In this document: one piece after another, positions 1 to 64,000 of the stretch | Layout: each line of letters begins with the position of its first letter | Numbering within the stretch: the first letter of the stretch is position 1 | DNA from: Halobaculum litoreum | GTDB taxonomy: Archaea > Halobacteriota > Halobacteria > Halobacteriales > Haloferacaceae | DNA: 64,000 nucleotides | Reading direction: 5' to 3' | Assembly (NCBI RefSeq): GCF_030127125.1 | Contig: NZ_CP126157.1 | Span: 124,001 to 188,000, forward strand | Position numbers and translations under genes: made by a program | Notes under the pieces: generated by a model | Told to the model about the DNA's origin: nothing | Seen by the model: the letters and a program-made list of their open reading frames with translations, nothing else | The model's database searches: none

Positions 1-3000
1 GCGCGGACCTCCCCGTCGACCGACTCAAGCGCATCATCGATACGCGCCCGCGCCCGGTCGGCGGTCCGCGCCGCGGTATCGATCGCGTCGTCGACGCCGT
101 TTCCCTCGATAGATACCGTCTCGTCGTGTTCCGCGAGGACCTCGCGTCCGAACTCGTGTAGACGATTGTCCGGGGGCCGTACCTCACACAGCCGGTGGAG
201 GAGTTCGCCGTAGGCAGTCGGCGGGAGTCCACCCGGGGTGGAGGTCGCTGCCGACTCGCTGTCGCCGCCCGTCCGTTGGTCGCTAGCGTCCGTGTCGACC
301 GCGACGATCCGGTTGCCGTGTCGCTCCAGCACCTTCTCCCCCTGTTCGAGCGCCGTGCACGTGCTCGGTGACAATTCCAACACCGTCGGGCCATCAACGG
401 TGACACCGTCGACGAACTCGTCGAGTCCCAACTCGACGGTCGTCTCTGAGGGCTCGTACGACACCGTGGCGGGCGGGAGTCGAACCGCGATCCGTCCGGC
501 CTCGGCCGCGCCGGCGCGCTCGTACGGGAGCACGCGCTCGTACATGCCATCGGTGCGAAGGCCATCGACGACTGTCGCGGCGTCGTCGTCTCCGGGACAG
601 CCGACACCGTCGAACACCACCGCCTGCACCCAGTCGCGCCACGTCGTCGCGTTCTCGGGGTCGGGGGCTTCGAGCCCGGCGGGGTACTCGTCGCTGCCGC
701 CCGTGTGCTGTCCCGAGAGGATCAGGTGGTCCCGCGCCCTCGTGGCCGCGACGTACAACAAGCGCTTCTGTTCGGCGCGTTCCTCGGCGCGCCGGCGTTC
801 GCGTGCCACCTCGCGGGCGACCGTGCTCGTGTCGGTGTACGGGTCGGCCGGGTCGGGGCCGGCGATCCCGAACAGCGGCACGCGGCCGCCGTCCCCGTCG
901 CCGACGCGTTCGAACTCGACGGAGCCGGCGAGCCGTGGCCCGCTCGCCGCCTGGAAGTCCCGACCGAGCTTGGGGACGACGACGACCTCGTACTCCATCC
1001 CCTTCGACTCGTGGATGGTGAGGAGGTTGACGCCGCCGCCACCGCCGTCGCCGTGGTCGAACTGGACGACGTTCGCCTCCGCGTCGCGGGCGTCGCTGTC
1101 GGCTCGGCGCTCGATCCGGTCGAGCACCTCCGCGAGGCTGTGGACGCCGTCCTCGCTGAACGCTCGCAGCCGCGACCGGAACTCGTCGACGTTGGCGACC
1201 GCCTTCTCGCCGCGTTCGTCCGTTCCGACCGTCGCGAGAAAGCCCGTCTCGTCCAGTACACGGGTGAGGAGGGCGCTCCACGTCGCGACGCGATCGTACT
1301 CCTCGGACTCGCTCGCGCCGGCGTACCCACGGAACCGCCGGAGGTCTGCGGCGATGGCCACCCATTCCTCGTGGTCGGCTGCCTGCAACGCGCTCCACAG
1401 CGACCCGTCGGAATCACGGGTGGCTGCAAGCCGTGCGAGCGCGTCGTCGGTCCGCCCGAACATCGGCGACCGGAGCAGCCCGTACAGCGCGCGGTCGTTC
1501 GTCGGGTCGACCAGCACTCTGAGGAGGTTCACGAGCGTCGTGACCTCCGGCGAGTCGAACAACCCGGCACCCTTGATCACCGTGTAGGGTACGTCGAGGT
1601 CGCGCAGTTCTCGTTCGTACTGGTCGAGCCCGCCGCGCGAACTCAACAGGATCGCCACGTCGTCCGGTTCGAGGGTGCGGATCCGCTCGACAGGGACGTC
1701 CTCGTCGCCGTGCGCGAGACGCTCGTACTCCGGGTGGTCGTCGTCGACGGCTTCGAACACCGCGGTCCCGTCGCTCAACAGCGTCGCAACGCGGGTCGCG
1801 ACCGCCTTCGCCTCCAAGGCGTTCCCGTCTTCACGCCGCTCCTCGCGGAGGTGGTGGCCGTCACCCAGTAGGTCGGCCTGCTGGGCAGCGTCGACGGGGA
1901 CCGGCATGTACTCGACCGTCGGATCGACGCGGTCGCCGTCGCCGGTCGTCGACCGCCGGGCACTCGCGAGCGGCTCGCTCGCCGCCTCGAAGGCCGCCAC
2001 CGACCCGTCGTCGTCCGTCGCGGCCCACTCGTGTGTGGGGTCGCTCGCCGCGGCGCCGGCCTGCGGGAACACGCGGTCGAACAGTCCGTTGATCGCGTGT
2101 AGCGGTTCGGGGAGCGTCCGGAAGTTGGTCGTCAGCGGCGGCTGGTCGGCGGCGACGCCGGCACGCTCGTTCGCGGCCGCGAGCGCGGCGTCGGCGTCAC
2201 CGAAGACGGACACGTCGGCGCCGCGGAAGCGGTAGATGCTCTGTTTGTCGTCGCCGACGACGAACAGGTTCGTCGTGTCGACTGCGTCGGGGTCGGGCGC
2301 CGCGAGCGCGCGGACGACCCGCCACTGGTCGGCGTTGGTGTCTTGGAACTCGTCGACCATCACGTAGCCGTCGGGGCCGTCGGGCGCACCCGCAGCGAAG
2401 AAGCCGAACTCGCGGCGGGCGTCGGCGTCGAGCTGTCCGAGGAAGTGGTTCGCCAACGCGATCAGGTCGCCGAAGTCGACGACGTTGTCCCGGTGTTTGG
2501 CCGCCGCGTAGCGTTCGAACGCCGCGGTCGCGACGGTCGCGAACGCGTCGACGTACTCGTAGGAGGCGCGTTCGGCCTCGAGATCCACGGACGTGGTCGC
2601 CCACTCGTCGGGGACCGCCGTCGCGATCGCCCACACCGCGTCGTACAGGCGGTGTTCGTCGGAGTCGGACGGCCCGTCGATGTCGTAGGCGCTCGGGAAC
2701 AGCCAGCCGTCGTTGTACAGGTCGCCGTCGCCGGTCCTGACCGCGCCGGCGACGCCGTAGCACACCGCGAGCTGGTCGGCGAGCGACGCCGCCTCGAAGG
2801 CCGCCCGGGAGTCGATGCCTGTCGACTCTAGGACGTCGACGAGCGGGCCGACCACGGTGTTCGTCGGGCGACCGGCGGCCTCGTCGGCGAGCGCGGTGAC
2901 GGTTTCGACGGCCCCGGCGATCTCCGACCACACCGCAGCGAGTCGCTCGGGGTCTGCTCGCGTCGCGAGGATCGCGGCCACGTACTCGTCGGCGTGCTCG

Positions 3001-3704
3001 ATGTCGGCCATCCACTCCAGCCACGCGTACGGGTCGGAGCGCGGCGAAGCAGTCAGTAAATCGTAGCAGATGTCCTCGACGGTACCGCGGTCGTAGCGCC
3101 GCGCCAGCGTCCGCACGGCGTCGGTTTCCTCCTCACGCAGCGTCGCCGCGGCGGCCTCGCGAGCGAGTTCCTCGGCGTCGTCCTCTTCGACGACGTCGAA
3201 CCCGACGTCGAGGTCGGCGTAGGTGAGCCCGTACCGCGCGAGCGGGTGGTCGGGAGCGACCTGCGGCGTGTCGAGTCCGCCGATAGCGCGCTCCTCCAAG
3301 ATGCGTCTGCAGAGACTGTGCAGCGTCTGGACGTACGCGTCGTCGAGCGCGTCGCCGACGGCGCGCCACAGCGCGAACGTCTCCTCGTCGGCGGCCGCCG
3401 AGAGCTTCGCGTTGATCTCCTCGCGGACGGTCCCGGTGAGGTCGGCGGCGGCGCGGTCGGTGAACGTCGTCGTCAGGATGTGCTCGGGGATCGACTTCGC
3501 GTGCTCGACCGCCTCCTCGCGGGTGTAGGTCCCGTCGGCGAGTCGCTCGCGAACCGTTTCGAGTTCGCGTTCGACGATGGCGATGTACCGCGCCGTGAGC
3601 GTGGTCGTCTTCCCGGTCCCCGCGCCGGCGCGCAGCGAGACGTTGCGATCGAGGGCGGTCTTCGCGGCGAGCTGTTCGGGTTCGAGGCGGGAGTCGTCGA
3701 TCAT
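1..3704 (-). CDS. AddA/RecB-like UvrD-family ATP-dependent helicase (C-terminus beyond left edge)
   Basis: The reading frame is open from an ATG at 3704 to the window edge (about 1234 codons), so the C-terminus is missing. Superfamily 1A helicase motifs appear in order: Walker A GAGTGKT (residues 27-33), motif Ia-like ILTTTFTDRAAADL, VQTLHSLCRRIL, Walker B VDEFQD (about 449), VVGDDKQSIYRFRGAD, TTNFRTLPEPL, LTIHESKGMEYEVVVVPKLG and LLYVAATRARDHL. This set is typical of AddA/RecB ATP-dependent exonuclease helicases, which unwind and resect double-strand ends for recombination. A nuclease domain would lie beyond the edge. The AddB-like gene is upstream on the same strand, separated by vapBC. Family assignment is firm. 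Calling it AddA rather than another UvrD protein rests on the neighbour. Confidence 0.9.
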   Translation of the reverse strand, partial: MIDDSRLEPEQLAAKTALDRNVSLRAGAGTGKTTTLTARYIAIVERELETVRERLADGTYTREEAVEHAKSIPEHILTTTFTDRAAADLTGTVREEINAKLSAAADEETFALWRAVGDALDDAYVQTLHSLCRRILEERAIGGLDTPQVAPDHPLARYGLTYADLDVGFDVVEEDDAEELAREAAAATLREEETDAVRTLARRYDRGTVEDICYDLLTASPRSDPYAWLEWMADIEHADEYVAAILATRADPERLAAVWSEIAGAVETVTALADEAAGRPTNTVVGPLVDVLESTGIDSRAAFEAASLADQLAVCYGVAGAVRTGDGDLYNDGWLFPSAYDIDGPSDSDEHRLYDAVWAIATAVPDEWATTSVDLEAERASYEYVDAFATVATAAFERYAAAKHRDNVVDFGDLIALANHFLGQLDADARREFGFFAAGAPDGPDGYVMVDEFQDTNADQWRVVRALAAPDPDAVDTTNLFVVGDDKQSIYRFRGADVSVFGDADAALAAANERAGVAADQPPLTTNFRTLPEPLHAINGLFDRVFPQAGAAASDPTHEWAATDDDGSVAAFEAASEPLASARRSTTGDGDRVDPTVEYMPVPVDAAQQADLLGDGHHLREERREDGNALEAKAVATRVATLLSDGTAVFEAVDDDHPEYERLAHGDEDVPVERIRTLEPDDVAILLSSRGGLDQYERELRDLDVPYTVIKGAGLFDSPEVTTLVNLLRVLVDPTNDRALYGLLRSPMFGRTDDALARLAATRDSDGSLWSALQAADHEEWVAIAADLRRFRGYAGASESEEYDRVATWSALLTRVLDETGFLATVGTDERGEKAVANVDEFRSRLRAFSEDGVHSLAEVLDRIERRADSDARDAEANVVQFDHGDGGGGGVNLLTIHESKGMEYEVVVVPKLGRDFQAASGPRLAGSVEFERVGDGDGGRVPLFGIAGPDPADPYTDTSTVAREVARERRRAEERAEQKRLLYVAATRARDHLILSGQHTGGSDEYPAGLEAPDPENATTWRDWVQAVVFDGVGCPGDDDAATVVDGLRTDGMYERVLPYERAGAAEAGRIAVRLPPATVSYEPSETTVELGLDEFVDGVTVDGPTVLELSPSTCTALEQGEKVLERHGNRIVAVDTDASDQRTGGDSESAATSTPGGLPPTAYGELLHRLCEVRPPDNRLHEFGREVLAEHDETVSIEGNGVDDAIDTAARTADRARARIDDALESVDGEVR

Positions 3705-3910
3705 CGCAGGAACCTGTGCCCCGCGGCTACGAGTGTGGAATGAAGTTGGTCACACCGACCCGTGTCCTCTCTGTCTCGAAGGGAGTGATCCGACCGCTCA
3801 CACCCAGATCGGGACGTGTCGAATGCGGTAGGCACCTCTACGACCGCGGTCAGTTCAGACGCGTTGTCGAGTGGCAGTCCCGTCGAAATACGTGGCTGTT
3901 CGGGCATGGA

Positions 3911-4345
3911 TCAGTCCGGTTGATACGGGTTCGTCGGGGTGTCGAGACGGTACACATCGTCGGCAACGTCGAAGCCGTCATCGAACGCGTAGAGATACCC
4001 GATCCCCTCGGTTTGCATGTACGCGACGATGCAGGCGTCGACGAGCGACAACTGCTCGTACTGCCGGAAGAGCGCTCTTCCCGTGGCGAACCCGTCTTTC
4101 GTCAGCGAGTCGATGTGGACACGAGCGTTTTCTTCGATTCGGTCCAAGAAGTCAGTTGCAGCATCGTGACCCGCGTGCGTCGTGAGCCCGTTGAGCGTCT
4201 CTGCGAGCACGTAATCGAGGACGACTGCTTCCGGGAGCGTCCCGTCGTCGATACCACGAAGGAGCGGAAGCGCGTCGTCGTGCGCGCCGTCGCGGCGGTA
4301 CGCAGCAGCGAAGAGTACGCTCGTGTCGATCAACGCACGCGGCAT
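3911..4345 (-). CDS. vapC: VapC-type PIN-domain toxin ribonuclease
   Basis: This is a 144-residue PIN domain, the usual VapC length. Four acidic residues fit the metal-binding set: D7 (in LIDTSV), E49 (VLAETLNG), D103 (LSLVDACIVAYM) and D122/D123 (AFDDGFD). Family knowledge says VapC toxins cleave RNA, often tRNA, and are neutralised by a DNA-binding antitoxin. The start codon shares one base with the antitoxin stop (TAATG), indicating translational coupling. The pair sits between the AddB-like and AddA-like genes. The target RNA cannot be read from the sequence. Confidence 0.88.
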   Translation of the reverse strand: MPRALIDTSVLFAAAYRRDGAHDDALPLLRGIDDGTLPEAVVLDYVLAETLNGLTTHAGHDAATDFLDRIEENARVHIDSLTKDGFATGRALFRQYEQLSLVDACIVAYMQTEGIGYLYAFDDGFDVADDVYRLDTPTNPYQPD

Positions 4346-4596
4346 TAGCGGACGTCCACTCCCCAGGCATCGTGGTCGGACGTGACGTCGGTTTCCTCGT
4401 CACCGTCATACCCGTCGAACTCGCTGAAGGTCCCACTCCGCTGTTGCACGACACGAACCCGGAGCGTCCCGTCGTCCTCGATCTGCCAGCGGAGGGTATC
4501 ACCGTCGTCGATGTCCAGCTCGCGACGGATTCGAGCGGGGATGTTGGCTTGGTTCCCCGAAACCTTGCTCTCGGAATCGACTGTCTCACCGCTCAT
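4345..4596 (-). CDS. vapB: VapB-type AbrB/MazE-fold antitoxin
   Basis: This is an 83-residue protein. Residues 9-49 (SKVSGNQANIPARIRREL, then a GDTLRW strand) form a swapped-hairpin AbrB/MazE DNA-binding domain. The acidic tail after residue 52 would bind the toxin. The start at 4596 is preferred over an in-frame one at 4671 because the longer version would overlap the palindrome at 4625-4644 and adds 25 residues unlike the family. It is coupled to vapC by a one-base overlap. Autoregulation through the upstream palindrome is inferred. Confidence 0.85.
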   Translation of the reverse strand: MSGETVDSESKVSGNQANIPARIRRELDIDDGDTLRWQIEDDGTLRVRVVQQRSGTFSEFDGYDGDEETDVTSDHDAWGVDVR

Positions 4597-4624
4597 AGGG
4601 CTCCAAAGGGACTCCCCGTACAAA

Positions 4625-4644
4625 GTAGTGTGCGTGCACACTAC
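4625..4644. promoter_or_regulatory. Palindromic operator candidate upstream of vapBC
   Basis: GTAGTGTG and its exact reverse complement CACACTAC are separated by four bases. The site lies 29-48 bases upstream of the vapB start and 31 bases beyond the AddB-like stop. Position and symmetry suit an AbrB-type antitoxin binding site. Function is inferred. Confidence 0.5.
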
Positions 4645-4674
4645 ACGGACTGCGAACGGTCCCCCAGCCACTTC

Positions 4675-7600
4675 TCACTGACTACCCGTAGACTGCGCCG
4701 CGTCCGGAACGTACGCCGTGGCGAGCCCGTGGCCGTCGACGCGGTCGACGCGCTGGTGGTGGCGCACGTCACAGACGTCCGCGTACGCACAGTAGTCGCA
4801 GTTGGCCTTGTCCGCGCCCAACAGCGTCGGATGGTACACCCCCTCGGTCATCGCCTGCGTGATCGTCGTGAGTCGCTCGTCGAGTGTCTCGTGGAGGAAC
4901 TCGTGGAAGCGGTCCTCGGGGTCGAGGTCCGCCTCGCTCTCGCTGCCGCTCAGATCGAGGTCCTCTACCGGTTCGGCGGCCGGATCGCGGTGGTAGTCGA
5001 ACAAGCCGGTGGTGCGAGCTCGTCGCAGGGGTGTGCCGCCGCCGTAGCTCGTGTGGAGTCGACTCGTGAACGGCGACGTCGACATGCCCGCACTCGTCGG
5101 GATGTCGAGGTCGTAGTACGCCGCGCCGACGGCGTCCACGTCGTCGAGCGCCGCCTCCAACAGGCGCAGATACAGCGGGAGCTGGAAACTGGTCCCGCCA
5201 CGGATGTCCGCCACCGACGGATACGACCCCGTCTTGTAGTCGATCGCCGTGACCTGCGTCGGCGTCGTCCCGGCGACCACGTCTACACGGTCGACCTTCC
5301 CGCGGAAGCGGAAGGGCGCCTCCGGGAGCAGGTCGACCGCCTCACCGCCCAGCAGCGTCACCGGGTCGTCGTCACGGCCGGTCGTCGCGACCGGGTCGTC
5401 GATGTGCCCGTCGGCTTCGACGCCGACGTCGGCCTCGACGTACGCCGGGCGAGCGGTGAAGCGACTCGTCTCGTCGGCCAAGCTCCGGAGTGCCCGCACC
5501 AACAGCCCCTCGTAGCCGTCGGGACCGTCGTACTCGTTCGTCCCTGCGGGCTCCAGCCCGGCGAACAGCCGCTGGAGCCACCCGTCGTGGAACGCCGTTT
5601 CGTGGGCGTGGACGTACGGCCGTTCGATCTCGGCGACCGCCGCGTCGTACATCGCCGTCTGGTGGGCTTCGTCCGTCTCGACCGTCACCGGGTCGCCGGG
5701 CGCCGACTGCAGAGAGCGGACGAACCGCGCGAAGATGTTGTGGACGAGGCGCCCGCTGTCGAGCGCATCGAGTTCCAGCGGCTCCGAGTCGGGCTCGTCG
5801 AACCCCAACACCGTCTTCGCGTAGAACTTGAACCCGCAGGACGCGTACCGGTCCACCCGTGAGGGACTCAGCGGCGTCGACGCCGCGGCGAACTCCTGAA
5901 CGGTCTCCGGGGAGAGGTCACCGTCGTAGGCCGTCGTGACCGGACTCCGACGGCCTGCGGCACACGCGACGCCGGCGCGGAGTCGCTCGGTCGGGTCGCC
6001 CGCGGCGTTCGTGAGCGCGTCTGCGTCGGCGATGGCATCGACGAGGTCGGTCTCAGCGGTCGTGGGCGCACCGTCGTCGACGACTGGCTGGTCGGCGAGG
6101 GCGCCCGCGAGCCGACGTTGGATGTCCTCGCGCGAGCGCGGCGCCACGTCCACGTCGTCGACTTGTTCAGTCGGGATGGCGTCCTCGGCAGTGACGCGGT
6201 CGAGTTCCGTGAGGATGTCCGCCGGGACGGTCTCGTCGCCGTCGGTGGTGTACAGCGGGCGTGAGAGGACGACCGTGTCTGCGTCGGCGATCTGGCCACC
6301 GATCGCGTGGCGGGCTTGCTGGACGGCGTCGCTCTCGGCGAAGTCCGGATGGGCGTCGTTGACGCTCCGGGCGAACGCGAGCCGTGTCGGGTTGCTCGGC
6401 ATCCGGTCGTCGGTCAAGCCGAGGACGACCACCGCCTCGACCGAGATGTAGGCCGCCGTACTCGGCGTGCACACGCGGACGTCGTCGGTGGTTCCCGCTT
6501 CGACGTCGACCGTCTCCGAGTCGAACGCGGTCTGGAGGCGTTCGGCGAACTCGACTGTCGGTGGGATCGCCGTCCCCTCGAAGGAGTCGACCACGTCGCT
6601 GACGCCACGGAGGGCGGCGCGTTCGCGGGCGCCGACCCAGCCCGTCGCGTGGTCGGTCGCCAGCGTCCAGTCGTCAGCGTCGGCATCGATGACGCCGAGG
6701 TCACTCAGCAGATCGGTGAGTCGGTCCGGGGCGGTATCAGACGTGCAGTCCGCGAGGCGACCACACCGCTCTTTGAGCCAGTCGATCGCGTCGGCCGTTC
6801 CCGGTTCGTCGGTGGCGAGGTACTCACAGAGGGTGTGGAGGTCCGTCGCCTCGAGGGCGCTGCCGGCAGCGAGGACCGTCGCGGCGTCCACGGGGTCGGC
6901 GGGCCAGTCGGGGTCGGTGAGCGGGTTATCGACGAGTCGGAGCAGGTCGCGGACGGTCGCGTCGTCGGCGCCGAGGCGGAAGGCGTTGACGAGTACCTCA
7001 CCCAGTTCGGTGTTCGCGAGGCCGACCTCGCGAGCGATGTGTGGGGAGAGGTCGTACTGGGCTGCGGTCTCGGCGACCTGTTCGGTGCACGCGGCGAGGT
7101 CGGGGACGACCACCGCGATCTCTGAAGGTGTCGTTCCCGACCCGATCCACTCCGCGACTTGGCGGAACGTCCCGCGGAGTTCGTGTGCGGCCGTAGGATA
7201 GTGGCGGCGTTCGACGCCCGCCTGCTCGATCGTGGATCTCGGGAGCCGGTCGCGGTCGTCGAAACGATACAGTCGTTCGGCAAGCCGGTCCGACGGTCCA
7301 GTCGGTGCTGTGGAGACGAACTCGAAGCCGGCGGCCTCGTAGGCTGTTGTCGCACGTTCGACGGCGCGGTCGATGCCTGCGAGGTGGGCTCCATCGGGGT
7401 CGCCCGCGACCGGGAGGATGGCGTGTGCGTGGTCGACGACGTCGGCGATCGCGGCGACGAGGTCGCGTTCGAGCGGCGAGAACACGGTGTAGCCACCGAA
7501 GACGACTGTCGTCGCCGGCGCGAGTTCAGCCGCGAGGGCGTCGGGGGTGTCGACGACCGTCTGGTAGCGCTCACTCCGGATCGACGGGTGTGTGTCGGTG

Positions 7601-8124
7601 GCGGTGGCGCCAGCGTGATCCTCGCGGGCGGTCGTGAAGGCAGCGTACAGGTCTGCGAGGGCGTCTCTGGTACGGGGGGCGACGTCGGTGAGGCGGTCGT
7701 CATCGCGGACCGCGTCGGCGTCCGTGAGGCCGGCGAACTCCAGCAGTGAAAGGAGGTCCTCCGCTTGGGCGTACGTCTGTGCGCTCGCCGTCGAGCGAGC
7801 GGAGACGAGCGGGTGAGTGGCTGGGAGGGTGTCGACCGCCTGTTCGACGAGGCGCAGGCGCGTCTCGGCGGGCAGGGCGTTCGAACGGGTGTGATAGGTG
7901 GCGCGTTCGAGCGTGTCGGTGACGAGGTCGTCGAAGGTGCAGACCCGGAGTTGGGTCGCGGGGGCGAACTCGCGCCACGTCCGGCGGATACGTGATGGAT
8001 CAGCGCTGGCAGGGGCGAGGTAGACGACCGACTCGGGGAGTGGTGGGGCCTCGTCTGTGGCGCGTTCGAGAGCCGCAGCTTCGGCGCCGGAGCGACGAGT
8101 GTCGACGTGGGCCTGCCGCGTCAT
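4675..8124 (-). CDS. AddB-like PD-(D/E)XK nuclease with Fe-S cysteine motif
   Basis: This 1149-residue protein has the AddB layout. It begins with a helicase-like N-terminal half lacking Walker motifs (strands such as ESVVYLAPAS, SEIAVVVPDL and VEAVVVLGLTDD). The C-terminal PD-(D/E)XK nuclease shows FRGKVDRVD, then TAIDYKTGSYP, then FQLPLYLRL. One cysteine near residue 760 (YASCGFKFYAK) and a C-terminal CDYCAYADVC match the four-cysteine iron-sulfur staple of AddB-type nucleases. It should act with the AddA-like helicase at 1-3704 in resecting double-strand breaks. VapBC separates the two genes. The assignment rests on motif reading, without a profile search. Confidence 0.88.
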   Translation of the reverse strand: MTRQAHVDTRRSGAEAAALERATDEAPPLPESVVYLAPASADPSRIRRTWREFAPATQLRVCTFDDLVTDTLERATYHTRSNALPAETRLRLVEQAVDTLPATHPLVSARSTASAQTYAQAEDLLSLLEFAGLTDADAVRDDDRLTDVAPRTRDALADLYAAFTTAREDHAGATATDTHPSIRSERYQTVVDTPDALAAELAPATTVVFGGYTVFSPLERDLVAAIADVVDHAHAILPVAGDPDGAHLAGIDRAVERATTAYEAAGFEFVSTAPTGPSDRLAERLYRFDDRDRLPRSTIEQAGVERRHYPTAAHELRGTFRQVAEWIGSGTTPSEIAVVVPDLAACTEQVAETAAQYDLSPHIAREVGLANTELGEVLVNAFRLGADDATVRDLLRLVDNPLTDPDWPADPVDAATVLAAGSALEATDLHTLCEYLATDEPGTADAIDWLKERCGRLADCTSDTAPDRLTDLLSDLGVIDADADDWTLATDHATGWVGARERAALRGVSDVVDSFEGTAIPPTVEFAERLQTAFDSETVDVEAGTTDDVRVCTPSTAAYISVEAVVVLGLTDDRMPSNPTRLAFARSVNDAHPDFAESDAVQQARHAIGGQIADADTVVLSRPLYTTDGDETVPADILTELDRVTAEDAIPTEQVDDVDVAPRSREDIQRRLAGALADQPVVDDGAPTTAETDLVDAIADADALTNAAGDPTERLRAGVACAAGRRSPVTTAYDGDLSPETVQEFAAASTPLSPSRVDRYASCGFKFYAKTVLGFDEPDSEPLELDALDSGRLVHNIFARFVRSLQSAPGDPVTVETDEAHQTAMYDAAVAEIERPYVHAHETAFHDGWLQRLFAGLEPAGTNEYDGPDGYEGLLVRALRSLADETSRFTARPAYVEADVGVEADGHIDDPVATTGRDDDPVTLLGGEAVDLLPEAPFRFRGKVDRVDVVAGTTPTQVTAIDYKTGSYPSVADIRGGTSFQLPLYLRLLEAALDDVDAVGAAYYDLDIPTSAGMSTSPFTSRLHTSYGGGTPLRRARTTGLFDYHRDPAAEPVEDLDLSGSESEADLDPEDRFHEFLHETLDERLTTITQAMTEGVYHPTLLGADKANCDYCAYADVCDVRHHQRVDRVDGHGLATAYVPDAAQSTGSQ

Positions 8125-8251
8125 CTATCGTCGCCACACGAGGAGTGGGCTTGAATGTGCGTGTGGTAAGTTGCTCAGCTAGAGAGGCTGGCAGAAAATG
8201 AGGCGCGAGAGATGCTTCGACAAATCGTCGCTGAGTCTCGAGAAGACCCTG

Positions 8252-9247
8252 TCACTCAACCTCCACACACACCCCCTCAAGCACGTACGCATCCCCACTA
8301 TCCAGCGAGATGTCGTACGTATCCCGCACGGGCCGCTCTGCAACACTGACCACCTCCGCTGATCCGTTGACCATGATCCCGGCGTACGAGCGGATCTTCC
8401 TCGACACAGCAGGCCGGATCGCACTCAACACACGGAGCCGACTATTTGCCCCACGAACGCGGATCCCACCCGGCTCCACCACGTATTCGAACCCGAGCCG
8501 ACTCAACAACTGCTGTAACGCCTTCCGCTGCTCGGGCTTCGTCTGCGTGAACCGGACAGTGTGCCCGTCGAACGAGCCGTCGGTGTCGAACATCCCCGCT
8601 AACCACCCACGACAGTAATCGAGATCGTCGACCAGCGCGGGATCGATCGGCAGGACCTCGTCGAGGAGATCCACCTCCTTCCAGATCGTCGTCCGGATCT
8701 CGTGGAGGCCGTTGAACTCCCGCCCCTTCCGCTGTAGTCCGTACTCGTCGCGGGCGAACGCGTCGACACGCTCGATGATCGCCTCGTCTTGACACCGCAG
8801 GGTGGCGTTCTTCGTCGACTTCGTTTTCACGACACTTCCGTCGCCCGCGAAGGCGCCGTGAACGTACCCATCGCGGTACGCGGGTGAGTGGGGGTCCGGC
8901 GTCGGCGTGAGCACGGTCTTGACGCGTTGGCCCGCCCGGAAGCGACAAGCGTCGCGGAAGTCGTGCGTGTACGGCAGGATTCGTGCGTCCTGCCCGACGC
9001 AGACAGTCACGTCCTCGGTTTGGATCTCTACCGTCGGTTGACGGACACAGGTCACATCGGTCACCTGTGCCGTGTGGAGCCGACGTTGTGTTTGACCACT
9101 CGCAGACGTGACGTGCGTAAGTGACGCGAGCTCATCCCCTTCTGAAACGGTGGAAATGGGCTTCCAACCGAGATCAGCCGTGAGCACGCGCTGGGGAGTT
9201 GGTGGGTCGTACGATGCATCTGTGTAAAGCGATTGCTGGTGTTGCAT
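8252..9247 (-). CDS. Free-standing intein-like Hint/LAGLIDADG homing endonuclease, splicing-dead
   Basis: This 331-residue protein looks like an intein without exteins. Residues 19-41 (QRVLTADLGWKPISTVSEGD) match the intein N-terminal block, but the catalytic first Cys/Ser is absent. The block-B region (81-91, TVCVGQDARIL) has lost the usual T-x-x-H. Two LAGLIDADG motifs with their acidic residues are intact: GYVHGAFAGDGSV (127-139) and RGWLAGMFDTDGSF (213-226). The end (DTYDISLDSGDAYVLEG) resembles intein block F but lacks the terminal His-Asn. Splicing should be impossible, while DNA cleavage remains plausible. No host gene is visible on either side. Confidence 0.82.
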   Translation of the reverse strand: MQHQQSLYTDASYDPPTPQRVLTADLGWKPISTVSEGDELASLTHVTSASGQTQRRLHTAQVTDVTCVRQPTVEIQTEDVTVCVGQDARILPYTHDFRDACRFRAGQRVKTVLTPTPDPHSPAYRDGYVHGAFAGDGSVVKTKSTKNATLRCQDEAIIERVDAFARDEYGLQRKGREFNGLHEIRTTIWKEVDLLDEVLPIDPALVDDLDYCRGWLAGMFDTDGSFDGHTVRFTQTKPEQRKALQQLLSRLGFEYVVEPGGIRVRGANSRLRVLSAIRPAVSRKIRSYAGIMVNGSAEVVSVAERPVRDTYDISLDSGDAYVLEGVCVEVE

Positions 9248-9364
9248 AGCTGGTGTTGTGGGTGGAGGACTGGTCTTGCAAGGACCACTGCGTGGTGCGC
9301 CTCAGTAACCGAAAGACGCACCAATCATCTGAAAACAAATACCGGTTACCGTGGACTTGCCGAG

Positions 9365-9622
9365 CTACTCCGGGTGATTGGTTTCCGTCTTACAGCAGAA
9401 GCCGTCGACTCGTTCGGACCCGATCACTCGCCAGCGACAGCCATTGTGTTCGTACTCCAAGAGTTTCCAGTTGTCCCCCTCCGCTATTGGAACGATCTCC
9501 AATTTACGTTCGGGACCTGTGGTCGGGTCGACTCGAAGAACGAATGTCGTTTCGGGAGCGTTCGCTCGGATCACTTCTTCGAGAGACACTGGCTCGCTCG
9601 GAACGTCATCGTCTGGGTCCAT
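9365..9622 (-). CDS. Small acidic hypothetical protein
   Basis: This 85-residue protein begins MDPDDDVPSEPVSLEEVI and carries a WKLLEYEHNGCRWRVIG stretch. Its acidic composition is typical of haloarchaeal proteins. No family is recognised. The start follows the stop of the upstream small ORF by only two bases, so the two are probably co-transcribed and coupled. It could be a hypothetical beta-strand-rich domain, and nothing points to a function. Confidence 0.55.
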   Translation of the reverse strand: MDPDDDVPSEPVSLEEVIRANAPETTFVLRVDPTTGPERKLEIVPIAEGDNWKLLEYEHNGCRWRVIGSERVDGFCCKTETNHPE

Positions 9623-9624
9623 GG

Positions 9625-9762
9625 TCAGTTGTCACCACCAGTCGAGCCCGGTGAGAAATTGCCGAACAACGCAGGGGCCTTACCCCCGATAGCTCCAGAG
9701 TCAGAGGCGAACGTTGGGAGGAGAGTGTCCGCGTCGATGGTGGGGTAATACCGGTTCGTCAT
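9625..9762 (-). CDS. Very small hypothetical protein
   Basis: This is a 45-residue ORF (MTNRYYPTIDADTLLPTFAS at the start). The ATG at 9762 is chosen because a TATA-like CATATATCGG lies about 25 bases upstream (9784-9793), as for leaderless haloarchaeal transcripts. A longer form would start at a TTG at 9852. The stop is two bases from the next ORF. Its function is unknown and its reality is uncertain. Confidence 0.45.
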   Translation of the reverse strand: MTNRYYPTIDADTLLPTFASDSGAIGGKAPALFGNFSPGSTGGDN

Positions 9763-9783
9763 TACACCGAATCTTGGAGGATG

Positions 9784-9793
9784 CCGATATATG
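9784..9793 (-). promoter_or_regulatory. TATA box for the small ORF pair
   Basis: Minus-strand CATATATCGG lies about 25 bases upstream of the ATG at 9762. This spacing is the archaeal TATA-to-start distance for leaderless messages. Confidence 0.45.
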
Positions 9794-9852
9794 AACCTGA
9801 AGAGCGAACCTATATATTCCGGGAGATACGGGTGCTTACGCCCGAATTCCAA

Positions 9853-10680
9853 CGATTTTCTTGAGGGTGTGATTCAACCTGAGGACACCTACACGCTCAC
9901 TGGTTGCGGTCCAAATTTGACCGCGGCGGCCGAGTTTCCCACCCGTCTCAGCGATACGGTCGCTACCGTCGACGCAGTCTCCAAGCATGGCAATACGATC
10001 GGCTTCAAATTGCCCACATCTCAGAGGAGTCGGGCGAAAGGTCAACCCACGATTTCTCGCGTCTCTCCGCATGTGATCCTTGTTCGGCCAGCTGGACGTT
10101 CTCTCCGTCCGTCTTCTCTTTCATCTCCCGATGGAACTCAACAGGGGTTGCAGACCCGAGAGCCTCAGTGTGTCTCAACGGTACCGAAGTGGATTCCAAG
10201 AAGGAATGCGCCGGCGACGAGACAAACCAGTGCTGTCACGGGGGCGAGTTGACTCGCCGCGCAGCGGCTCATGCAGCAGGACGCTCTCGGGCAGACGCAG
10301 ACGGCGGACTAATTGGTCAATTCCTTCAGTTAGGATCTGAAAGTCGAATTATCACGAGTTTCTCTTCGGACGCAAAGGACGAAGTGGAGGATCTACACAG
10401 GTTCGTCGAGGAGATGCAGCAGGAGAATCGGAAGTGAAGACGGATCAGCGTCAGTCTCAGTGGACTGAGTGTAATACTCGGGATTCTGAGCCTGCTCATG
10501 TCGACGGCTGTTCTCTGACTGCGCGGATTGTACGGAGGTATTCGACTAGAAAATCACCGTTTGGAAGGCACTGCGTGTGTAACAGCGCAGGTTTCGCCGT
10601 TGTTGTTTTTCGCTCGTCCCTGGTTCCACGCCGGCGATGTTCACTCGTCCCGCCGAGCGGAGGGTGGCAAAGCGGGTCGG
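9853..10680. other. Decayed or non-coding stretch
   Basis: No convincing full-length gene is seen. A minus-strand micro-ORF (10165-10272) encodes one membrane helix. On the plus strand a frame ending at 10437 finishes with RIITSFSSDAKDEVEDLHRF, which looks like the C-terminus of a real protein whose 5' part is lost. The stretch reads as gene remains between the endonuclease block and the E1 genes. Confidence 0.4.
10165..10272 (-). CDS. Possible single-helix membrane micro-protein
   Basis: This 35-residue ORF has ATG at 10272 and a TGA stop. It contains one hydrophobic segment (LAPVTALVCLVAGAFLLGI), a plausible membrane helix. There is no recognisable promoter or family. It may be a remnant rather than a gene. 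Confidence 0.3.
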   Translation of the reverse strand: MSRCAASQLAPVTALVCLVAGAFLLGIHFGTVETH

Positions 10681-11655
10681 TCAGAACCCTACGGTTCGTT
10701 CGATCGCCGTCACGATTCGGCTCGTGTCCGGGAGGTATGCCTCTTCTCGGGCGAACATCGGGACAGGAACGTCGTATCCGGTTACGCGCTCGACGGGCGC
10801 TTCGAGATAGAGGAACGCCTCGTCGGTGACCTGGGCGACGAGTTCGGCGGCCATCCCGGCCGTCCGAGGTGCCTCGTGAACGACGATGCAGCGGCCGGTC
10901 TTTCTGACCGATGCGACGACCGTATCGATGTCCATCGGCGAAATCGTGCGGAGGTCGATCACGTCCGCGCTTACCTCCGTCTCCTCAACGGCATCGAGCG
11001 TGTCCCTGACCATGCCCCCCCAAGAGATGAGAGTAAGGTCCTCCCCAGTACGGCGGACAGCGGCTGCCCCCAGCGGCTCGACGTACTCCCCTTCGGGAAC
11101 TGGCTCGCTGGACGCACGGTAAAGTCGCGTCGGCTCCATGAACACGACCGGGTCCGGGTCGCGGATCGCGGCCGTCAGGAGTCCCTTTGTATCAGCCGGG
11201 GTCGATGGAACGACCACTTTCAACCCGGGGATATGAGCGAACCCGGCCTCGTAGCTATCGGAGTGGTGTTCGAGCGCCCGGATACCGCCCCCAAACGGCA
11301 TCCGGATCGTCATCGGACATGAGAGCGTCCCGCGGGTGCGACTCCGGAGTCGACTCGCGTGTTGCTGGAGTTGGTGGAACCCTTGGTAAAGGAACGACTG
11401 GAACTGAATCTCTGGGACCGGCCTAAAGCCCGTCGCGGCGAGGCCGATCCCGAGCCCGATGATTCCGGCTTCGGCTAGCGGTGAGTCGTGAACCTGCTCG
11501 GGATGGTCTTCAATGAGTCCTTGGGTGGCCCGGAACACACCGCCGTCGATACCCACGTCCTCGCCATAGACGATGACGTCGTCATCACGGGCCAGTTCCT
11601 CGTCGAGTGCCTGACTGACCGCTTCGATGATGCGAAGCTGGTTTGCGTCACTCAT
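10681..11655 (-). CDS. 2-oxoacid (pyruvate/branched-chain) dehydrogenase E1 component, beta subunit
   Basis: This 324-residue protein has the transketolase pyrimidine-binding domain and C-terminal domain of E1-beta subunits, with VIYGEDVGIDGGVFRAT near residue 28, FRPVPEIQFQSF and a conserved GGGIRALEHHSD loop. E1 is the thiamine-diphosphate decarboxylase of pyruvate, branched-chain or acetoin dehydrogenase complexes. Its first eight bases overlap the end of the alpha gene, so both are translated together. No E2 lipoyl transferase or E3 gene follows, and the substrate cannot be settled from sequence. Confidence 0.9.
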   Translation of the reverse strand: MSDANQLRIIEAVSQALDEELARDDDVIVYGEDVGIDGGVFRATQGLIEDHPEQVHDSPLAEAGIIGLGIGLAATGFRPVPEIQFQSFLYQGFHQLQQHASRLRSRTRGTLSCPMTIRMPFGGGIRALEHHSDSYEAGFAHIPGLKVVVPSTPADTKGLLTAAIRDPDPVVFMEPTRLYRASSEPVPEGEYVEPLGAAAVRRTGEDLTLISWGGMVRDTLDAVEETEVSADVIDLRTISPMDIDTVVASVRKTGRCIVVHEAPRTAGMAAELVAQVTDEAFLYLEAPVERVTGYDVPVPMFAREEAYLPDTSRIVTAIERTVGF

Positions 11656-12721
11656 CGCGCATCACCTTGTACTCGGCGAGTTGGCGTTGTAGCACCGGCG
11701 GCATCTCGGCGAACGTGTGCCGAAACATATCGACAGGATCGATCTCCGATTGGCCCTCTTTCGCGCGGTCGATCGCGTCCGCTAGCTCGGCCTCGATCGC
11801 CGCGTTGATCTCCTCGATCCGGTTGTCGTCCAGCACGCCCTCGGATCGGAGGTACGTTTCGAATCGCGAGATCGGATCTCGTTGCTCCCAGTCGGCTTCT
11901 TCTTCGGCGCTCCGATATACCGACGGGTCGTCGGACGTGGTGTGCATCGACCGGCGGTAGGTTTCAGCCTCGATGAGCACTGGGTTCCCGTTACGGGCTT
12001 TTTCGAGTGCTTCGGTCGTCGCGACGTAGACAGCGAGGACATCGTTCCCGTCGACTTGAATTCCCTCGATCCCTGCGGCGACTGCCTTCTGGGCCAGGGT
12101 CTCTGCCCGCGTTTGGACACGCCGCGGTGTTGAAATCGCGTACTGGTTGTTCTGACAGAGGAAGACGGTCTGTGCATCGTACGCGCCGGCGAAATTCAGG
12201 GCCTCGTAGACGTCGCCCGTGCTGGTCGCCCCGTCGCCGAAGTACGTGATTGTCGCGGCGTTCTCTCCGCGAAGCGCCTTCCCCCAGCCGATTCCGGTCG
12301 CGTGAAGCGCCTGTGACCCGACGGGGATCGATGGCGGCATGAGATTCGATCCCTCCGGGATCTCGGCGCCCTCTTCCATTCCCATCGCATACCAGAGGAT
12401 CTTGTGCATCGGGCTTCCGCGCATCAGATAGACGATTTGCTCGCGGAACGCGGGAACGATCCAGTCCCCTGCATCGAGTGCAGCCGCGCTGCCCACCTGT
12501 GCGGCCTCCTGTCCGATCGCCGGCGCGTACGTGCCGAGCTCACCCCGTCGCTGAAGCGCGATGGCACGTTCGTCCAGTCGCCGTGACCGGCGCATCTGTC
12601 GATATAGGTCAATGAGGGTTTCGTCTGTGAGGTCCGGGACTAGGTCCTCGTCGGCCGACCCGTCCTTATCGAGAATTCGGATCGAATCGATAGTGAATTC
12701 CGCGGTAGTAGATCGTGGCAT
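11648..12721 (-). CDS. 2-oxoacid dehydrogenase E1 component, alpha subunit
   Basis: This 357-residue protein has the thiamine-diphosphate motif GDGATSTGD followed about 26 residues later by NNQYAIS, and the phosphorylation-loop-like YRRSMHTTSDDPS. It pairs with the downstream beta subunit, overlapping by eight bases, to form the E1 heterotetramer that decarboxylates a 2-oxoacid and passes the acyl group to lipoyl-E2. A TATA box at 12745-12755 lies about 27 bases upstream of the ATG, so the start is well supported. The absence of E2 and E3 genes nearby suggests a shared or distant E2/E3. Confidence 0.9.
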   Translation of the reverse strand: MPRSTTAEFTIDSIRILDKDGSADEDLVPDLTDETLIDLYRQMRRSRRLDERAIALQRRGELGTYAPAIGQEAAQVGSAAALDAGDWIVPAFREQIVYLMRGSPMHKILWYAMGMEEGAEIPEGSNLMPPSIPVGSQALHATGIGWGKALRGENAATITYFGDGATSTGDVYEALNFAGAYDAQTVFLCQNNQYAISTPRRVQTRAETLAQKAVAAGIEGIQVDGNDVLAVYVATTEALEKARNGNPVLIEAETYRRSMHTTSDDPSVYRSAEEEADWEQRDPISRFETYLRSEGVLDDNRIEEINAAIEAELADAIDRAKEGQSEIDPVDMFRHTFAEMPPVLQRQLAEYKVMRDE

Positions 12722-12744
12722 CTGTCCACAAAGATGTACGTCGG

Positions 12745-12755
12745 CGATATAGTTT
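12745..12755 (-). promoter_or_regulatory. TATA box of the E1 operon
   Basis: AACTATATCG on the minus strand lies about 27 bases before the E1-alpha ATG, consistent with a leaderless transcript. Confidence 0.5.
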
Positions 12756-14177
12756 GTTGGGCAGCGCTCCCCACCGCTCTCTCACGGGCAGCGGAATCGG
12801 TCGGTTCCCCACGAAGACCGCTCGACAGACCGTACTTACAACGATGAAGAGTTAGATCAGTAGTCGACGGATCGGCCGCTGTTCAGGAGTGCTGAATGGG
12901 GGTTCTGTATCTAACACCGTCCACGAATTTACAGAAACACAAGTCTGTCAAGCTTGGTCAGCGTTCGGAGGTCCGCACGGGCCGAATTTCCGTCTCGGTG
13001 GCGGTCGCGGTTCGAAGCCGGGTGAGGTTCGGTCGGTCCCGCCCCGACGACGCAAGCACCGCAGGGAACGAAGTGACCGAGGAGCGCAGCGAGGCGCGGC
13101 GGGTCGACCGGGCCGACTCCCGGCTCGGGCTGCTGCACCACGGGCCCCGCGGTCGCGTTCGCGGCCGCAACGATCGCAACGTCAGACGTATATCGAGTAT
13201 CTGGTACATCGACGGATCAAGTAATGCCCATCCAGGGGAGGAGGACGTCGACGACGACCCGCCGATCTCCATCTTCCCCTATGGGGCTGGTGCCACTACC
13301 ACCCCCACTCCCGACGTCTTGATCCGAGGTCTTCCCTATGGGGCCCTGGGGCAACAACCCACCCTTGACACACGGGCACCCACCCCCACGACGACCCCAC
13401 CCACACCACCCGCTGGGCGGGGCGGCTCGTGCTGGGGCGGCACCCCCACGACGACCCCCCACGCGAAGCCCTTTCGAACGACTCCACTCCGCCCCCACTC
13501 GTGGACGTCGCGACCGACGTTCGGCCACGTCGATCCGAGCCAGTCTGGGCTGGCGACTGCTTCTCACCCAGCCGGGGATCCGGACGGCCACTCGACTGGC
13601 CCAGTGTCGTTTCTCTCGGAAATCCGATATAGGCCTCGGCCCTCTCTCGACTCGCCCAGGTGACTGGAGTCACTCGGACGATCCCCGAGTTCGACGTCGT
13701 CGAACACCCGACCTCCAGCTGGGGCCGACTGCCCAAAGTCGGCCTGTCGATCCACCTCGACTCCCACTCACTCATACTCGAACCCACCCCCCACTCAGTC
13801 GCTATCGGCGACCACCCGATCTGCGATGGCAGGGCCAACCCCCCACTCGGCGGTCGGCGTCAGCCGGCCTCCCGCGTCGACGCTCGGCCAACCCCCCAGC
13901 CTCTCAGAAGCTATGAAAGCAAACTGGTACAATGTAGGCCCCACTGGCCACCTGGCGGTGCGGACATCGATGATGGCCAGTCGGCCACTGAGACAGGAGC
14001 TTTCTGCTCCGTAACCACATATAGGGGGTTATTCAATACGGTCGTTATATACCCCCTCCCCCAGCCGGAAGTGCGGAATAAAGGTCGACAGAGAGTTCCC
14101 ATAGTGAATTGGCTCTGACTATACTGAGGACTTCGAATTCAAAGGTAAGAGAGGTTTAATAACTCGGATGTATCATT

Positions 14178-14404
14178 CCCCCTGCCCATCCGTACTTACC
14201 CCCCTGCCCACCCCCCTGCCCACCCCCCTGCCCGGCACCGCCGTATGCCATTCTACGATTTACCCGCACAAGATAATATCATATGTTTGTCTTACAAAGG
14301 TATCTTTTGGGGGTGGGCAGGGGGTTACCCCGACGCCGTATGGTTATTTTCATGATTTGACCACCGGCACCCCCTTGCCCACCCCCCTGCCCCCCCCCTG
14401 CCCA
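14178..14404. repeat. Iteron-like CCCCCCTGCCCA repeats flanking an AT-rich core (possible origin)
   Basis: There are eight copies or near-copies of CCCCCCTGCCCA. Four run forward at 14178-14233, one is inverted at 14314-14324, and three run forward at 14370-14404. The left block and the inverted copy enclose an AT-rich segment (14254-14308). On the minus strand the blocks form long G-tracts able to make quadruplexes. Such iterons beside an unwinding region, next to a replication-protein gene, are the usual plan of a plasmid origin. Function is inferred. Confidence 0.45.
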
Positions 14405-14660
14405 CCGGATGTACCGTATATCAGAAAACGGACGGATACACTGAGCCAAGGGTTCGTGCGCTCACTTCCCGAACACGCTGTTAGTCGAGTACGGTTCCAG
14501 TGACTTCGTGACGATCGTGTTCATCCCACTGAACAAGAGGTGAATTAGGGCGGGACGTTACCCGCGCCAACAACATCGGAATCAGTGTAGTTTGACTCAT
14601 CGATTACCTGCTGCCAAACGTTCGGAGAGGAGTACCGAAAGGATGTCTGGAAGACCATCA

Positions 14661-14686
14661 TACCCCACAATTTTAATTGTGGGGTA
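14661..14686. promoter_or_regulatory. Perfect palindrome, operator or terminator candidate
   Basis: TACCCCACAATT, two T, then the exact reverse complement AATTGTGGGGTA make a 26-base inverted repeat in otherwise gene-free DNA. It may be a regulator-binding site or a hairpin of the former element. Confidence 0.4.
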
Positions 14687-15188
14687 CTGTAGCTACGTCA
14701 CCGGAAACTACCAGATTGTATATGTATTTGTTAGAACGACGACCGCTGTCCGGGAGCTGGGGAATTTTTGTCTGACTGATCCTTGGATCGGGTGGGTCGC
14801 ATCGAATTTCTGGGCGAGGTATTCCCATCTCGATAAGTTCCTGAGGCACCAGCCTTAGCTGAATCGGACTACATACATGGGCCGATGGCGGTCCATTGTT
14901 ACACGAACACTGTGGTGGATGAATTGGCCGATTTTACTGGCCTTCTCGTGGTGGAAATCGGGTCGAGATGAGAGGGTCAATCAATGACTTGACGATGGGA
15001 TATTGAATTCAGTCAAGTCGGGTAGGATCCTCTAGAGGGTATCCATTAGGCGTTCATCATGCGACAGCCTCTAGAGCCAGAAGGTCGAAGTTCCCCCCAC
15101 GAGCTGGAACAACTCTCGCCGATATGAATGAGCCAAATTCTATATCAGAAATATGGTAAAATCGGTTCGATCAACTCATAGCATAGTT

Positions 15189-17099
15189 TCAATCCTCGCT
15201 AGACTCAGGGGATTGCTCCCAGAGTTCCCACCCGCTATCAGTGAGGGTGGAACCAATAATCCAACTCCTCTTGGGTCCACCGAACCTTCTCCGCTCCTTG
15301 GAAGCTTCCGCAGCCTCCACGATCTCATTGATGTCCGAGTTGTGCTTGCTTTCGGTATCGTTCAACCGGCAGAACTGTTGGTAAGCGGCGAACGCTACTC
15401 GGGACTTAACTCTTGGAGCGTTCTCCTCATTTGCGTCGTCAACTTCGATCCCCTCGGTCATGTGCTGCTCCGCGAAGACCTGAATCGAGTCCTCTTTCGT
15501 GAGGCCGTTGACGAGCAGATCGTCTTGAACTATCTTCTTTCTGATATTGGAATCGATCCCGTATTCCTCGGCGAACGCATCGACGGTCGCGTTCCATTTT
15601 TCGTCGTCGACGATCTCGTCGCGACTCCAACTCTCGCGATCCTTCGGCTCGTGCTCGACCGGCTGGATGTCCTCACTCGACGCGGTGCCAAGTTCGATCG
15701 CAGCCTCGTTGAACAGGGCCATCGGCACCTTCGCATCGTCACTTAGAATCGTCGTGGGATCCTTGATACGAACCCAGGTGTGGAGCTGCTCCTCAGCGGT
15801 GAATTCACCCTCCGGATCATGGGGGGGTCGGACCCCCACCATGCACGCCATGTACGAGAGGGGGGTGTACGAGATTTTCTCGTGCTTGTGGTCGAACGCG
15901 AAGTCCCGATCGAGGACGATGAAGTAATTCGACGACGCGCCCGAATCGCCGAGCGGGTTCGGTCCGCGCTCGCCAACCTCCATCCCGGTCAGGCCGGTGA
16001 TGGTCTGCTCGTAGAACTCGTTGCGACGCCCGCGGCGGGCTCCGCTCGATCCATCTTCATCCTCCCCGAACGAGCTCTCGAAGTCGGTCGACGCGCTCGC
16101 CGAGGGCCGCGGCAGGAGGTCGTCGTAGGCGTCGTGCGCGGTCGGGTGGGTGATGGTGTGTCCCTCGAACATCGACTCCAACAGCAGGCTGTCAGGCCCG
16201 CTCTTGTCGTCGCTGTGAGCCTCCACCGTCTCGAGGCGCCTCCACTCGCGGTGGATGCTCTCGGCGCTCTGGACGGCGACGTGACGCCCAAGGGCGAGGT
16301 AGGAGCCGAGCCCGCTGGTCGCGAGCGACGTGGGCCGGTAGTCGTCGACGTCGACACCCGCCTGTTCGAGGACGTCCTTCCATCCGTTCCCGTCGTCACC
16401 GCCGGTCGCGAACGCCGTCTTCGCGTCCGCGTAGGCGGCGAACTCCTCGAACGGGAGCCGCGGGATCCCGTGGTCGTCGTCGTACTCGATGATCGCCAGC
16501 AACTCGTCGGTGTCCAGGCCCGAACCTGCGTAGTCGAGGTGCGGGTACTCGCTGAACCGCTCTACGATGTCGCTCTCGTCGGGCTCGCTGTCGGTGTCCT
16601 CGACACCGCCGAGCCCGCGGACGCCACCTTCGCCGACGTCCTGCTCGTCAGGGTCGAACTCCTCGGGCGCGTGGTGCTCCTCGAGGTACCCCTCCAACTG
16701 GTCGCCGAACACGTCGTCGAACGCGCGGCGGGTGGCGATGATGTCCAACAGCTCCTCCTCGCTGGCCGAGAGACCGTCCGTCTGCGCCGCCGCGGCCGCC
16801 GGCGGCCGCTCGACACCTGCGGTGCCACCCACGTCCTCCAGCCCCGTCTCGCCGTCTGCATGGCGCCACGACTCCAACAGGTGCGACAGGTGCGGGAGCG
16901 GCGGGGCGACCTCGTAGAGGCGCTACGAGAGGTAGTCGTCGAGGTCCACCTTCCGCCCGGCGATCCGGGGGATTTCGATGAGGAACGCACCGACGCCGGC
17001 GTCGTCCAACGCCTTCGCCGTCTTGAGCGCCCCCTTCTCTCCGGGTGCGACGCCACCGAAGTAGAGCAGGTACACGGAGGGCGGGATGGAACACCGAAT
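15189..17099 (-). pseudogene. Broken Toprim-type primase of a virus or plasmid
   Basis: The intact part (562 codons, from a TTG at 16877) ends in a winged-helix-like region (VKSRVAFAAYQQFCRLND to SGWELWEQ) like the C-termini of D5-type phage primases. Upstream, in the same frame, GEKGALKTAKALDDAGVG and KVDLDDYL are Toprim signatures of haloarchaeal phage-type primases. A TAG at 16923-16925 interrupts the frame directly after KVDLDDYLS, and homology stops at about 17099, so the N-terminus is lost. No Walker A motif is seen. It is probably inactive replication machinery of the element that also left the repeat region 12722-15188. Confidence 0.7.
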
Positions 17100-17113
17100 G
17101 TCCCCGATTCACA

Positions 17114-17722
17114 TCACGGCGATGAATCGGCGCGCCCGTCGAACACCGAAGTGAACCGGACGAGCAGCGCGACCACGACCGCGATCCCCAACGTCGGATA
17201 CTCGACATTGACGACCAGCCACTTCAGCGATTCCGAGCCGTTCATCAGCGTGATCAAGACCGTCGGGTAGTCTTCGGGATTCGTGTAGATGAGAATGACC
17301 CAGAAGTTCTCCAGCGAATCGAGCAGCCGAGAAACCATCGTCAGTCCCATGCCGACCTTCGGGATCAGCGCGAGTCTTTCGTGGGATGCCAGCGTCCGTA
17401 GGGCGATCGAGTGGAGGGAGAAGAACAGGAAGAACCCCGCGACGATGAAGACGTAATCCAAGACCGAGAGCAACATGACCGCATCGAGCACCGGCTCGAA
17501 GGCCCGCAGTATCGTGTCCACTTCCGCGCGTGTCGTCGCCTCCTGCAAGTCGCTCGTGGAGTAGCCCGACGTCTCGATCCGGCGAGTCACCGGAACGAAT
17601 CCGAACGCGATCACCCCGACGAAGACGCAAAACGAGACGGCAGCGGCGCTGCCGTGGGTTCTCACGGAGACGGCGTCCGCGTACCGTTCGAACGGTCGAA
17701 AGAGTGGTTCAAGCACCTGCAT
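17114..17722 (-). CDS. Hypothetical multi-pass membrane protein
   Basis: This 202-residue protein has about four hydrophobic segments: AAAVSFCVFVGVIAFGF, LDYVFIVAGFFLFFSL, a central LLDSLENFWVILIYTN, and C-terminal IAVVVALLVRF. The ATG at 17722 is preferred over a GTG at 17755. No family is recognised. It abuts the truncated end of the primase pseudogene, so the element boundary probably lies at 17099-17114. Confidence 0.6.
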   Translation of the reverse strand: MQVLEPLFRPFERYADAVSVRTHGSAAAVSFCVFVGVIAFGFVPVTRRIETSGYSTSDLQEATTRAEVDTILRAFEPVLDAVMLLSVLDYVFIVAGFFLFFSLHSIALRTLASHERLALIPKVGMGLTMVSRLLDSLENFWVILIYTNPEDYPTVLITLMNGSESLKWLVVNVEYPTLGIAVVVALLVRFTSVFDGRADSSP

Positions 17723-17819
17723 ACGGAAGATGGATCGTACCCACGGTTCCAGCACCCGAAATACTCACCGCTCGCGTCGGGGCTGATCTGCTCTCCCGTG
17801 GAACAAGCAGTCGCGGGGA

Positions 17820-18266
17820 CTACGCAACGGTCTGGTCGATGCCCCTGACGAACTCGGAAGCGCGCTGTGACCCGATGAGAACCGTCCGGCCGTCGGTCCG
17901 CTCGATCAACACACCCTCGGTACCGCTGACGTTGTACGCGATCTTTCCGGGGGCCCAGCGGATCCCCCACCCGCCGAACTCGCGGAGGGGGCCGTACGAT
18001 GTGGCTTCGTAGTGCTCGATCTCCGCCCACGGGAAGCGGCGAAACGAGCGGTGGATCGGCCACATCTTCACGTACACACCGTCCTCACGGACCTCACTCT
18101 GGAGCCGGAGGCTGTAGACGAGCGCGGCGACCGCACCCACGATCAGGAGACCGACCCACGAGAGGGGCCCAGTAGCGAGCATGAGCACGGCGGTTCCGCC
18201 GAGGACCGCCCAGATCCACGGCTGGCGGAACCGCTGGACTTCACGAAACAGTGGTTGTTGTTCCAT
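17820..18266 (-). CDS. Membrane protein with two N-terminal helices and a PH-like domain (DUF6141-like)
   Basis: This 148-residue protein begins MEQQPLFREVQRFRQPWIW. Two hydrophobic segments (WAVLGGTAVLMLATGP and VGLLIVGAVAALVYSL) form a hairpin, followed by a soluble strand-rich part (VYVKMWPIHRSFRRFPWAEI to LIGSQRASEFVRGI) resembling bacterial PH-like membrane domains. The internal ATG at 18266 is chosen over 18293 because the family begins with this MEQQ-type sequence. Its role is unknown. Confidence 0.65.
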   Translation of the reverse strand: MEQQPLFREVQRFRQPWIWAVLGGTAVLMLATGPLSWVGLLIVGAVAALVYSLRLQSEVREDGVYVKMWPIHRSFRRFPWAEIEHYEATSYGPLREFGGWGIRWAPGKIAYNVSGTEGVLIERTDGRTVLIGSQRASEFVRGIDQTVA

Positions 18267-18414
18267 ACCTATCCGATACTGAATAGTTCGCACGCAGTAA
18301 TGACTGCTCCGGCGAACAGGGGCGGCTCACGGCAGTCTGGAGCCGCCGGGAGTCGACCGGAGAGGGACCATCTCGAAGCCGTCGACCGGCGAGTCGGCCA
18401 CGAGACCGCGAGGG

Positions 18415-20463
18415 TCACCGGACGACCGAATCCGTCACCCGACGGCCGTCCACCTCGATCTCGAACCCGCCGTCGGCGCCGACGACGGTGACCGACAGCA
18501 GCTCCCCGGTGAACTCGAAGACGTCGCCCGCGTTGTCGCCGGTCGTGCCCTTGATGACCGCGACGCCGCCGCGCGACCGCACTTGATCGCCGTCGTCGGC
18601 GGCGTTGTCGTCCGATTCGGACTTCTCGGCCTCCCCGTCGACCACGGCAGTGTAGCCGAACTGGTTGTCCGCGGTCGAGAGGATCGCCAACAGACTCCCG
18701 TCGCCTTCGATGGCGGTGCCGGAGGCGTACCCCTCCAGCGGGCCGTCGCCGCCGGGGAGCGGGGAGACGATCTCGTCGATCGGGGTCAGCCGTTCGTCGA
18801 GGTAGCAGTTCACCGCCGTGTCGTCGTCGAACGTGTCCACGTCGAGCAGGCGGACCCGACCGTCGACGAGGTAGCGGTCGCCGCGGAAGGCGAAGGGGCC
18901 AGCGTCGTCGGCCATCGGGCCCGTGTCGTCGGTGACGCGGAGGTAGCCGCCGGAGGTCTCGACCGGGAGATCGAGGGTGTCGCCGACGAAGACGCCGCCA
19001 AAGCGGTCCGGCTCGAGCGTGCCGTCGACGGTCACGGTGTAGTCGACGGGTCCGTTCGCGGTGATCGTCAGCGAGTGGTCGTCGACGTCGCGGAACCGCC
19101 GGACGCGGCCGACGGTCGTGTTCCTGCCGTCGAGGTAGACGTTGTAGTCGGTGCGCGAGGAGCGCGGGTCGACGTCGAACTCCTCGACGGCGCCGCTGAA
19201 CACGAAGCGGTCGCCGCGGAAGTTCGTCGGCCCCGCGTTCTCTGCGCGCGGCCCGGTGTCGTTCGCGTACGAGAACACCCCGTCGGCGATTTCCTCCGGG
19301 TCGTCGTTGTCGTCGGCCGCGAAGTCGCCGCCGTACCGGTCGGGCTCGACCGTGCCCTCGACGGCCAGCGTGTACTCGATAGGTCCGTTCGCCGTGATCA
19401 TGACCGTCCGACGGCGGCCGGTCCCGCCGTCGGGGTCGTCCCCACAGTCGGCGTCGTCGGGGATGTCGAGCGTGGTGGTGTCCCGCTCCAGGCCCAACTC
19501 GGGGTCGGCGACGGTGACGGTGAGCTCGCGGCGCTCGCCCGCGCCGGCGTCGGTGTCGTAGCGGAGGACGTACGCGGTCGTCACCAACTCCCTGATCCGG
19601 CGGAGGACCTCACTGAAGCTCCCGCCACGGATGTCGATCCACAGCCCGTCCACCCGGTCGGCGAGCACCCTGATGCTCGAGGTGGGGTCGCTCTGGTCGG
19701 GGGAGACGGCGACGAAGGCGACGCCGCTCTCGCGGACCCGCCGCGCGACGTCGTCGATCGTCAGGTCCGACACGCCCGAGACGTCCCCGTCGTAATGGGC
19801 GAGCGCGTCGGTGATCACGACGACGACCTTCTGTGCGGCGGGGCGGAAGTCGAGATCGAGCGTCCGTGCGATCCCGTCGAAACTGTTCTCGCGACGGGGA
19901 CTGGTGCCGCCCCCGCCGGGTCGGAGGCGGTCGACAGCCGTGCCGAACGCGGCGGTGTCGGCGGTGAGGTCGCGTTCCACGCGGACCCGCTCGCGGAAGG
20001 ACACGAGCCCGTAGCGCGCGTCGATCCCGGCGTCCTCGATCGCGTCGGTGAGGTCGCGCACCTCGCGTTGCATCCGGACGATCTCGTCCTCCATGCTGCC
20101 GCTGTTGTCGAAGGCGAACGCGATGTCGGCCGCCGAACTGGTGAAGCCGAACTCCTCGATGGGCTGCTCGACGCCGTCCTCGATGACGGTGAACTGGTCG
20201 ACGTCGAGTTCCCCACTCCGCCCCGGATCGCTGTTGACGGCGACGTTCACGAGGACCGACGGACAGTCGGTCGGGTCCACGCTGAGAATGTCGAGGTACG
20301 GGGTTTGCCGACCGCCCCGAACGCGCCGCACGAACGGGACCGTCCCGACACCGAGCGCCGCCGTCTTGAGCGTCGCCCGTCGCCCGAGCGCGAGCCATTC
20401 GTCCGGGTCGTGCCCCCGCAGCCGCCGGTCCCGACCGTCCGCATCGGAGGATGGGGAGTTCAT
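18415..20463 (-). CDS. Tat-exported von Willebrand factor A domain protein with C-terminal repeats
   Basis: This 682-residue protein starts at MNSPSSDADG. A twin-arginine signal (GRRATLKTAALGVGTVPF, about 28-45) suggests folded export. The von Willebrand A domain carries the metal site DNSGSM and KVVVVITDALAHYDGD. Two long repeats follow, each with ITANGP..Y, EPDR(Y/F)GG, DDTGP and FRGDR, and a third diverged copy closes the protein (GYTAVVDGEAEKSE to EFTGELLSVTVVG). The repeats look like beta-sandwich units. It probably acts at the cell surface in adhesion or protein interaction, with no enzymatic residues seen. Confidence 0.75.
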   Translation of the reverse strand: MNSPSSDADGRDRRLRGHDPDEWLALGRRATLKTAALGVGTVPFVRRVRGGRQTPYLDILSVDPTDCPSVLVNVAVNSDPGRSGELDVDQFTVIEDGVEQPIEEFGFTSSAADIAFAFDNSGSMEDEIVRMQREVRDLTDAIEDAGIDARYGLVSFRERVRVERDLTADTAAFGTAVDRLRPGGGGTSPRRENSFDGIARTLDLDFRPAAQKVVVVITDALAHYDGDVSGVSDLTIDDVARRVRESGVAFVAVSPDQSDPTSSIRVLADRVDGLWIDIRGGSFSEVLRRIRELVTTAYVLRYDTDAGAGERRELTVTVADPELGLERDTTTLDIPDDADCGDDPDGGTGRRRTVMITANGPIEYTLAVEGTVEPDRYGGDFAADDNDDPEEIADGVFSYANDTGPRAENAGPTNFRGDRFVFSGAVEEFDVDPRSSRTDYNVYLDGRNTTVGRVRRFRDVDDHSLTITANGPVDYTVTVDGTLEPDRFGGVFVGDTLDLPVETSGGYLRVTDDTGPMADDAGPFAFRGDRYLVDGRVRLLDVDTFDDDTAVNCYLDERLTPIDEIVSPLPGGDGPLEGYASGTAIEGDGSLLAILSTADNQFGYTAVVDGEAEKSESDDNAADDGDQVRSRGGVAVIKGTTGDNAGDVFEFTGELLSVTVVGADGGFEIEVDGRRVTDSVVR

Positions 20464-20702
20464 GTCTATTCTGCAACTGTTCTCCGAACTGCGGCAAATT
20501 CGTACTTGCAGGTCGTCGGTCGGTCGGGATCCCGATTCACGCCACCAGATTGCGCGTTTCGATATTTCACGCCACGCGTGGGGGTATTTCAGTCGGCTCG
20601 GGGTGCGGCCCCCGCCCGGGACCACCGGGGCGTCCTCGTGGGCAATCGAGAGCTGGTCGTCGCGTCCATCGGTGTTATGTCTCCGGTCGAACACACACGA
20701 CT

Positions 20703-21497
20703 GTGCGCCCTCGTATCCCCGCTACGGAAGCCCTCCCCGTCGCGACCGCGGTGACGGCCGCCGGTGTCCTCGGCGTATTGCAGCCGCTGGTGTGGCCGTC
20801 CGCACCCGGCGGCGGCATCGCGCTCGCCCTGCTTACCGGCGTCGTCGCGTGGGTCCTCGCCGGGCAGGTGCCCGCGCAGTTGGAGACCGCCGTCGCACGA
20901 AAAGCCGACCTCGTGCTCGGACTCGTCATCGCAGCCCCGGCCACCGCAGTCGTCGTGGCGGCGGCGACGGGCCGGTTCGGACTCGCGCGGGCGACCGTCG
21001 TCCGGGCGCTCGTCGCGCTCGGCACCGCGATCGTTCCGGTGATCGTGGGGACGGGCTCCCGAGCCCAACAGCGTGTGCGGACGGAAGCAGCGCACGCGAC
21101 CGCCGAGGCGAGGCTGGTCTATCGGTGGCACGGGCTCGCGATCCCCGTCGGCGTCGTGCCGGTGTTCGTCGTCGTTTCGGCGGCGTTGGGGGAGGTGAGC
21201 GTCGGGGGCGCGGTCGGGATCGGGATCGGGATGGTCATCGCGGCGCGGTTCGGCGGCGACCACACGCAGGAACTGACCGTCGTCGACTCGGCCGTCGTGT
21301 TCGATAAAGAGCGGTCGCTCGGCGCCACGTACGTCCCGTGGTCCCGGCTCTCCGTCGCGGTTCGTGACGACACAGTCCGACTGCGGCGGCGATACTACGT
21401 CCACAGCGAGTACCGCGTGTCGTGTGCCGATTCGGCGGCAGCCGAGGAGCTGGCCCGGACCATCGACCACACGCGCCAGCCCCGGAGCCACCATTGA
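20703..21497 (+). CDS. Hypothetical membrane protein
   Basis: This 264-residue protein starts at a GTG (RPRIPATEALPVATAV), since no ATG lies between the upstream stop and the first helix. Hydrophobic segments include GGGIALALLTGVVAWVLAG, LVLGLVIAAPATAVVVAAAT, VPVIVG and AIPVGVVPVFVVVSA, followed by a soluble C-terminal part (LTVVDSAVVFDKERSLGATYVPW). The last part may be a PH-like fold. It is probably co-oriented with the next membrane gene. Its function is unknown. Confidence 0.6.
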   Translation: MRPRIPATEALPVATAVTAAGVLGVLQPLVWPSAPGGGIALALLTGVVAWVLAGQVPAQLETAVARKADLVLGLVIAAPATAVVVAAATGRFGLARATVVRALVALGTAIVPVIVGTGSRAQQRVRTEAAHATAEARLVYRWHGLAIPVGVVPVFVVVSAALGEVSVGGAVGIGIGMVIAARFGGDHTQELTVVDSAVVFDKERSLGATYVPWSRLSVAVRDDTVRLRRRYYVHSEYRVSCADSAAAEELARTIDHTRQPRSHH

Positions 21498-21582
21498 TCG
21501 ACCGTCTCCGGGGGCCGGTGAGTGCCGCTCGGTCGTCCGTCAGTGGACGGATCGCCCGTCTCGATACCGAGGAGCCGTTGCG

Positions 21583-22023
21583 ATGACCCGGTCCCTCATC
21601 CGCCGTGACCTCGCCGAGGCGGCCGCACTCCTCGTCGTCTGTGTGTTCCTCGGGGTAGCGGTCACCGTTCTCGGGTACGCGGGCGTCCGGGAGGCCCTCC
21701 TCGGCGGTGCCACGGTCGGACTGTTCGCGGCCCGGATCCGACTCCAGTTCGTCGCGGAACGAACCGACACCGGTATCGTTCGCCGACGGACCAGGGCCGG
21801 CGAATCGGTCGCGAAAGCCCTGAACGGGATCGAGTACCCCGCCGTGTACGACCGATACCTCGCGGTCCTGTGCCTCTGTGTCGCCGCCGGTGCGATAGTT
21901 GCCATCCCCGTCGTCGAACCGAGCCCCCGGGTGACCATCTACCTCGTCGTCACGGCCGTCGTGGGGTTCGTCTCGGCGGGGGCAGCCTACGGCCTCGCGT
22001 CCATCCGGGCAGGGAAAGCGTGA
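21583..22023 (+). CDS. Hypothetical four-helix membrane protein
   Basis: This 146-residue protein starts at MTRSLIRRDLAEAAALL. Four hydrophobic stretches are present (LLVVCVFLGVAVTVLGY, LLGGATVGLFAA, YLAVLCLCVAAGAIVAIPVV and YLVVTAVVGFVSAGAAYGL). It lies 85 bases after the previous membrane gene on the same strand. No family is recognised. Confidence 0.6.
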   Translation: MTRSLIRRDLAEAAALLVVCVFLGVAVTVLGYAGVREALLGGATVGLFAARIRLQFVAERTDTGIVRRRTRAGESVAKALNGIEYPAVYDRYLAVLCLCVAAGAIVAIPVVEPSPRVTIYLVVTAVVGFVSAGAAYGLASIRAGKA

Positions 22024-22134
22024 CGGCGGTCGGGTGTGTCGCGGGCGTCGAGCGGTTCGACGCACGCGTCCGGGTCGAACCGTTCTCCGAGAACAGGTAG
22101 TAGCTCGTGGTGAGTGGTCGACCGGGATACCGAG

Positions 22135-23371
22135 CTATTCGCTCGGTGCGATACGGTAGATCGGCGCCTCGTCGGCGTCGACCGCCACGTAGAGGTGTCC
22201 CGAAACCGGCGACATCGTCACGTCGCGGAGCCGCTGGCCGCGGTCCAACAGCGGCGTCACCTCCGTCACCTCTCGGCCGTCGACCGTGAAGTGCGCGAGG
22301 TACTGCTTCGCGGTGCCGGCGACGAACAGGTCGCCCTGCCAGTCGGGGAACGCGTCCCCGTCGTAGAAGGTGGTGCCGCTCGGCGGGAACCCCCCGCTCC
22401 CGCAGGGCCACCCGTAGACGGGCGCGATCACGTCGTCGCGTTCCTCGTGCGGGACGCCGACCGCATCGTCGCTGCCGTACGCACAGGAGTTGTCCGCAAC
22501 GGGCCAGCCGTAGTTCCCGCCCGCCTCGAGGACGTTGATCTCGTCGCCGTCGCGCTCGCCGTACTCCGTCTCCCACACCGCGCCGGTCTCGGGGTGGACC
22601 GTCAGTCCCTGCGGATTCCGATTGCCGTATGTGAACACCGCGTCCGAGGCGTCCGAGTCGTCGACGAACGGGTTCGACTCGGGGATCGACCCGTCGTCGG
22701 CGAGGCGCAACACCGACCCGAGGTCGTTGTCCAACTGTTGTGCGACGTGGTCCGGGCCGAAGTTCTTGAACTGTCGGTCGCCGACGCTGACGTACAGGTA
22801 CCCCTCGGGGTCGAACACCGCTCGGGAGCCGAAGTGGCCCGTCGACTCGACGAACGGGCGAGCGGTGTAGATCGGTTCGAACTCCGCGAGGCGACCTTCG
22901 TCGCGCTCCAGCCGGCCGCGACCGACGCGCGTCGTCGATCCGCCGTCCCCCGCGACCGAGTAGGTGAGGTAGACGAACCGGTTCGTGTCGAACTCCGGGT
23001 GGAGGGTCACGTCCAGCAAGCCGCCCTGGCCCCGAGCGTACACGTCCGGAACGCCCGCCAACTCCGTTCGGTCGTCGCCATCGAGGTCCGCCAGCAGGAG
23101 CTCGCCGTCCTGCTCGGTCACCAGCAACCCGGACTCGTCGGGGAGGAACGCGAGCCCCCACGGACTCTCGACGTCGGTCACCGCTTCGGTGATCTCGACG
23201 TCGGGAGCTGCGGCCGACCCGTCCCCGGAGTCGCCCCGACCGCCCCCCGTCGAATCGCCCGCGCCGGGTGATCCGGCCGCCCCCCCCGAACCTACCGGTA
23301 CAGCCCGCTACCGATCCGGCGAGACCGACGGCTGCGAGCAGTCGGCGTCGAGACAGGTGATCGTCGCCCAT
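22135..23371 (-). pseudogene. PQQ-type glucose/sorbosone dehydrogenase with signal peptide out of frame
   Basis: The body (348 codons from about 23181) is a six-bladed propeller of the glucose/sorbosone dehydrogenase family (ESPWGLAFLPDESGLLVTE, YLYVSVGDRQFKNFGPDH, NRNPQGLTVHPETG, YGWPVADN). A perfect Tat lipoprotein signal (LSRRRLLAAVGLAGSVAGC, ATG at 23371) lies in another frame just upstream. The two frames meet at a run of eight G (23280-23287 as C on the plus strand). Removing one G joins signal, linker and propeller into one protein. It is either a sequencing error, a recent mutation, or a phase-variable tract. If intact it would oxidise sugars outside the membrane. Confidence 0.75.
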
Positions 23372-23494
23372 GTCCGACAACTAGCACTACGAGCGTATGA
23401 GCGTGTGGTCCGTTGCTACCGGGGAGAAACCTGTCGGTGAGGTCTCTTCCCGTCGAGGGGTCGGGAGTTCATCGTCGAGTCGTCGAAGAACCCA

Positions 23495-25699
23495 TCACGC
23501 CGCGATGTCCGCACGGCGCAGGAGCTGGGCGTTGAGCGCGACGATGACCGTACTCGCCGACATGAGCACGGCACCCACCGCGGGCGAGAGCAGGACACCG
23601 ACCGGGGCGAGGATGCCGGCAGCGAGCGGGAGGGCGAAGACGTTGTAGCCGGCGGCCCACACGAGGTTCTCCTGCATCTTCCGGTAGCTCTTCCGGCTGA
23701 GCCGGACGAGACTCACGACATCGCGGGGGTCGTTCTCGACCAACACGACGTCGGCGGACTCGACGGCCACGTCGGTGCCCGACCCGATGGCGATACCGAC
23801 GTCCGCACGCGTCAGCGCGGGCGCGTCGTTCACACCGTCCCCGACCATCGCGACCAGGCGGTCTTGCTCCTGTAACTCGACGATCGTCTCGTCTTTGTCC
23901 TCGGGGAGCACTTCGGCGAAGTAGGTGTCGATGCCGAGTGTTTCGGCCACCGCACGCGCGACGTCCTCGGAGTCGCCGGTCAACATGGCCACCTCGACGC
24001 CCATCGCGTGGAGCGCGTCGATCGCCTCGCGGCTCTCGTCGCGAATCACGTCCGCGAGCGCGACGGCGCCGACCGCTTCGTTCTCGCGTACCAGGTAGAC
24101 GACTCCTTGTCCCCGGGAGCCGGCCTCGTCCGCGAACGCAGCGAGGGTAGCGTCGAGGTCGACGTCGAGATGCCGCAGGAGGTTCGGTCCGCCGACGTAG
24201 ACCGTGGTCCCCTGTCGTCCGGTGCCGGACTCGCCAGTCCCCGCGGGGAGTTCGGTTTCGACGGTCGCCCGCACGCCGCGCCCTTCGAGCGCCTCGAATC
24301 GCCGTGTCCCGGGGACCGAGAGATCACGCTCGCGGGCCGCCTCGCGGATCGCCGCGGCGATCATGTGCTCGGAGTCGCCTTCGGCCGCGGCCATGAGCGC
24401 GAGTACGTCGTCCCGGTCCCAGCCGTCCGTCGTCGCGACGTCGACGACGCCCTGTTCGCCTTCGGTGAGCGTCCCGGTCTTGTCGAACACGATCGTATCG
24501 AGGTTGCGGGCCTCCTCCATCGCGATCCGGTCGCGGACGAGGATGCCGTTCCGGGCTGCCATCGAGGTGTTGATCGCGACGACGAGCGGGACGGCGAGTC
24601 CGAGCGCGTGCGGACAGGCGATCACCAGTACCGTGACGACTCGCTCGACCACCGACAGCCCGAGCCCTTCGACGAGTCCCCACGCGACCGCCGTCACCGC
24701 CGCGACGCCGAGCGCCGCGTAGAAGAGCCAGCCCGCCGCCCGGTCGGCGAGTACCTGCGTCCGTGATTTGCTCCGCTGGGCATCCTCGACGAGCCGCATG
24801 ATCCCCGAGAGCGTGGTCTCGTCGCCGGTGGCAGTGACCCGCACCCGGAGGCTGCCGCTCCGATTCGTCGTCCCACCGATCACCTCGTCGCCCGGCGTCT
24901 TCTCGACGGGTCTCGACTCGCCGGTGACCATCGCCTCGTCGACGTCCGACGCTCCCGTCTCGACGACGCCGTCGGCGGGGACGTTCGAGCCGGGGCGGAC
25001 GAGCACCAGATCGCCCTCGGAGAGGTCGTCGACTGGAACCGTCCGGGGCTCACCGGACTCGGTGATTCGCTCCGCGGTCGCGGGCAGCAACTCGGCGAGT
25101 TCGTCGAGCGCCCCCGAGGCCCGGCGGACGCTCCGCATCTCGATCCAGTGACCGAGCAGGAAGATGACCACCAGCGTGACCAGTTCCCAGAAGAACGGCT
25201 CCCCGATGTCGAACGCGACGGCGGCGACACTGTAGCCGAACGCGACGGTGATCGCCAGCGAGATCAACAGCATCATCCCGGGTTCGCGGTTTCGGGCCTC
25301 GACCGCGCCCATCCGAAGGAAGGGGATGCCGCCGTACGCGAAGACGACCACGCCGAGCACGGGGCCGACGAACTCGCTTCCGGGGAACTCGACGGCCGCG
25401 TAACCGAACCACTCCTGCAGCATCGAACTGTAGTAGAGGACGGGCACCGAGAGCAGGAAGCAGACGACGAACCGCCGTTTGAACAGTTGCTCGTGCCCTG
25501 AGTGGTCGACCATGCCGCCGTGATCGTGTTCACCGCCACCGCCGTGGTGGCCGTGAGCCGGGCGTGTCGTGTCCCTCTCGGCGTCGGCTCGATACCGCTC
25601 GCAGACGCGACAGGACGGACACTCGCCGTCGGTCGGCGTCTCGCGCTGTGACAGCGGAGACGGCGCCTGTTCGTCGTGATGGTCGTGCTGTTCGGGCAT
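23495..25699 (-). CDS. Copper-translocating P1B-type ATPase (CopB-like)
   Basis: This 734-residue protein has a His-rich N-terminus ([20 protein letters not shown]), the transmembrane CPH motif ([16 protein letters not shown]), phosphorylation site DKTGTLTEG, actuator [10 protein letters not shown], and hinge [15 protein letters not shown] together with the His-rich N-terminus marks the P1B-3 subgroup, which exports copper (Cu+/Cu2+) in CopB-like pumps. A CxxC pair (CPSCRVC) precedes the His-rich part. It should reside in the cytoplasmic membrane. No metal regulator or chaperone gene is adjacent. The subgroup call is from motif knowledge. Confidence 0.9.
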
Positions 25700-26279
25700 C
25701 GGTCAGATCCCCACTCGAAGACGCTCAGGTCGTGTTTCGGACACCGTGGCGGAACGATTTCCGCGGGTAGACGAGACGCGGTGGTCCCGCAGTGCGACAT
25801 CCGTCGCTGGACCGACCGTCCGAATTCCCGGATGCGGAGCGGAGCCGACGCCGAGAGTCGTGGCCACGACGAAATCCCACAACGGGACCGCTTCCCGTCC
25901 GGCCCCACCCCACACTCCACCGCCACTCGGGTGCGCCCGTGCCCGGACACCGGACCTGACGAGAGGTGCCGCGAGCGGCACGATTGCACCGCAGGCGAGG
26001 GGTATCCGAGGGCTCCGCTCACTTGACAGCATATGCTAACACTCAGCTTACCTGACGTAAAATCCCAACAGGATTCCCGGAGATTCGAACCTCGGAGCTG
26101 GCCGACTGCTCACACCCACAGGACACCGTGGTGATCCACTACTACGAGGGAGCACTCGGGCCACGACAGCTCGGAGCGTCCTCCGACCGGACGTTCCGTC
26201 TCCCGTGAGACGAGGGAACACCGGCAGGGAGTTCGACGACGCACACGGCGAACTGAGCCCCCGTATCGACTCCCCGAGG
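25700..26279. other. Intergenic region without a gene
   Basis: Frames here are short and of low-complexity composition. One motif, AGATTCGAACCTCGG (26081-26095 plus strand), resembles a tRNA T-arm on the minus strand, but no tRNA folds around it. Nothing else is seen. Confidence 0.5.
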
Positions 26280-27335
26280 TTACTCGCGAACGAGTGCGAA
26301 GAGCGCACCGCTCGACGCGAAGACGAGGTCGTCGCCGGCGACGACGCTCCCGACGGTACGGTCGGTCTCGAACTCCCAGCGGAGACGCCCGTCGCGACCG
26401 AGCGCGTACACGCGGTTGTCGTTCGACCCGGCGTACACCGAGTCGTCGGCCAGCGCCGGTTCGTACACGGTGGTGTTCCCGTCGGTGAAGGTCCACCGCT
26501 CGGTGCCGTCCCGCTTGTCGACGGCGATCATCCGCCCGGCGTCCGTCCCGTTACAGCCCAGAAACACTCGCTCGTCGCCGACGACCGGTCGCGTCCCCCG
26601 CTTCACCGTGCCCGTGGTGTCGGCACGCCACCGAACGTTCCCGTCCCTCCGGTCCAGTGCGAGCAGTTCGCCCGTTCGGCCGGGATCGTCAGCTGTGGCG
26701 ACGTACACCGTGTCGTCCGCGACGGTCGGGCTGCGTGTCTCCGTCCCGGTGTGGTGTTGCCACACCTGCGCACCGTCCGTGTCGAACGCGGTGACGACGC
26801 CGTCGACACGGTCGGTGTGAACGACCGTCCCGCGTCCGACCGCGGGGCGTGTGAGCCGCGCTCCGATGGTCGGGGCCCGCCAGTCGACCTCGCCACTCCC
26901 GGGGTCGACAGCGATCAGGTCACGGCCGTTCGCGTACACCCGGTCGGGCCCGACAGCGACACCGCTTCGAAGCGACATCGACGTGATCCACTCGCGCTCG
27001 CCGTCCGCCCGGCTCAGTCCTCTGAGCCCGTCACACCCTGCGACGTAGACCAGGTCGTCTCCGATCCCGAGATCGCGTTGCAGACAGCCCCACTCGTCGA
27101 ACTCGTCTTCGTCCCACCCGACCCGCCACTGCGTCCGTCCGTCGGCGGGCGAGCGAGCGTCGAGCTGTCTGTTGCCCATCGCGTACAGGGTTTCGTCGGC
27201 GAGATGCGGGATCCCACCCCTCCGCCGTCGCCAACGGACCCGCTCGGACGACGAGCCGGGCCGTTCGAGACATCCGACCGTGGTACCTACGACCAGACCG
27301 GTCATCGACTGGAGGACGCGACGGCGAGAGACCAT
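26280..27335 (-). CDS. Tat lipoprotein with PQQ-like beta-propeller
   Basis: This 351-residue protein has a twin-arginine lipoprotein signal (SRRRVLQSMTGLVVGTTVGC), so it should be exported folded and anchored by lipid on the Cys at about position 22. The body consists of repeating blades typical of the BamB/PQQ-like family (VYVATADDPGRTGELLALDR, VYAGSNDNRVYALGRDG). Such propellers often serve as scaffolds, and no catalytic residues are apparent. It is one of three similar proteins in the window. Confidence 0.8.
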   Translation of the reverse strand: MVSRRRVLQSMTGLVVGTTVGCLERPGSSSERVRWRRRRGGIPHLADETLYAMGNRQLDARSPADGRTQWRVGWDEDEFDEWGCLQRDLGIGDDLVYVAGCDGLRGLSRADGEREWITSMSLRSGVAVGPDRVYANGRDLIAVDPGSGEVDWRAPTIGARLTRPAVGRGTVVHTDRVDGVVTAFDTDGAQVWQHHTGTETRSPTVADDTVYVATADDPGRTGELLALDRRDGNVRWRADTTGTVKRGTRPVVGDERVFLGCNGTDAGRMIAVDKRDGTERWTFTDGNTTVYEPALADDSVYAGSNDNRVYALGRDGRLRWEFETDRTVGSVVAGDDLVFASSGALFALVRE

Positions 27336-27366
27336 ACGCGGTGTTGGTTACCCCGGGCTGAAATAG

Positions 27367-27447
27367 GAGTCGTTGGCTGTGTTGAAATCCTCAGCTAGTG
27401 ATAGGTTTCACCGGGCCTGCTGAATACAGGGCGCGAGTCGGTCATCG
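27367..27447 (+). repeat. IS-like terminal sequence A (left end) preceded by direct repeat GAGTCGTT
   Basis: GAGTCGTT (27367-27374) is followed by GGCTGTGTTGAAATCC (27375-27390). The sequence inward to about 27447 matches the end at 44190-44260 (reverse strand) through GTGATA, CTGCTG and CAGGGCGCGAGTCGG. The layout resembles an IS6-type end (GGCxCTGTTG start, 8-base duplications), but the family was not verified. Confidence 0.6.
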
Positions 27448-27550
27448 GCGGGTGGACACAGTTTCTACTCGGCAGATGTGACGATACCGATCATTTCCGA
27501 AAATGTCCGAGTAGATCAAAGCACCGGCAAAAATAATAATTTATTTGGGA

Positions 27551-27560
27551 TTTATTTATA
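27551..27560 (+). promoter_or_regulatory. TATA box
   Basis: TTTATTTATA lies 24 bases before the ATG at 27584, giving a leaderless transcript. Confidence 0.6.
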
Positions 27561-27583
27561 TCCTCAGAGACCCATAGTATCTC

Positions 27584-28801
27584 ATGAATCGACGAACGTA
27601 TCTGGGAGCATGCGCTGGGGCGGGTGTCGTGGGGCTAGCCGGCTGTCTCGACGCCGTGGGGAGTCGAGTGGCCCGTACTGAGGCCGCCCCCGCAATCGCC
27701 CAGTGGAGCGACGAGGACTGCAACGACGGCGACGTTTGCGTGCGACCACACATCGTCCGAGCGATCGACGAGGAAATCGACTTGGGCAATCCGATGCTTG
27801 GAACGGTCCAGATACGGGGCTGGCTCGGGGGAACGCAACTTCGAGCCCAGGACTACAATTCTTCGCGGAGCAACAAGCCGTCGAGGGCCCAAGACCCCGA
27901 CTCGGACGGCGACGGGGTGGACGACGGCGACGACGAGACGCGAGCTAACAACCACAACACCACCCGCAGCACCCGCGACAATCCGGTCAGAGGCGAGGGC
28001 GACGGCAGCGACGAGGCCATCGACATGGAGCAGGCGTTCGACTACCTCGACGATGACGACGATGGCGACGGGGTCGTCGTGGCCGAGACGTTTGTGCTTT
28101 CGGTGCCCGCTGTGGACATCCCGGGCGTCAAGGGCTCGTCGATCAACGGCGAGGACCTTGAGGAGGTGGAGAACGCTGTCAGCGAGGGCCTGGCGGGGGC
28201 ACCGACGACCGAGGAGACCGTCCTCCGGGGGCTGACGACGCCGACGCTCGTGCGCCGGTGCTGTAGAAACGACAAGGCGTCCCCGTACCTCTCGCTGAGC
28301 ACTCCGCAGGACGACGACACCCCGATGGCCGGGGCGTGGTCGCAGACGAGTCTCCGCGGCGAGACAAGCGCGCCCGACCAGTCAGAGCCTGTCGTCGGTC
28401 GGGCCGTCGCCACGCTGGACGGTGGCGTGAAGCTCCCGGTGCTGGTGTGGGCCCAGCGCCTCGTCCACGGGGGCGACACCCTGTTCGTCGCTGGCTGGGT
28501 CGTCGACGACGCGCGACTGTACACCAATGCGGCGACGGTGTTGACTGCCTCGGGTCGAACGGACGTCAGGGAGTACACCAGCGAGATGGGGCAGGTGCAC
28601 CCGAGCAGGGAAGGGGGGTTTATAGCCAGCCCCGACGACGGCTTCGACCCCGACGGGGCTGTACTCGAAGCGGCGATGGCCGCGCGTGGATCCGACGGTG
28701 GCGGCGTCGACCACGGCTGGGCGGGACTGTTCATCGTGCCGATGGACGCACCGCTGGTCCACGACCTGCGAATCATCCGCGAGGTCGGCAAAAAGAAGTG
28801 A
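27584..28801 (+). CDS. Tat lipoprotein with DxDxDG calcium-type repeat, function unknown
   Basis: This 405-residue protein begins MNRRTYLGACAGAGVVGLAG-C, a twin-arginine lipobox signal. Around residues 105-125 a DSDGDGVDDGDDET segment resembles thrombospondin type 3 calcium repeats, and another acidic run is LDDDDDGDGVVVA. Two adjacent cysteines (RRCCRN) and a conserved-looking C-terminal domain (LPVLVWAQRLVHGGDTLFVAGW) follow. No known enzyme family is recognised. It lies inside a stretch bounded by IS-like ends, which suggests transfer as cargo. Confidence 0.7.
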   Translation: MNRRTYLGACAGAGVVGLAGCLDAVGSRVARTEAAPAIAQWSDEDCNDGDVCVRPHIVRAIDEEIDLGNPMLGTVQIRGWLGGTQLRAQDYNSSRSNKPSRAQDPDSDGDGVDDGDDETRANNHNTTRSTRDNPVRGEGDGSDEAIDMEQAFDYLDDDDDGDGVVVAETFVLSVPAVDIPGVKGSSINGEDLEEVENAVSEGLAGAPTTEETVLRGLTTPTLVRRCCRNDKASPYLSLSTPQDDDTPMAGAWSQTSLRGETSAPDQSEPVVGRAVATLDGGVKLPVLVWAQRLVHGGDTLFVAGWVVDDARLYTNAATVLTASGRTDVREYTSEMGQVHPSREGGFIASPDDGFDPDGAVLEAAMAARGSDGGGVDHGWAGLFIVPMDAPLVHDLRIIREVGKKK

Positions 28802-29141
28802 GCCGCGGCTCGTAGCAATCGATTGCGGGGAGAACAACGGGGAGACCCCATGATTGGGAGCGAAACGGTGAGTCGAATTCGAACTCCAGTCTCCGCAACG
28901 CCACACAATACCAGCTGGAACAGCCCTCGAGACAGGAATTCAACCAGCAACTGGTGCTGAACGTATCCTCTATATCTTGCACGGCACGTCTGACAGGGGC
29001 GGGTGAGGTTTCACCGACCGTGCTGCACAGAGAGCGCGAGGCACAGTCAGAGACACAGACGTGGTCGGCAGTGTACCAACGGAGACGGTCGCTTCACAAC
29101 GTACCGTACGTTTTTATGATATATCCTGGCGTGTCAGTAAC
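28802..29141. other. Intergenic, promoter of the DUF2306-like gene
   Basis: No gene is seen. At 29111-29120 the sequence TTTTTATGAT lies about 27 bases before the next ATG and is the likely TATA box. Confidence 0.5.
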
Positions 29142-29828
29142 ATGTACTCCCTCGAAGACGCTACCCTCGCCGTTCACGTCCTCTTTGGATTCGTCGCACT
29201 CGGTGCCGGTGCTGGTGCACTCCTCACGGAGAAAGGTCGTCGCCGGCATCGGCGCCTCGGTCGGACGTACGTGTACGCGATGGCCGCCGTCTCGGTCACG
29301 GCACTCGGACTGCTGGCGCTCGACCAGACGCTCCTTCGAGTGTTTCTCGGCTTCGTCGCCGTGTTCAGTTTCTACTTCGCGTTCTCCGGCTATCGAGTTC
29401 TCTCCCGGAAACGCACGATCGACACCCCCGGTACTGTCGACTGGGTGGCCACTGGACTCTTCGGTGCCTCCGGCGTCGGCCTCCTCGCTATGGGCGGGTG
29501 GTTCCTCAGTAACGGGAACCAGTTCGGAGTCGTTATGCTCGTCTTCGGCGGCATCGCGCTCATCACCTCCGTGGGTGACGTCCGGCAGTTCCGCGCCACC
29601 GACCTCGAACCTCGCACGTGGTTCTTCGAGCACATCCAACGTATGGGTGGGGCGTACATCGCGACCATCACCGCGTTCGTCACAACGAACGTGCGGGACG
29701 TCTCACTCGTCCCCCTGCCGGTGATATGGTTGCTCCCCGCTGCCGTCGGAGGCGTCGCCATCTGGTACGTCGTCCGGCAGTACAGGGCAAAGTTCGACGT
29801 TGGCACCAACCCGCAGCCAACGGACTGA
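29142..29828 (+). CDS. DUF2306-like integral membrane protein
   Basis: This 228-residue protein has about six to seven membrane helices. It begins MYSLEDATLAVHVLFGFVAL and has a HRRLGRTYVYAMA loop typical of DUF2306-type membrane proteins. The start is fixed by the TATA box at 29111-29120. Function is unknown for the family. It lies inside the IS-bounded stretch. Confidence 0.7.
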   Translation: MYSLEDATLAVHVLFGFVALGAGAGALLTEKGRRRHRRLGRTYVYAMAAVSVTALGLLALDQTLLRVFLGFVAVFSFYFAFSGYRVLSRKRTIDTPGTVDWVATGLFGASGVGLLAMGGWFLSNGNQFGVVMLVFGGIALITSVGDVRQFRATDLEPRTWFFEHIQRMGGAYIATITAFVTTNVRDVSLVPLPVIWLLPAAVGGVAIWYVVRQYRAKFDVGTNPQPTD

Positions 29829-30501
29829 CACGGTACCGCGATTCCAGGGTCGAGAGCCACAGATCAGTCGCCATCGAGCCCGGGTCACAGACGAAGAGGT
29901 CACCCTGAATAGCGGTAGTCCTACACATCCACGTGGCCTCGGCTCAATGACCTGTATACATACACTGAGGGTGACGTTGTCGCCTTCAACCCCCGAGTTG
30001 AGACTCGACCGCCTGCTGCATACACCCTATATATTCAGCACGCGACTTCTGTCAAGGTCAGAGGATTTCAACAGAGCCGAGTCGTTGGCTGTGTTGAAAT
30101 CCTTGGTCGGCTGAAGACAGGCACATACGCCTGAATCGCTTGGATGTGATATTTAAATACTGACTACTACGAATCTTCGAATTGAGCCGAAAATGGCTTT
30201 GTGAACCTGCCCTACCAATGCTGTCGTCGAACCAATGTGTCAGCTCACCGCTTCTGGGGTGCGTCTGGGGCCCTGGTCTCGGCGAACATAGAACTGAGTC
30301 CTCTGGCGTTGACGAACTACTAACTGGTATAGACTATGATGGGATCGTCAATGAAATGACGGTTGTTGATTAAGATAGACTATGAGAATCAACGGATGTC
30401 GGTACCTCATCCAAGTATTAATTTCGGAATGATAGTAATAACGCTTGTTTGCGGATTGAGAGTCTCTCCCGCGAAGCTATGGCTCGGAGATGGAACGTAT
30501 T
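29829..30501. other. Intergenic with IS-like end junction
   Basis: No gene is seen. The main content is the junction of two IS-like ends at 30063-30102. Confidence 0.5.
30063..30102. repeat. IS-like end junction B/E: right end, 8-base repeat, left end
   Basis: GGATTTCAACAGAGCC (30063-30078), then GAGTCGTT (30079-30086), then GGCTGTGTTGAAATCC (30087-30102). The first is the inverted match of the left end at 27375. The 8-mer equals the one at 27367. This is a right end and a new left end sharing one direct repeat. Confidence 0.65.
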
Positions 30502-30945
30502 CTATCCGCTCTGTGAACGCCGCTGCATCAGAGCGCGAGAAAGTTCAGATACCATGGCTGCGATTGCCCCAATGATGATCGGGACTCCCAACCAATCGTA
30601 AAAAGTCAGCAACTGGGTAATACTATCCGACTGCAAATACAAGATGTATAATATTTGTACCAACATAATCATAAACGCTCCAAACGGGTACCTCAGGATT
30701 CTGATCACGATGTTGTCACCAAGATCCAGAATATGTGATAGAGAATGAATAAATAGAACTCCAGCGACGCACGCAATAACACTAACAAACAACCCTGCCA
30801 ATGCCGTTTCTCCATCTACTCCTGGATTCCGATTTACTGGATGAAAATTGCTCTTCGTCGCCCTCGTAACCCATATGAATAGTAAGACTGCTAACAGAGC
30901 GGAAACAATCGTCCGAAAGAATGGAATATCTTTTGACAATTTCAT
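30502..30945 (-). CDS. Hypothetical four-helix membrane protein
   Basis: This 147-residue protein begins MKLSKDIPFFRTIVSALLAVL. Four hydrophobic segments are visible (VSALLAVLLFIWV, LAGLFVSVIACVAGVLFI, FGAFMIMLVQILYILYL, WLGVPIIIGAIAAMV). Base composition is richer in A+T than neighbouring genes, a sign of transfer. It follows the 84-residue gene on the same strand by 43 bases, likely one operon. Confidence 0.6.
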   Translation of the reverse strand: MKLSKDIPFFRTIVSALLAVLLFIWVTRATKSNFHPVNRNPGVDGETALAGLFVSVIACVAGVLFIHSLSHILDLGDNIVIRILRYPFGAFMIMLVQILYILYLQSDSITQLLTFYDWLGVPIIIGAIAAMVSELSRALMQRRSQSG

Positions 30946-30988
30946 GTTTAAATGTGTAGGATTTGAGTCGTGGTATACTTCCGAACTC

Positions 30989-31243
30989 TTACTCTCCGGT
31001 GAACTTGTGTGCAGTTAATTCTCCATGATTCCTGACGCGGACTTGCGGTGTCACCTCGAATTGATCTCCACCAGGCGATGTGACAGTCTTCGATTTCAGA
31101 CCAACCGTGAGTTCTTCATCCTGTTGGACTCTGTATTCCTCTCCTCGGGCCGTTATGTCAATAGTATCATCAGTGCTCTGTGCTACCTGAATGGAAGGAA
31201 TGGGCACAGGCGATTCACTTGGCAGGAATTTATTAGGACTCAT
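30989..31243 (-). CDS. Small hypothetical protein
   Basis: This 84-residue protein begins MSPNKFLPSESPVPIPSIQ. It is strand-rich (DTIDITARGEEYRVQQDEEL, VRVRNHGELTAH). GGTGAG lies just before the ATG and could serve as ribosome-binding site. A longer frame continuing to 31483 runs antisense to the transposase fragment and is not credible. No family is recognised. It lies upstream of the four-helix membrane gene. Confidence 0.5.
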   Translation of the reverse strand: MSPNKFLPSESPVPIPSIQVAQSTDDTIDITARGEEYRVQQDEELTVGLKSKTVTSPGGDQFEVTPQVRVRNHGELTAHKFTGE

Positions 31244-31264
31244 CTCACCTGTGGCGATGGGAAG

Positions 31265-31810
31265 ATCTGAAACTACGACCTGTTCGCCATCGACGAGGAC
31301 GCCGATGAGTTCGACGAAGCCACCCACCGACAGGAGTTGGTAGACGAGTTCGCCGATATCGTTGAGGCGGACGACACCGGTGGGTCGCCGTTCGGCGACC
31401 TCGTGGACGATCTGAGAGACGAGGAAGAAATCCCAAACGACACCGAGGCGGCGCAGGCGTACGCACTCTTTGAAACGAACCACCCGTCATTCCAGCCAAG
31501 TGAGGCCGAAACTGGCGAGGAGTTACTCGATGGCGTTCAGACTATCGTTCGGCGGTATAAGCGGCGTTGGGGCATCGAGAACGGCTACAAGAAGCTGAAG
31601 AAGTTCCGTGTCCGGACGACCTCGAAGGACCACGGCTACCGCTTCTTCAACTTCGCGTTCGCGTGTGTCTTGTACAACGTCTGGCGACTCGTGGACCTGC
31701 TTGTGAAGCTCGCCGTCGACGGTGAGAACGCTGAGTACGCGCCGCGAATAGACGCAAACCAGTTCCTCACGGTGGCGAAGAAGTTCTATGGGCTCGACCC
31801 GCCCGACTGA
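31265..31810 (+). pseudogene. ISH3-family transposase fragment (C-terminal part)
   Basis: The translated frame YDLFAIDEDADEFDEATHRQ to GLDPPD contains the hallmark YKRRWGIENGYKKLKKF and RFFNFAFACVLYNVWRLVD of ISH3-type (IS4-like DDE) transposases. The frame closes with TGA just before YDLFAID, so the N-terminal two thirds are missing. It is a relic and cannot transpose itself. Confidence 0.75.
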
Positions 31811-32003
31811 CGGTTGATTCCCCTCTGAGATAGCTGAACCACGAGCGGTAGCACTGTCGCGCTCGGTCATTTCTCCAAATTAGACTTCGAGTGAACGACA
31901 TTTTGACGTAGTGACCACGTTTCGGTCGGGACAATCTGGTTGTGTCCACGCCGATCACGTTGTCGTCCGACCGATTCAGAAGCCATCTGCCTGCCTTCTA
32001 GGT

Positions 32004-32045
32004 CGGTGATCGTTCGTTGAGGCCGTGCTGAATACAAGGGGTTCA
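32004..32045 (+). repeat. Inner part of an IS-like left end, terminal 16-mer lost
   Basis: GGTGATCG followed by GTGCTGAATACAAGGGG resembles the inner part of end A (AGTGATAGG, CTGCTGAATACAGGG at 27400-27430). The GGCTGTG terminus is absent. Confidence 0.35.
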
Positions 32046-32070
32046 CGAACCGCTCAGTACAGGTGACCGT

Positions 32071-32277
32071 TCAGAGGAATCCTGTTACGCCAATGAATAC
32101 AAATAGTACACCCAATCCGCGATAAAGCCAGACAGGGGTGTTGGACTCTTCCGTTCGGTCGGATGATGAACGTCGAAGGAACTCAAATCCAAACGTGTGG
32201 GTTCTCTTCGGAAGGATAAGATAGGCGAGACCAAGGACTACAGCTATGACGTATCCGACTTGCCGGAGAGTGCTCAT
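32071..32277 (-). CDS. Small two-helix membrane protein
   Basis: This 68-residue protein begins MSTLRQVGYVIAVVLGLAYL. Two helices (VGYVIAVVLGLAYLILP and LGVLFVFIGVTGFL) flank a charged loop (FLRRSSSDRTEES). The sequence pattern PVWLYRGLGVLFVFIG is typical of small haloarchaeal membrane proteins. Its function is unknown. It lies between a partial and a complete IS-like end. Confidence 0.6.
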   Translation of the reverse strand: MSTLRQVGYVIAVVLGLAYLILPKRTHTFGFEFLRRSSSDRTEESNTPVWLYRGLGVLFVFIGVTGFL

Positions 32278-32789
32278 ACGTACTTAGCAACGAATGGTCG
32301 TATATGTTTAATGGGCAGCTCTAATCGACCGGCTGTTTCAGGTGATGATCTGTCTGAATAGTAGGATTTCAACAGAGCCGGGTCGTTCCAACGACCCCGA
32401 CCGGGTGTCGGTCGAAACGACGGTTCGATCGGGTTCTCTCCCCGCGGTTCGACCGTTTTTCGGAGGACTTCGACCGTCACCCGTGTACACTCACTCGGAT
32501 TACCGTTCGAGTTCGTTTTCGGTGTAAAGCGTAGCTTGCTGTCTGAGCTTGAAGCTAATAACAGGACATAGGGGGGTATTCATGTACCACGTCGGCGATG
32601 GTCGCTCTACTCGGGGCGGCGTGACTGGCGCAGGAGTTCGGTGAGGGACCCGCCGACGATGAGTCTCCAGCCGGTCCTCAAACGCTTCTCGGACGGTACC
32701 CAGTCGATCGGCGATGCCAGCGCAGGTCGGATTCCACTTTCACTCCACTACCCGACCGGTTAACACCGTCACCCCCATCGGTGAGAGCC
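32278..32789. other. Intergenic with IS-like right end C
   Basis: No gene is seen. It holds the right end C and a GGTTAAC box at about 32757-32763 that could serve the next gene. Confidence 0.45.
32364..32387 (+). repeat. IS-like right end C with following GGGTCGTT
   Basis: GGATTTCAACAGAGCC (32364-32379) is identical to the right end at 30063, and the next eight bases GGGTCGTT differ by one from the GAGTCGTT beside the other ends. Confidence 0.6.
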
Positions 32790-33632
32790 ATGCCGGCGGC
32801 CGAGTCCATCCCCCACGATCCGACCGACCACCCGTTCGAGATCCATCACGGAACCGTCCCCGCGCTCACCGAGCGAGCCGACCGCACACCCGCCAGTACG
32901 GAACTCGTGCTCACCCCGACACGACTGCACCGTCGCAACCTGCGCGACCGCCTTCGTCGCGCGAACGCCCCACAGAGCGTGTTCACGTTCGCCCAGCCGC
33001 TGGACGTGGCGCGGCGACTCGCGGGCGAGCGAGGCGCCCGAACGGAGTGCCTCGACCGAGTCGATAGGCTCTACCACCTCGAAGTCGCCGTGCGCGAGGC
33101 ACGTGACCACGGCGCCGACTGGCACCGCGATCTCGCGGTGTCGATGGGCACCGACCTCGCCGACAGCGCGGAACGGGTCGAGCACCTGCGCGCCGAGGTC
33201 GAGACGACGACCGGGTTCCACCCGGACCGCCTAGCGAGCCTTCGCGCCGCCGCCCGAGACATCGAGGGCCCGGATCGGGAGGACGCGCTGGCACGCATCG
33301 ACGCGGCCGTCGCCCTGCAACGAACGCTCGCCGACCGAACGGACACCGCCCCCTCGGCCGACGCGATCACCCGTGGGGCGACCCGCGAACTCGCCGCCGA
33401 AGGGCAGCCCCTGTGGAACGACGTGTACGCCGACATCGAGCGGGTCACCGTCGCGGGCGTGAGCACGCTCGGTGCGACACTCGTCGACTTCCTCGGATCC
33501 GTCGGCCGAGCGACCGACGCGGACACCGAACTCCGTCTCCACCTCCGGCACGCGACCGGGGAGCCGCTCGCGGAACGCCTCCCCGACCTCTGTTCGGTCG
33601 AGCGCCCCGGCGCGACGGTGATCGAGGGATGA
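32790..33632 (+). CDS. AddB/RecC-like protein, N-terminal half (split gene)
   Basis: This 280-residue protein matches, strand by strand, the N-terminal third of the window's AddB-like protein: TELVLTPTRLHRRNLRDRLR corresponds to the ESVVYLAPAS region, FTFAQPLDVARRLAG to the CTFDDLVTDTL region, and VTVAGVSTLGATLVDFLG to VVFGGYTVFSPLERDL. No Walker A is present, as in AddB/RecC. ATG at 32790 is chosen over a GTG at 32781. Its TGA overlaps the start of the next gene (ATGA), and the next gene continues the same domain order. Function with a RecB-like helicase is inferred. Confidence 0.6.
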   Translation: MPAAESIPHDPTDHPFEIHHGTVPALTERADRTPASTELVLTPTRLHRRNLRDRLRRANAPQSVFTFAQPLDVARRLAGERGARTECLDRVDRLYHLEVAVREARDHGADWHRDLAVSMGTDLADSAERVEHLRAEVETTTGFHPDRLASLRAAARDIEGPDREDALARIDAAVALQRTLADRTDTAPSADAITRGATRELAAEGQPLWNDVYADIERVTVAGVSTLGATLVDFLGSVGRATDADTELRLHLRHATGEPLAERLPDLCSVERPGATVIEG

Positions 33633-34738
33633 GCGACAGTCCGACACCCGAAACCGTCACGGCGAGCACCCGGGAAGCGGAGGCACGCCGGGTCGTGGAA
33701 GTCGTCGCCGACCACGTCGACGAGGGCACCTCGCTCAGCGACATCGTCGTCGTCGCGCCCGACCTCTCGCGCTACGAGGCCGCCCTCACCGACGCGGCCG
33801 GCGCGTTCGACCTCCAGACCGCGGCGTGGACACAACTCCCGCTCACGGACACGCTCCCGTACCGCCTCGTCGCGGCGGTGTGTCGGGTGCTCGTCGACGC
33901 CCCGTGTTCGAGAGCGACGCTGCTCGCCCCGCTCGAGTACGAGTGGGTCCACCCGGAGGCGGCGGACCCGGCACCCGTGCCGACGCCAGCCCTCGCGAGG
34001 CTCGCCCGCGAACTCCCCGAGGAGGAACGCTCGCTCGCGGAGTGGAACGACCTGGTCGCGGAGACGGAGCCGCCGCGGTCGGTCACACGATACCTCGGAT
34101 GGGTCGCGGCCACCCGCGACGGCCCCGATCCGACGCCACAGACCGTTCGACGGACGCTGTCGGGGATCGTCGACCGGTACGAGGAGGCGGTGCTGCCGCG
34201 ACGCCGCGACCGCGACGACGAGGCGTTGGGTGCCACCGCGCGGACGACCCGTTCCGTCGTCCGCATGCGCGACCTCGTCACGCAGGCGGCCGCGACGTAC
34301 GACGACCGCCTCGAGACGGGGATGGAGCCGTCGTGGCGCGCCGTCGACCGCATCGCCGAGACCGTCGCGGGCTACCGCGCCGGCCGCCGGGAACACGCGA
34401 ACGCCCGTGCGCTCGACCTCGTCGAGGCGAACGACACGTGGGGGCTGTCGCGCCCGGTCGTTATCGTCGTGGGGCTCCGCGACGGCGAGTGGCTCCGAGC
34501 ACACGAGAGCGTGCTGACCGACGCGCTCGCACAGCGTGTGCTCGCGGGCGACGGCGGGGGGGGAACGCTCAGCCCCCGGGCGGCGTGGTCCGACGCCGGC
34601 GTCCGTGACCAGTTCCGCGACGCCGTCACGGCGGCGACGGAGACCCTCGTCTGCACCCGGCACCGCCTCGACGCCGACGGGACTCCGTGTCCACCGTCGC
34701 CGCTGCTACGGGAGATCGGGGAGACGGCCGAATGGTGA
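33629..34738 (+). CDS. AddB/RecC-like protein, C-terminal half lacking a nuclease domain
   Basis: This 369-residue protein continues the AddB-like order. LSDIVVVAPDLSRYEAALTD corresponds to PSEIAVVVPDL of the 4675-8124 protein, and RPVVIVVGLRDGEWLRAHES corresponds to VEAVVVLGLTDDRMPS, followed by TLVCTRHRLDADG. It stops before any PD-(D/E)XK or iron-sulfur cysteine region, so it is RecC-like. The four-base ATGA overlap with the upstream gene implies coupled translation or a former single gene split by a -1 shift. Likely partner: the RecB-like helicase-nuclease at 49553-53119. Confidence 0.6.
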   Translation: MSDSPTPETVTASTREAEARRVVEVVADHVDEGTSLSDIVVVAPDLSRYEAALTDAAGAFDLQTAAWTQLPLTDTLPYRLVAAVCRVLVDAPCSRATLLAPLEYEWVHPEAADPAPVPTPALARLARELPEEERSLAEWNDLVAETEPPRSVTRYLGWVAATRDGPDPTPQTVRRTLSGIVDRYEEAVLPRRRDRDDEALGATARTTRSVVRMRDLVTQAAATYDDRLETGMEPSWRAVDRIAETVAGYRAGRREHANARALDLVEANDTWGLSRPVVIVVGLRDGEWLRAHESVLTDALAQRVLAGDGGGGTLSPRAAWSDAGVRDQFRDAVTAATETLVCTRHRLDADGTPCPPSPLLREIGETAEW

Positions 34739-35117
34739 ACGCTCCCCCTCGGCGGTCATCGCGAACGCGAACTGTAGGGCGACCGTCCGCGTCGGTTGTC
34801 CCTGGGACCTCGCCATCGCTGGCCGTACTGGATGGACGGACGTGGTCGACCACCGTCGCCACGGGCGGATGGGCTGTCCCGGACCGCTCGAGAGGACCCG
34901 ATCCTGTACGCCGTCCCGTGCTCGCCGACGGGGGCGATCGCCCCGTCGAGGGGTTGTGCAGGTACGGGGGAGCGTCGTCCCGAGGGCTCGCGTACGCGAC
35001 AGCGGTCGATGGGTCGGTCGATGGATTATGATGTCCACAAGCGGGCACCAGTGCCCAGCAACTGCCGGTACGAACCACGCACCGTAGAGCTATATCGGTG
35101 GAAGGCTACCGGAAAGC
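34739..35117. other. Intergenic, no gene seen
   Basis: Only low-complexity frames are present. TATATCGG at about 35091-35098 lies 20-27 bases before the next ATG and is its likely promoter. Confidence 0.45.
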
Positions 35118-35342
35118 ATGGATTCCGACTCGTACGGGATTATCGCGCTCGGACTCGGACTCGGCAACGCGCTCGGAGCCGGTGTCGGCGTCGCGATCGG
35201 GGCTGTCACCGGTGACCTCCCCTTCTGGCTGGGCATGGGAATCGGCCTCGGCGCCAGTCTGGGGACCGCAATGGGTGTCGTCGTGTCCCGTGACGGCGAG
35301 GCCGGCGAGATGGACGGGCCGGAGAAGGTCGAATCCGTCTGA
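35118..35342 (+). CDS. Small glycine-rich membrane protein
   Basis: This 74-residue protein (MDSDSYGIIALGLGLGNALG) has two hydrophobic segments with GxxxG-type repeats (GAGVGVAIGAV, LGMGIGLGASLGTAMGVVV) and an acidic tail. It is leaderless, with a TATA-like box about 25 bases upstream. Glycine-zipper proteins of this size are common in haloarchaea, and their role is unknown. Confidence 0.6.
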   Translation: MDSDSYGIIALGLGLGNALGAGVGVAIGAVTGDLPFWLGMGIGLGASLGTAMGVVVSRDGEAGEMDGPEKVESV

Positions 35343-35436
35343 TCGGGAGTGTCGAAGGCGGGTAAAAATCGATTACGTGAGTGAGCGGTCGCGCTCCGTC
35401 CGACACTGCACTTCACCGAACACCCCCGTGGATGCT

Positions 35437-35652
35437 TCAGGCGCTTTCGGCGGGCGGTTCCTCGCCCCAGTTGCGCCGCCGGAGGTCGGCGAACATCACC
35501 ACACCGATGCCGAGGAGGCCCGCCCCGACGAACAGCGCCTCCTCTCCCGACCAGAAGAACGGCACGGCGGCGACGTACGAAGCCGCGATACCGAGGAGGC
35601 CGAGCAGGAGCATCAGCGACGTGGTCGCTTGGAGGATGATTCTGGTAGACAC
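35437..35652 (-). CDS. Small two-helix membrane protein
   Basis: This 71-residue protein (MSTRIILQATTSLMLLLGLL) has two hydrophobic segments separated by a FFWSGEEA loop and a charged tail (RRRNWGEEPPAESA). No family is recognised. It lies downstream of the alcohol dehydrogenase on the opposite side of a short gap. Confidence 0.55.
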   Translation of the reverse strand: MSTRIILQATTSLMLLLGLLGIAASYVAAVPFFWSGEEALFVGAGLLGIGVVMFADLRRRNWGEEPPAESA

Positions 35653-35774
35653 GCCGTATATTCGCTAACTGAGCATAAATACGTTCCCACCCCCTCGAAG
35701 TACACTCTCGGGGAGAGTTCGTGTGGGTCCTCGATCCATCAGTCGTCTATTGGAGTGAAAACCGAACGGACGAT

Positions 35775-36908
35775 CTACGGGACGATCAGCTGCCGGATCT
35801 GCCCGCCGTCCTCCAGCGCGTCCATCGCCTCGTTGATGTCCGCCATCGACCGGGTGTCCGTCACGAGCGGGTCGAGCGAGAGCGTCCCGTCGGCCACGAG
35901 GTCAGCGAGCTTCGGGATCGCCAGCGGGAGGTTGTACGACCCCGACAGCGACCCACGGATCGCCTTCTCGCCGAACAGCATCCCGTACACGTCGAGGTCG
36001 ACCGACTCCTTCCCGAACGGCGGAACGCCGACGACGATGACTTCCCCTTTTGATCCGACGGCGTCGAGTCCCTGAGTGATGACGCCGCTGTGGCCGGTCA
36101 TCTCGAACGCGTAGTCGACGCCCTCCGGAAATATCTCCCGGATCGCGTCGACCGGATCGCCGTCGCTCGCGTCGATCGTGTGTGTCGCCCCCATCTCGCG
36201 GGCGAGATCCAGTTTCTCCGGGACCATGTCGACGGCGATGATCGGGTCCGCCTCGCAGATGCGGGCCGCCTGCACGCCGTTCAAGCCGACGCCGCCGACG
36301 CCGAAGATGGCGACCGAGTCACCGATGCGGACGCCAGCGGTGTTCTCGACCGCGCCGAACCCCGTGAACACGCCACAGCCCAGCAGACACGCGCGGTCCA
36401 TCGGAAGGTCGTCGGTCACCGGGATGGCGACGTCCTCCGTGACGAGCGTGTACTCGGTGAACGAGGAGACGCCGAGGCAGTGGTGAACGGGGTCGCCGTC
36501 CCGGCTGAACGGGACCGTCCCCGTTCGGAGGCGACCGCTCTCGTTCGCCGGCACCCGCCGGGAACAGAGGTTCGAGTGGCCGGCCCGACACTGCGAACAG
36601 CGACCGCAGGCGATCCGACCGAGCACGACGTGGTCCCCCGGGTCGAGTTCCGCGACCTGATCGCCGACCTCCCGGACGACGCCCGCGCCCTCGTGTCCCA
36701 GCACCAACGGGTACGGCGTGTCGAAGTGCCCTCTTGCGAACCCGACGTCGGTGTGACAGAGGCTCGTCGCCTCGATCTCGACGAGCACTTCCTCGCCCGT
36801 GGGGTCGGCCACCTGCACTTCCTCGACGGAGACCGGACGTCCGTCGGTGAATGCGGTGTCGTCGTCGATCGGCGCTTCGAGTACCGCCGCGAGTGACTCG
36901 GTCGGCAT
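35775..36908 (-). CDS. Zinc-dependent medium-chain alcohol dehydrogenase (aryl-alcohol type)
   Basis: This 377-residue protein has the catalytic zinc residues (SLCHTDVGF, GHEGAGV), the structural zinc four-cysteine lobe (CGRCSQCRAGHSNLC) and the Rossmann motif GVGGVGLNGVQ. GVDYAFEMTGHSG and the long GCGVFTGFGAVENTA loop resemble aryl-alcohol (XylB-like) dehydrogenases, which oxidise aromatic alcohols to aldehydes with NAD+. ATG at 36908 is preferred over a longer frame. It is divergent from the cupin gene. With the aldehyde dehydrogenase and CoA-transferase nearby it likely forms an oxidation pathway. The substrate is inferred. Confidence 0.85.
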   Translation of the reverse strand: MPTESLAAVLEAPIDDDTAFTDGRPVSVEEVQVADPTGEEVLVEIEATSLCHTDVGFARGHFDTPYPLVLGHEGAGVVREVGDQVAELDPGDHVVLGRIACGRCSQCRAGHSNLCSRRVPANESGRLRTGTVPFSRDGDPVHHCLGVSSFTEYTLVTEDVAIPVTDDLPMDRACLLGCGVFTGFGAVENTAGVRIGDSVAIFGVGGVGLNGVQAARICEADPIIAVDMVPEKLDLAREMGATHTIDASDGDPVDAIREIFPEGVDYAFEMTGHSGVITQGLDAVGSKGEVIVVGVPPFGKESVDLDVYGMLFGEKAIRGSLSGSYNLPLAIPKLADLVADGTLSLDPLVTDTRSMADINEAMDALEDGGQIRQLIVP

Positions 36909-37033
36909 GTGTGTTACCGTACCACAGAGAGGCAAGTAACCGTACCGAAACACGAACACTCAAGTCCGGTACGCCGGCGCGACGATCCGGTACCTAACGG
37001 AACGATTATGCACAATGAGTGTCACCATATCAC

Positions 37034-37552
37034 ATGCGGAAAGTATCCGTTGCAGACGTCGACCCGGTGCCGCATTTGATGGGTGCGAACTCGAACCGAC
37101 GGCCGATTTCGCGCGCGATCGACGAGATGGACTTCGCCATGACGGTGTTCGAACTGGAGCCCGGCGAGTCGTTCTCCGGGGCTCCACACAAGCACCTCAA
37201 CCAGGAGGAGCTCTTCTACATCACCGAGGGGACGGCGACATGGCACACGAAAGCGGACGCCGGCGCCGAACCGGAGGTGTTCGAGGTCGGCGCGGGCGAA
37301 GTCGTCCACTTCGCCGCAGACGACGTGTTCCAGACCGGCGTCAACGAGTCGGACGGGGTGGTGAAGGGGTTCGCGATGGGCGTCCCCGGTTCCCGACACG
37401 AGTGGGAGAAGGCGCTCGGCCTGGTCGACTGCCCCGAGTGCGGCGATGAGACGGTCCACACCTTCCGCGTCGTCGAGGGGGCCGCGGACGTGCGGATGCC
37501 CGATCCCGAAGAGATGGTCATCGCCTGTCGGGAGTGCGGGAACGAACTGTAG
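37034..37552 (+). CDS. Cupin fused to a C-terminal zinc ribbon
   Basis: This 172-residue protein carries a cupin core (GAPHKHLNQEELFYITEGTA with metal-type His and Glu, and VHFAADDVFQTG) at about 40-115. Two CxxC pairs follow (CPECGDE and CRECGNE), forming a zinc ribbon at about 135-170. ATG at 37034 is used. Cupin plus zinc ribbon suggests a small-molecule sensor or binding protein rather than a classical dioxygenase. It shares a promoter region with the alcohol dehydrogenase, so they may be co-regulated. Confidence 0.75.
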   Translation: MRKVSVADVDPVPHLMGANSNRRPISRAIDEMDFAMTVFELEPGESFSGAPHKHLNQEELFYITEGTATWHTKADAGAEPEVFEVGAGEVVHFAADDVFQTGVNESDGVVKGFAMGVPGSRHEWEKALGLVDCPECGDETVHTFRVVEGAADVRMPDPEEMVIACRECGNEL

Positions 37553-37618
37553 CCGGCGCTCCGGTACGTTCAGCGAATTTTTGAAGAACCCCGGTACGAA
37601 CCGAATCCGAGCGGCGTC

Positions 37619-38131
37619 TCAGCCGAAGTGTGCATCGATCGCCGCCTCCGCGTCGTCGCGAACGTCGCGGAGCAACTCGACCGCGCTCGGCGATCCGGCC
37701 TCGAAGTCGTACACCTCCTCGTCGAGCGCGCAGACCGTCCCGACCACCTCGTCGCCGTAGCGAACCGGCACGCCGTAGTACGACCGGAGGCCGAACATGT
37801 CGAACTCGTCGGCGCCGACCCACTCCGCCTCCTGCTCGGCGTCCGGGATGTACAGTTCCTCGCCGGTGTTGTGGACGCGCTCGCAGTACGCCTCGTGTTC
37901 GCCCTCGTTGACGCTCTTCGTCCCCTTGGCGCCCTTGACGTACGTCTCGGCGTACGGCCCGGCCGTGCACACGATCCGGGTGTGTGTCGGCGTCGATCGG
38001 ATGAACAGCACCGAATCGAGGCCCGTCTCCTCGGCGATCTCCTCGAACCGGGGCTGGAACTCCTCCGCGAATCCGTCGTACACGAACTTCCCGAGCGGTG
38101 TGTCGTCTTCGATAACTTCGAGATCACTCAT
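37619..38131 (-). CDS. GAF-domain protein
   Basis: This 170-residue protein is essentially one GAF domain (LDSVLFIRSTPTHTRIVCTAG, FGLRSYYGVPVRYGDEVVGTVCALDEE). GAF domains bind small ligands such as nucleotides or aromatic acids. There is no output domain. A TATA box (AAGTTATTTGG, 38158-38168) lies about 28 bases upstream. It sits between cupin and aldehyde dehydrogenase genes of the catabolic cluster and may sense a pathway compound. Confidence 0.7.
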   Translation of the reverse strand: MSDLEVIEDDTPLGKFVYDGFAEEFQPRFEEIAEETGLDSVLFIRSTPTHTRIVCTAGPYAETYVKGAKGTKSVNEGEHEAYCERVHNTGEELYIPDAEQEAEWVGADEFDMFGLRSYYGVPVRYGDEVVGTVCALDEEVYDFEAGSPSAVELLRDVRDDAEAAIDAHFG

Positions 38132-38222
38132 CGCGAAGTTTTCTATGGGTTACAGTACCAAATAACTTCCTACCGATCGACCGTGAGGAACCGCGGTCCC
38201 GACGGTCGACCGGGTCGTCCGG

Positions 38223-39722
38223 TCACTCGACGTCCAGCGAGAACGGGTCGCCGACCTCGCCCGCGTGGTCGTACCAGACGCTCTTGACCTGGTAGTACTC
38301 CTTGAGTCCCTCGGGGCCGTTCTCGCGGCCGATCCCGCTGTCCTTGTACCCGCCGAACGGCGAGTTCGGCGCGACGACGCGGTACTCGTTGACCCAGATC
38401 GTCCCGGCCCGGACGGACTCGACGAATCGGTTCGCCCGCTGCATGTCCTGCGTCCAGATGGCCGCCGCGAGTCCGAAGTCGACGTCGTTCGCCAGTTCGA
38501 TCGCCTCCTCCTCGGACCCGAACGTGATGACGCTGACCACGGGGCCGAAGATCTCCTCTTGCGCGACGGTCATCCCGTTGTCGACGTCGACGAGCACGGT
38601 CGGCTGGATGAAACACTCGCCCGGGAGTTCGTCTGGCATCTCGCCGCCGAAGGCCAACCGAGCACCCTCCTCGACCCCCGCGTCGACGTAGTGTTTCACC
38701 GTCTCCCACTGGTCGCGGAACGCGACGGGTCCCATCTCCGTCTCCGGGTCGCGGGGGTCCCCCAGTTTGATGTCGCCCGCGCGGTCGGTGAGGAGGTCGA
38801 CGAACTCCTCGTGGATGTCCTCGTGGACGAGGACCCGCGAGCCGGCCATGCAGGTCTGCCCGGTCGCTGCGAATACGCCCTTCATGACGCCGTTGACGGC
38901 GTCGTCCAGGTCCGCGTCCGGGAACAACACGTTCGGACTCTTGCCGCCGAGCTCCAGCGACACCTTGATCAGGTTCTCGCCGGCCTTCTTCGCCACCTCG
39001 CGGCCGACGGCGGTACTCCCCGTGAACGCGAGTTTGTCGAGGCCGCCGTGGTCGGTGAGCGCGGCGCCGGTGGCGCCCGCGCCGGGGACGACGTTGTACA
39101 CGCCGTCCGGGAGCGACGTCTCCGCGGTGAGCAGTTCGGCGAAGCGGAGCGCGCTGACGGGCGTCTCCTCGCTGGGCTTGTGGACGAACGTGTTGCCGGC
39201 CGCCAGCGCCGGCGCGAGCTTCCACGACGCCAGCAACAGCGGCGAGTTCCACGGGGTGATCGCGCCGACGACGCCGTACGGCTCGTGGCGGACGTAGTTG
39301 AACATCTGCCCGTCTTTGTTCTCGACGTTCACCGTCCGGCCGTCGCCGATCTCGTCGGTCAGCCGGCCGTAGTAACGGAACCAGTCGCCGAGGACGTTCA
39401 TCTGCGGCTCCATCTCCCGCAGGAGCTTCCCGTTCTGGCGCGTCTCCAGTTCCGCCAGTTCCGACGCGTGCGCGTCGATCGTGTCGGCGATCTCGTTCAG
39501 TAGCTCTCGTCGGTCCGAGGCCTCGAGGCCGAGCCACTCGGGCTCTTCGAACGCCGTCCGTGCGGCCGTGACCGCGTCGTCGATGTCCGCGGCGGTCCCG
39601 TCGGGGACGCTCGCCCAGACCTCCCCGTCGTAGGGGAACTCGACGTCGATGCGCTCCTCGCCGCTGGACTCCCGGAACTCCCCGTCGATGAACAGCTCGT
39701 ACGTCGTCACGTCGGATGGCAT
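38223..39722 (-). CDS. NAD(P)+-dependent aldehyde dehydrogenase
   Basis: This 499-residue protein is the usual family length. The catalytic Cys lies in GQTCMAGSRV, the general base Glu in LELGGKSPNV, and cofactor and structural motifs include VGAITPWNSPLLLASWK, TGSTAVGREVA and EIFGPVVSVITF. It oxidises an aldehyde to the acid. ATG at 39722 is chosen and a TATA box (ATATTTATTG, 39751-39760) lies about 29 bases upstream. It is predicted to act after the alcohol dehydrogenase and before the CoA-transferase. Confidence 0.9.
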   Translation of the reverse strand: MPSDVTTYELFIDGEFRESSGEERIDVEFPYDGEVWASVPDGTAADIDDAVTAARTAFEEPEWLGLEASDRRELLNEIADTIDAHASELAELETRQNGKLLREMEPQMNVLGDWFRYYGRLTDEIGDGRTVNVENKDGQMFNYVRHEPYGVVGAITPWNSPLLLASWKLAPALAAGNTFVHKPSEETPVSALRFAELLTAETSLPDGVYNVVPGAGATGAALTDHGGLDKLAFTGSTAVGREVAKKAGENLIKVSLELGGKSPNVLFPDADLDDAVNGVMKGVFAATGQTCMAGSRVLVHEDIHEEFVDLLTDRAGDIKLGDPRDPETEMGPVAFRDQWETVKHYVDAGVEEGARLAFGGEMPDELPGECFIQPTVLVDVDNGMTVAQEEIFGPVVSVITFGSEEEAIELANDVDFGLAAAIWTQDMQRANRFVESVRAGTIWVNEYRVVAPNSPFGGYKDSGIGRENGPEGLKEYYQVKSVWYDHAGEVGDPFSLDVE

Positions 39723-39833
39723 GCGATGATCGATCACACACTCTGGCCCACAATAAATATTTGCAACAAAATTATGTAGAAACAAACCCGCGCACGGCTC
39801 GTCGAGGGGCGGACCGTGCCCGCCGACAGTCGC

Positions 39834-40994
39834 TCAGTCGTCGGCGTCGGCCGCGTCGTCGACCACCTCGTCGAGGACGGCGTCGGTGTGCTCGCCGAGC
39901 GCCGGTGGGTCGAGTCGTTGAGTGGGCTCGAACCGTTCGCCGATCACCGGCGCGAGGACGGTCTGGGCGGACTCGCCGTCGGCGGGCGACGTGTACTCCG
40001 TCAGGAGGTCGGCCGCGAGGAGGCCCTCGTCGTCGATGAGGTCGGACGGCTGGTTCACCGGCGCGACCGGAACGCGCTCGGCCTCGAGCGCGGCGATCAG
40101 CTTCTCGCGGTCCCAGTCGGCGATCGACTCGGCCACGGTGCGTCGGAGCTCCGTCTTGCGTTCGCGGCGTTTCGTCGCCGTGTCGAACCGCTCGTCCGCG
40201 AGCAGGTCCTCCGCCTCGAGGACCCGACACAGGGCCGGCCAGTGTCGCTCGCTCGTCACACCGACGAACACCCACTCCTCGGGGTCGGTCTCGAAGATGT
40301 CGTACAGCCCCCACGACGGGTGTGACGCCCCCAGCTTCTCCGGGTCGCGCCCCGTCCGGTCGGCGTACGACAGCCAGTACCCCATCCAGTGGCTCGCGGA
40401 CTCGTACAGCGTCGCGTCCACCCGTTGCCCCTCGCCGGTCGTCGATCGTTCGCGCAGCGCGAGTAACACGCCGATCACCCCGTACAGCGCGGCGCCCATG
40501 TCGGCGATGGAGGTGCCCACGCGGACGGGCTGGCGCCCCGGCTCGCCGGTGACGCCCATCAGCCCCGACATCGCCTCCGCGACGACGTCCATCCCGGCTC
40601 GGTCGCCGTACGGGCCCGGCTGGAACCCCTTGATCGAGAGGTACACCAACTCGGGGTTCACCTCGGACAGCGTCTCGTAGCCGATTCCGATCCGGTCGGG
40701 GGTGCCCCGGCCGAGGTTCTCGATGAACACGTCGGCGTCACGGAGGAGCCCGATCAGGTCGGCACGCTCGTCGTCGTCCTTCAGGTCGAGGACGACCGAC
40801 CGTTTGTTGCGGTTCAGGGCGCCGAACATCGCCTCGCCGGTCTCGCCGGATCCTCTGATGATGTCGCCGGTGCCGGGGCGCTCGACTTTGATCACGTCGG
40901 CGCCCATGTCGGCGAGGATCGACGACGCGAACGGCCCGGCGACGATGTTGCCGAGTTCGATCACGCGGAGGTCCGAGAGCGGGCCGTCGCTCAC
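39834..40994 (-). CDS. Family III (CaiB/BaiF/Frc-like) CoA-transferase
   Basis: This 386-residue protein begins at a GTG (SDGPLSDLRVIELGNIVAGP), which matches family starts better than the TTG at 41045. DMGADVIKVERPGTGD, NRNKRSVVLDLK and a GMDVVAEAMSGLMGVTG region with the catalytic Asp are visible. Such enzymes transfer CoA from one acid to another, activating carboxylates. It would make the acyl-CoA of the acid formed by the aldehyde dehydrogenase. The IclR gene is divergent from it. Confidence 0.9.
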   Translation of the reverse strand: MSDGPLSDLRVIELGNIVAGPFASSILADMGADVIKVERPGTGDIIRGSGETGEAMFGALNRNKRSVVLDLKDDDERADLIGLLRDADVFIENLGRGTPDRIGIGYETLSEVNPELVYLSIKGFQPGPYGDRAGMDVVAEAMSGLMGVTGEPGRQPVRVGTSIADMGAALYGVIGVLLALRERSTTGEGQRVDATLYESASHWMGYWLSYADRTGRDPEKLGASHPSWGLYDIFETDPEEWVFVGVTSERHWPALCRVLEAEDLLADERFDTATKRRERKTELRRTVAESIADWDREKLIAALEAERVPVAPVNQPSDLIDDEGLLAADLLTEYTSPADGESAQTVLAPVIGERFEPTQRLDPPALGEHTDAVLDEVVDDAADADD

Positions 40995-41364
40995 GGCAGG
41001 TAGCTCCAGCCGCTCGAACGCGTTCCCGTGCTCCCCTCGGTACAAACCGCCGAGATGCGGACAGTTGCCGTCTGCTCACTCGTCATGGCACGCGCCAGCG
41101 ACGTTCCGCGCATAAGCGTATGGGATATATAAATAGCCGCCGAGGAGGCCGAATTCGGACTCTTATCGGATCCGAACCATCGAATGTTACCGTTCGTTCG
41201 TTCGCTGTGAGTGAATCGCTGCGCTTCCGGCGCGGGCCGGATTCTGGTTGCTCGGTCCGCAAAACGGACGTCTACGGAGGTGAGAGTCGCCACTCCCCGA
41301 GATCGGCGTCGAACTCGTTCGCTCCTGGGAAACACTATTGCGGGTGTACCACGCAGAGACCCCA
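40995..41364. other. Divergent regulatory region of CoA-transferase and IclR genes
   Basis: No gene is seen. GATATATAAATAG (about 41113-41126) is a strong TATA-like run, better placed for the minus-strand transferase with a leader. Operator sites of the IclR regulator are expected here. Confidence 0.4.
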
Positions 41365-42126
41365 ATGGCTGGAGGAGCTGGCGGAACGATCGCGACCGAC
41401 GAGACGCTGTTCGCGCTGTTGGACGCGCTCCACGCCGAGGGGGAGGCCGGCGTCTCCGCGTTGGCGGCCCGCCTCGAACTTTCGAAGAGCGCCGTCCACA
41501 AACACCTGAAGACGCTGGAACAACACGGCTACGTCCACAACACCGATGGGACCTACCGACTCGGGTTGAAGTTCTTGGAGTACGGTGGGAAGGTCCGCGA
41601 CGCCAGCCGGATCTACGATCTCGGGCGCCGGAAGGTGTCCGAACTCGCCGCCGAAATCGACGAACTCGTCATCCTCTCGGTCCGGGAGTTCGACGCCGGT
41701 GTGTTCCTCTACCGCGAGAACGACCAGTACAACCTCAAGGAGACCATCCCGCTCGGCAATCGCTTCCACCTCCATCAGAACGGGGCCGGGAAGGCGATGT
41801 TGGCGGAGTTGCCGGACGCCGAGATCGACCGCATCATCGGCGAGGGCCTGCCGGGGTCGACCCCTCGGACGATCACCGACGGTGCCGCACTGTGGGACGA
41901 GATCGAGATCATCCGCGATCGCGGCTTCGCGGTCAACCGCGGGGAACGCGACCCCGAGGTGAGCGCGATCAGCGCCGCCGTCACCGACCCGACGACCGAC
42001 ACCGTCGGCGCGATCAGCGTCTCGCTGCCCACCAACGTCGCCGCACAGGAGGAGTTCATGGAGTCGTATCCGGAGAAGATCACTCAGACTGCGAGTCGCC
42101 TCTCGCTCCAACTGCGGCACGGCTGA
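41365..42126 (+). CDS. IclR-family transcriptional regulator
   Basis: This 253-residue protein has an N-terminal winged helix (LDALHAEGEAGVSALAARL, SKSAVHKHLKTLEQHGYVH) and the C-terminal IclR ligand domain (IDELVILSVREFDAGVFLYR, GNRFHLHQNGAGKAMLAEL, GFAVNRGERDPEVSAISAAV). IclR regulators commonly control catabolism of aromatic acids, alcohols or short-chain acids. ATG at 41365 is used rather than a GTG at 41338. It is divergent from the CoA-transferase and thus likely controls the cluster at 35775-40994. Confidence 0.88.
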   Translation: MAGGAGGTIATDETLFALLDALHAEGEAGVSALAARLELSKSAVHKHLKTLEQHGYVHNTDGTYRLGLKFLEYGGKVRDASRIYDLGRRKVSELAAEIDELVILSVREFDAGVFLYRENDQYNLKETIPLGNRFHLHQNGAGKAMLAELPDAEIDRIIGEGLPGSTPRTITDGAALWDEIEIIRDRGFAVNRGERDPEVSAISAAVTDPTTDTVGAISVSLPTNVAAQEEFMESYPEKITQTASRLSLQLRHG

Positions 42127-42471
42127 GCGCGTTCTCGAGGAGGAAACGGCAGTGACTCTCACCGCCCGAACGCAGTGTCGACGGCCCGTTCGTCGGGACG
42201 TGAATAGTTCCGCAGAGCCCAACCGTCTATCCTGGGATACTCCCGTACCGCTGCAGGAGCCGGAGACAGCATCACGCTCACCCGTGTCAGGCGAGTTCCG
42301 TTGATCGGACCCGTCGGCCTAGTCGGGATCAGGGAGGTTCTAGTGGGACTGTACCGCCACCCGGGTAGATCATCCGAACAGCTACAGAGTCACCTTCGGC
42401 TCCCCTCGAGTATCGATCCGCGAATAGGATGATGAATTTGATATATTCGGATTGTCATATGTGCCCAAAAG
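42127..42471. other. Intergenic, no gene seen
   Basis: The only signal is a TATA-like TTGATATATT (about 42438-42447) before the next gene. Confidence 0.4.
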
Positions 42472-43518
42472 ATGTCTCCCGGAACGTTCGAAGTGCGCGA
42501 AGTCACCCCCGACGACGGGGATACGATGAAGCGGCTCGTTGAGTCCAATCCCGATGGCGGGGATATTCAGTTTGCGCCGCGATTCAGCGTCGACCCGTAC
42601 GAGATGTACTCCACGCTGATGCCGGTCGACGACTTCGCCGGGTTCATCGCCGAAGCTCCATCCGGCGATGCCGCAGGGATGGGGTTCATCGCGTTCAACG
42701 ACAGCCGACTCGGCGGCCGGATTCGGCCCCGTGGCTACCTTGCGGGACTCATGGTCGACCACGAGTACAGAGGAGATGGCCTCGGCACACGACTCGCCAC
42801 CGAACGGATCGAGTATGCAGAGGAGACAGTCGGAGATGACGTCGTTATTGCGGCGGCGATCCAGTCGGGGAACGACGCATCGATGGGAGTTGCTCGTTCC
42901 TGGGCTGATGGATTTCCGTACGAGTACGTGATGCACCCACTCGAAACGCGCGTGGATCGCCCGTCGACATCGCACACAGTCAGGACACTCGAGAGACGGG
43001 AGCTCTCCGAATTCGTCGCGGGGATCAACTCGTTCTACGGAGACGCTGAGCTGTTCGTTCCCTATCGAACCGACCGATTCTCTGAGTTGGTCGCGGCCGC
43101 CGTCGACGGGAAGTCCGTCCATCGAGCCGACGCCGTCATTGCGGACGGGGAGTACGTGGCCGGCGCCCACGTAGCCGACCAGTACGAGTTGACCACCCAA
43201 GTGGTCGAGAGCCTCCCGCCAGAACTCGAGCAGGCGGAGGAACTTCCTCCCTCCATCCCGGAAGAGATGGAGATCCGACCGACATACGTCGTCCCGTGGT
43301 TCAAACCAGGCTACGAAGACGCGGCACAACAACTCATCGAGTATGAGCGGGCAGTAGCAGACGGTGCAAATCGGCTGATGATCCCGTTTGACCCCGACGG
43401 ACCACTCGGACAAATTGATCCCCTCACAGTAGACGAAGGTTCGATCGAGCTCAACTGGGCCCTGCGCGGTCTCGACGATCCGGTAGAGGACACCTTTGTC
43501 GCACCGAGTCTCGGGTGA
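42472..43518 (+). CDS. GNAT-family acetyltransferase
   Basis: This 348-residue protein has a GNAT N-terminal domain: YLAGLMVDHEYRGDGLGTRL contains the acetyl-CoA loop R-G-D-G-L-G (about 87-106). The C-terminal half (RRELSEFVAGINSFYGDAEL) may be a degenerate second GNAT fold. The length suggests a two-domain acyltransferase. Its substrate is unknown, and a TATA-like sequence lies about 30 bases upstream. Confidence 0.75.
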   Translation: MSPGTFEVREVTPDDGDTMKRLVESNPDGGDIQFAPRFSVDPYEMYSTLMPVDDFAGFIAEAPSGDAAGMGFIAFNDSRLGGRIRPRGYLAGLMVDHEYRGDGLGTRLATERIEYAEETVGDDVVIAAAIQSGNDASMGVARSWADGFPYEYVMHPLETRVDRPSTSHTVRTLERRELSEFVAGINSFYGDAELFVPYRTDRFSELVAAAVDGKSVHRADAVIADGEYVAGAHVADQYELTTQVVESLPPELEQAEELPPSIPEEMEIRPTYVVPWFKPGYEDAAQQLIEYERAVADGANRLMIPFDPDGPLGQIDPLTVDEGSIELNWALRGLDDPVEDTFVAPSLG

Positions 43519-43622
43519 GGCGTCGACACGACCGAACCGCCTCGGCGTTGTGTCGATGCGTGCTGCGAGAGTTCACCGACTGGTGCCCGTCCAACGTGTC
43601 ACCTGAGGCGAGTGAGCATCCA

Positions 43623-43629
43623 TTTTATG
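43623..43629 (+). promoter_or_regulatory. TATA box of the UspA gene
   Basis: TTTTATG lies about 27 bases upstream of the ATG at 43654. Confidence 0.45.
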
Positions 43630-43653
43630 CACGTCCTCACCGTAGTCTTGAGA

Positions 43654-44073
43654 ATGCTATCAAGGCTTCTGGTCCCGATGGACGACTCGGAGATGGCCCA
43701 GCAAGCGCTCAAGTACGCTCTCGAGAACCATCCCGAGGCGGAGATCACGGTCTTGCATGTCGAGGGCGGACCGTCCCTGATGGGGGGAGCAGCCACGGCA
43801 CTCGCTCTCGAAGAGGACCCGGAAGCGGCCGCCGAAGAGCACTCGAAGGCGGTATTCGAGAACGCCCGGGAACTCGCCGCCGAGTACGATGTCGACATTA
43901 CCACCGAAGTTCAGATGGGTCATCCGGCCCGGGCGATCCTGAACAGGGCCGACGACTTCGATGCAATCGTACTCGGCAGCCACAGCGGTTCGTTAGTCGA
44001 TCGGCTAATCGTCGGGAACGTCGCCCAGAAGGTGGTCCGACAGTCACCCATTCCGGTCGTCGTCGCCCGGTGA
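43654..44073 (+). CDS. UspA-family universal stress protein
   Basis: This 139-residue protein is a typical single UspA domain: MLSRLLVPMDDSEMAQQAL at the start and ADDFDAIVLGSHSGSLVDRL to VVRQSPIPVVVAR at the end. The nucleotide loop GSHSGS is slightly atypical for the usual G-2x-G-9x-G motif. The TATA box at 43623-43629 fixes the start. Family members aid stress survival by unknown means. Confidence 0.85.
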   Translation: MLSRLLVPMDDSEMAQQALKYALENHPEAEITVLHVEGGPSLMGGAATALALEEDPEAAAEEHSKAVFENARELAAEYDVDITTEVQMGHPARAILNRADDFDAIVLGSHSGSLVDRLIVGNVAQKVVRQSPIPVVVAR

Positions 44074-44189
44074 GTGGTCGGCGAGTAAGGCCGTTAGAGA
44101 GACGTGCCTCGGAGTCCCCAAGAAACGATTACACACTTGTCTACCGCTATCTGTACCAACCAAATTCAGTTTCCGATAAGATCGAACCC

Positions 44190-44260
44190 GATGGCCGACT
44201 CGCGCCCTGTGGCAGCAGAACGCTGAGAACATATCACCGGTTGAGGATTTCAACAGAGCC
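44190..44260 (-). repeat. IS-like end D (solo, inverse orientation)
   Basis: GGATTTCAACAGAGCC (44245-44260) plus inward sequence matches end A (27375-27447) on the reverse strand over about 70 bases, including CAGGGCGCGAGTCGG. No partner end or transposase is seen nearby. Confidence 0.55.
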
Positions 44261-44320
44261 GACTAGGTTCATCTCAACACCGGCGGTCGATCTGCGAGAG
44301 GAGTGTGTTGGATCGGTCTA

Positions 44321-44653
44321 CTAGCGGCCCATGAGTCCCAGTACCCGTCTGCGAACGTCATCAGCCGAGTCGAATACCTGGTCTTCGGTTCCGGAGAGTA
44401 CGCCTTCGAGGGATCTCTCTCCGTCCCGTGTTTCGAGCGCATAATCGCCATAGGCCTCGACCAACGCGTCCGTCGTGACTGGGTAGTCGTGAGATCCGAG
44501 TGCTCCATCGAGATCACCAAGCCGGCCGCGGGGGTCATCGCCCACCGGCTCCTTCTCGTCGCAGCGGGTCCGGGCCTCCTCAACCCCACGCTCACGCTGG
44601 CGTTCGTCCTCGCGATCCGCCTAGTCGTCTCACCCCCGTCTGTCATCTGCCAT
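44321..44653 (-). pseudogene. DUF5789-like small protein with two early nonsense codons
   Basis: From ATG at 44653 the frame reads MADDRRG, stop (TGA, 44630-44632), DD, stop (TAG, 44621-44623), then continues uninterrupted through ADREDERQRERGVEEARTR, VTTDALVEAYGDYALE, SLEGVLSGTED and SADDVRRRVLGLMGR. The family signature at both ends shows one ancestral gene. Both stops are one C-to-T change from the expected codons (CGA and CAG). A 74-residue product from GTG at 44545 remains possible. It is probably a recent pseudogene. Confidence 0.65.
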
Positions 44654-44833
44654 ACACCTCGGTAGCGGGCCCAGGCGGATAACGGGAGGGCTGCCTATTA
44701 GCGAGCCCCCTCGAACACACCGTACAATCCCCCGTCTCCGTGTCGATCTACGAAAGCGACTCCCGACCAGCGACCCCGGCGAAGGGGTATCTGCAGGAGA
44801 CGCGTGCTCGTCTGTCCGTCGATATCGAGCCGA

Positions 44834-46042
44834 TTACCCGCCGAGCCACCAGCCATAGAGCTGTACCTGCTCGTCAGTGTCGGGATGCTTCTTCGAGTCG
44901 CCGTAGGTCTTCCCCTTGAGGAGTTGGCGTTCGACCGCGTTCGCGGCGAGTCGAAGGGCGTGAGAGCCACCGTACCCTTCGCCATCGGCCGTGAAGTAGC
45001 CGCGGTCGGTGACCAGTCGGATCCGCGCCAGTACCAGTGGAACCCCCCGCGATTGTTCCTTGTGCTCCTGCAGTTCGATACTGGCCTTGATCACACTCAT
45101 CTCGCCGTACTTCGAGGTCGTGTCCTCGATCAGTGTTGAGACGTCGTCGTAGTTCATCCCCTCCAGCAGCTCGAGTCCGAACACCTGCACGGGGTTCCGG
45201 TCCTCGCGCTCCCAGGTGAGCGCCTCGATGACGTCCGTCTTCGTGATGATCCCGACTGGCTCACCGGTCCCGTCGGCCGTGACGACGAGCGAGGAGATCT
45301 CCCGCTCGAACATCGTCTCGACGACCTCGTCGAGCGGAGCGCTCCGCTCGACCGTCGCGACGGTATCGGACATCAGGTTCCGTATCGGGAGATCGAGCAT
45401 TCGGTCTGAATCGCCCTCGCGCGCCCCGAACCCGCCACGATTCTGTCCGCCACCGCCGCGGCCACCGAAGCCACTCGACGACCCGCCCTGACTCTTGCTG
45501 CCGCCCCGCGTCGTGAACTCGATGACGTCGTACAGGCTCAGCATGCCCGCGAGGTCGTCCCCGTCGACGACCGGGAGATGGGCGATTCCGGCCTCTCGAA
45601 GCAGATTGAGGGCTTTCCCGATCGTGGTTTCGGGGGTCGCACTGACCAATTCCGCCGTGTACGCGTCGTCGACGGTCGCTGCGTCGAGAAACGGACGGAC
45701 AGCCTCAAGCACGGCATCGCCAGTCACCACACCGACGACACGGTCATCACGAAGTACGGGGAGCGTTTTGGCGCCGCTCCCGATCATGAGTCGCGCGACC
45801 TCGCGGACGTCCTCGGTGCGGTCGACCGTCGGGAGGTGCTGTACCTGTGAGCCGACCTTCGCAGAGGGCTGGTTGGACGAGGAGGCCAGCTGTTGGCGGC
45901 TGACGACACCGCGATACTCGTCGCCGTCCGTTACGACGACGGCATCGAGTTCCTGATCCTCGAACGCCCCGGCGACCTTCGAGAGCGGTGTGCCGATGTC
46001 GAACTCGGTGAAATTCGGCGAGAGTATCTCGGAGATATCCAT
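44834..46042 (-). CDS. Protein with four CBS domains and C-terminal S30AE-like domain
   Basis: This 402-residue protein has two CBS pairs (MDISEILSPNFTEFDIGTPL to LYDVIEFTTR, and LMSDTVATVERSAPLDEVVE to IITKTDVIEALTWE) joined by a Gly/Ser-rich linker (GGSSSGFGGRGGGG). The C-terminal region (IKASIELQEHKEQSRGVPLV, DRGYFTADGEGYGGSHALRL) resembles the ribosome-hibernation S30AE domain. CBS pairs sense adenosyl ligands, so energy-dependent ribosome control is an inference. A TATA-like GGTATAACC lies about 32-40 bases upstream. Confidence 0.8.
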   Translation of the reverse strand: MDISEILSPNFTEFDIGTPLSKVAGAFEDQELDAVVVTDGDEYRGVVSRQQLASSSNQPSAKVGSQVQHLPTVDRTEDVREVARLMIGSGAKTLPVLRDDRVVGVVTGDAVLEAVRPFLDAATVDDAYTAELVSATPETTIGKALNLLREAGIAHLPVVDGDDLAGMLSLYDVIEFTTRGGSKSQGGSSSGFGGRGGGGQNRGGFGAREGDSDRMLDLPIRNLMSDTVATVERSAPLDEVVETMFEREISSLVVTADGTGEPVGIITKTDVIEALTWEREDRNPVQVFGLELLEGMNYDDVSTLIEDTTSKYGEMSVIKASIELQEHKEQSRGVPLVLARIRLVTDRGYFTADGEGYGGSHALRLAANAVERQLLKGKTYGDSKKHPDTDEQVQLYGWWLGG

Positions 46043-46289
46043 GAGTAACTCTCTAGTGAGAGGGGTCCAGGACGGTTATACCTGTCCCATACCTGATATT
46101 TGGGGAATGGACACACTATTCGGGACCGAACGGTCAATAGTGAGTCGTCCGCACCATCAAGCCTAGCCATGTAACCGGGCAGGCACCGCCCCGTCCCTCC
46201 GAGTGAACGGTCACCGGAATTTGTGCTGTGAATCGAAAGTGCTGCGGGAGGAACTGAATTACTAATTCGACGGAAGTTGAGTGGTTCGA

Positions 46290-47672
46290 CTACAGAAGGG
46301 CCCTCATTTCGCTCAGCCCGTACAGCGTCCAGTTACCATCTACGTCGTCAACGAGTCCATCGACGAATCCCCTTTTCGAGAACAACGCGAATTCCTCCTC
46401 GCGCGTGTCCGGCCCCCATCGAACACGCTCGGCTTTCTCGCGGAGCTGCGAAACGAGGGCCGGTCCAACCGGCTCGCTCGTCCATTTACATTCCGCGAAC
46501 AGAATCCGGTCGGCGTCCGGGGCGAGCCCGACGATGTCGATCTCGTCTTCCCCGTACCACCACCGTCCGACCTCGGAATACGACTCGAGGTGGCCACGAC
46601 GGATCGCTTCCCAGACGGTCTCTCGACAGACGTCCTCGAAGGTCGTTGCGACGTGGGCGGGGAGATTCGGCTCGATCGTTCCGTCGTAGACGACGTCGGG
46701 GGCTTCTTGGATGCTGGAGCGATTCGGTTCGACGAAGCGGAACCAGAACCGGAGGAACTCGTCGGCCACGTGGTATCGCGATCGCTTGGACTGTTTTGCA
46801 GACGCCGTCACGGGCACTTCGCGGTCGATCAACCGCAGTCGGCGGAGGGTCAGGAGGTACTTCGACAGCGGCCCGGAATCGATGCCGGTCGCTCCCGAGA
46901 TCTCGTTGGGCGTCGTGTGTCCGGTTGCGATCGCCTCGAGAATACTCATGTATCTCGCGGGGTTCCGTAACTCAGTGCGGAGGAGGAATTCGGGTTCGTT
47001 GTAGAGGACTGCCGTCGGGGAGAGAATCTGCGTCCGGATGTTCTTTTCGAGCGGGAGGTCGTAGTCGAAGAGGGTGAGATACATCGGGGTGCCGCCCGTG
47101 ACCGCAAACGACCGGATCGCGTTCTCGATATCGTAGTCGATGACAGCCTGGGACTGCCGAAACGAAAACGGCTGCACGTCGATCTGGCCCGTACGACGAC
47201 CATACAGCGGGCTCTCGTGACCGAGCACCTCCGACTCCATCGTGCTCACGCTCGAGCCACACAGTACAAGCATCGACTCGGTCTCCCGGAGCTGCTCATC
47301 GACGAACGACTGGAGATACGACGGGAGGGAGTCGTTTTCCTCCACGAGGTAGGGGAACTCGTCGATGGCGACGACGATCCGTTCGGCCGCAAGTTTCTCG
47401 CCGAGGTACTCGAGGGCCTGGTCCCAGCCGTCGATACGGGGAACGCGGTCGTCGAAGTGGTCAGCGACTTTCTCGACGAACTTCTCGCGCTGCCGGTCCT
47501 CGGCTTCCTGGGCCGCTAGGAAGTAGATGTGTGGTCGATCAGTACAGAATTCTTTGAGGAGTTCGGTTTTCCCGACGCGACGCCGACCATAGACCACGTA
47601 GAAGTCGTGGTCCGGAGACGCGAACGCCGTGTCGAGGGCGTCGAGTTCTTCCGCGCGATCGTAAAAGGTCAT
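46290..47672 (-). CDS. Archaeal ATPase with C-terminal DUF234 nuclease-like domain
   Basis: This 460-residue protein has Walker A (VVYGRRRVGKTELL), Walker B (IVVAIDEFPYLVE), a winged helix (ATGIDSGPLSKYLLTLRRL) and a C-terminal DUF234 region with GEDEIDIVGLAPDADRILFA ending ECKW, a PD-(D/E)XK-type pattern. Proteins of this ATPase/DUF234 group are common in archaea, and their role is unclear, with defence or toxin-like functions proposed. Two CGATAATGA repeats lie directly upstream, suggesting tight regulation. Confidence 0.8.
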   Translation of the reverse strand: MTFYDRAEELDALDTAFASPDHDFYVVYGRRRVGKTELLKEFCTDRPHIYFLAAQEAEDRQREKFVEKVADHFDDRVPRIDGWDQALEYLGEKLAAERIVVAIDEFPYLVEENDSLPSYLQSFVDEQLRETESMLVLCGSSVSTMESEVLGHESPLYGRRTGQIDVQPFSFRQSQAVIDYDIENAIRSFAVTGGTPMYLTLFDYDLPLEKNIRTQILSPTAVLYNEPEFLLRTELRNPARYMSILEAIATGHTTPNEISGATGIDSGPLSKYLLTLRRLRLIDREVPVTASAKQSKRSRYHVADEFLRFWFRFVEPNRSSIQEAPDVVYDGTIEPNLPAHVATTFEDVCRETVWEAIRRGHLESYSEVGRWWYGEDEIDIVGLAPDADRILFAECKWTSEPVGPALVSQLREKAERVRWGPDTREEEFALFSKRGFVDGLVDDVDGNWTLYGLSEMRALL

Positions 47673-47677
47673 ACTCT

Positions 47678-47709
47678 CGATAATGATTACTGCGATAATG
47701 ACTTATATC
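47678..47709 (-). promoter_or_regulatory. Direct-repeat operator candidate and TATA box upstream of the ATPase gene
   Basis: CGATAATGA occurs at 47678-47686 and again at 47693-47701 (plus-strand view), spaced 15 bases, adjacent to TTATAT (47704-47709), which as ATATAA on the minus strand is the likely TATA box about 33 bases before the ATG at 47672. Confidence 0.45.
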
Positions 47710-48166
47710 TTCCTCCGGGCTCTCCGCCACCCCGAATTCATAAGTTGCTGATGGCATTGTACTCCCCTTACGTTCGCTCAGATCCTTGCCAGACGCCACT
47801 CGTCCAACAGCGAGCGCCAGGCTGATTCTGGGTCGATCGGTTCCAGCGACACAGTCGGTTTATCGCGGCCCCTCAATACGCCCTCATCGAGACCCCCTAG
47901 ATCGTCCGCCTCACAGTCTCCAAGGGGAATCATTCGACACTCGAACAGAAGCCTGCAGCGTTCACCGGAACTCCTAGATGTCGGAGCTATCAGAAAGCCG
48001 AAATCGGCTGCGAAGGACAGTTCGAAGCGATCTGCGGCGTTCGAAGCACACTTTCGCAACGTTCGCCACACCGACGTCGCCCACGGATACGCGAGGACCA
48101 CCGACGATCCGCCGTCGATCCGAACAGCCGGCGACCGACCGGCCCATTACGCCGCCCGGAGCGGCG
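47710..48166. other. Intergenic; a doubtful minus-strand frame only
   Basis: A minus-strand frame at 47778-48101 (107 codons, ending SLEPIDPESAWRSLLDEWRL) could be a small or decayed protein, but no promoter, family or partner supports it. Confidence 0.35.
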
Positions 48167-49276
48167 TCAGCCGTCGACTGCGCCGAGCACCACGTCGCGA
48201 GCCGCCGCCTCCGACAGCGGCTCCTCGCGGTCGACCGCGGCGGCACGGATCGCCTCAAGTCCCCGGTCGACCCGCTCGTCCGTCGGGTCGACGCCGGCGT
48301 CGTCGAGCATCGCACGAACCGCCCCCCGACCCGTTCCGGCGCCGAACAACAACTCGCGACTGGCGCCGTAGCGCGTCGGGTCGAACCCCTCGTACGCCGC
48401 GGGGTCGCGCAGCATCGCCGCGGTGTGGAGTCCACTCTCGTGGCGGTGAACCGCCGTCCCGATCACGGGCGTCGTCGGGTCGATCGACACCCCGAGCGCC
48501 TCGTGCACGCGGCGGCATACGGGCGTCAGCTGCTCGTGGTCGATGTCGAACGCCTCGCCGTGTTCCGCGAGGAGGACGGCGACGGCCTCGAGCGGCGCGT
48601 TGCCGGCTCGTTCTCCGATCCCCCCGACGGTGGCGTCGACGCTGTCGGCGCCGGCCTCGACGCCCGCCTTCGCGTTCGCCGCGCCGACGCCCATGTCGTC
48701 GTGCGGATGGATGGCGACCCCGGCGGCGCCGGCGACCGTCTCGACCACGCCGGCGACCGTCCCGCGGACGCTCGCCGGGTCCCCGGCGCCCGTCGTGTCG
48801 GCGAGCGTGATGTGGTCGACGCCCGCGTCGACGGCCGCAGCCGCGTAACTGTCGAGGGCGGCCCCCTCCGCACGGATCGCGTCCATCAGGGTGACCCCCA
48901 CGTCGACCCCGCCGTCGACCGCCCGTTCGATCGCGTCGACCATCATCGCCTCCGCCTCCGACTGGGACTTGCCGAGCGCGTGCTCCAGTTGGACGGCCGA
49001 ACTCGTGATGATCACCTCGACCTCGTCGGGGTCGACCGCGAGGGCGGCTTCGACGTCCGCGGGCACCGAGCGTGCGAGCGCGGCCGTCCGCAGTCCGCGG
49101 TCCTCGGCCGCCCGGTACCACGACTCGCGGGGCGTCGCCCGCGGGAACGATAGTTCGATCCGCTCGACGCCCAGCGTCGCCAGCGCGTCGATGACCGCTC
49201 GGCCCTCTTCGTCGCTGATGTCCAACCCTGGAACCTGCGACCCCTCGCGCAGGGTGAGGTCCTTGAGCCCGGTCAT
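48167..49276 (-). CDS. LeuA/homocitrate/citramalate-family synthase
   Basis: This 369-residue protein has the HMGL-like TIM barrel with DLTLREGSQVPGLDISDEEG (metal Asp and Arg), IHPHDDMGVGAANAKAG (metal His pair) and NAPLEAVAVLL. It condenses acetyl-CoA with a 2-oxoacid. It lacks the C-terminal LeuA regulatory domain, so citramalate or homocitrate-type activity is as likely as 2-isopropylmalate synthesis. No leucine or lysine genes are beside it. Confidence 0.85.
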   Translation of the reverse strand: MTGLKDLTLREGSQVPGLDISDEEGRAVIDALATLGVERIELSFPRATPRESWYRAAEDRGLRTAALARSVPADVEAALAVDPDEVEVIITSSAVQLEHALGKSQSEAEAMMVDAIERAVDGGVDVGVTLMDAIRAEGAALDSYAAAAVDAGVDHITLADTTGAGDPASVRGTVAGVVETVAGAAGVAIHPHDDMGVGAANAKAGVEAGADSVDATVGGIGERAGNAPLEAVAVLLAEHGEAFDIDHEQLTPVCRRVHEALGVSIDPTTPVIGTAVHRHESGLHTAAMLRDPAAYEGFDPTRYGASRELLFGAGTGRGAVRAMLDDAGVDPTDERVDRGLEAIRAAAVDREEPLSEAAARDVVLGAVDG

Positions 49277-49552
49277 CGCTGCCTCCGAGCGCCCGCAGCC
49301 GACCGAGGATCGGTTCCCGGGGTCGGGCGCGGCGGCTCGCCGTCCGTCCGTCTGCCGCTGGCGTCAGTCGGCGTCACTACCGTCGTCGTACCGCGTTGTG
49401 GAACAAAACTCTATGCTCGACCGCGGTAGCCGGTGTCGCCGATGCGGTACGCAGACCGCCGACGGGAGCTACCGACGCCGGCGCCGATGTGCGTGACCAC
49501 TTCCGCTCCGCTTGGCGGACCCTTACCCCGCTGCCTCGACAAGCGGTGAGCC

Positions 49553-52500
49553 ATGCCGGCGGCGACCACCGACCCCCCGACCGACCGTGACGAACTGAAC
49601 GACGAGCAGGCCCGCCTCGTCGACGCCGCGCTGTCGGCGGACGCGGGGTTGTTCGTCCAGGCGTCCGTTCCGGGGTCGGGGAAGACGTACGCGGCCAGTC
49701 GCCTGTGTGCCGGACACGCGATCGAGCGTGCCGCCGCGGGCGACCCGCGACCGCTGGCCGGGCTGGTCGTCGCCGCGTTCAATCGCGAGGCCGCCAACGA
49801 TCTCGTCCCCGAGATCGTCGAGTGGATCCGGTGGGTCGTGGCGACCGACGCGACGACGGCGGCAGCCTCACTCGACGAGGCGGACGCCGAGGCGCTCGTC
49901 ACTGCGGTGCGACGCTCGGGGACGATCGGGACGATCGACGCGCTCCTCCAGCGGGTGTTCGACGACGTCGCCGTCGAACTCGGGTTCGACCCGGCGGTGA
50001 CGGTCGCCGACGACCACGTCGCGAGTCGGCTCCACGCGAGCGCGTTCGAAACCGTCGGCGACGACCCGGAGGTGGCCGACGCGGTCGCCCGACTCGACGC
50101 GGCCTATCCCGGCGACGACGGCGGCCCCAGCGAGCTCGCGACGGTCCTCGAGAACCTCCACAAGGCGGCACGCGATCGCCGGTGGGGCGCCGACGAGGTC
50201 GGGAAGCGACTCCGGGCGGGCCGGCGCGCGTGTTACCCGGACGGCCCCGCCGAGTCGCTCGCGGACGTCGAGCGAGACCTGCGGCGGTTCGACGACGCCA
50301 CGGCGGGCCTCTCGGCTGAAGACCTCCACTGCGAGGAGGAGTCGCTGTGTGCGGCCGACCGACGGCTCTACCGCGAGTGGGGTGCCCGGATCGGCGACCT
50401 CGTCCGCGTGTACCGTTCGTACGCCGCCGCCTACGACCGCCACAGCCGCGAAACCGACACGGTGACCCACGACGACCGTGCCTACTGGGTGGCGCGCTAC
50501 TTCGACGACCCCGAGTGTGCCCACCGGCACGGCGACGCCGATCACGCGCTCGTCGCGGCCCGCCGCGAGCGCCTTCGACGGCGGTGGCGCTCGCGGGTCG
50601 ACCTCCTCGTCGTCGACGAGGCACAGGACGTCTCCGCGGGCCAACACGCCGCCCTCGCGCCGCTCGTCGGCGCGGACACGCGCGTCGTCCTCTACGGGGA
50701 TCCGTTCCAGAGCATCTACACGTGGCGCAACGCCAGCCCGACGCTGTTCGGCGAGGCCGTCGCCGACGGGTCGTACCTCGGTCGCGAGTGGGACACCCAC
50801 GAGGTCGTCACCGCGACGACCACCTACCGCCAGCGGCCCGCGCTCACACGGACGGTCAACGCTACCTTCGGCCCGGCGTTGACCGACGAACGCCGCGGCG
50901 TCGCGCCCACGGTCGAGAGCGACTACGAGCACCTCGACCCCGACCGGTCGACGGCCGACCCGCCCGCGCTCCACGTGCCGACGTTCGACCCGCGGGGCAC
51001 CGCACCGAAGGCCGCCGAGTGGCACGCCAACGAGGGCGACTCCGGCTGCGCGGACGCGCTCGCGGACTACGTCCGCGGCGCGGTCGCCGGCGGGCAGTTC
51101 GGCGACCCCGACGACGCGACGCCGGTGCAAGTGCTGTTCCGGAGCCGGACGTACATGGACCTCGCTCGGGCGACGTTCGAGGGGCAGGGGTTGTCCGTCG
51201 GCGCCGAGCGCGACGTGTTCGCCGCCCCGTACGTCCGCGCGGCCGTCGCGCTCCTCCGGTGGCTCGTGGATCCGACCGACCCGAGTCGAACCGAACACCT
51301 GCTGACCGCCTCGGCGTTCGCCCCCGAGCGGGACTCCGCGACAGCGCGCGGAACGCTCGCGGACACGGTCTCCGAATACGACTGGGACCTCGTCGCGGCG
51401 GCGACGGCGCCGGATGAGCCGAACGACCTGCTCGCGGCGGTGGCCGACCTCGCCGACGACCGTGCCGAGCGGCGCCGGTGTTCCGCGGGCGAACTCGCCC
51501 GCCGGGTCTGTCGACTGTTGGACCCGCACCACGACCCGCTCGACGTCCAGCCCGACGCCACCCCGTCGCTGCGGTGTCGCCTCCGCGACGAACTCGTCGA
51601 CGTGGCCGCGTCGCTCGACGCTCCGAACGTGCCGCTCCGCTCGGTCGTCGCCGGCCTCCGGTCGATGGCCGACGACCCGGGCGACGCGCGACGCCTCGAC
51701 GTCGAGTCGGACGCACACGACGTCGTCTTTCGAACCGTCCACGACGCGAAGGGCGACGAAGCGCCCGTCGTCGCGCTCGCGGACCACGGGCGCGACACCC
51801 GCGCCGTGGGCCTCCACAAGCAGACGGTGATCGCACACGGCGACACGCTCGCGGTGCGGCCGCCCGCGCTCGGCGACCCCGGGAGCGCGGCGACCCACTC
51901 GTTGGGTGCCTACGACGGGGGCCTGATCGGGTCGAGCGAGTCGCCGCGGAACACCCGGACGAACGGGCTTCGGTGGGCGACCGGTCGCCTGCGGGCGGAC
52001 GACGCGACCGGCACGACGTTCGCCGGGCCGCCCGAGTTCGCCGCGGTCGCGGCGGCGAAGCGCGCCGAGGAGTGGCGCCTCGGGTACGTCGCCGCGACGC
52101 GGGCACGCGACCACCTCGTCGTGCCCGTCGACGGCACCGCGGATCGCGACCCGACGCGGTCGTGGGCGCACGCACTCGCCGCCGCGCTGGACGTGGACGC
52201 GCTGGCCGAACGGGAGACGACGAGCGTCGATGTCGACGGCGGCCCCGTCGCCGTGGCCGTGGACGACCTGCCCGGTCTCGGACCGGTCGCCGACCACCCG
52301 CCCTGGGAGTCGTCGACCGCCGCCCCACACGGCACACAGCCGAGGAGCCTCCGGGCGGCCGACGAGCGCGTGTGGCTCCCCCGGTTCCTCAACCCGAGCA
52401 CGTTCCGACCGCTCGCGGATGACCACGACCGGCACGTCCTCGACCACCTCCGACACGGTCAGGTGGACACCGGGACGCGGCGCATCGACCCGGATCTCCC

Positions 52501-53119
52501 GCTCCCCTTCGAGACCGTGGCACCCGGACGCGTGGGCCGGATCGCCCACGACGCCGTCGCGAGCGTCGTCCGCAAGGGGCTGTGGGCGGGCGCACTGCGG
52601 GACGGCTCCCCGGCGGTCGACGACAGCGTGGCGTGGGCCTGTCGTCGCTACGAACGGGAGTTCGAGCCGATCCCGGCGGCGGAGCGCGAACGGATCGTCT
52701 CGTACGTCACCTCGACGGTCATGCCACAGTTCGCCGACGCGGGGGTGTTCCGCCGGGTCGCCCGCGCCGACGCGGTCCACGTCGAGGAGCCGGTGGAGAC
52801 CGTCGTCCGCGTCGACGGCGTCGACCTCGAGGTCCGCGGACAGGCCGACTTCGTGTTGCGGACCGGCGACGAGTGGTCGATCGAGGAGCTGAAGATCGCG
52901 TTCAATCGCGGGGGTGAGCGGACCGACGAGCGCTACCACACCCAGTTGGCAACGTATCGGTGGGTGCTCGCACGACAGGAGGGCATCGACCCGACGGCCG
53001 TCGGCGCGCGGGTGACCCACCTCGGGGAACGCCGCGGCGAGGTGACGTCGGTGGACGACCGGTTGGACGACGAGCACGTGCGGGAGTTGCTCGCGACGCT
53101 GGGGCCCGACACGGAGTAG
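49553..53119 (+). CDS. RecB-like UvrD-family helicase with C-terminal PD-(D/E)XK nuclease
   Basis: This 1188-residue protein has Walker A GSGKT (41-45), Walker B VDEAQD (about 354), VLYGDPFQSIYTWRN (about 380-390), FRTVHDAKGDE (about 730) and YVAATRARDHL (about 845). The last 100 residues carry a RecB-type nuclease: GQADF (about 1097), EELK (about 1110) and HTQLATYRW (about 1130). There is no cysteine cluster. A helicase-nuclease fusion needs a RecC-like partner, and the split protein at 32790-34738 fits. Its start context (GTGAGCC-ATG-CCGGCGGC) resembles that of 32790. The partnership is inferred. Confidence 0.88.
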   Translation: MPAATTDPPTDRDELNDEQARLVDAALSADAGLFVQASVPGSGKTYAASRLCAGHAIERAAAGDPRPLAGLVVAAFNREAANDLVPEIVEWIRWVVATDATTAAASLDEADAEALVTAVRRSGTIGTIDALLQRVFDDVAVELGFDPAVTVADDHVASRLHASAFETVGDDPEVADAVARLDAAYPGDDGGPSELATVLENLHKAARDRRWGADEVGKRLRAGRRACYPDGPAESLADVERDLRRFDDATAGLSAEDLHCEEESLCAADRRLYREWGARIGDLVRVYRSYAAAYDRHSRETDTVTHDDRAYWVARYFDDPECAHRHGDADHALVAARRERLRRRWRSRVDLLVVDEAQDVSAGQHAALAPLVGADTRVVLYGDPFQSIYTWRNASPTLFGEAVADGSYLGREWDTHEVVTATTTYRQRPALTRTVNATFGPALTDERRGVAPTVESDYEHLDPDRSTADPPALHVPTFDPRGTAPKAAEWHANEGDSGCADALADYVRGAVAGGQFGDPDDATPVQVLFRSRTYMDLARATFEGQGLSVGAERDVFAAPYVRAAVALLRWLVDPTDPSRTEHLLTASAFAPERDSATARGTLADTVSEYDWDLVAAATAPDEPNDLLAAVADLADDRAERRRCSAGELARRVCRLLDPHHDPLDVQPDATPSLRCRLRDELVDVAASLDAPNVPLRSVVAGLRSMADDPGDARRLDVESDAHDVVFRTVHDAKGDEAPVVALADHGRDTRAVGLHKQTVIAHGDTLAVRPPALGDPGSAATHSLGAYDGGLIGSSESPRNTRTNGLRWATGRLRADDATGTTFAGPPEFAAVAAAKRAEEWRLGYVAATRARDHLVVPVDGTADRDPTRSWAHALAAALDVDALAERETTSVDVDGGPVAVAVDDLPGLGPVADHPPWESSTAAPHGTQPRSLRAADERVWLPRFLNPSTFRPLADDHDRHVLDHLRHGQVDTGTRRIDPDLPLPFETVAPGRVGRIAHDAVASVVRKGLWAGALRDGSPAVDDSVAWACRRYEREFEPIPAAERERIVSYVTSTVMPQFADAGVFRRVARADAVHVEEPVETVVRVDGVDLEVRGQADFVLRTGDEWSIEELKIAFNRGGERTDERYHTQLATYRWVLARQEGIDPTAVGARVTHLGERRGEVTSVDDRLDDEHVRELLATLGPDTE

Positions 53120-53194
53120 GAGGACCGCACCCGCTGCCGCCTCACTGTTTGCCGAGGCGACCCGGCGTCCCCGCGAGAGACTCGGGGGTCCCGA

Positions 53195-54448
53195 TCAGAC
53201 CGTCGGCAGCCGAGCGACGCCGCCGTCGTCGCGAAAGGAGACGAACAGCCGCTCGCCGTCGGTCCACGTCCCCAGTCGACTGTAGTCGTGCTCGAAGGAC
53301 CACCGCGGTCGCCCGTCGGCCGCGTCGAGCGCCCGGATCCGGTGGTCGCTCCCGACGACGACGAGTCCCCCGACGCGGAGGTGCGTCTCGACGGTCCCCC
53401 CGATATGGACGTCCGTCGTCCGTGTCCAGCGCCGCGTCCCGTCGTGGTCGAAGCGGTCCACGCGGACGACGATCCCCCCGTCGGGCACGTCGACGGAACT
53501 CGCCACGACCACGCCGTCCGGGCCGGGGAGCACTCGCTCGATCTCGTATCCCGGCGAGCGACGCCACCGAACCTCGCCGGTCGCGCCGTCGAGCGCGACG
53601 ACGGCGTCGTCGTCCCCCCGCTCGACGCGGGCGTACAGGTCGCCGTCGAAGCGGAGTCCGACGCCGAACGAGTCGCGGACCGGATCCGCGAGCGTCGTCT
53701 CCCATCGGAGCGTGCCGTCGGCGATCGAGCGGACACGCACCACCTCGTCGGCGGCGATCGCCACTCGGTCGCCGTCGGTCGCGACGTAGGCGTACTGGGG
53801 CTCCGCCTCCCACCGGATCGAGCCGTCGGCGGTGTCGAGGGCCGCGATGCTCGGCTTCGCTCCCGGCGCCTGGATCGGGACGACGAGCACCGACGGCGTC
53901 AGACCGGGGAACCGGAACGTCCGCACGGCCCGGCGGAAGCGCGTCGTCCCGGAGCCGGGATCGATCCCGCGTGCCGTGTCCGAGCTCGGGTCGAACGCGA
54001 GCAGGAGCGACCCGGCACGCCGGAGGTGGCCGCGGCTGTGGCGCCCCTCGATGCGCCAAGCCTCGTCGCCGCCGGCGTCGACGGCGTACAGGTCCCCGTC
54101 CGTGCTGTGGACGAACACCCGCGAGCCGTCCGCGGCGACGGCCGGTCGCGCCTCGATCGGACCGCCGGTCGCGAAGCGGTAGCGCGCGTCCCCGCTCTCG
54201 GCGTCGAACGCGTGGAGCGATCGGTCCCCCGCCCCGACGAACACCGCGTCGTCGGTGCCGACGGGGGCGCTGGCGCCGTGGCCGCCGGCGAGCGACCGGC
54301 GCCACAGCGGCGTGGCGGCGACACCGGCGTCGAGGTCGACGCTGCTACACCCAGCGACCGCGAGCGACCCGGCCGTGCCGACCGCCGCGAGCAGCCGCCG
54401 CCGCGACAAGTGGCGTCCGCCGCCGCCGTCGTCGGTCCCCTCACGCAT
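53195..54448 (-). CDS. Tat lipoprotein with PQQ-like beta-propeller
   Basis: This 417-residue protein has a twin-arginine lipobox signal (LSRRRLLAAVGTAGSLAVAGC). Repeated blades (AVFVGAGDRSLHAFDAESGD, VFVHSTDGDLYAVDAGG) make a BamB-like propeller. It overlaps the end of the upstream propeller gene by eight bases, so the two are co-translated. Its function is unknown, perhaps as a surface scaffold. Confidence 0.78.
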   Translation of the reverse strand: MREGTDDGGGGRHLSRRRLLAAVGTAGSLAVAGCSSVDLDAGVAATPLWRRSLAGGHGASAPVGTDDAVFVGAGDRSLHAFDAESGDARYRFATGGPIEARPAVAADGSRVFVHSTDGDLYAVDAGGDEAWRIEGRHSRGHLRRAGSLLLAFDPSSDTARGIDPGSGTTRFRRAVRTFRFPGLTPSVLVVPIQAPGAKPSIAALDTADGSIRWEAEPQYAYVATDGDRVAIAADEVVRVRSIADGTLRWETTLADPVRDSFGVGLRFDGDLYARVERGDDDAVVALDGATGEVRWRRSPGYEIERVLPGPDGVVVASSVDVPDGGIVVRVDRFDHDGTRRWTRTTDVHIGGTVETHLRVGGLVVVGSDHRIRALDAADGRPRWSFEHDYSRLGTWTDGERLFVSFRDDGGVARLPTV

Positions 54449-55610
54449 CGGCGTACACCTCCGGCGCGAGTTTGCTCAGTCCGTACTCCTGCCCGAGGTA
54501 CACGTCGCCGCCGGCGACGGCCAGCCAGGTGACCCGGCCGCCGTCGACGCCGGCGTCGAGGTCGACCGACCGAACCGGCGACCCGTCGCGGCTGTGCACC
54601 GTCAACACCGTCGGCGTGTGCGGGAGCGCGCCGGCCCGTCCGCGGATCCGGTGGCTGCCGCCGGCGAGCGTCACGAGTTTGTCGTCGACCCGGAAGGGGC
54701 CGTGCGTGACGGCGTTTGGTACCTCGTCGGCCCACACCTGCTCGCCGGTGTCACGGTCCAACGCCCGGAGGTGGTAGTCGGCGCCGCCCACGTAGACGCG
54801 CTCCAGCGTCGTCAGCGGCGGTGCGAACACGGTGTTGCGAAGCGGTGCCGTCCAGCGAACCGCGCCGTCGGTGGCGTCGACAGCGAGCAGTCGTTCGCCC
54901 GGCGTCCCCACGTACGCGGTGTCGTCGGCGACGCCGACGGCCGAGGGGGCGCCGTCGGTGTCGGTACGCCACTCGACGTCCCCGTCGAGGGAGACGCCCA
55001 CCAGTCGTCCGTCCACCGTCGGCGTGACGATGCGGTCGGCGGCGACGCCGGGGGTACCGGCGATCGAGGCGTCGAACTCGTGGGTGAACACCGGCGCGGC
55101 GTCCGAGCGTGCGACCGCTTCCAGCCGGTCGGGGACGTCGTCTTCGGTCCCCGAGATCGGGAGCACGACACGCTCGCCGTGGACGACGGGCGCGAAGTCG
55201 GTGACGCCCGGGTCCGCCTCGTTGATCGGGCCGATCCCGCTGTTCCAGACGGTCTCGCCCGTGGTGACGTCGACGGCAGTGGCGAAGCCGGCTTTCGAGT
55301 ACGCGTACGCGCGCGTCCCGGCGACCGTGACCGGCGACTTGCGCCCCTTCCGCGCGGTCACCTCCCACACCGACTCGCCCGTTTCGGCGTCCAGTTTCGC
55401 GACCAAGGGGTGGTCGAAGAACTCGCTGTTCGATCCCACGATGAGGCTGCCGTCTCGGGCCGCGGCAACCGAGGACGGCCGCCGGAGTTCCGCGTGCCAC
55501 GTCCGTTCGACCGGGAAGTCGTCGGCGCCGCCGAAGCCGGCGCAGCCGCTCACGCCGACGGCGAGCGCCGGTAGCGCTCGCAACGCGGCACGGCGCGTGA
55601 TGGAGGGCAT
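54441..55610 (-). CDS. Tat lipoprotein with PQQ-like beta-propeller, partner of the downstream one
   Basis: This 389-residue protein begins MPSITRRAALRALPALAVGVSGC, a Tat lipobox signal, with ATG at 55610 preferred over a frame starting at 55637. Propeller blades (LLAVDATDGAVRWTAPL, VYVGGADYHLRALDRDTGE) follow. It overlaps the next gene by eight bases. A heteromeric pair of propellers is possible. Confidence 0.78.
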   Translation of the reverse strand: MPSITRRAALRALPALAVGVSGCAGFGGADDFPVERTWHAELRRPSSVAAARDGSLIVGSNSEFFDHPLVAKLDAETGESVWEVTARKGRKSPVTVAGTRAYAYSKAGFATAVDVTTGETVWNSGIGPINEADPGVTDFAPVVHGERVVLPISGTEDDVPDRLEAVARSDAAPVFTHEFDASIAGTPGVAADRIVTPTVDGRLVGVSLDGDVEWRTDTDGAPSAVGVADDTAYVGTPGERLLAVDATDGAVRWTAPLRNTVFAPPLTTLERVYVGGADYHLRALDRDTGEQVWADEVPNAVTHGPFRVDDKLVTLAGGSHRIRGRAGALPHTPTVLTVHSRDGSPVRSVDLDAGVDGGRVTWLAVAGGDVYLGQEYGLSKLAPEVYADA

Positions 55611-55848
55611 TCGGCGGCGGTTGACGAGGGGCTCCAATCAGTCTTTTCATCGACCGGGACGGTCGATCCGCAGATCCGCGGCGTGGCCCCGACGGCGAGC
55701 AGGGGCCGCTCGAAGCGGCCCGGACCGGGTCGTCCCCGCGACGGTACCGCACCGCGCCCCGACGACACACGATCCGCCCGGGCGCCGACGCTCCCCGCGC
55801 ACCGAACAGGCTTAGTCGCTGTACCAGAAGACGACGGACACGTATCAG

Positions 55849-57213
55849 ATGGCAGTCCTAGACGACCTCTCCGGGTTCGAGTTCGAAGATCTCATGGAGG
55901 ACGTGTTCCGCACCCTCGGCTACGAGAACGTCCACCAAGCGTCGAAGACCGCCGACGAGGGGCGGGACGTCCTGATGGAGGAGGTCGTCGACGGGAGCCG
56001 CCGCGGTGTCGTCGTCGAGTGCAAGCACACCGAGACCGTCGGCCGCCCGGTCGTTCAGAAACTGCACTCGGCGGTCGCGACATACGACTTCGCGGGCGCG
56101 AAGCGGGGGATCGTCGTCACCACCGGGCGATTCACCGAGCCCGCACGCGAGTACGTCGAACGGCTCGACACGAGCGGCGACCCCTACCCGATCGAACTGA
56201 TCGACGGGACCGACCTGCGTTCGATCGCCGACGAGATCGGCCTCGACCTGTACAACGGCCGCATCGAGATCCTCTGCTCCGAGGCGCTTCGACCGTACGA
56301 CCCCGCCGCCTCCGTCCGGGCCCCCGTCGAGGAAGCGTTCGGCGAGATCGACAACCTCGACGTGGGTCAACTCCCCGAACCGCACTCGCGGGTCTCGTTC
56401 CGCCCGGTCGTGACGGTCACCGCGGACACGAACGCCGTCTTCGAGACGTCGGTCGGCGTCGTCCACCGGATCGACGACCGAACTCGGTTCGTCGTGCACG
56501 CGGACCGCGGACGACCCACGGTCGCCGAGTCGTCCGTCGCCGACCTCGTCGTCAGGAACCGCGACACGACCGTCGACGTCGACGACGAACGGATCCGCGA
56601 CGCCTTCGACGAGGTCGAGGAGCATCGGTTCGGGCAGACGCAAAGCGAGTACACGGAGTGGGCCGTCGACCGGCTCCGCGAACACCACACGACGACGGTG
56701 ACCTACACCGGCGACAACAACGTCACGTACACCAAAGAGTGCGAGCCGTCCGGCTCGGACGTCACCGTGCGGTCGGTCGACCCGGTGTACCTCCCGGCGG
56801 TGCGCCACACCACCCACCTCGAGGAGTACACCTATCCGTTCGAGTACTTCGCCGCGGGCCCCTCCCGCGTCGCCACCGACGATCGGATCCGCGCCTGCGT
56901 CCACTGTGACACCGCCGGACGCGACGGGTCGTACACCTACTGCGCCAACTGCGGCGCGATCGCGTGTCCGAGCCACACGAGGACCGAACGGCTCGAGCAG
57001 GCGCCCGTCTGCACCGGCTGCGCGGTGACCGAGCGCTTCGCGTTGAAGACGAAGTACTTCTACGACGAGGAGAACCGCGAGTCGTTCCGCGAGCAGTACG
57101 CCGACATGCCGATCCACCGGAAGGCGATGGAGAACACGTGGCTCGTCGCCGGGGGCGCCGTCGCAGCCGTGCTCACGCTCCTCGCGACGCTGGTCGTGGC
57201 GGGAGCGGTCTGA
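55849..57213 (+). CDS. Mrr-like restriction endonuclease with zinc-binding and C-terminal membrane segment
   Basis: This 454-residue protein has an N-terminal Mrr-type PD-(D/E)XK domain: EGRDVL (Asp about 40), VVVECKH (Glu 57, Lys 59), and a Gln in PVVQKLHSAVATYDF. A strand-rich middle part is followed by a cysteine-rich region (CVHCDTAG, CANCGAIACPSH, CTGCAV; about 350-400), which should bind zinc, and one hydrophobic helix at the C-terminus (WLVAGGAVAAVLTLLATLVV). The order nuclease, zinc modules, membrane anchor is unusual. Mrr enzymes cut modified foreign DNA, so a membrane-tethered defence function is inferred. Confidence 0.8.
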   Translation: MAVLDDLSGFEFEDLMEDVFRTLGYENVHQASKTADEGRDVLMEEVVDGSRRGVVVECKHTETVGRPVVQKLHSAVATYDFAGAKRGIVVTTGRFTEPAREYVERLDTSGDPYPIELIDGTDLRSIADEIGLDLYNGRIEILCSEALRPYDPAASVRAPVEEAFGEIDNLDVGQLPEPHSRVSFRPVVTVTADTNAVFETSVGVVHRIDDRTRFVVHADRGRPTVAESSVADLVVRNRDTTVDVDDERIRDAFDEVEEHRFGQTQSEYTEWAVDRLREHHTTTVTYTGDNNVTYTKECEPSGSDVTVRSVDPVYLPAVRHTTHLEEYTYPFEYFAAGPSRVATDDRIRACVHCDTAGRDGSYTYCANCGAIACPSHTRTERLEQAPVCTGCAVTERFALKTKYFYDEENRESFREQYADMPIHRKAMENTWLVAGGAVAAVLTLLATLVVAGAV

Positions 57214-57295
57214 CCGTCGCCGACGGGTGGGCCGGGGTCGCCGACTCGCCGTCCGGGCCGCAGTCCCGCGGCCGGTTTCGAGCGGTGCACGTCCA

Positions 57296-57304
57296 ACAAT
57301 AAAG
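57296..57304 (+). promoter_or_regulatory. TATA box of the Lrp/AsnC gene
   Basis: ACAATAAAG lies about 27 bases before the ATG at 57328. Confidence 0.45.
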
Positions 57305-57327
57305 TGCCTCGCCGCGGTGACGGACGT

Positions 57328-57813
57328 ATGACCGACGACGAGATCGATGACGTCGACAGGGCGATCCTGTACGCGCTGCAGGAGGACGCTCGGAACATGT
57401 CGTCCGGGGACATCGCCGAACGGACCGGTACCTCCGACAGCACCGTCCGCAAGCGGATCCAGCGGCTGGAGTCCGACGGGGTGATCAAGGGGTACAGCGC
57501 CAACGTCGACTACCAGAAGTCGGGGTATCCGCTCCGGATGCTGCTGTACTGTACCGCCGTGATCTCCGAGCGCGGGGGGCTCGTCCACGACATCTTGGAG
57601 ATCGACGGCGTCGTCTCCGTCCAGGAGCTGGTGACCGGCGAGAAGAACCTCCTCGTCACGGCCGTCGGCGAGTCCGACAACGACGTCACGCCCGTCGCGC
57701 AGGAACTCATCGACATGGGGCTCACCGTCGCCGACGAGGTACTGGTCCGGGCCCACGAGACGACGCCGTTCGGGAAGTTCGACACCAGAAACCGCGACGA
57801 CGACGAGTCCTGA
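57328..57813 (+). CDS. Lrp/AsnC-family transcriptional regulator
   Basis: This 161-residue protein has the N-terminal helix-turn-helix (DVDRAILYALQEDARNMSSG, STVRKRIQRLESDGVIKGYS) and the RAM ligand domain (LLYCTAVISERGGLVHDILE, VSVQELVTGEKNLLVTAVGE). ATG at 57328 is supported by a TATA box. It precedes the dabB-dabA pair on the same strand and is the likely local regulator. Its effector is unknown. Confidence 0.85.
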   Translation: MTDDEIDDVDRAILYALQEDARNMSSGDIAERTGTSDSTVRKRIQRLESDGVIKGYSANVDYQKSGYPLRMLLYCTAVISERGGLVHDILEIDGVVSVQELVTGEKNLLVTAVGESDNDVTPVAQELIDMGLTVADEVLVRAHETTPFGKFDTRNRDDDES

Positions 57814-58146
57814 GGGGCGAGCCGGTCGAGCCAGTACCGATCCGGGAACCGACCGAAGAGAACCGGAACGATCCGGGATCGTCCCGTCTTCGCGGCTCCC
57901 CGTGTCTGATCGCCCGCCCGTGAGGGCCTCCACACCTGCGGCGCGTACACCGTGAGGAGCAACTCCCGTGGACGCGTCCCGCCCGCCGCAGAAACCATAA
58001 CGTTCTTTGATTGTCTTCTTGCGAACGATTTGGGAATACAGGAAGGTTTAATAGACAATCAGTTCTCTGAAGCGCGTAGAGACGACCAATATCGGAATCC
58101 GAGTCGATCTCGGAGGCCCGGTACTTGGCGCCGATCGAAGCATACG
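57814..58146 (+). other. Leader and promoter region of dabB
   Basis: No gene is seen. TTTAATAG (58047-58054) is a TATA-like box about 93 bases before the dabB start, implying a leader. A frame starting at 57952 is open to dabB but lacks family match before 58147. Confidence 0.4.
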
Positions 58147-59643
58147 ATGACGGGACACAACTCGAAACCGACGGTCGGAGGGCTCTGGGACACGACGACG
58201 ACGTCGTCGTCCGTTCCGGTCGCACTGACGTGGCTCGTGTGGTCACTGTTCGCTGCCAGCATCGTCGCCCTCGCGGCCCGAGTCCGGTTCGAAGGCGTGT
58301 GGGAGATCCCCGGCCTCGTCGCGGTCGACGGGCTGACCGTCCTGATGTGGGTGGTCGTCACCTTCTTCAGCGGCATCGTCCACAGCTACTCCCGGCGCTA
58401 CATGGCGGGCAGCGCCCACCAGACCGCCTTCTTCGCCACGGTGTTCGGGTTCACCCTCGTCGTGATGGGACTCGTCGCCGCCGACAGCGTCGTCCTGTTC
58501 GGGCTGTTGTGGCTCGCGATGGGTCTGCTGATGGCGAAGCTCATCGGGATCGTCGACGGCTGGACACAGGCACAAGAGGCCGCGTCGGTCGCCCGGCGGT
58601 ACTTCCTCGCCAGCGGCGCGCTGCTCGGCGTGTCGTTGGCGGCGCTGTGGTGGGCGACCGGAGCGACGACGATCTCGGGGATAGCGGCGGCGGCGGGGAC
58701 GCTCGGCGGGCCGGTGTGGCTCCTCGCGGCCGCGTCGCTGGTGCTCGTGGCGATGGTCCAGTCGGCGCTCGTCCCGTTCCACGGGTGGCTGCTCTCGTCG
58801 ATGACCGCGCCGACCCCGGCCTCGGCGCTGATGCACGCCGGCTTCGTGAACGCGGGCGGCATCCTGTTGGTCCGGTTCGCGCCCGTCGTCACCGTCGACC
58901 CCGGACTCATGCTCGCGGTGGTCGCCGTCGGCGGGGCCAGCGCCATCGCCGGGAAGCTCCTGAAGTCGGTGCAGACGGACGTCAAAGGGAAACTCGGCTG
59001 CTCGACGGTCGGCCAGATGGGCTTCATGATCATGCAGGCCGGGCTCGGGTTCTTCGGCGCCGCCATCACCCACCTCATCCTGCACGGGTTCTACAAGGCC
59101 TACCAGTTCCTCTCGTCCGGGGGACGGATCGAGCGCACCGAGCCGGCCGAGGGGACCCCCCACACGGTCGGCCCCGTGACCAGCGCCGTCGGCTTCGCGG
59201 CGATGCTGCTGACCGGGCTGGGCGGCGGCGTGTTGTTCGCGGCGCTGACCGGGAAGGGGACCGCGGTCGACGCCGGCCTGCTGCTCACCTTCTTCGTCGT
59301 GTTGACGACGCTCCACGCGGCCCGCAGCGCGGTCCACACCACGTCGCTGTCGGCGACGGCCCGCTACGGCGCGGTTCCGCTGGTGTTCTTCCCGGCGATC
59401 GTGGTGTACGCGGTCGTCTACGAGGCGGTGGCGGGGCTCCTCGCGGGGCTCCCCGTGGTCACGGCGCCGACCGAGCTCACCGTGCTCCACGCGGCCATCG
59501 CGGTCGGCTTCGTCGGCATCTACGTCGCGATCGAGACGGGGGTGCACGAGCGCAGTCGGCGGCTGTACGTACTGTTGTTGAACGCCAGCCAGCCCGCGGC
59601 AGCCACCCTCCAGACGTCCGCCGAGGAGTACAATGAGTACTGA
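58147..59643 (+). CDS. dabB: DabB: NuoL/MrpA-like membrane subunit of the inorganic carbon pump
   Basis: This 498-residue protein has about 13 membrane helices, with proton-channel features typical of NuoL-type antiporters (TAPTPASALMHAGFVNAGGIL, KLGCSTVGQMGFMIMQAGLG, HLILHGFYKAYQFLSSG). It overlaps dabA by 11 bases, the hallmark DabB-DabA arrangement. Family knowledge: the DAB complex couples ion flow to one-way hydration of CO2 to bicarbonate, concentrating carbon inside the cell. ATG at 58147 is used. Confidence 0.88.
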   Translation: MTGHNSKPTVGGLWDTTTTSSSVPVALTWLVWSLFAASIVALAARVRFEGVWEIPGLVAVDGLTVLMWVVVTFFSGIVHSYSRRYMAGSAHQTAFFATVFGFTLVVMGLVAADSVVLFGLLWLAMGLLMAKLIGIVDGWTQAQEAASVARRYFLASGALLGVSLAALWWATGATTISGIAAAAGTLGGPVWLLAAASLVLVAMVQSALVPFHGWLLSSMTAPTPASALMHAGFVNAGGILLVRFAPVVTVDPGLMLAVVAVGGASAIAGKLLKSVQTDVKGKLGCSTVGQMGFMIMQAGLGFFGAAITHLILHGFYKAYQFLSSGGRIERTEPAEGTPHTVGPVTSAVGFAAMLLTGLGGGVLFAALTGKGTAVDAGLLLTFFVVLTTLHAARSAVHTTSLSATARYGAVPLVFFPAIVVYAVVYEAVAGLLAGLPVVTAPTELTVLHAAIAVGFVGIYVAIETGVHERSRRLYVLLLNASQPAAATLQTSAEEYNEY

Positions 59644-62032
59644 ATCCACCATCCACGACAGCATCGAGGCGGCAGCGACCAGCGTCAACTCCACGTGGCC
59701 GATCCACTCGTTCGTGACGGCCAACCCCCTCGCGGGGTTCGAGGACTTGCCGTTCGAGGAGGCCGTCTCGCGGGCCGCCGGCCTGCTTGGTGGCCACGGG
59801 TACCCCTCCGCGGAGACGTTCCGGAAGGCGCTCGACCGGGGGCAGATCGACCCCGAACGCCTCGAGGCGGAGCTGGCGGAGGCCGGCTTCGAGGGCGACC
59901 CCGAGGCACACCTCGCGCGGATCGCCGAGGCACGGACCGCGGCCGAGCGCGGCCCCGACACCCCGGCGGACCGCGTCGACCGGATCCTCGTCAAGTGGCT
60001 GTCGGCGTTCCTCGACGAGGGCAGCGCCCACTGGTCGATGCCGAACCGGGAGGCGGGCTTTTACGCGGCGTTCCGCGGGATGGCCGGCCACGACGGCACC
60101 ATCCCGGACGAGGGTGTCGTCACGGCGTTGCCCGAGAGCCCGATCGAGACGATCACGACCGTGCTCGAGCCGTACCCGGAGGGCCAGTGGCCCGCCGTGT
60201 TCGAGGCACAGCTGGCCGCCCTCCCGGGGTGGACGGGGGTGATCAAACAGCGTATCGAGGAGGGTGGCTCGTGGCAGTCGACGTACCCCGTCTCCCTGGA
60301 GGGGTACCTCGCCGTGCGCCTCGCGCTGGCGGACGCGCTGGGCGTCGATCTGACCCCCGACCGCGACGCCCCCGAATCCGACCCCGCCGACGAACTCGCC
60401 GGGGCGTTCCTCCGGGCGTGGGAAGCGACCTACCGTGACGAACTCGTCGGCGCGGTCGCCGACGAGGCCGCGTCGATGGCGGACGCGGACGCGGGCGGTC
60501 GCCCGGACGCCCAACTGGTGTTCTGTATCGACACCCGGTCGGAGGTCATTCGCCGCCACATCGAGGCGGTCGGCGACTACGAGACCTACGGCTACGCCGG
60601 ATTCTTCGGGATCCCGATGGAGTACCAGGAGTACGACTCGGACGTGTGGGTCAAGGCGTGTCCGCCGATCCTCGACCCGCAACACCGGATCCCCGACTTC
60701 CCGACCGACGCCGAGACGAAGGCGAACCACGACCGGTGGTGGAGCGTCCGCGAGGCCGCCGACGAGGTCATCGAGTCGCTGGAGGCCAACGCGGCCACGG
60801 CCTACGGGTTCGTCGAGAGCGCGGGGAGCGGCTACGGGCTCGCGCTCGCCGCCCGCACGCTCGTCCCCGGCCGCGTCCACGACTGGGTCGACGCCCTCCG
60901 CGCGTCGGTGCCCGACGAGGAGGAGTTCTGCGACCCGGTGGTCCACCACCAGCACACCTACTCCGGCGACCTGCCGGTGGGACTGACCGACGACGAGAAG
61001 GTGGAGTACGCGGCCACCGCCTTCGAGCTCATGGGGTGGGAGACGTTCGGCCGCCTCGTGGTGTTCACCGGTCACGCCAGCGAGACCGCCAACAACCCCT
61101 ACGCGGCGAGTCTGGACTGTGGTGCCTGCGCCGGGAACCCCGGCGGACCGAGCGCGCGCGTCCTCGCGGCGATCTGTAACGACGACGACGTCAGGACGGC
61201 GCTCCGCGACCGCGGGTTCGACATCCCCGAGGACACGCTGTTCGTCGCCGGCGAGCACAACACGACGACCGACGAGGTGGAGCTGTTCGGGGACGTCCCC
61301 GAGAGCCACGCGGCGGACCTCGCGCGCCTGCGGGCGGACCTCGAGACCGCCCGCGAGACCGCGACCGCCGAGCGCGCCGAGACGATGGACGCGGACGCCG
61401 ACAGCGGCGTCCGGGAGACGCAGCGCCGTGCGGCCGACTGGGCCGAGACCCGCCCCGAGTGGGGGCTGGCCGGCAACGCCGGGTTCGTCGTCGGACCACG
61501 CGCCCTGACGAGCGGACTCGACCTCGACGGGCGCTCGTTCCTCCACTCGTACGACTGGGCGACCGACCCCGACGGCGACGCCCTCGAGGCGATCCTCACC
61601 GGCCCGATGGTCGTCACGCAGTGGATCAACAGCCAGTACTACTTCTCGACGGTCGACAACGCCGTCTACGGCAGCGGCTCGAAGGTGACCCACAACCCCG
61701 TCGGGAACATCGGCGTCTACCAGGGCAACGGCGGGGACCTGATGACCGGGCTCCCCCTCCAGTCGCTGCTGGCCGCCGACGACGAGCCGTACCACCAGCC
61801 GCTTCGCCTCTCGACGGTCGTCCACGCGCCCGTCGACCGGGTCACCGACGTGTTGACCGCGCACGAGGCGTTGGCCCAACTGCTGGACAACGAGTGGCTC
61901 TCCCTGACGGTCGTCGACCCGACCGAGGACAACCGCGCCTTCCGCTACGACGGCGGTCTCGAGTGGACCCCGGCGTTCGAACCGGCCGCCGCGCGCGTCG
62001 AGACGCCGGACCCCGCCGTGGCCGACGACTGA
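59633..62032 (+). CDS. dabA: DabA: zinc-dependent carbonic-anhydrase-like subunit (DUF2309)
   Basis: This 799-residue protein has the family start NSTWPIHSFVTANPLAGFED. The zinc ligands resemble known DabA: Cys and Asp in VFCIDTRSEVIRRHIE (about 296-311), His in VFTGHASETANNPY (about 480), and Cys in LDCGACAGN (about 495). It is cytoplasmic and bound to DabB. It should convert CO2 to bicarbonate vectorially. Translational overlap with dabB supports joint synthesis. Use by a haloarchaeon may feed anaplerotic carboxylation. Confidence 0.9.
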   Translation: MSTESTIHDSIEAAATSVNSTWPIHSFVTANPLAGFEDLPFEEAVSRAAGLLGGHGYPSAETFRKALDRGQIDPERLEAELAEAGFEGDPEAHLARIAEARTAAERGPDTPADRVDRILVKWLSAFLDEGSAHWSMPNREAGFYAAFRGMAGHDGTIPDEGVVTALPESPIETITTVLEPYPEGQWPAVFEAQLAALPGWTGVIKQRIEEGGSWQSTYPVSLEGYLAVRLALADALGVDLTPDRDAPESDPADELAGAFLRAWEATYRDELVGAVADEAASMADADAGGRPDAQLVFCIDTRSEVIRRHIEAVGDYETYGYAGFFGIPMEYQEYDSDVWVKACPPILDPQHRIPDFPTDAETKANHDRWWSVREAADEVIESLEANAATAYGFVESAGSGYGLALAARTLVPGRVHDWVDALRASVPDEEEFCDPVVHHQHTYSGDLPVGLTDDEKVEYAATAFELMGWETFGRLVVFTGHASETANNPYAASLDCGACAGNPGGPSARVLAAICNDDDVRTALRDRGFDIPEDTLFVAGEHNTTTDEVELFGDVPESHAADLARLRADLETARETATAERAETMDADADSGVRETQRRAADWAETRPEWGLAGNAGFVVGPRALTSGLDLDGRSFLHSYDWATDPDGDALEAILTGPMVVTQWINSQYYFSTVDNAVYGSGSKVTHNPVGNIGVYQGNGGDLMTGLPLQSLLAADDEPYHQPLRLSTVVHAPVDRVTDVLTAHEALAQLLDNEWLSLTVVDPTEDNRAFRYDGGLEWTPAFEPAAARVETPDPAVADD

Positions 62033-62084
62033 CCTCGTCGGGCCGTCGGATCGACCGCCCGGGCGTCGGTCCGGGAAGCGGCGG

Positions 62085-62090
62085 TTTAAG
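62085..62090 (+). promoter_or_regulatory. TATA box of the M50 protease gene
   Basis: TTTAAG lies 25 bases before the ATG at 62115, consistent with a leaderless transcript. Confidence 0.45.
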
Positions 62091-62114
62091 TACGGGAGCC
62101 GTGAAAGGGGCCCG

Positions 62115-63251
62115 ATGCGAGGCTACACCGTCGCTCGGATCTGGGGCATCCCGATCCGGATCAACACGTCCTTACTCGTCTTTCTCCCGATCCTCGCGTA
62201 CCTGATCGGAAGCGGCCAACAGATCGAACTGTACGCGGGGCTGCTCGCCGGCTTCAGCGGCGTCGGCTTCGACCTCGCGACGCTGCGCGCCGGGACGACC
62301 CCGTGGACGATCGGGGTCGTCGCGGCGGTCGGTCTGTTCGTCAGTGTGCTGCTCCACGAGCTCGGCCACTCGTGGGCGGCGATGCGGTACGGCATCGAGA
62401 TCGAGTCGATCACGCTGTGGATCCTCGGCGGACTGGCGTCGCTGAAGACGTTGCCCAAGGAGTGGAACCGCGAGCTGTGGATCGCCGTCGCCGGCCCCGC
62501 CGTGAGCGTCCTCCTCGGGGTCGTCTGCTACGTCGGGATGGTGCTCACGCCCGCGTCGCTCGCGGTGCCGCGGTTCCTGCTCGGCTATCTGGCGATCACG
62601 AACGTCGTCCTCACCGTGTTCAATCTGCTCCCGGCGTTCCCGATGGACGGCGGCCGCGTGTTCCGGGCGCTGTTGGCCCGGACCCGGCCGTACGGCACCG
62701 CCACCAGACTGGCCGCCCGCGTCGGCGTCGTGTTCGCGTTCCTGTTCGGCATCGTCGGCGTCTTCACCTTCCAGATCATCCTCGTCCTGCTGGCGTGGTT
62801 CATCTACAGCGCCGCGACGACGGAGTCGCGGACGGTCCTGCTCGACGAACTCCTCGACGGGATCTCCGTCGGCGACATCATGACCCGCGACCCGCCCACC
62901 GTCTCCGGCGACACCACCGTCGAGGCGTTCGGCCGGCAACTCCTCAGCGACCGCCAGCCGGTCCACCTCGTCGTCGACGACGACGGGGCCCCGCTGGGCG
63001 TCGTCACGCTGGAGTCGTTCAAACGCGTCGAGGGGCGCGACCGCGCCACGGTCACGCTGTCGGAGGTCGCACAGGAGCTGTCGCGCATCGACGCCGACGC
63101 GGACGCGTTCGACACCCTCGCACAGCTCAGCGCCGGCGGCACGACCCGCGCGCTCGTCGAGGACGACGGACGGCTCGTCGGCGTGCTCTCGGAGAGCGAC
63201 TACGCGAGCGCCATCACGATCCGCCGCGGGTTCCGTTCGGCGTCGGTGTAA
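62115..63251 (+). CDS. Site-2 protease (M50 family) with C-terminal CBS pair
   Basis: This 378-residue protein has the zinc motif HELGH (about 80-84) within a membrane helix, the second metal motif FPMDGGRVFRALL (about 175), and several hydrophobic helices. The C-terminal CBS pair (VGDIMTRDPPTVSGDTTVEA, LVEDDGRLVGVLSESDYASA) senses adenosyl ligands. Such proteases cut membrane-spanning regulators. It follows dabA by 82 bases with its own TATA box. Confidence 0.88.
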   Translation: MRGYTVARIWGIPIRINTSLLVFLPILAYLIGSGQQIELYAGLLAGFSGVGFDLATLRAGTTPWTIGVVAAVGLFVSVLLHELGHSWAAMRYGIEIESITLWILGGLASLKTLPKEWNRELWIAVAGPAVSVLLGVVCYVGMVLTPASLAVPRFLLGYLAITNVVLTVFNLLPAFPMDGGRVFRALLARTRPYGTATRLAARVGVVFAFLFGIVGVFTFQIILVLLAWFIYSAATTESRTVLLDELLDGISVGDIMTRDPPTVSGDTTVEAFGRQLLSDRQPVHLVVDDDGAPLGVVTLESFKRVEGRDRATVTLSEVAQELSRIDADADAFDTLAQLSAGGTTRALVEDDGRLVGVLSESDYASAITIRRGFRSASV

Positions 63252-63292
63252 GCCGGCGGCAGCGTAGGTGAGCCTCCGCCCGAGGACGGCCG

Positions 63293-64000
63293 TCAGGACG
63301 GGTCGGGCGGTCGACCGACGGCCGCACCGCCCCGGACGTCCCCGAGCACTCGACGAAGCAACGGCGGCGTCATCGCGGAGGTGGCCACGGCCACGAGCAG
63401 CACCACCGTGTACATCCGCGGACTCAAGATCCCGAGGTCGAGCCCGACGGTCGCGATGACGATCTCGATGGCCCCGCGGGCGTTCAAGCCGATCCCCATC
63501 GCGGTCGCCTCCGTGCGGTCGTAGCCGAGCGCGGCCGCCGCCAGATACACCCCGCCGACTTTGCCGACGGTCGCGATGGCGAGCGTCGCGGCCCCGACGA
63601 CGGCGACGGTCGGGTCCGTCAGGAGGCCGAGGTCCGCTTCCAGCCCCGCGACGCCGAAGAACACCGGGGCGAACACCCGAAGCGTCGTCCGCTCGAAGAC
63701 GGTCCGTGCGCGCTCCGGGATCCCGCCCGCCCGGGCGAACAACACCCCCGCGACGAACGCGCCGAGCGCCGGCTCGACCCCGACGGCGTGCGCGAGGGCG
63801 CTGCCGCCGACCGCCGCGGCGACGACGACGAGGAGGTGGCCGCCGACGGCGTCGTCGGACAGGCGGTCGAGGACGCCGTCGACGACGCGCTGGCCGACGA
63901 CCACCGCTCCGAGGAGGAACGCCGCGAGCACGAGCAGCACGGTCGCGAGCGCGCCGGCGTCGAGCCGACCCGCCCGGGCGATCCCGACGACGACGCCGAG
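63293..64000 (-). CDS. Kef/NhaP-type cation:proton antiporter (N-terminus beyond right edge)
   Basis: The frame is open to the window edge (236 codons seen), so the N-terminal part is missing. The segment GVEPALGAFVAGVLFARAG and TRVFAPVFF-like helices, with a helix ATAMGIGLNARGAIEIVIATV, are typical of CPA2 monovalent cation:proton antiporters (Kef/NapA-like). It lies head-to-tail convergent with the M50 protease. Ion specificity is unknown. Confidence 0.85.
   Translation of the reverse strand, partial: LGVVVGIARAGRLDAGALATVLLVLAAFLLGAVVVGQRVVDGVLDRLSDDAVGGHLLVVVAAAVGGSALAHAVGVEPALGAFVAGVLFARAGGIPERARTVFERTTLRVFAPVFFGVAGLEADLGLLTDPTVAVVGAATLAIATVGKVGGVYLAAAALGYDRTEATAMGIGLNARGAIEIVIATVGLDLGILSPRMYTVVLLVAVATSAMTPPLLRRVLGDVRGGAAVGRPPDPS

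Follow-up and report, generated by a model that had tools for sequence, protein, structure and literature searches.

Two tandem units with shared ends

The window analysed here, a stretch of 64,000 nucleotides that is part of a secondary replicon of a Halobaculum-like haloarchaeon, contains two adjacent units, U1 (27375-30078) and U2 (30087-32379), and raises the question of what moved them and how their genes came together. We consider it about 75% probable that both are transposase-less cargo transposons with ISHla2-type IS5 ends that were moved in trans, U1 consisting of two cassettes joined by a junction, J. An initial annotation had described two tandem units with inverted ends and 8-bp repeats, and direct reading of the ends at 27375-27390 (+), 30063-30078 (-), 30087-30102 (+) and 32364-32379 (-) and of their flanks confirms this. 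The same annotation had recognized the cargo, but missed J, and with it the make-up of U1 as an array of two cassettes (Table 1).

The inverted match extends over 18 bp (94%) in U1 and 17 bp in U2, and left ends (GGCTGTG...) and right ends (GGCTCTG...) show one difference. With up to three mismatches allowed, the end pattern has six matches in the window versus 0.23 expected, a number reached in 0 of 100 shuffles. A fifth, solo end is located at 44245-44260. The left end of U2 matches none of the subterminal types.

Table 1. Features of U1, U2 and their surroundings, in window positions
Feature	Position	Strand	Remark
Intact PQQ-type beta-propeller gene	26280..27335	-	natural empty site for the Halobaculum limi sibling unit
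8-bp direct repeat GAGTCGTT, left of U1	27367..27374	.	
U1 left terminal inverted repeat, 18 bp	27375..27392	+	
U1 left subterminal arm CTGCTGAATACAG	27417..27429	+	position 43 of end, type A43
U1 cassette 1 gene, lipoprotein-like protein, 405 aa	27584..28801	+	without Pfam family
Dyad site 1, left edge of J (U1)	28955..28981	.	positions from J consensus
Junction J, 67 bp, between both U1 genes	28968..29034	+	
Dyad site 2, right edge of J (U1)	29021..29047	.	positions from J consensus
U1 cassette 2 gene, DUF2306 membrane protein, 228 aa	29142..29828	+	
U1 right subterminal arm	30029..30041	-	position 38 of end, type A38
U1 right terminal inverted repeat	30061..30078	-	
8-bp GAGTCGTT common to U1 and U2	30079..30086	.	
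U2 left terminal inverted repeat	30087..30103	+	
U2 ORF, membrane-like protein, 147 aa	30502..30945	-	Pfam match sub-threshold only
U2 C-terminal fragment of unrelated transposase	31337..31810	+	ISH3/ISH7-like
U2 ORF, 68 aa	32071..32277	-	without family
U2 right subterminal motif	32326..32340	-	end type CL40
U2 right terminal inverted repeat	32363..32379	-	
8-bp GGGTCGTT, right of U2	32380..32387	.	one base different from GAGTCGTT

The lipoprotein-like protein of U1 weakly resembles a lipoprotein from L124, a further unit of this kind (31% across 180 aa), and had no match in the plasmids searched. What had been annotated as a truncated ISH3 transposase in U2 is a fragment that covers only the last part of the NCBIfam ISH3 model (positions 245-297 of 298; 52 bits versus a cut-off of 225), and its DNA matches plasmid genes annotated as 'transposase' or ISH7A family. 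This fragment is not the mover of U2.

The ends recur in 92 of 109 genomes of the family. Of 158 inward-facing end pairs in the loci sampled, 29, including the span of U1 plus U2 and one duplicate from an assembly overlap, are flanked by 8-bp repeats that differ at one position at most, versus 0.06 expected. A second sample, taken partly from a genome already present in the first and containing some nested pairs, yielded such repeats in 18 of 72 pairs, versus 0.03 expected. Note that the loci for the 158-pair count, the J alignment and the J strand count were chosen for holding ends or J, that several come from the same genomes (SHRA6 entered both as G011 and by name), and that five of the 11 pairs with spacing 39 stem from two Haloarcula marina strains. 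The pattern of the A43 end had no match in viral contigs.

A junction between probable single-gene cassettes

J recurs as fixed-length, same-strand arrays between genes in many haloarchaea. Exact matches in 293 genomes have a total length of 67 in 12 of 14 cases, with a gap range of 31 values allowed and none in the control. Neighbouring copies lie on one strand in 31 of 32 pairs and on opposite strands in one, counting only J matches of at least 28 bits and leaving out L190, the same DNA as L218. In the consensus, built from 35 copies, the dyad centres at both edges reach 52% and 42% complementarity versus a mean of 25%, and a third centre inside J reaches 44%.

J resembles an A38 end fused to an A43 end minus the terminal repeats, and tandem junctions do exist, as the gap is exactly 8 in three of seven close pairs of a right end and a left end. 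The exact tandem junction pattern was found only in this genome among 293, and allowing three mismatches added two more in the sampled loci. J might accordingly be a scar: slippage during replication, or cleavage of a hairpin, would have removed the long inverted repeat of tandem units, and the fused remnants would then have been copied with the array, without any cassette recombinase. Independent deletions are however not expected to produce the constant length of 67 in several families, nor to conserve inner bases such as CTGACAG, and the two whole cassettes gained at a single dyad by a strain described below also speak against a scar, which we consider unlikely.

Two Haloarcula marina strains differ by a two-cassette insertion of 660 bp exactly at such a dyad site. 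At one dyad, strain YSSS71 carries two additional whole cassettes and DT1 has the empty site; this one strain pair constitutes the evidence for cassette insertion. The DT1 site is devoid of J, and 8 identical bases (about 23 similar) are common at the insertion point. Haladaptatus YSMS36 and DYSN1 have an array in common with zero cassette differences, which counts against cassette exchange. Four cassette breakpoints fall at J edges. In Haloprofundus salinisoli (L208), one cassette lies between J copies; its relative in Halostagnicola larsenii (L223), with 83% identity, is enclosed by two of these ends with perfect repeats GGATCAAC. Another cassette, common to L208+9 and L210, has its right edge at J and its left edge without a site, which also counts against the exchange model.

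Cassettes might also be shuffled without a site-specific enzyme, by homologous recombination at J copies and end repeats, given that Haloarcula marina J copies hardly differ from one another and that exchange between homologous repeats can likewise leave breakpoints at repeat edges. Such recombination sits poorly with an empty site that has no J and so few bases in common, and with the finding that parts of the J centre are not swapped in exchanged segments, so that this route appears rather improbable to us. We prefer cassette exchange at the dyad sites on the J edges, which would most likely be carried out by a putative site-specific recombinase. In the single array locus scanned for integrases, L219, one tyrosine integrase (PF00589) is located just beyond the array end.

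Tentatively, and at somewhat less than even odds, we propose a haloarchaeal gene-cassette system with a 67-bp junction, two dif-sized dyad sites, a tyrosine-type recombinase that inserts one or several cassettes at array ends, and ISHla2-type IS5 ends that export arrays between replicons or species. U1, with two single-gene cassettes joined by J, would be a minimal two-cassette array of this system. J-separated cassettes elsewhere form longer arrays bounded by the same ends. The J-joined chains across haloarchaea suggest a gene-shuffling system not described in openly licensed papers, where we found no description of either the ends or J; Rfam returned nothing for J in three array loci. If true, a whole class of archaea would possess a modular way to gather and pass on single genes, such as transporters, stress proteins, acetyltransferases and toxin-antitoxin pairs, comparable with integrons but with other sites and a transposon shell. 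Such a system could explain a large share of gene turnover on haloarchaeal plasmids, and the cassette model offers directly testable sites and strain pairs.

The transposase that belongs to the ends

Among relatives that possess both the ends and 8-bp repeats, an IS5 transposase is present that shares 82% identity with the ISHla2 enzyme and is annotated as ISHla2 family in Halorubrum lacusprofundi pHLAC01. Units L038 and L042 combine the same end, IS5 transposase, cargo and perfect 8-bp repeats, and the transposases in such units match NF033579 with 212-214 bits (cut-off 140). A 2011-bp unit of Halovenus aranensis (L179) comprises an A43 left end, J, the IS5 transposase and perfect repeats ACTACTTA, a composition that links this enzyme with U1's end type. 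In L152, L163 and L184 an A43 end is joined to the IS5 transposase without matching 8-bp repeats.

A full IS with these ends, which the initial annotation had suggested looking for, is thus present in relatives (the 1193-bp ISHla2-type element, L042 and L038) but not in this assembly, which is 85.9% complete and gave no match to the IS5 transposase. Four DDE_Tnp_1 matches are found in this genome, none of them recovered by the search with the IS5 protein. A 701-bp unit sharing the ends, with a 162-aa ORF that has no Pfam family, was rejected as a full IS, and its two apparent copies are one, as the first 46.9 kb of contig C2 recur at the end of the contig (99.75%), which puts the replicon at about 218.5 kb.

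By tblastn at E 1e-3 with the related IS5 transposase, three of 28 units tested had a match; U1 and U2 were not among them, as anticipated from the initial reading, and the search for further cargo units that it recommended showed transposase-less units with these ends to be common. Since elements with both cargo and transposase exist (L038, L042, L179), U1 and U2 could be decayed cargo-carrying IS5 elements whose transposase was deleted after insertion; this seems very unlikely, as 25 of the 28 units lack a match at this threshold although their ends are intact and their repeats in most cases perfect. IS6-type elements have ends similar to GGCTCTGTT and 8-bp repeats, a likeness to the present end motif and duplication, but formation of U1 and U2 as compound units by such an element is barely credible, as transposases tested with these ends match IS5 models, by which we rejected the IS6 family, and annotations are mostly IS5, one match being annotated IS6.

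The proposal that the cargo was moved by the ends of another element is supported, because the ends belong to an IS5-type family, the repeats occur in excess, few units have a transposase, and a sibling unit interrupts a gene that is intact in the window. From the anatomy of the units we infer that an ISHla2-type IS5 transposase moved U1 and U2 in trans, duplicating 8 bp per insertion.

Empty sites and probable order of insertion

The relatives were also to be inspected for empty sites, and one was found for the sibling unit, but none for U1 and U2. With the left flank, none was detected in 60 genomes, the best match being Halobaculum limi, where the gene is itself interrupted; with the right flank, none was detected in plasmids, the closest being a Halobaculum marinum plasmid (71%) with other left neighbours. 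The sibling unit resides in Halobaculum limi, in the gene that the window has intact (Table 1). When the flanks of this unit are joined and one repeat is removed, they align to the window gene without gaps over 180 bp.

As the flanks of U1 and U2 are two identical GAGTCGTT and one GGGTCGTT, U2 probably inserted first and U1 later into the left target copy, so that the second insertion would have taken one copy of the 8-bp target of the first unit. This order, like the nature of the recombinase, we infer. A strict target preference does not account for one 8-mer having been used twice, because the 31 distinct perfect targets, although AT-rich (37.5% GC), have neither a fixed base nor a palindrome.

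Relation to known mobile elements

Mobile insertion cassettes are transposase-less IS derivatives with passenger genes. U1 and U2 likewise have terminal repeats in common with an IS family, fixed-length direct repeats and other genes inside, and no transposase. The target duplication is 8 bp in U1, U2, L038, L042 and L179, whereas the 1193-bp ISHla2 copy examined has no matching 8-bp repeats (5 mismatches). The term itself is used in PMC3129680. Different from such cassettes, U1 and U2 are haloarchaeal with IS5/ISHla2-type ends, and units of this kind include asymmetric ends (arms at 43 and 38), internal J copies and many different cargos. With ISHla2 and the IS5 family (NF033579) they share the terminal repeat, and the transposase occurs in units of the same build; unlike that family, U1 and U2 have no IS5 transposase of their own, and the 1193-bp ISHla2 copies are without the A43 and A38 arms of U1.

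The core motif of integron attC sites is GTTRRRY/RYYYAAC. The J consensus, read by eye, has no such core, which does not support J as an attC, and no IntI is linked to J arrays as far as the one locus covered (L219) shows, apart from its PF00589 tyrosine integrase. J arrays, bounded by IS5-type ends, nevertheless resemble integron arrays and CALINs, including the archaeal integrons of PMC9668308, in that single genes lie between direct repeats of one recombination-site-like element (U1 has one J) and in site-specific insertion, seen once. The text of that paper contains no terms for halobacteria or haloarchaea.

The dyad sites at the J edges appear to be about the size of dif, with 11-nt arms and a 5-7 nt spacer, compared to 11-nt arms and a 6-nt spacer in PMC8371274, and in this respect recall the dif/pdif (Xer) modules treated in PMC7399989. 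Unlike these, the J site arm has no match with up to three mismatches in the main contig C1 of the incomplete assembly, and J as a chromosomal dif is not supported there. Overall, the J arrays look like integron- or dif-module-like cassette shuffling carried by IS5-type ends. Haloarchaeal MITEs, as described in PMC3119063, are also moved by the transposase of another element with which they have mainly the terminal repeats in common; those MITEs are of small size and for the most part lack genes, with an ORF in one of about 520 bp, whereas U1 and U2 span 2.3-2.7 kb and carry genes.

Terminal repeats, replicon and helper transposase

The four ends of the transposase-less cargo units U1 and U2, and the three 8-bp repeats beside them, were located by direct reading and by pattern search at the positions claimed in the initial annotation. 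The window lies on contig C2, a secondary replicon of the host genome, whose initial 46.9 kb recur at its end with 99.75% identity. The true size is therefore about 218.5 kb, and C2 is probably a circular replicon assembled with an overlap.

Coordinates of the features discussed
Feature	Record	Position	Strand
Window	C2	124001-188000	
Start of C2	C2	1-46882	
Repeat of C2 start	C2	218480-265357	
Gene directly left of U1	window	26280-27335	
U1	window	27375-30078	
Junction J	window	28968-29034	+
U2	window	30087-32379	
Universal stress protein gene	window	43612-44073	
Solo end	window	44245-44260	
Single ends, identical flanks	C1 (main contig)	33167; 2745502; 2774406	
Variant J	L227/L228	8493-8557	
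Tyrosine integrase gene	L219	13988-15138	
Type-C unit	L129	7115-10553	
Type-C unit with small gene pair	L125	7323-8011	
Type-C unit with small gene pair	G086:C2	156985-157743	

Of the 109 family genomes, 92 contained the 18-bp end when one mismatch was allowed (two matches in total for the reversed control), and within the genus a longer pattern was found in 10 of 11 genomes. The long pattern of the A43 end, one of the types named by the position of their subterminal arm, matched 52 stretches among one genome per species (84,980 species), all in records titled as haloarchaea; a slightly looser version had zero matches in viral contigs. Those elements with these ends that do carry a transposase encode a 273-aa protein of the IS5 family (NF033579). 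The protein of one of them, L042, is 82% identical to the transposase of 1193-bp copies in Halorubrum lacusprofundi annotated as ISHla2 family, and 217 plasmid records contain a relative.

Note that the window holds a fifth end, a solo one that immediately follows a universal stress protein gene. No partner was found for this end; a universal-stress-like ORF is also among the cargo of L124, a unit with a lipoprotein relative. On the main contig one single end occurs in three copies with identical flanks, and a 125-bp end pair recurs in several genomes of the genus; besides the main contig, the observation covers G001, G002 and G004. Both are probably a small MITE; an Rfam search of L053 gave no match.

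Cargo units: precise insertion of a sibling and probable tandem insertion

In Halobaculum limi, a 2444-bp unit with repeats TCTTAGGC splits the homologue of the gene directly left of U1, which is intact in the window. With its flanks joined and one repeat removed, this locus gave a gap-free alignment of 180 bp with the intact gene in the window. We regard this as the strongest direct evidence that units of this end family insert precisely. At the sequence level, the ends, the repeats, the common IS5 family and this precise insertion of a sibling can be considered established.

Across the sampled loci, 248 ends formed 158 inward pairs 60-8000 bp apart, 29 of them with 8-bp repeats of at most one mismatch (0.06 expected). 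An IS5 transposase was found by tblastn in 3 of 28 units, and we infer that it acts in trans on U1 and U2. A scan of ten proteins, including the L219 integrase, which is not cargo, identified a formate/nitrite transporter, a TrkA-C protein, a BrkB-like membrane protein, a luciferase-like oxidoreductase, an alpha/beta hydrolase, an acetyltransferase, a HicA toxin and an FMN dehydrogenase; one cargo protein had no family match.

A units have their arm motif starting at base 43 in one end and at base 38 in the opposite end, and in C units the pair stands at 41 and 40. U1 is of type A (43 left, 38 right). U2 has a type-C right end (CL40) and a divergent left end, the latter consistent with an older unit. 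As one unit with perfect repeats in Halovenus aranensis (L179) combines an A43 end, a J and an IS5 transposase, this enzyme family can be associated with the end type of U1; A43 end and transposase also co-occur in L152, L163 and L184, but without matching repeats. The repeat-bounded type-C unit L129 carries a different transposase-like ORF and an FMN-dehydrogenase-like gene. Small gene pairs are present in type-C units of two genera; one gene of the L125 pair matches HicA toxin, and the G086 pair is similar by eye.

Two identical 8-mers flank U1 and the third differs by one base, a pattern that fits two insertions in one target. Because the identical copies flank U1, this one base suggests that U1 is probably the later unit, inserted in the left copy of the U2 target. 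Insertion in tandem at a duplicated target is apparently a recurrent event, since 3 of 7 close right-end/left-end pairs in the sampled loci have a gap of exactly 8. A strict target fails to account for the arrangement, as 31 distinct perfect 8-mers have a fixed base at no position; a preferred site abutting an existing end would account for it.

Junction J and its arrays

The sequence between the lipoprotein and DUF2306 genes of U1 has matches to sequences that are repeated on Haloarcula marina plasmids. This 67-bp junction is built like an A38 end fused to an A43 end, with the terminal repeats missing, and its divergent arm pair has a spacing of 39 in 11 of 13 distinct cases, five of the former coming from two H. 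marina strains. An exact pattern with a 31-value gap range, run against 293 genomes of the order, matched 14 places in 7 genomes, 12 with a total length of 67, and its reversed control matched none. A model from 15 seeds gave 71 matches in the sampled loci.

In arrays, one J copy is separated from the next by one or two genes in most cases (seven copies each in L214 and L219, eight in L208 plus L209, five each in L210 and L215), adjacent copies sharing a strand in 31 of 32 cases at a median spacing of 805 bp. Haladaptatus YSMS36 and DYSN1 have a left end, five small genes with four J between them, and a right end. Three repeat-bounded units contain J: U1, L049 of Halobaculum roseum, and L179. 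Between two Haladaptatus strains (L227/L228), the difference in one J is confined to about ten bases of a single arm, as if this arm had been exchanged.

Dyads and proposed cassette shuffling

In the consensus of 35 extended copies, dyads are centred on both edges of J with 52% and 42% complementarity, against a mean of 25% over all centres; a third centre, inside J, reaches 44%. The left-edge dyad is roughly TGCTGAATACA-NCCTC-TGTATNNNGCA. At one array, H. marina YSSS71 and DT1 share 98-99% identity, and YSSS71 has an additional 660 bp comprising two cassettes; the insertion point lies within CTCTATAT of the dyad adjoining the right terminal repeat. In DT1 these cassettes are found in another array, apart and in reverse order, with 4 of 4 breakpoints at J edges. 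Arrays of fixed J length and orientation and this one cassette-level strain difference are established from sequence comparison; we infer that a site-specific recombinase acts on the J dyads. A tyrosine integrase gene just outside the end of the seven-J array L219 is a candidate, its adjacency by itself being no link.

Three other plasmids examined for a cassette of the L208 array (Haloprofundus salinisoli) each contain a relative with 83% identity to it. That of Halostagnicola larsenii (L223) is a single unit with two ends and perfect repeats GGATCAAC; at L224 and L225 a complete end pair or J was not found. Two observations count against the model: a cassette common to two H. salinisoli arrays has its right break at J and its left break without J, and relatives of two further cassettes (L221, L222, L226) are flanked by neither J nor an end pair.

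Relation to known systems and origin of the U1 cargo

U1 and U2 display those features of mobile insertion cassettes that can be tested. The J arrays probably behave in the manner of integron cassettes or dif modules, but J lacks the integron core motif; its left-edge dyad is near dif in size, for which PMC8371274 gives 11-nt arms and a 6-nt spacer. No description of these ends or of J was found in the searches, which covered openly licensed papers, and we put the probability that the J cassettes form a separate kind of system at about 0.45, slightly below even odds. As for the U1 cargo, the closest plasmid relatives of the DUF2306 gene lie in a gene neighbourhood common to H. limi and H. marinum, and the lipoprotein has weak relatives in 4 of 11 genomes of the genus, its own included, and in the L124 unit.

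Follow-up and report, generated by a model that had tools for sequence, protein, structure and literature searches.

A probable compact, nuclease-less, two-chain AddB/RecC-like scaffold with a predicted AddA/RecB-like partner in haloarchaea

The described systems nearest to the locus treated here are the bacterial AddAB helicase-nuclease, whose AddB subunit keeps a Walker A motif in Bacillus subtilis, and Escherichia coli RecBCD. Fusions of UvrD with Cas4 have been described in defence contexts, mesophilic archaea included (Hudaiberdiev et al. 2017, PMC5704561). DNA-end resection in archaea has been described as historically unclear (PMC7690668), and Haloferax volcanii is without HerA-NurA (PMC7776575). 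No paper on the module reported below was found in the open-licence literature, and its genes are currently annotated as two hypothetical proteins and a 'UvrD-helicase domain-containing protein'. The present study analyzes a window of 64,000 nucleotides from Halobaculum litoreum, part of a 265,357-base contig in a genome of 3.04 Mb. Our main reading, to which we give a probability of roughly 0.8, is that two overlapping genes of the window, ORF1 and ORF2, specify the motor-dead, two-chain scaffold of a compact DNA-end helicase-nuclease of the RecBC/AddAB type that works with an AddA/RecB-like partner. It draws on homology and fold, on motifs lost from the scaffold and intact in the partner, on adjacency and matching divergence of the genes, and on a conserved overlap with a ribosome-binding-like site. 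The features concerned are as follows.

32780-32784, forward strand: Shine-Dalgarno-like GGTGA upstream of the ORF1 start ATG; weak and mostly unconserved in relatives
32790-33632, forward strand: ORF1, 280 amino acids, stop TGA at 33630-33632; predicted to be the N-terminal, domain 1-like half of an AddB/RecC-type subunit with a dead motor
33617-33623, forward strand: Shine-Dalgarno-like GGTGATC within the end of ORF1, 5 nt upstream of the ORF2 start
33629-33632, forward strand: ATGA stop-start overlap of ORF1 and ORF2; a 4-nt NTGA is kept in relatives
33629-34738, forward strand: ORF2, 369 amino acids, start ATG at 33629; predicted to be the C-terminal, domain 2-like half of that subunit, stopping before the position of the AddB nuclease
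49553-53119, forward strand: AddA/RecB-like subunit, 1188 amino acids, UvrD helicase plus PD-(D/E)XK nuclease; inferred partner, 15 kb from ORF2

Both ORF1 and ORF2 are real genes under purifying selection, because their orthologues lie side by side in 42 same-family loci, as they do in almost every one of 51 named loci, and because dN/dS against Halobaculum marinum is 0.30 for ORF1 and 0.33 for ORF2 (0.47 for the partner gene at 49553-53119; all by Nei-Gojobori count). Neither has a match in Pfam, NCBIfam or PADLOC. The earlier note had claimed that the two frames follow the domain order of the window's own AddB-like protein (4675-8124) up to, but not including, the nuclease and Fe-S region, and this was borne out by profile alignments to AddB columns. 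A profile of fused orthologues aligned with columns 48-627 of a 1093-column profile that includes the window's AddB (E 2.4e-10), while window-led profiles aligned with the haloarchaeal AddB profile over columns 36-226 for ORF1 (E 2.5e-5, weak when taken alone) and columns 297-629 for ORF2 (E 5e-11). The PDDEXK_1 domain of the window AddB occupies residues 752-1119, and similarity to ORF1 and ORF2 ends short of it. The fused-orthologue profile matched a second haloarchaeal full-length type more strongly (E 5.3e-30, columns 34-733 of 1148). This second AddB-like type (L079-L081; 1114-1211 amino acids) has no Pfam nuclease match, keeps Fe-S-like cysteines and adjoins an AddA with a recognised nuclease, and of the full-length proteins found, its members are the nearest relatives of the split pair.

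Predicted structures point to the same family. The query was L118, a fused orthologue of 678 amino acids from Haloferax elongans, aligned with further fused orthologues and, in separate rows whose placement was checked, with the split ORF1s and ORF2s. Its model (pLDDT 93.2, pTM 0.90) had AddB 3u44_B as the top solved match (E 8.5e-19, TMq 0.67 by query length), and it also matched UvrD-type helicases and RecC 8b1t_C (E 2.1e-16, TMq 0.57), ranked after AddB. ORF1 of the window modelled alone (AF2, pLDDT 93.7) gave AddB 3u44_B, 4cej_B and 3u4q_B as its best PDB matches, followed in fourth place by RecC 7mr4_C, with AdnB matched too; ORF2 is represented by the corresponding second part of the L118 model. 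The AddB/RecC likeness proposed from the letters was thus recovered by structure prediction, with AddB as the best solved match. A PDB sequence search with the fused profile returned nothing, the matches coming from fold comparison alone, and an hhalign comparison with E. coli RecC covered 67 columns at a probability of 2.4 and was set aside. At the sequence level no similarity to bacterial RecC is detectable, so it is the fold that links the pair to RecC. Exonuc_V_gamma (PF04257) matched neither ORF1 nor ORF2, nor anything in five haloarchaeal genomes, whereas the E. coli control was matched. No Pfam nuclease was found in ORF1 or ORF2, Walker A was present in none of 56 orthologues of the pair, and an Fe-S cysteine cluster was not conserved, with a single mostly-Cys column across both. 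Judged by profile and model, then, ORF1 and ORF2 together appear to be an AddB/RecC-type subunit without a nuclease or Fe-S domain.

Several observations concern other genes of the window and its relatives. The canonical AddB of the window is separated from AddA by a PIN-domain-like ORF and an AbrB-like ORF (3911-4671, reverse strand), which by eye resemble a VapBC toxin-antitoxin cassette; in one relative (G006) no genes intervene and AddB overlaps AddA. Immediately upstream of the canonical AddB is a LAGLIDADG homing-endonuclease/intein-like ORF (8252-9247, reverse strand). A second canonical AddB on the same replicon (L158, G000 C2:107381-110830) has 76% identity to the window AddB and no recognised AddA gene alongside. 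On the forward strand, 55849-57213 encodes a protein with an Mrr-type restriction endonuclease domain, and 57952-62032 a proton-antiporter-type protein followed by DabA, likely a DAB pair for inorganic-carbon uptake.

The earlier note left three explanations for the two-gene form: a stable two-subunit protein, a -1 recoding site or a fresh frameshift. The ATGA overlap was confirmed at 33629-33632, and comparison with relatives, which the note had suggested, showed mostly two genes. The 42 family loci comprise 32 split and 10 fused ones, with an exact 4-nt NTGA overlap in 31 of the 32 split; among 51 named haloarchaeal loci, a set that overlaps with the first, 41 are split with exactly this overlap and 8 are fused. 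The overlap count excludes L091, which is broken or cut, and L133, in which ORF2 starts 10 nt before the end of ORF1, and it includes L140, interrupted inside ORF2 by a contig end. On a tree of 56 loci, which has a long outgroup branch and weak deep support, split and fused states cluster and require only two changes, and the same was found on the tree of the partner. The split is therefore old and has been maintained across several haloarchaeal families. The existence of fused orthologues (10 family loci, 8 named loci), and an ORF2 frame that in the window has no stop codon in the 526 nt before the junction, could be taken to mean that a recent frameshift or sequencing error broke one fused gene in this genome. 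Because independent genomes conserve the split, this reading is refuted and has practically no probability left, and the fresh frameshift can be set aside: independent assemblies show the identical split and NTGA overlap at 41 named loci, split and fused loci each group on the tree with no more than two changes, and selection is purifying on both genes. It is the stable two-subunit form that is supported by recurrence of the split in most orthologues. The fused forms of Natrialba and Salinadaptatus are nested among split ones, suggesting either that the two genes were rejoined in one lineage or that the split arose repeatedly. In the fused L118 model the breakpoint, with the junction position read from sequence, falls between strands 271-275 and 288-295 at a dip in confidence, and thus in the linker that joins the two helicase-like halves. 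Such a natural cut would mark a site at which a RecC/AddB scaffold tolerates a two-chain form.

Judged from sequence, the junction itself looks more like a site of translation start than one of frameshifting. Of 43 split loci, 26 have a Shine-Dalgarno match of at least 5 nt ahead of ORF2, compared with 3.6% and 9.1% in two controls, and 16 have one of at least 6 nt, compared with 0-1.8% in controls. Programmed -1 recoding at the overlap, which would yield some fused protein plus free ORF1, is compatible with the geometry of the overlap and with an upstream Shine-Dalgarno-like site that could stimulate a shift. However, the element is mostly spaced as for normal initiation, and no more than 6 of 42 loci have a slippery heptamer of the form X XXY YYZ within the usable stretch, without a position in common. 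The room for a -1 shift is also short in some loci (7-16 nt), with 7 nt in two and 10 nt in two more. We consider recoding very improbable, and initiation at the ORF2 start the better description of this junction.

The partner, normally the gene next to ORF2, escaped the earlier note. It directly follows ORF2 in 41 of 42 family loci, was recovered at 48 of the 51 named loci, and on annotated plasmids overlaps ORF2 by about 10 nt. The product of 49553-53119 matches the Pfam models UvrD-helicase (1.4e-16) and PDDEXK_1 (1.3e-9), and the NCBIfam AddA and RecB models below their curated cut-offs. Its SF1A helicase motifs GxGK and DEAQD and the RecB-type nuclease residues H, D, K, Q and Y are invariant in 53 of 53 sequences, and no Fe-S cysteine cluster is conserved in it. 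Pairwise distances for ORF1 plus ORF2 and for the partner are correlated (r 0.97 over 53 loci), a value to which the common ancestry of linked genes contributes in part. Genus-mates that are without ORF2 are also without the partner, save for a broken fragment in one. No third neighbour gene recurs in more than 8 of the 51 named loci, and no RecD-like gene was noticed among neighbours. The exceptions to adjacency are H. marinum, where the partner is about 7 kb away, and the window, where it is 15 kb away, and because it has moved, matched expression is not guaranteed in these two. An alternative explanation could be that the relocated genes of the window no longer cooperate and that ORF1 and ORF2 are a decaying orphan pair, which would fit an operon broken in both Halobaculum genomes that hold the pair and the absence of the pair from nine other genus-mates. 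This we regard as improbable, since all three genes are open and the dN/dS values between the two separated copies indicate that they are constrained even though separated, and the short tail of ORF2 in the window is shared with a relative whose operon is intact (L057). The H. marinum plasmid (G004) carries the AddA/RecB-like gene twice (L165, L166), with equal scores, and only one copy is near ORF1 and ORF2.

Taken as a two-chain scaffold with its partner, and by homology to AddAB and RecBCD, the module would work in the following manner. The scaffold would be produced as two chains, cut at the linker between its helicase-like halves, and these would clamp the AddA/RecB-like protein, probably in a 1:1:1 assembly, with the partner serving as the sole ATP-driven motor and sole nuclease. 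Once assembled, the complex would engage a free end of duplex DNA, which the scaffold would hold while splitting and steering the strands, and the partner would drive along one strand, unwinding and cutting. Such activity of the complex on DNA is predicted from its parts, and its role may be to resect ends, to repair DNA or to destroy foreign DNA. A more speculative extension, which we think rather unlikely, is that division of the scaffold is itself functional: the halves might associate in a reversible manner, either at the DNA end or on the AddA-like motor, providing a control of strand loading or sequence recognition that single-chain RecC and AddB do not have, and a route of end resection in haloarchaea that are without HerA-NurA.

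The module is patchily distributed. Of 392 genomes from the order Halobacteriales, 59 gave a match; some five of these are the full-length second type, so that the split or fused module is in about 14%; a phylum-wide sample gave no match outside the order Halobacteriales, and a scan of viral contigs gave no relative. Fifteen plasmid records, all haloarchaeal and all annotated 'hypothetical protein', hold relatives of ORF2, one of them a 24%-identity match that may be of the other type, and the H. marinum plasmid NZ_CP119991.1 carries relatives of ORF1 and ORF2. This patchiness, the frequency on large plasmids, the UvrD-nuclease fusions reported in defence contexts (PMC5704561) and PADLOC GajB models that match the partner, over its UvrD helicase part only, are possibly consistent with a dedicated defence against viruses or plasmids in place of a general repair enzyme, with which the same biochemistry would be compatible. 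Yet neither ORF1 nor ORF2 matches any PADLOC defence model, no defence neighbours are conserved (beyond the three genes, none occurs in more than 8 of 51 loci), and annotated plasmid surroundings are mixed; a dedicated defence role is possible, if on the unlikely side. As a two-chain scaffold with a helicase-nuclease partner, in about one in seven haloarchaeal genomes, the RecBC-like module is a concrete candidate for archaeal end resection, and one that is testable in genetically tractable haloarchaea.

The module is best read as a compact variant of the RecC/AddB scaffold, made of two chains and without a nuclease, together with its probable AddA/RecB-like partner, and it shares different features with each of the known systems. 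With bacterial AddAB (PDB 3u44, 3u4q, 4ceh) it shares an AddB-like fold as the top structural match, an AddA-like helicase-nuclease partner and, in the part that is retained, the domain order of AddB; in contrast to AddAB, the haloarchaeal B subunit consists of two polypeptides and is without nuclease, Fe-S cluster and Walker A. The likeness to E. coli RecBCD (RecC; PDB 1w36, 8b1t) is in a single active nuclease on the RecB-like subunit, which is a prediction for the haloarchaeal module, and in a scaffold that is a dead helicase fold without working motor motifs, whereas the haloarchaeal scaffold is split, has neither the C-terminal region of RecC nor detectable sequence similarity to it, and has no conserved RecD neighbour. 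The full-length AddB-like proteins of haloarchaea (window 4675-8124; L079-L081) are homologous across the retained region but are single chains of about 1070-1260 amino acids that keep the C-terminal region. Finally, UvrD-Cas4 fusions (PMC5704561) likewise join a UvrD helicase to a PD-(D/E)XK nuclease, but the partner here lacks the cluster of Fe-S cysteines that a Cas4 protein should have, and its neighbour is an AddB/RecC-like scaffold rather than restriction genes, and it is by these cysteines and neighbours that the two are set apart.
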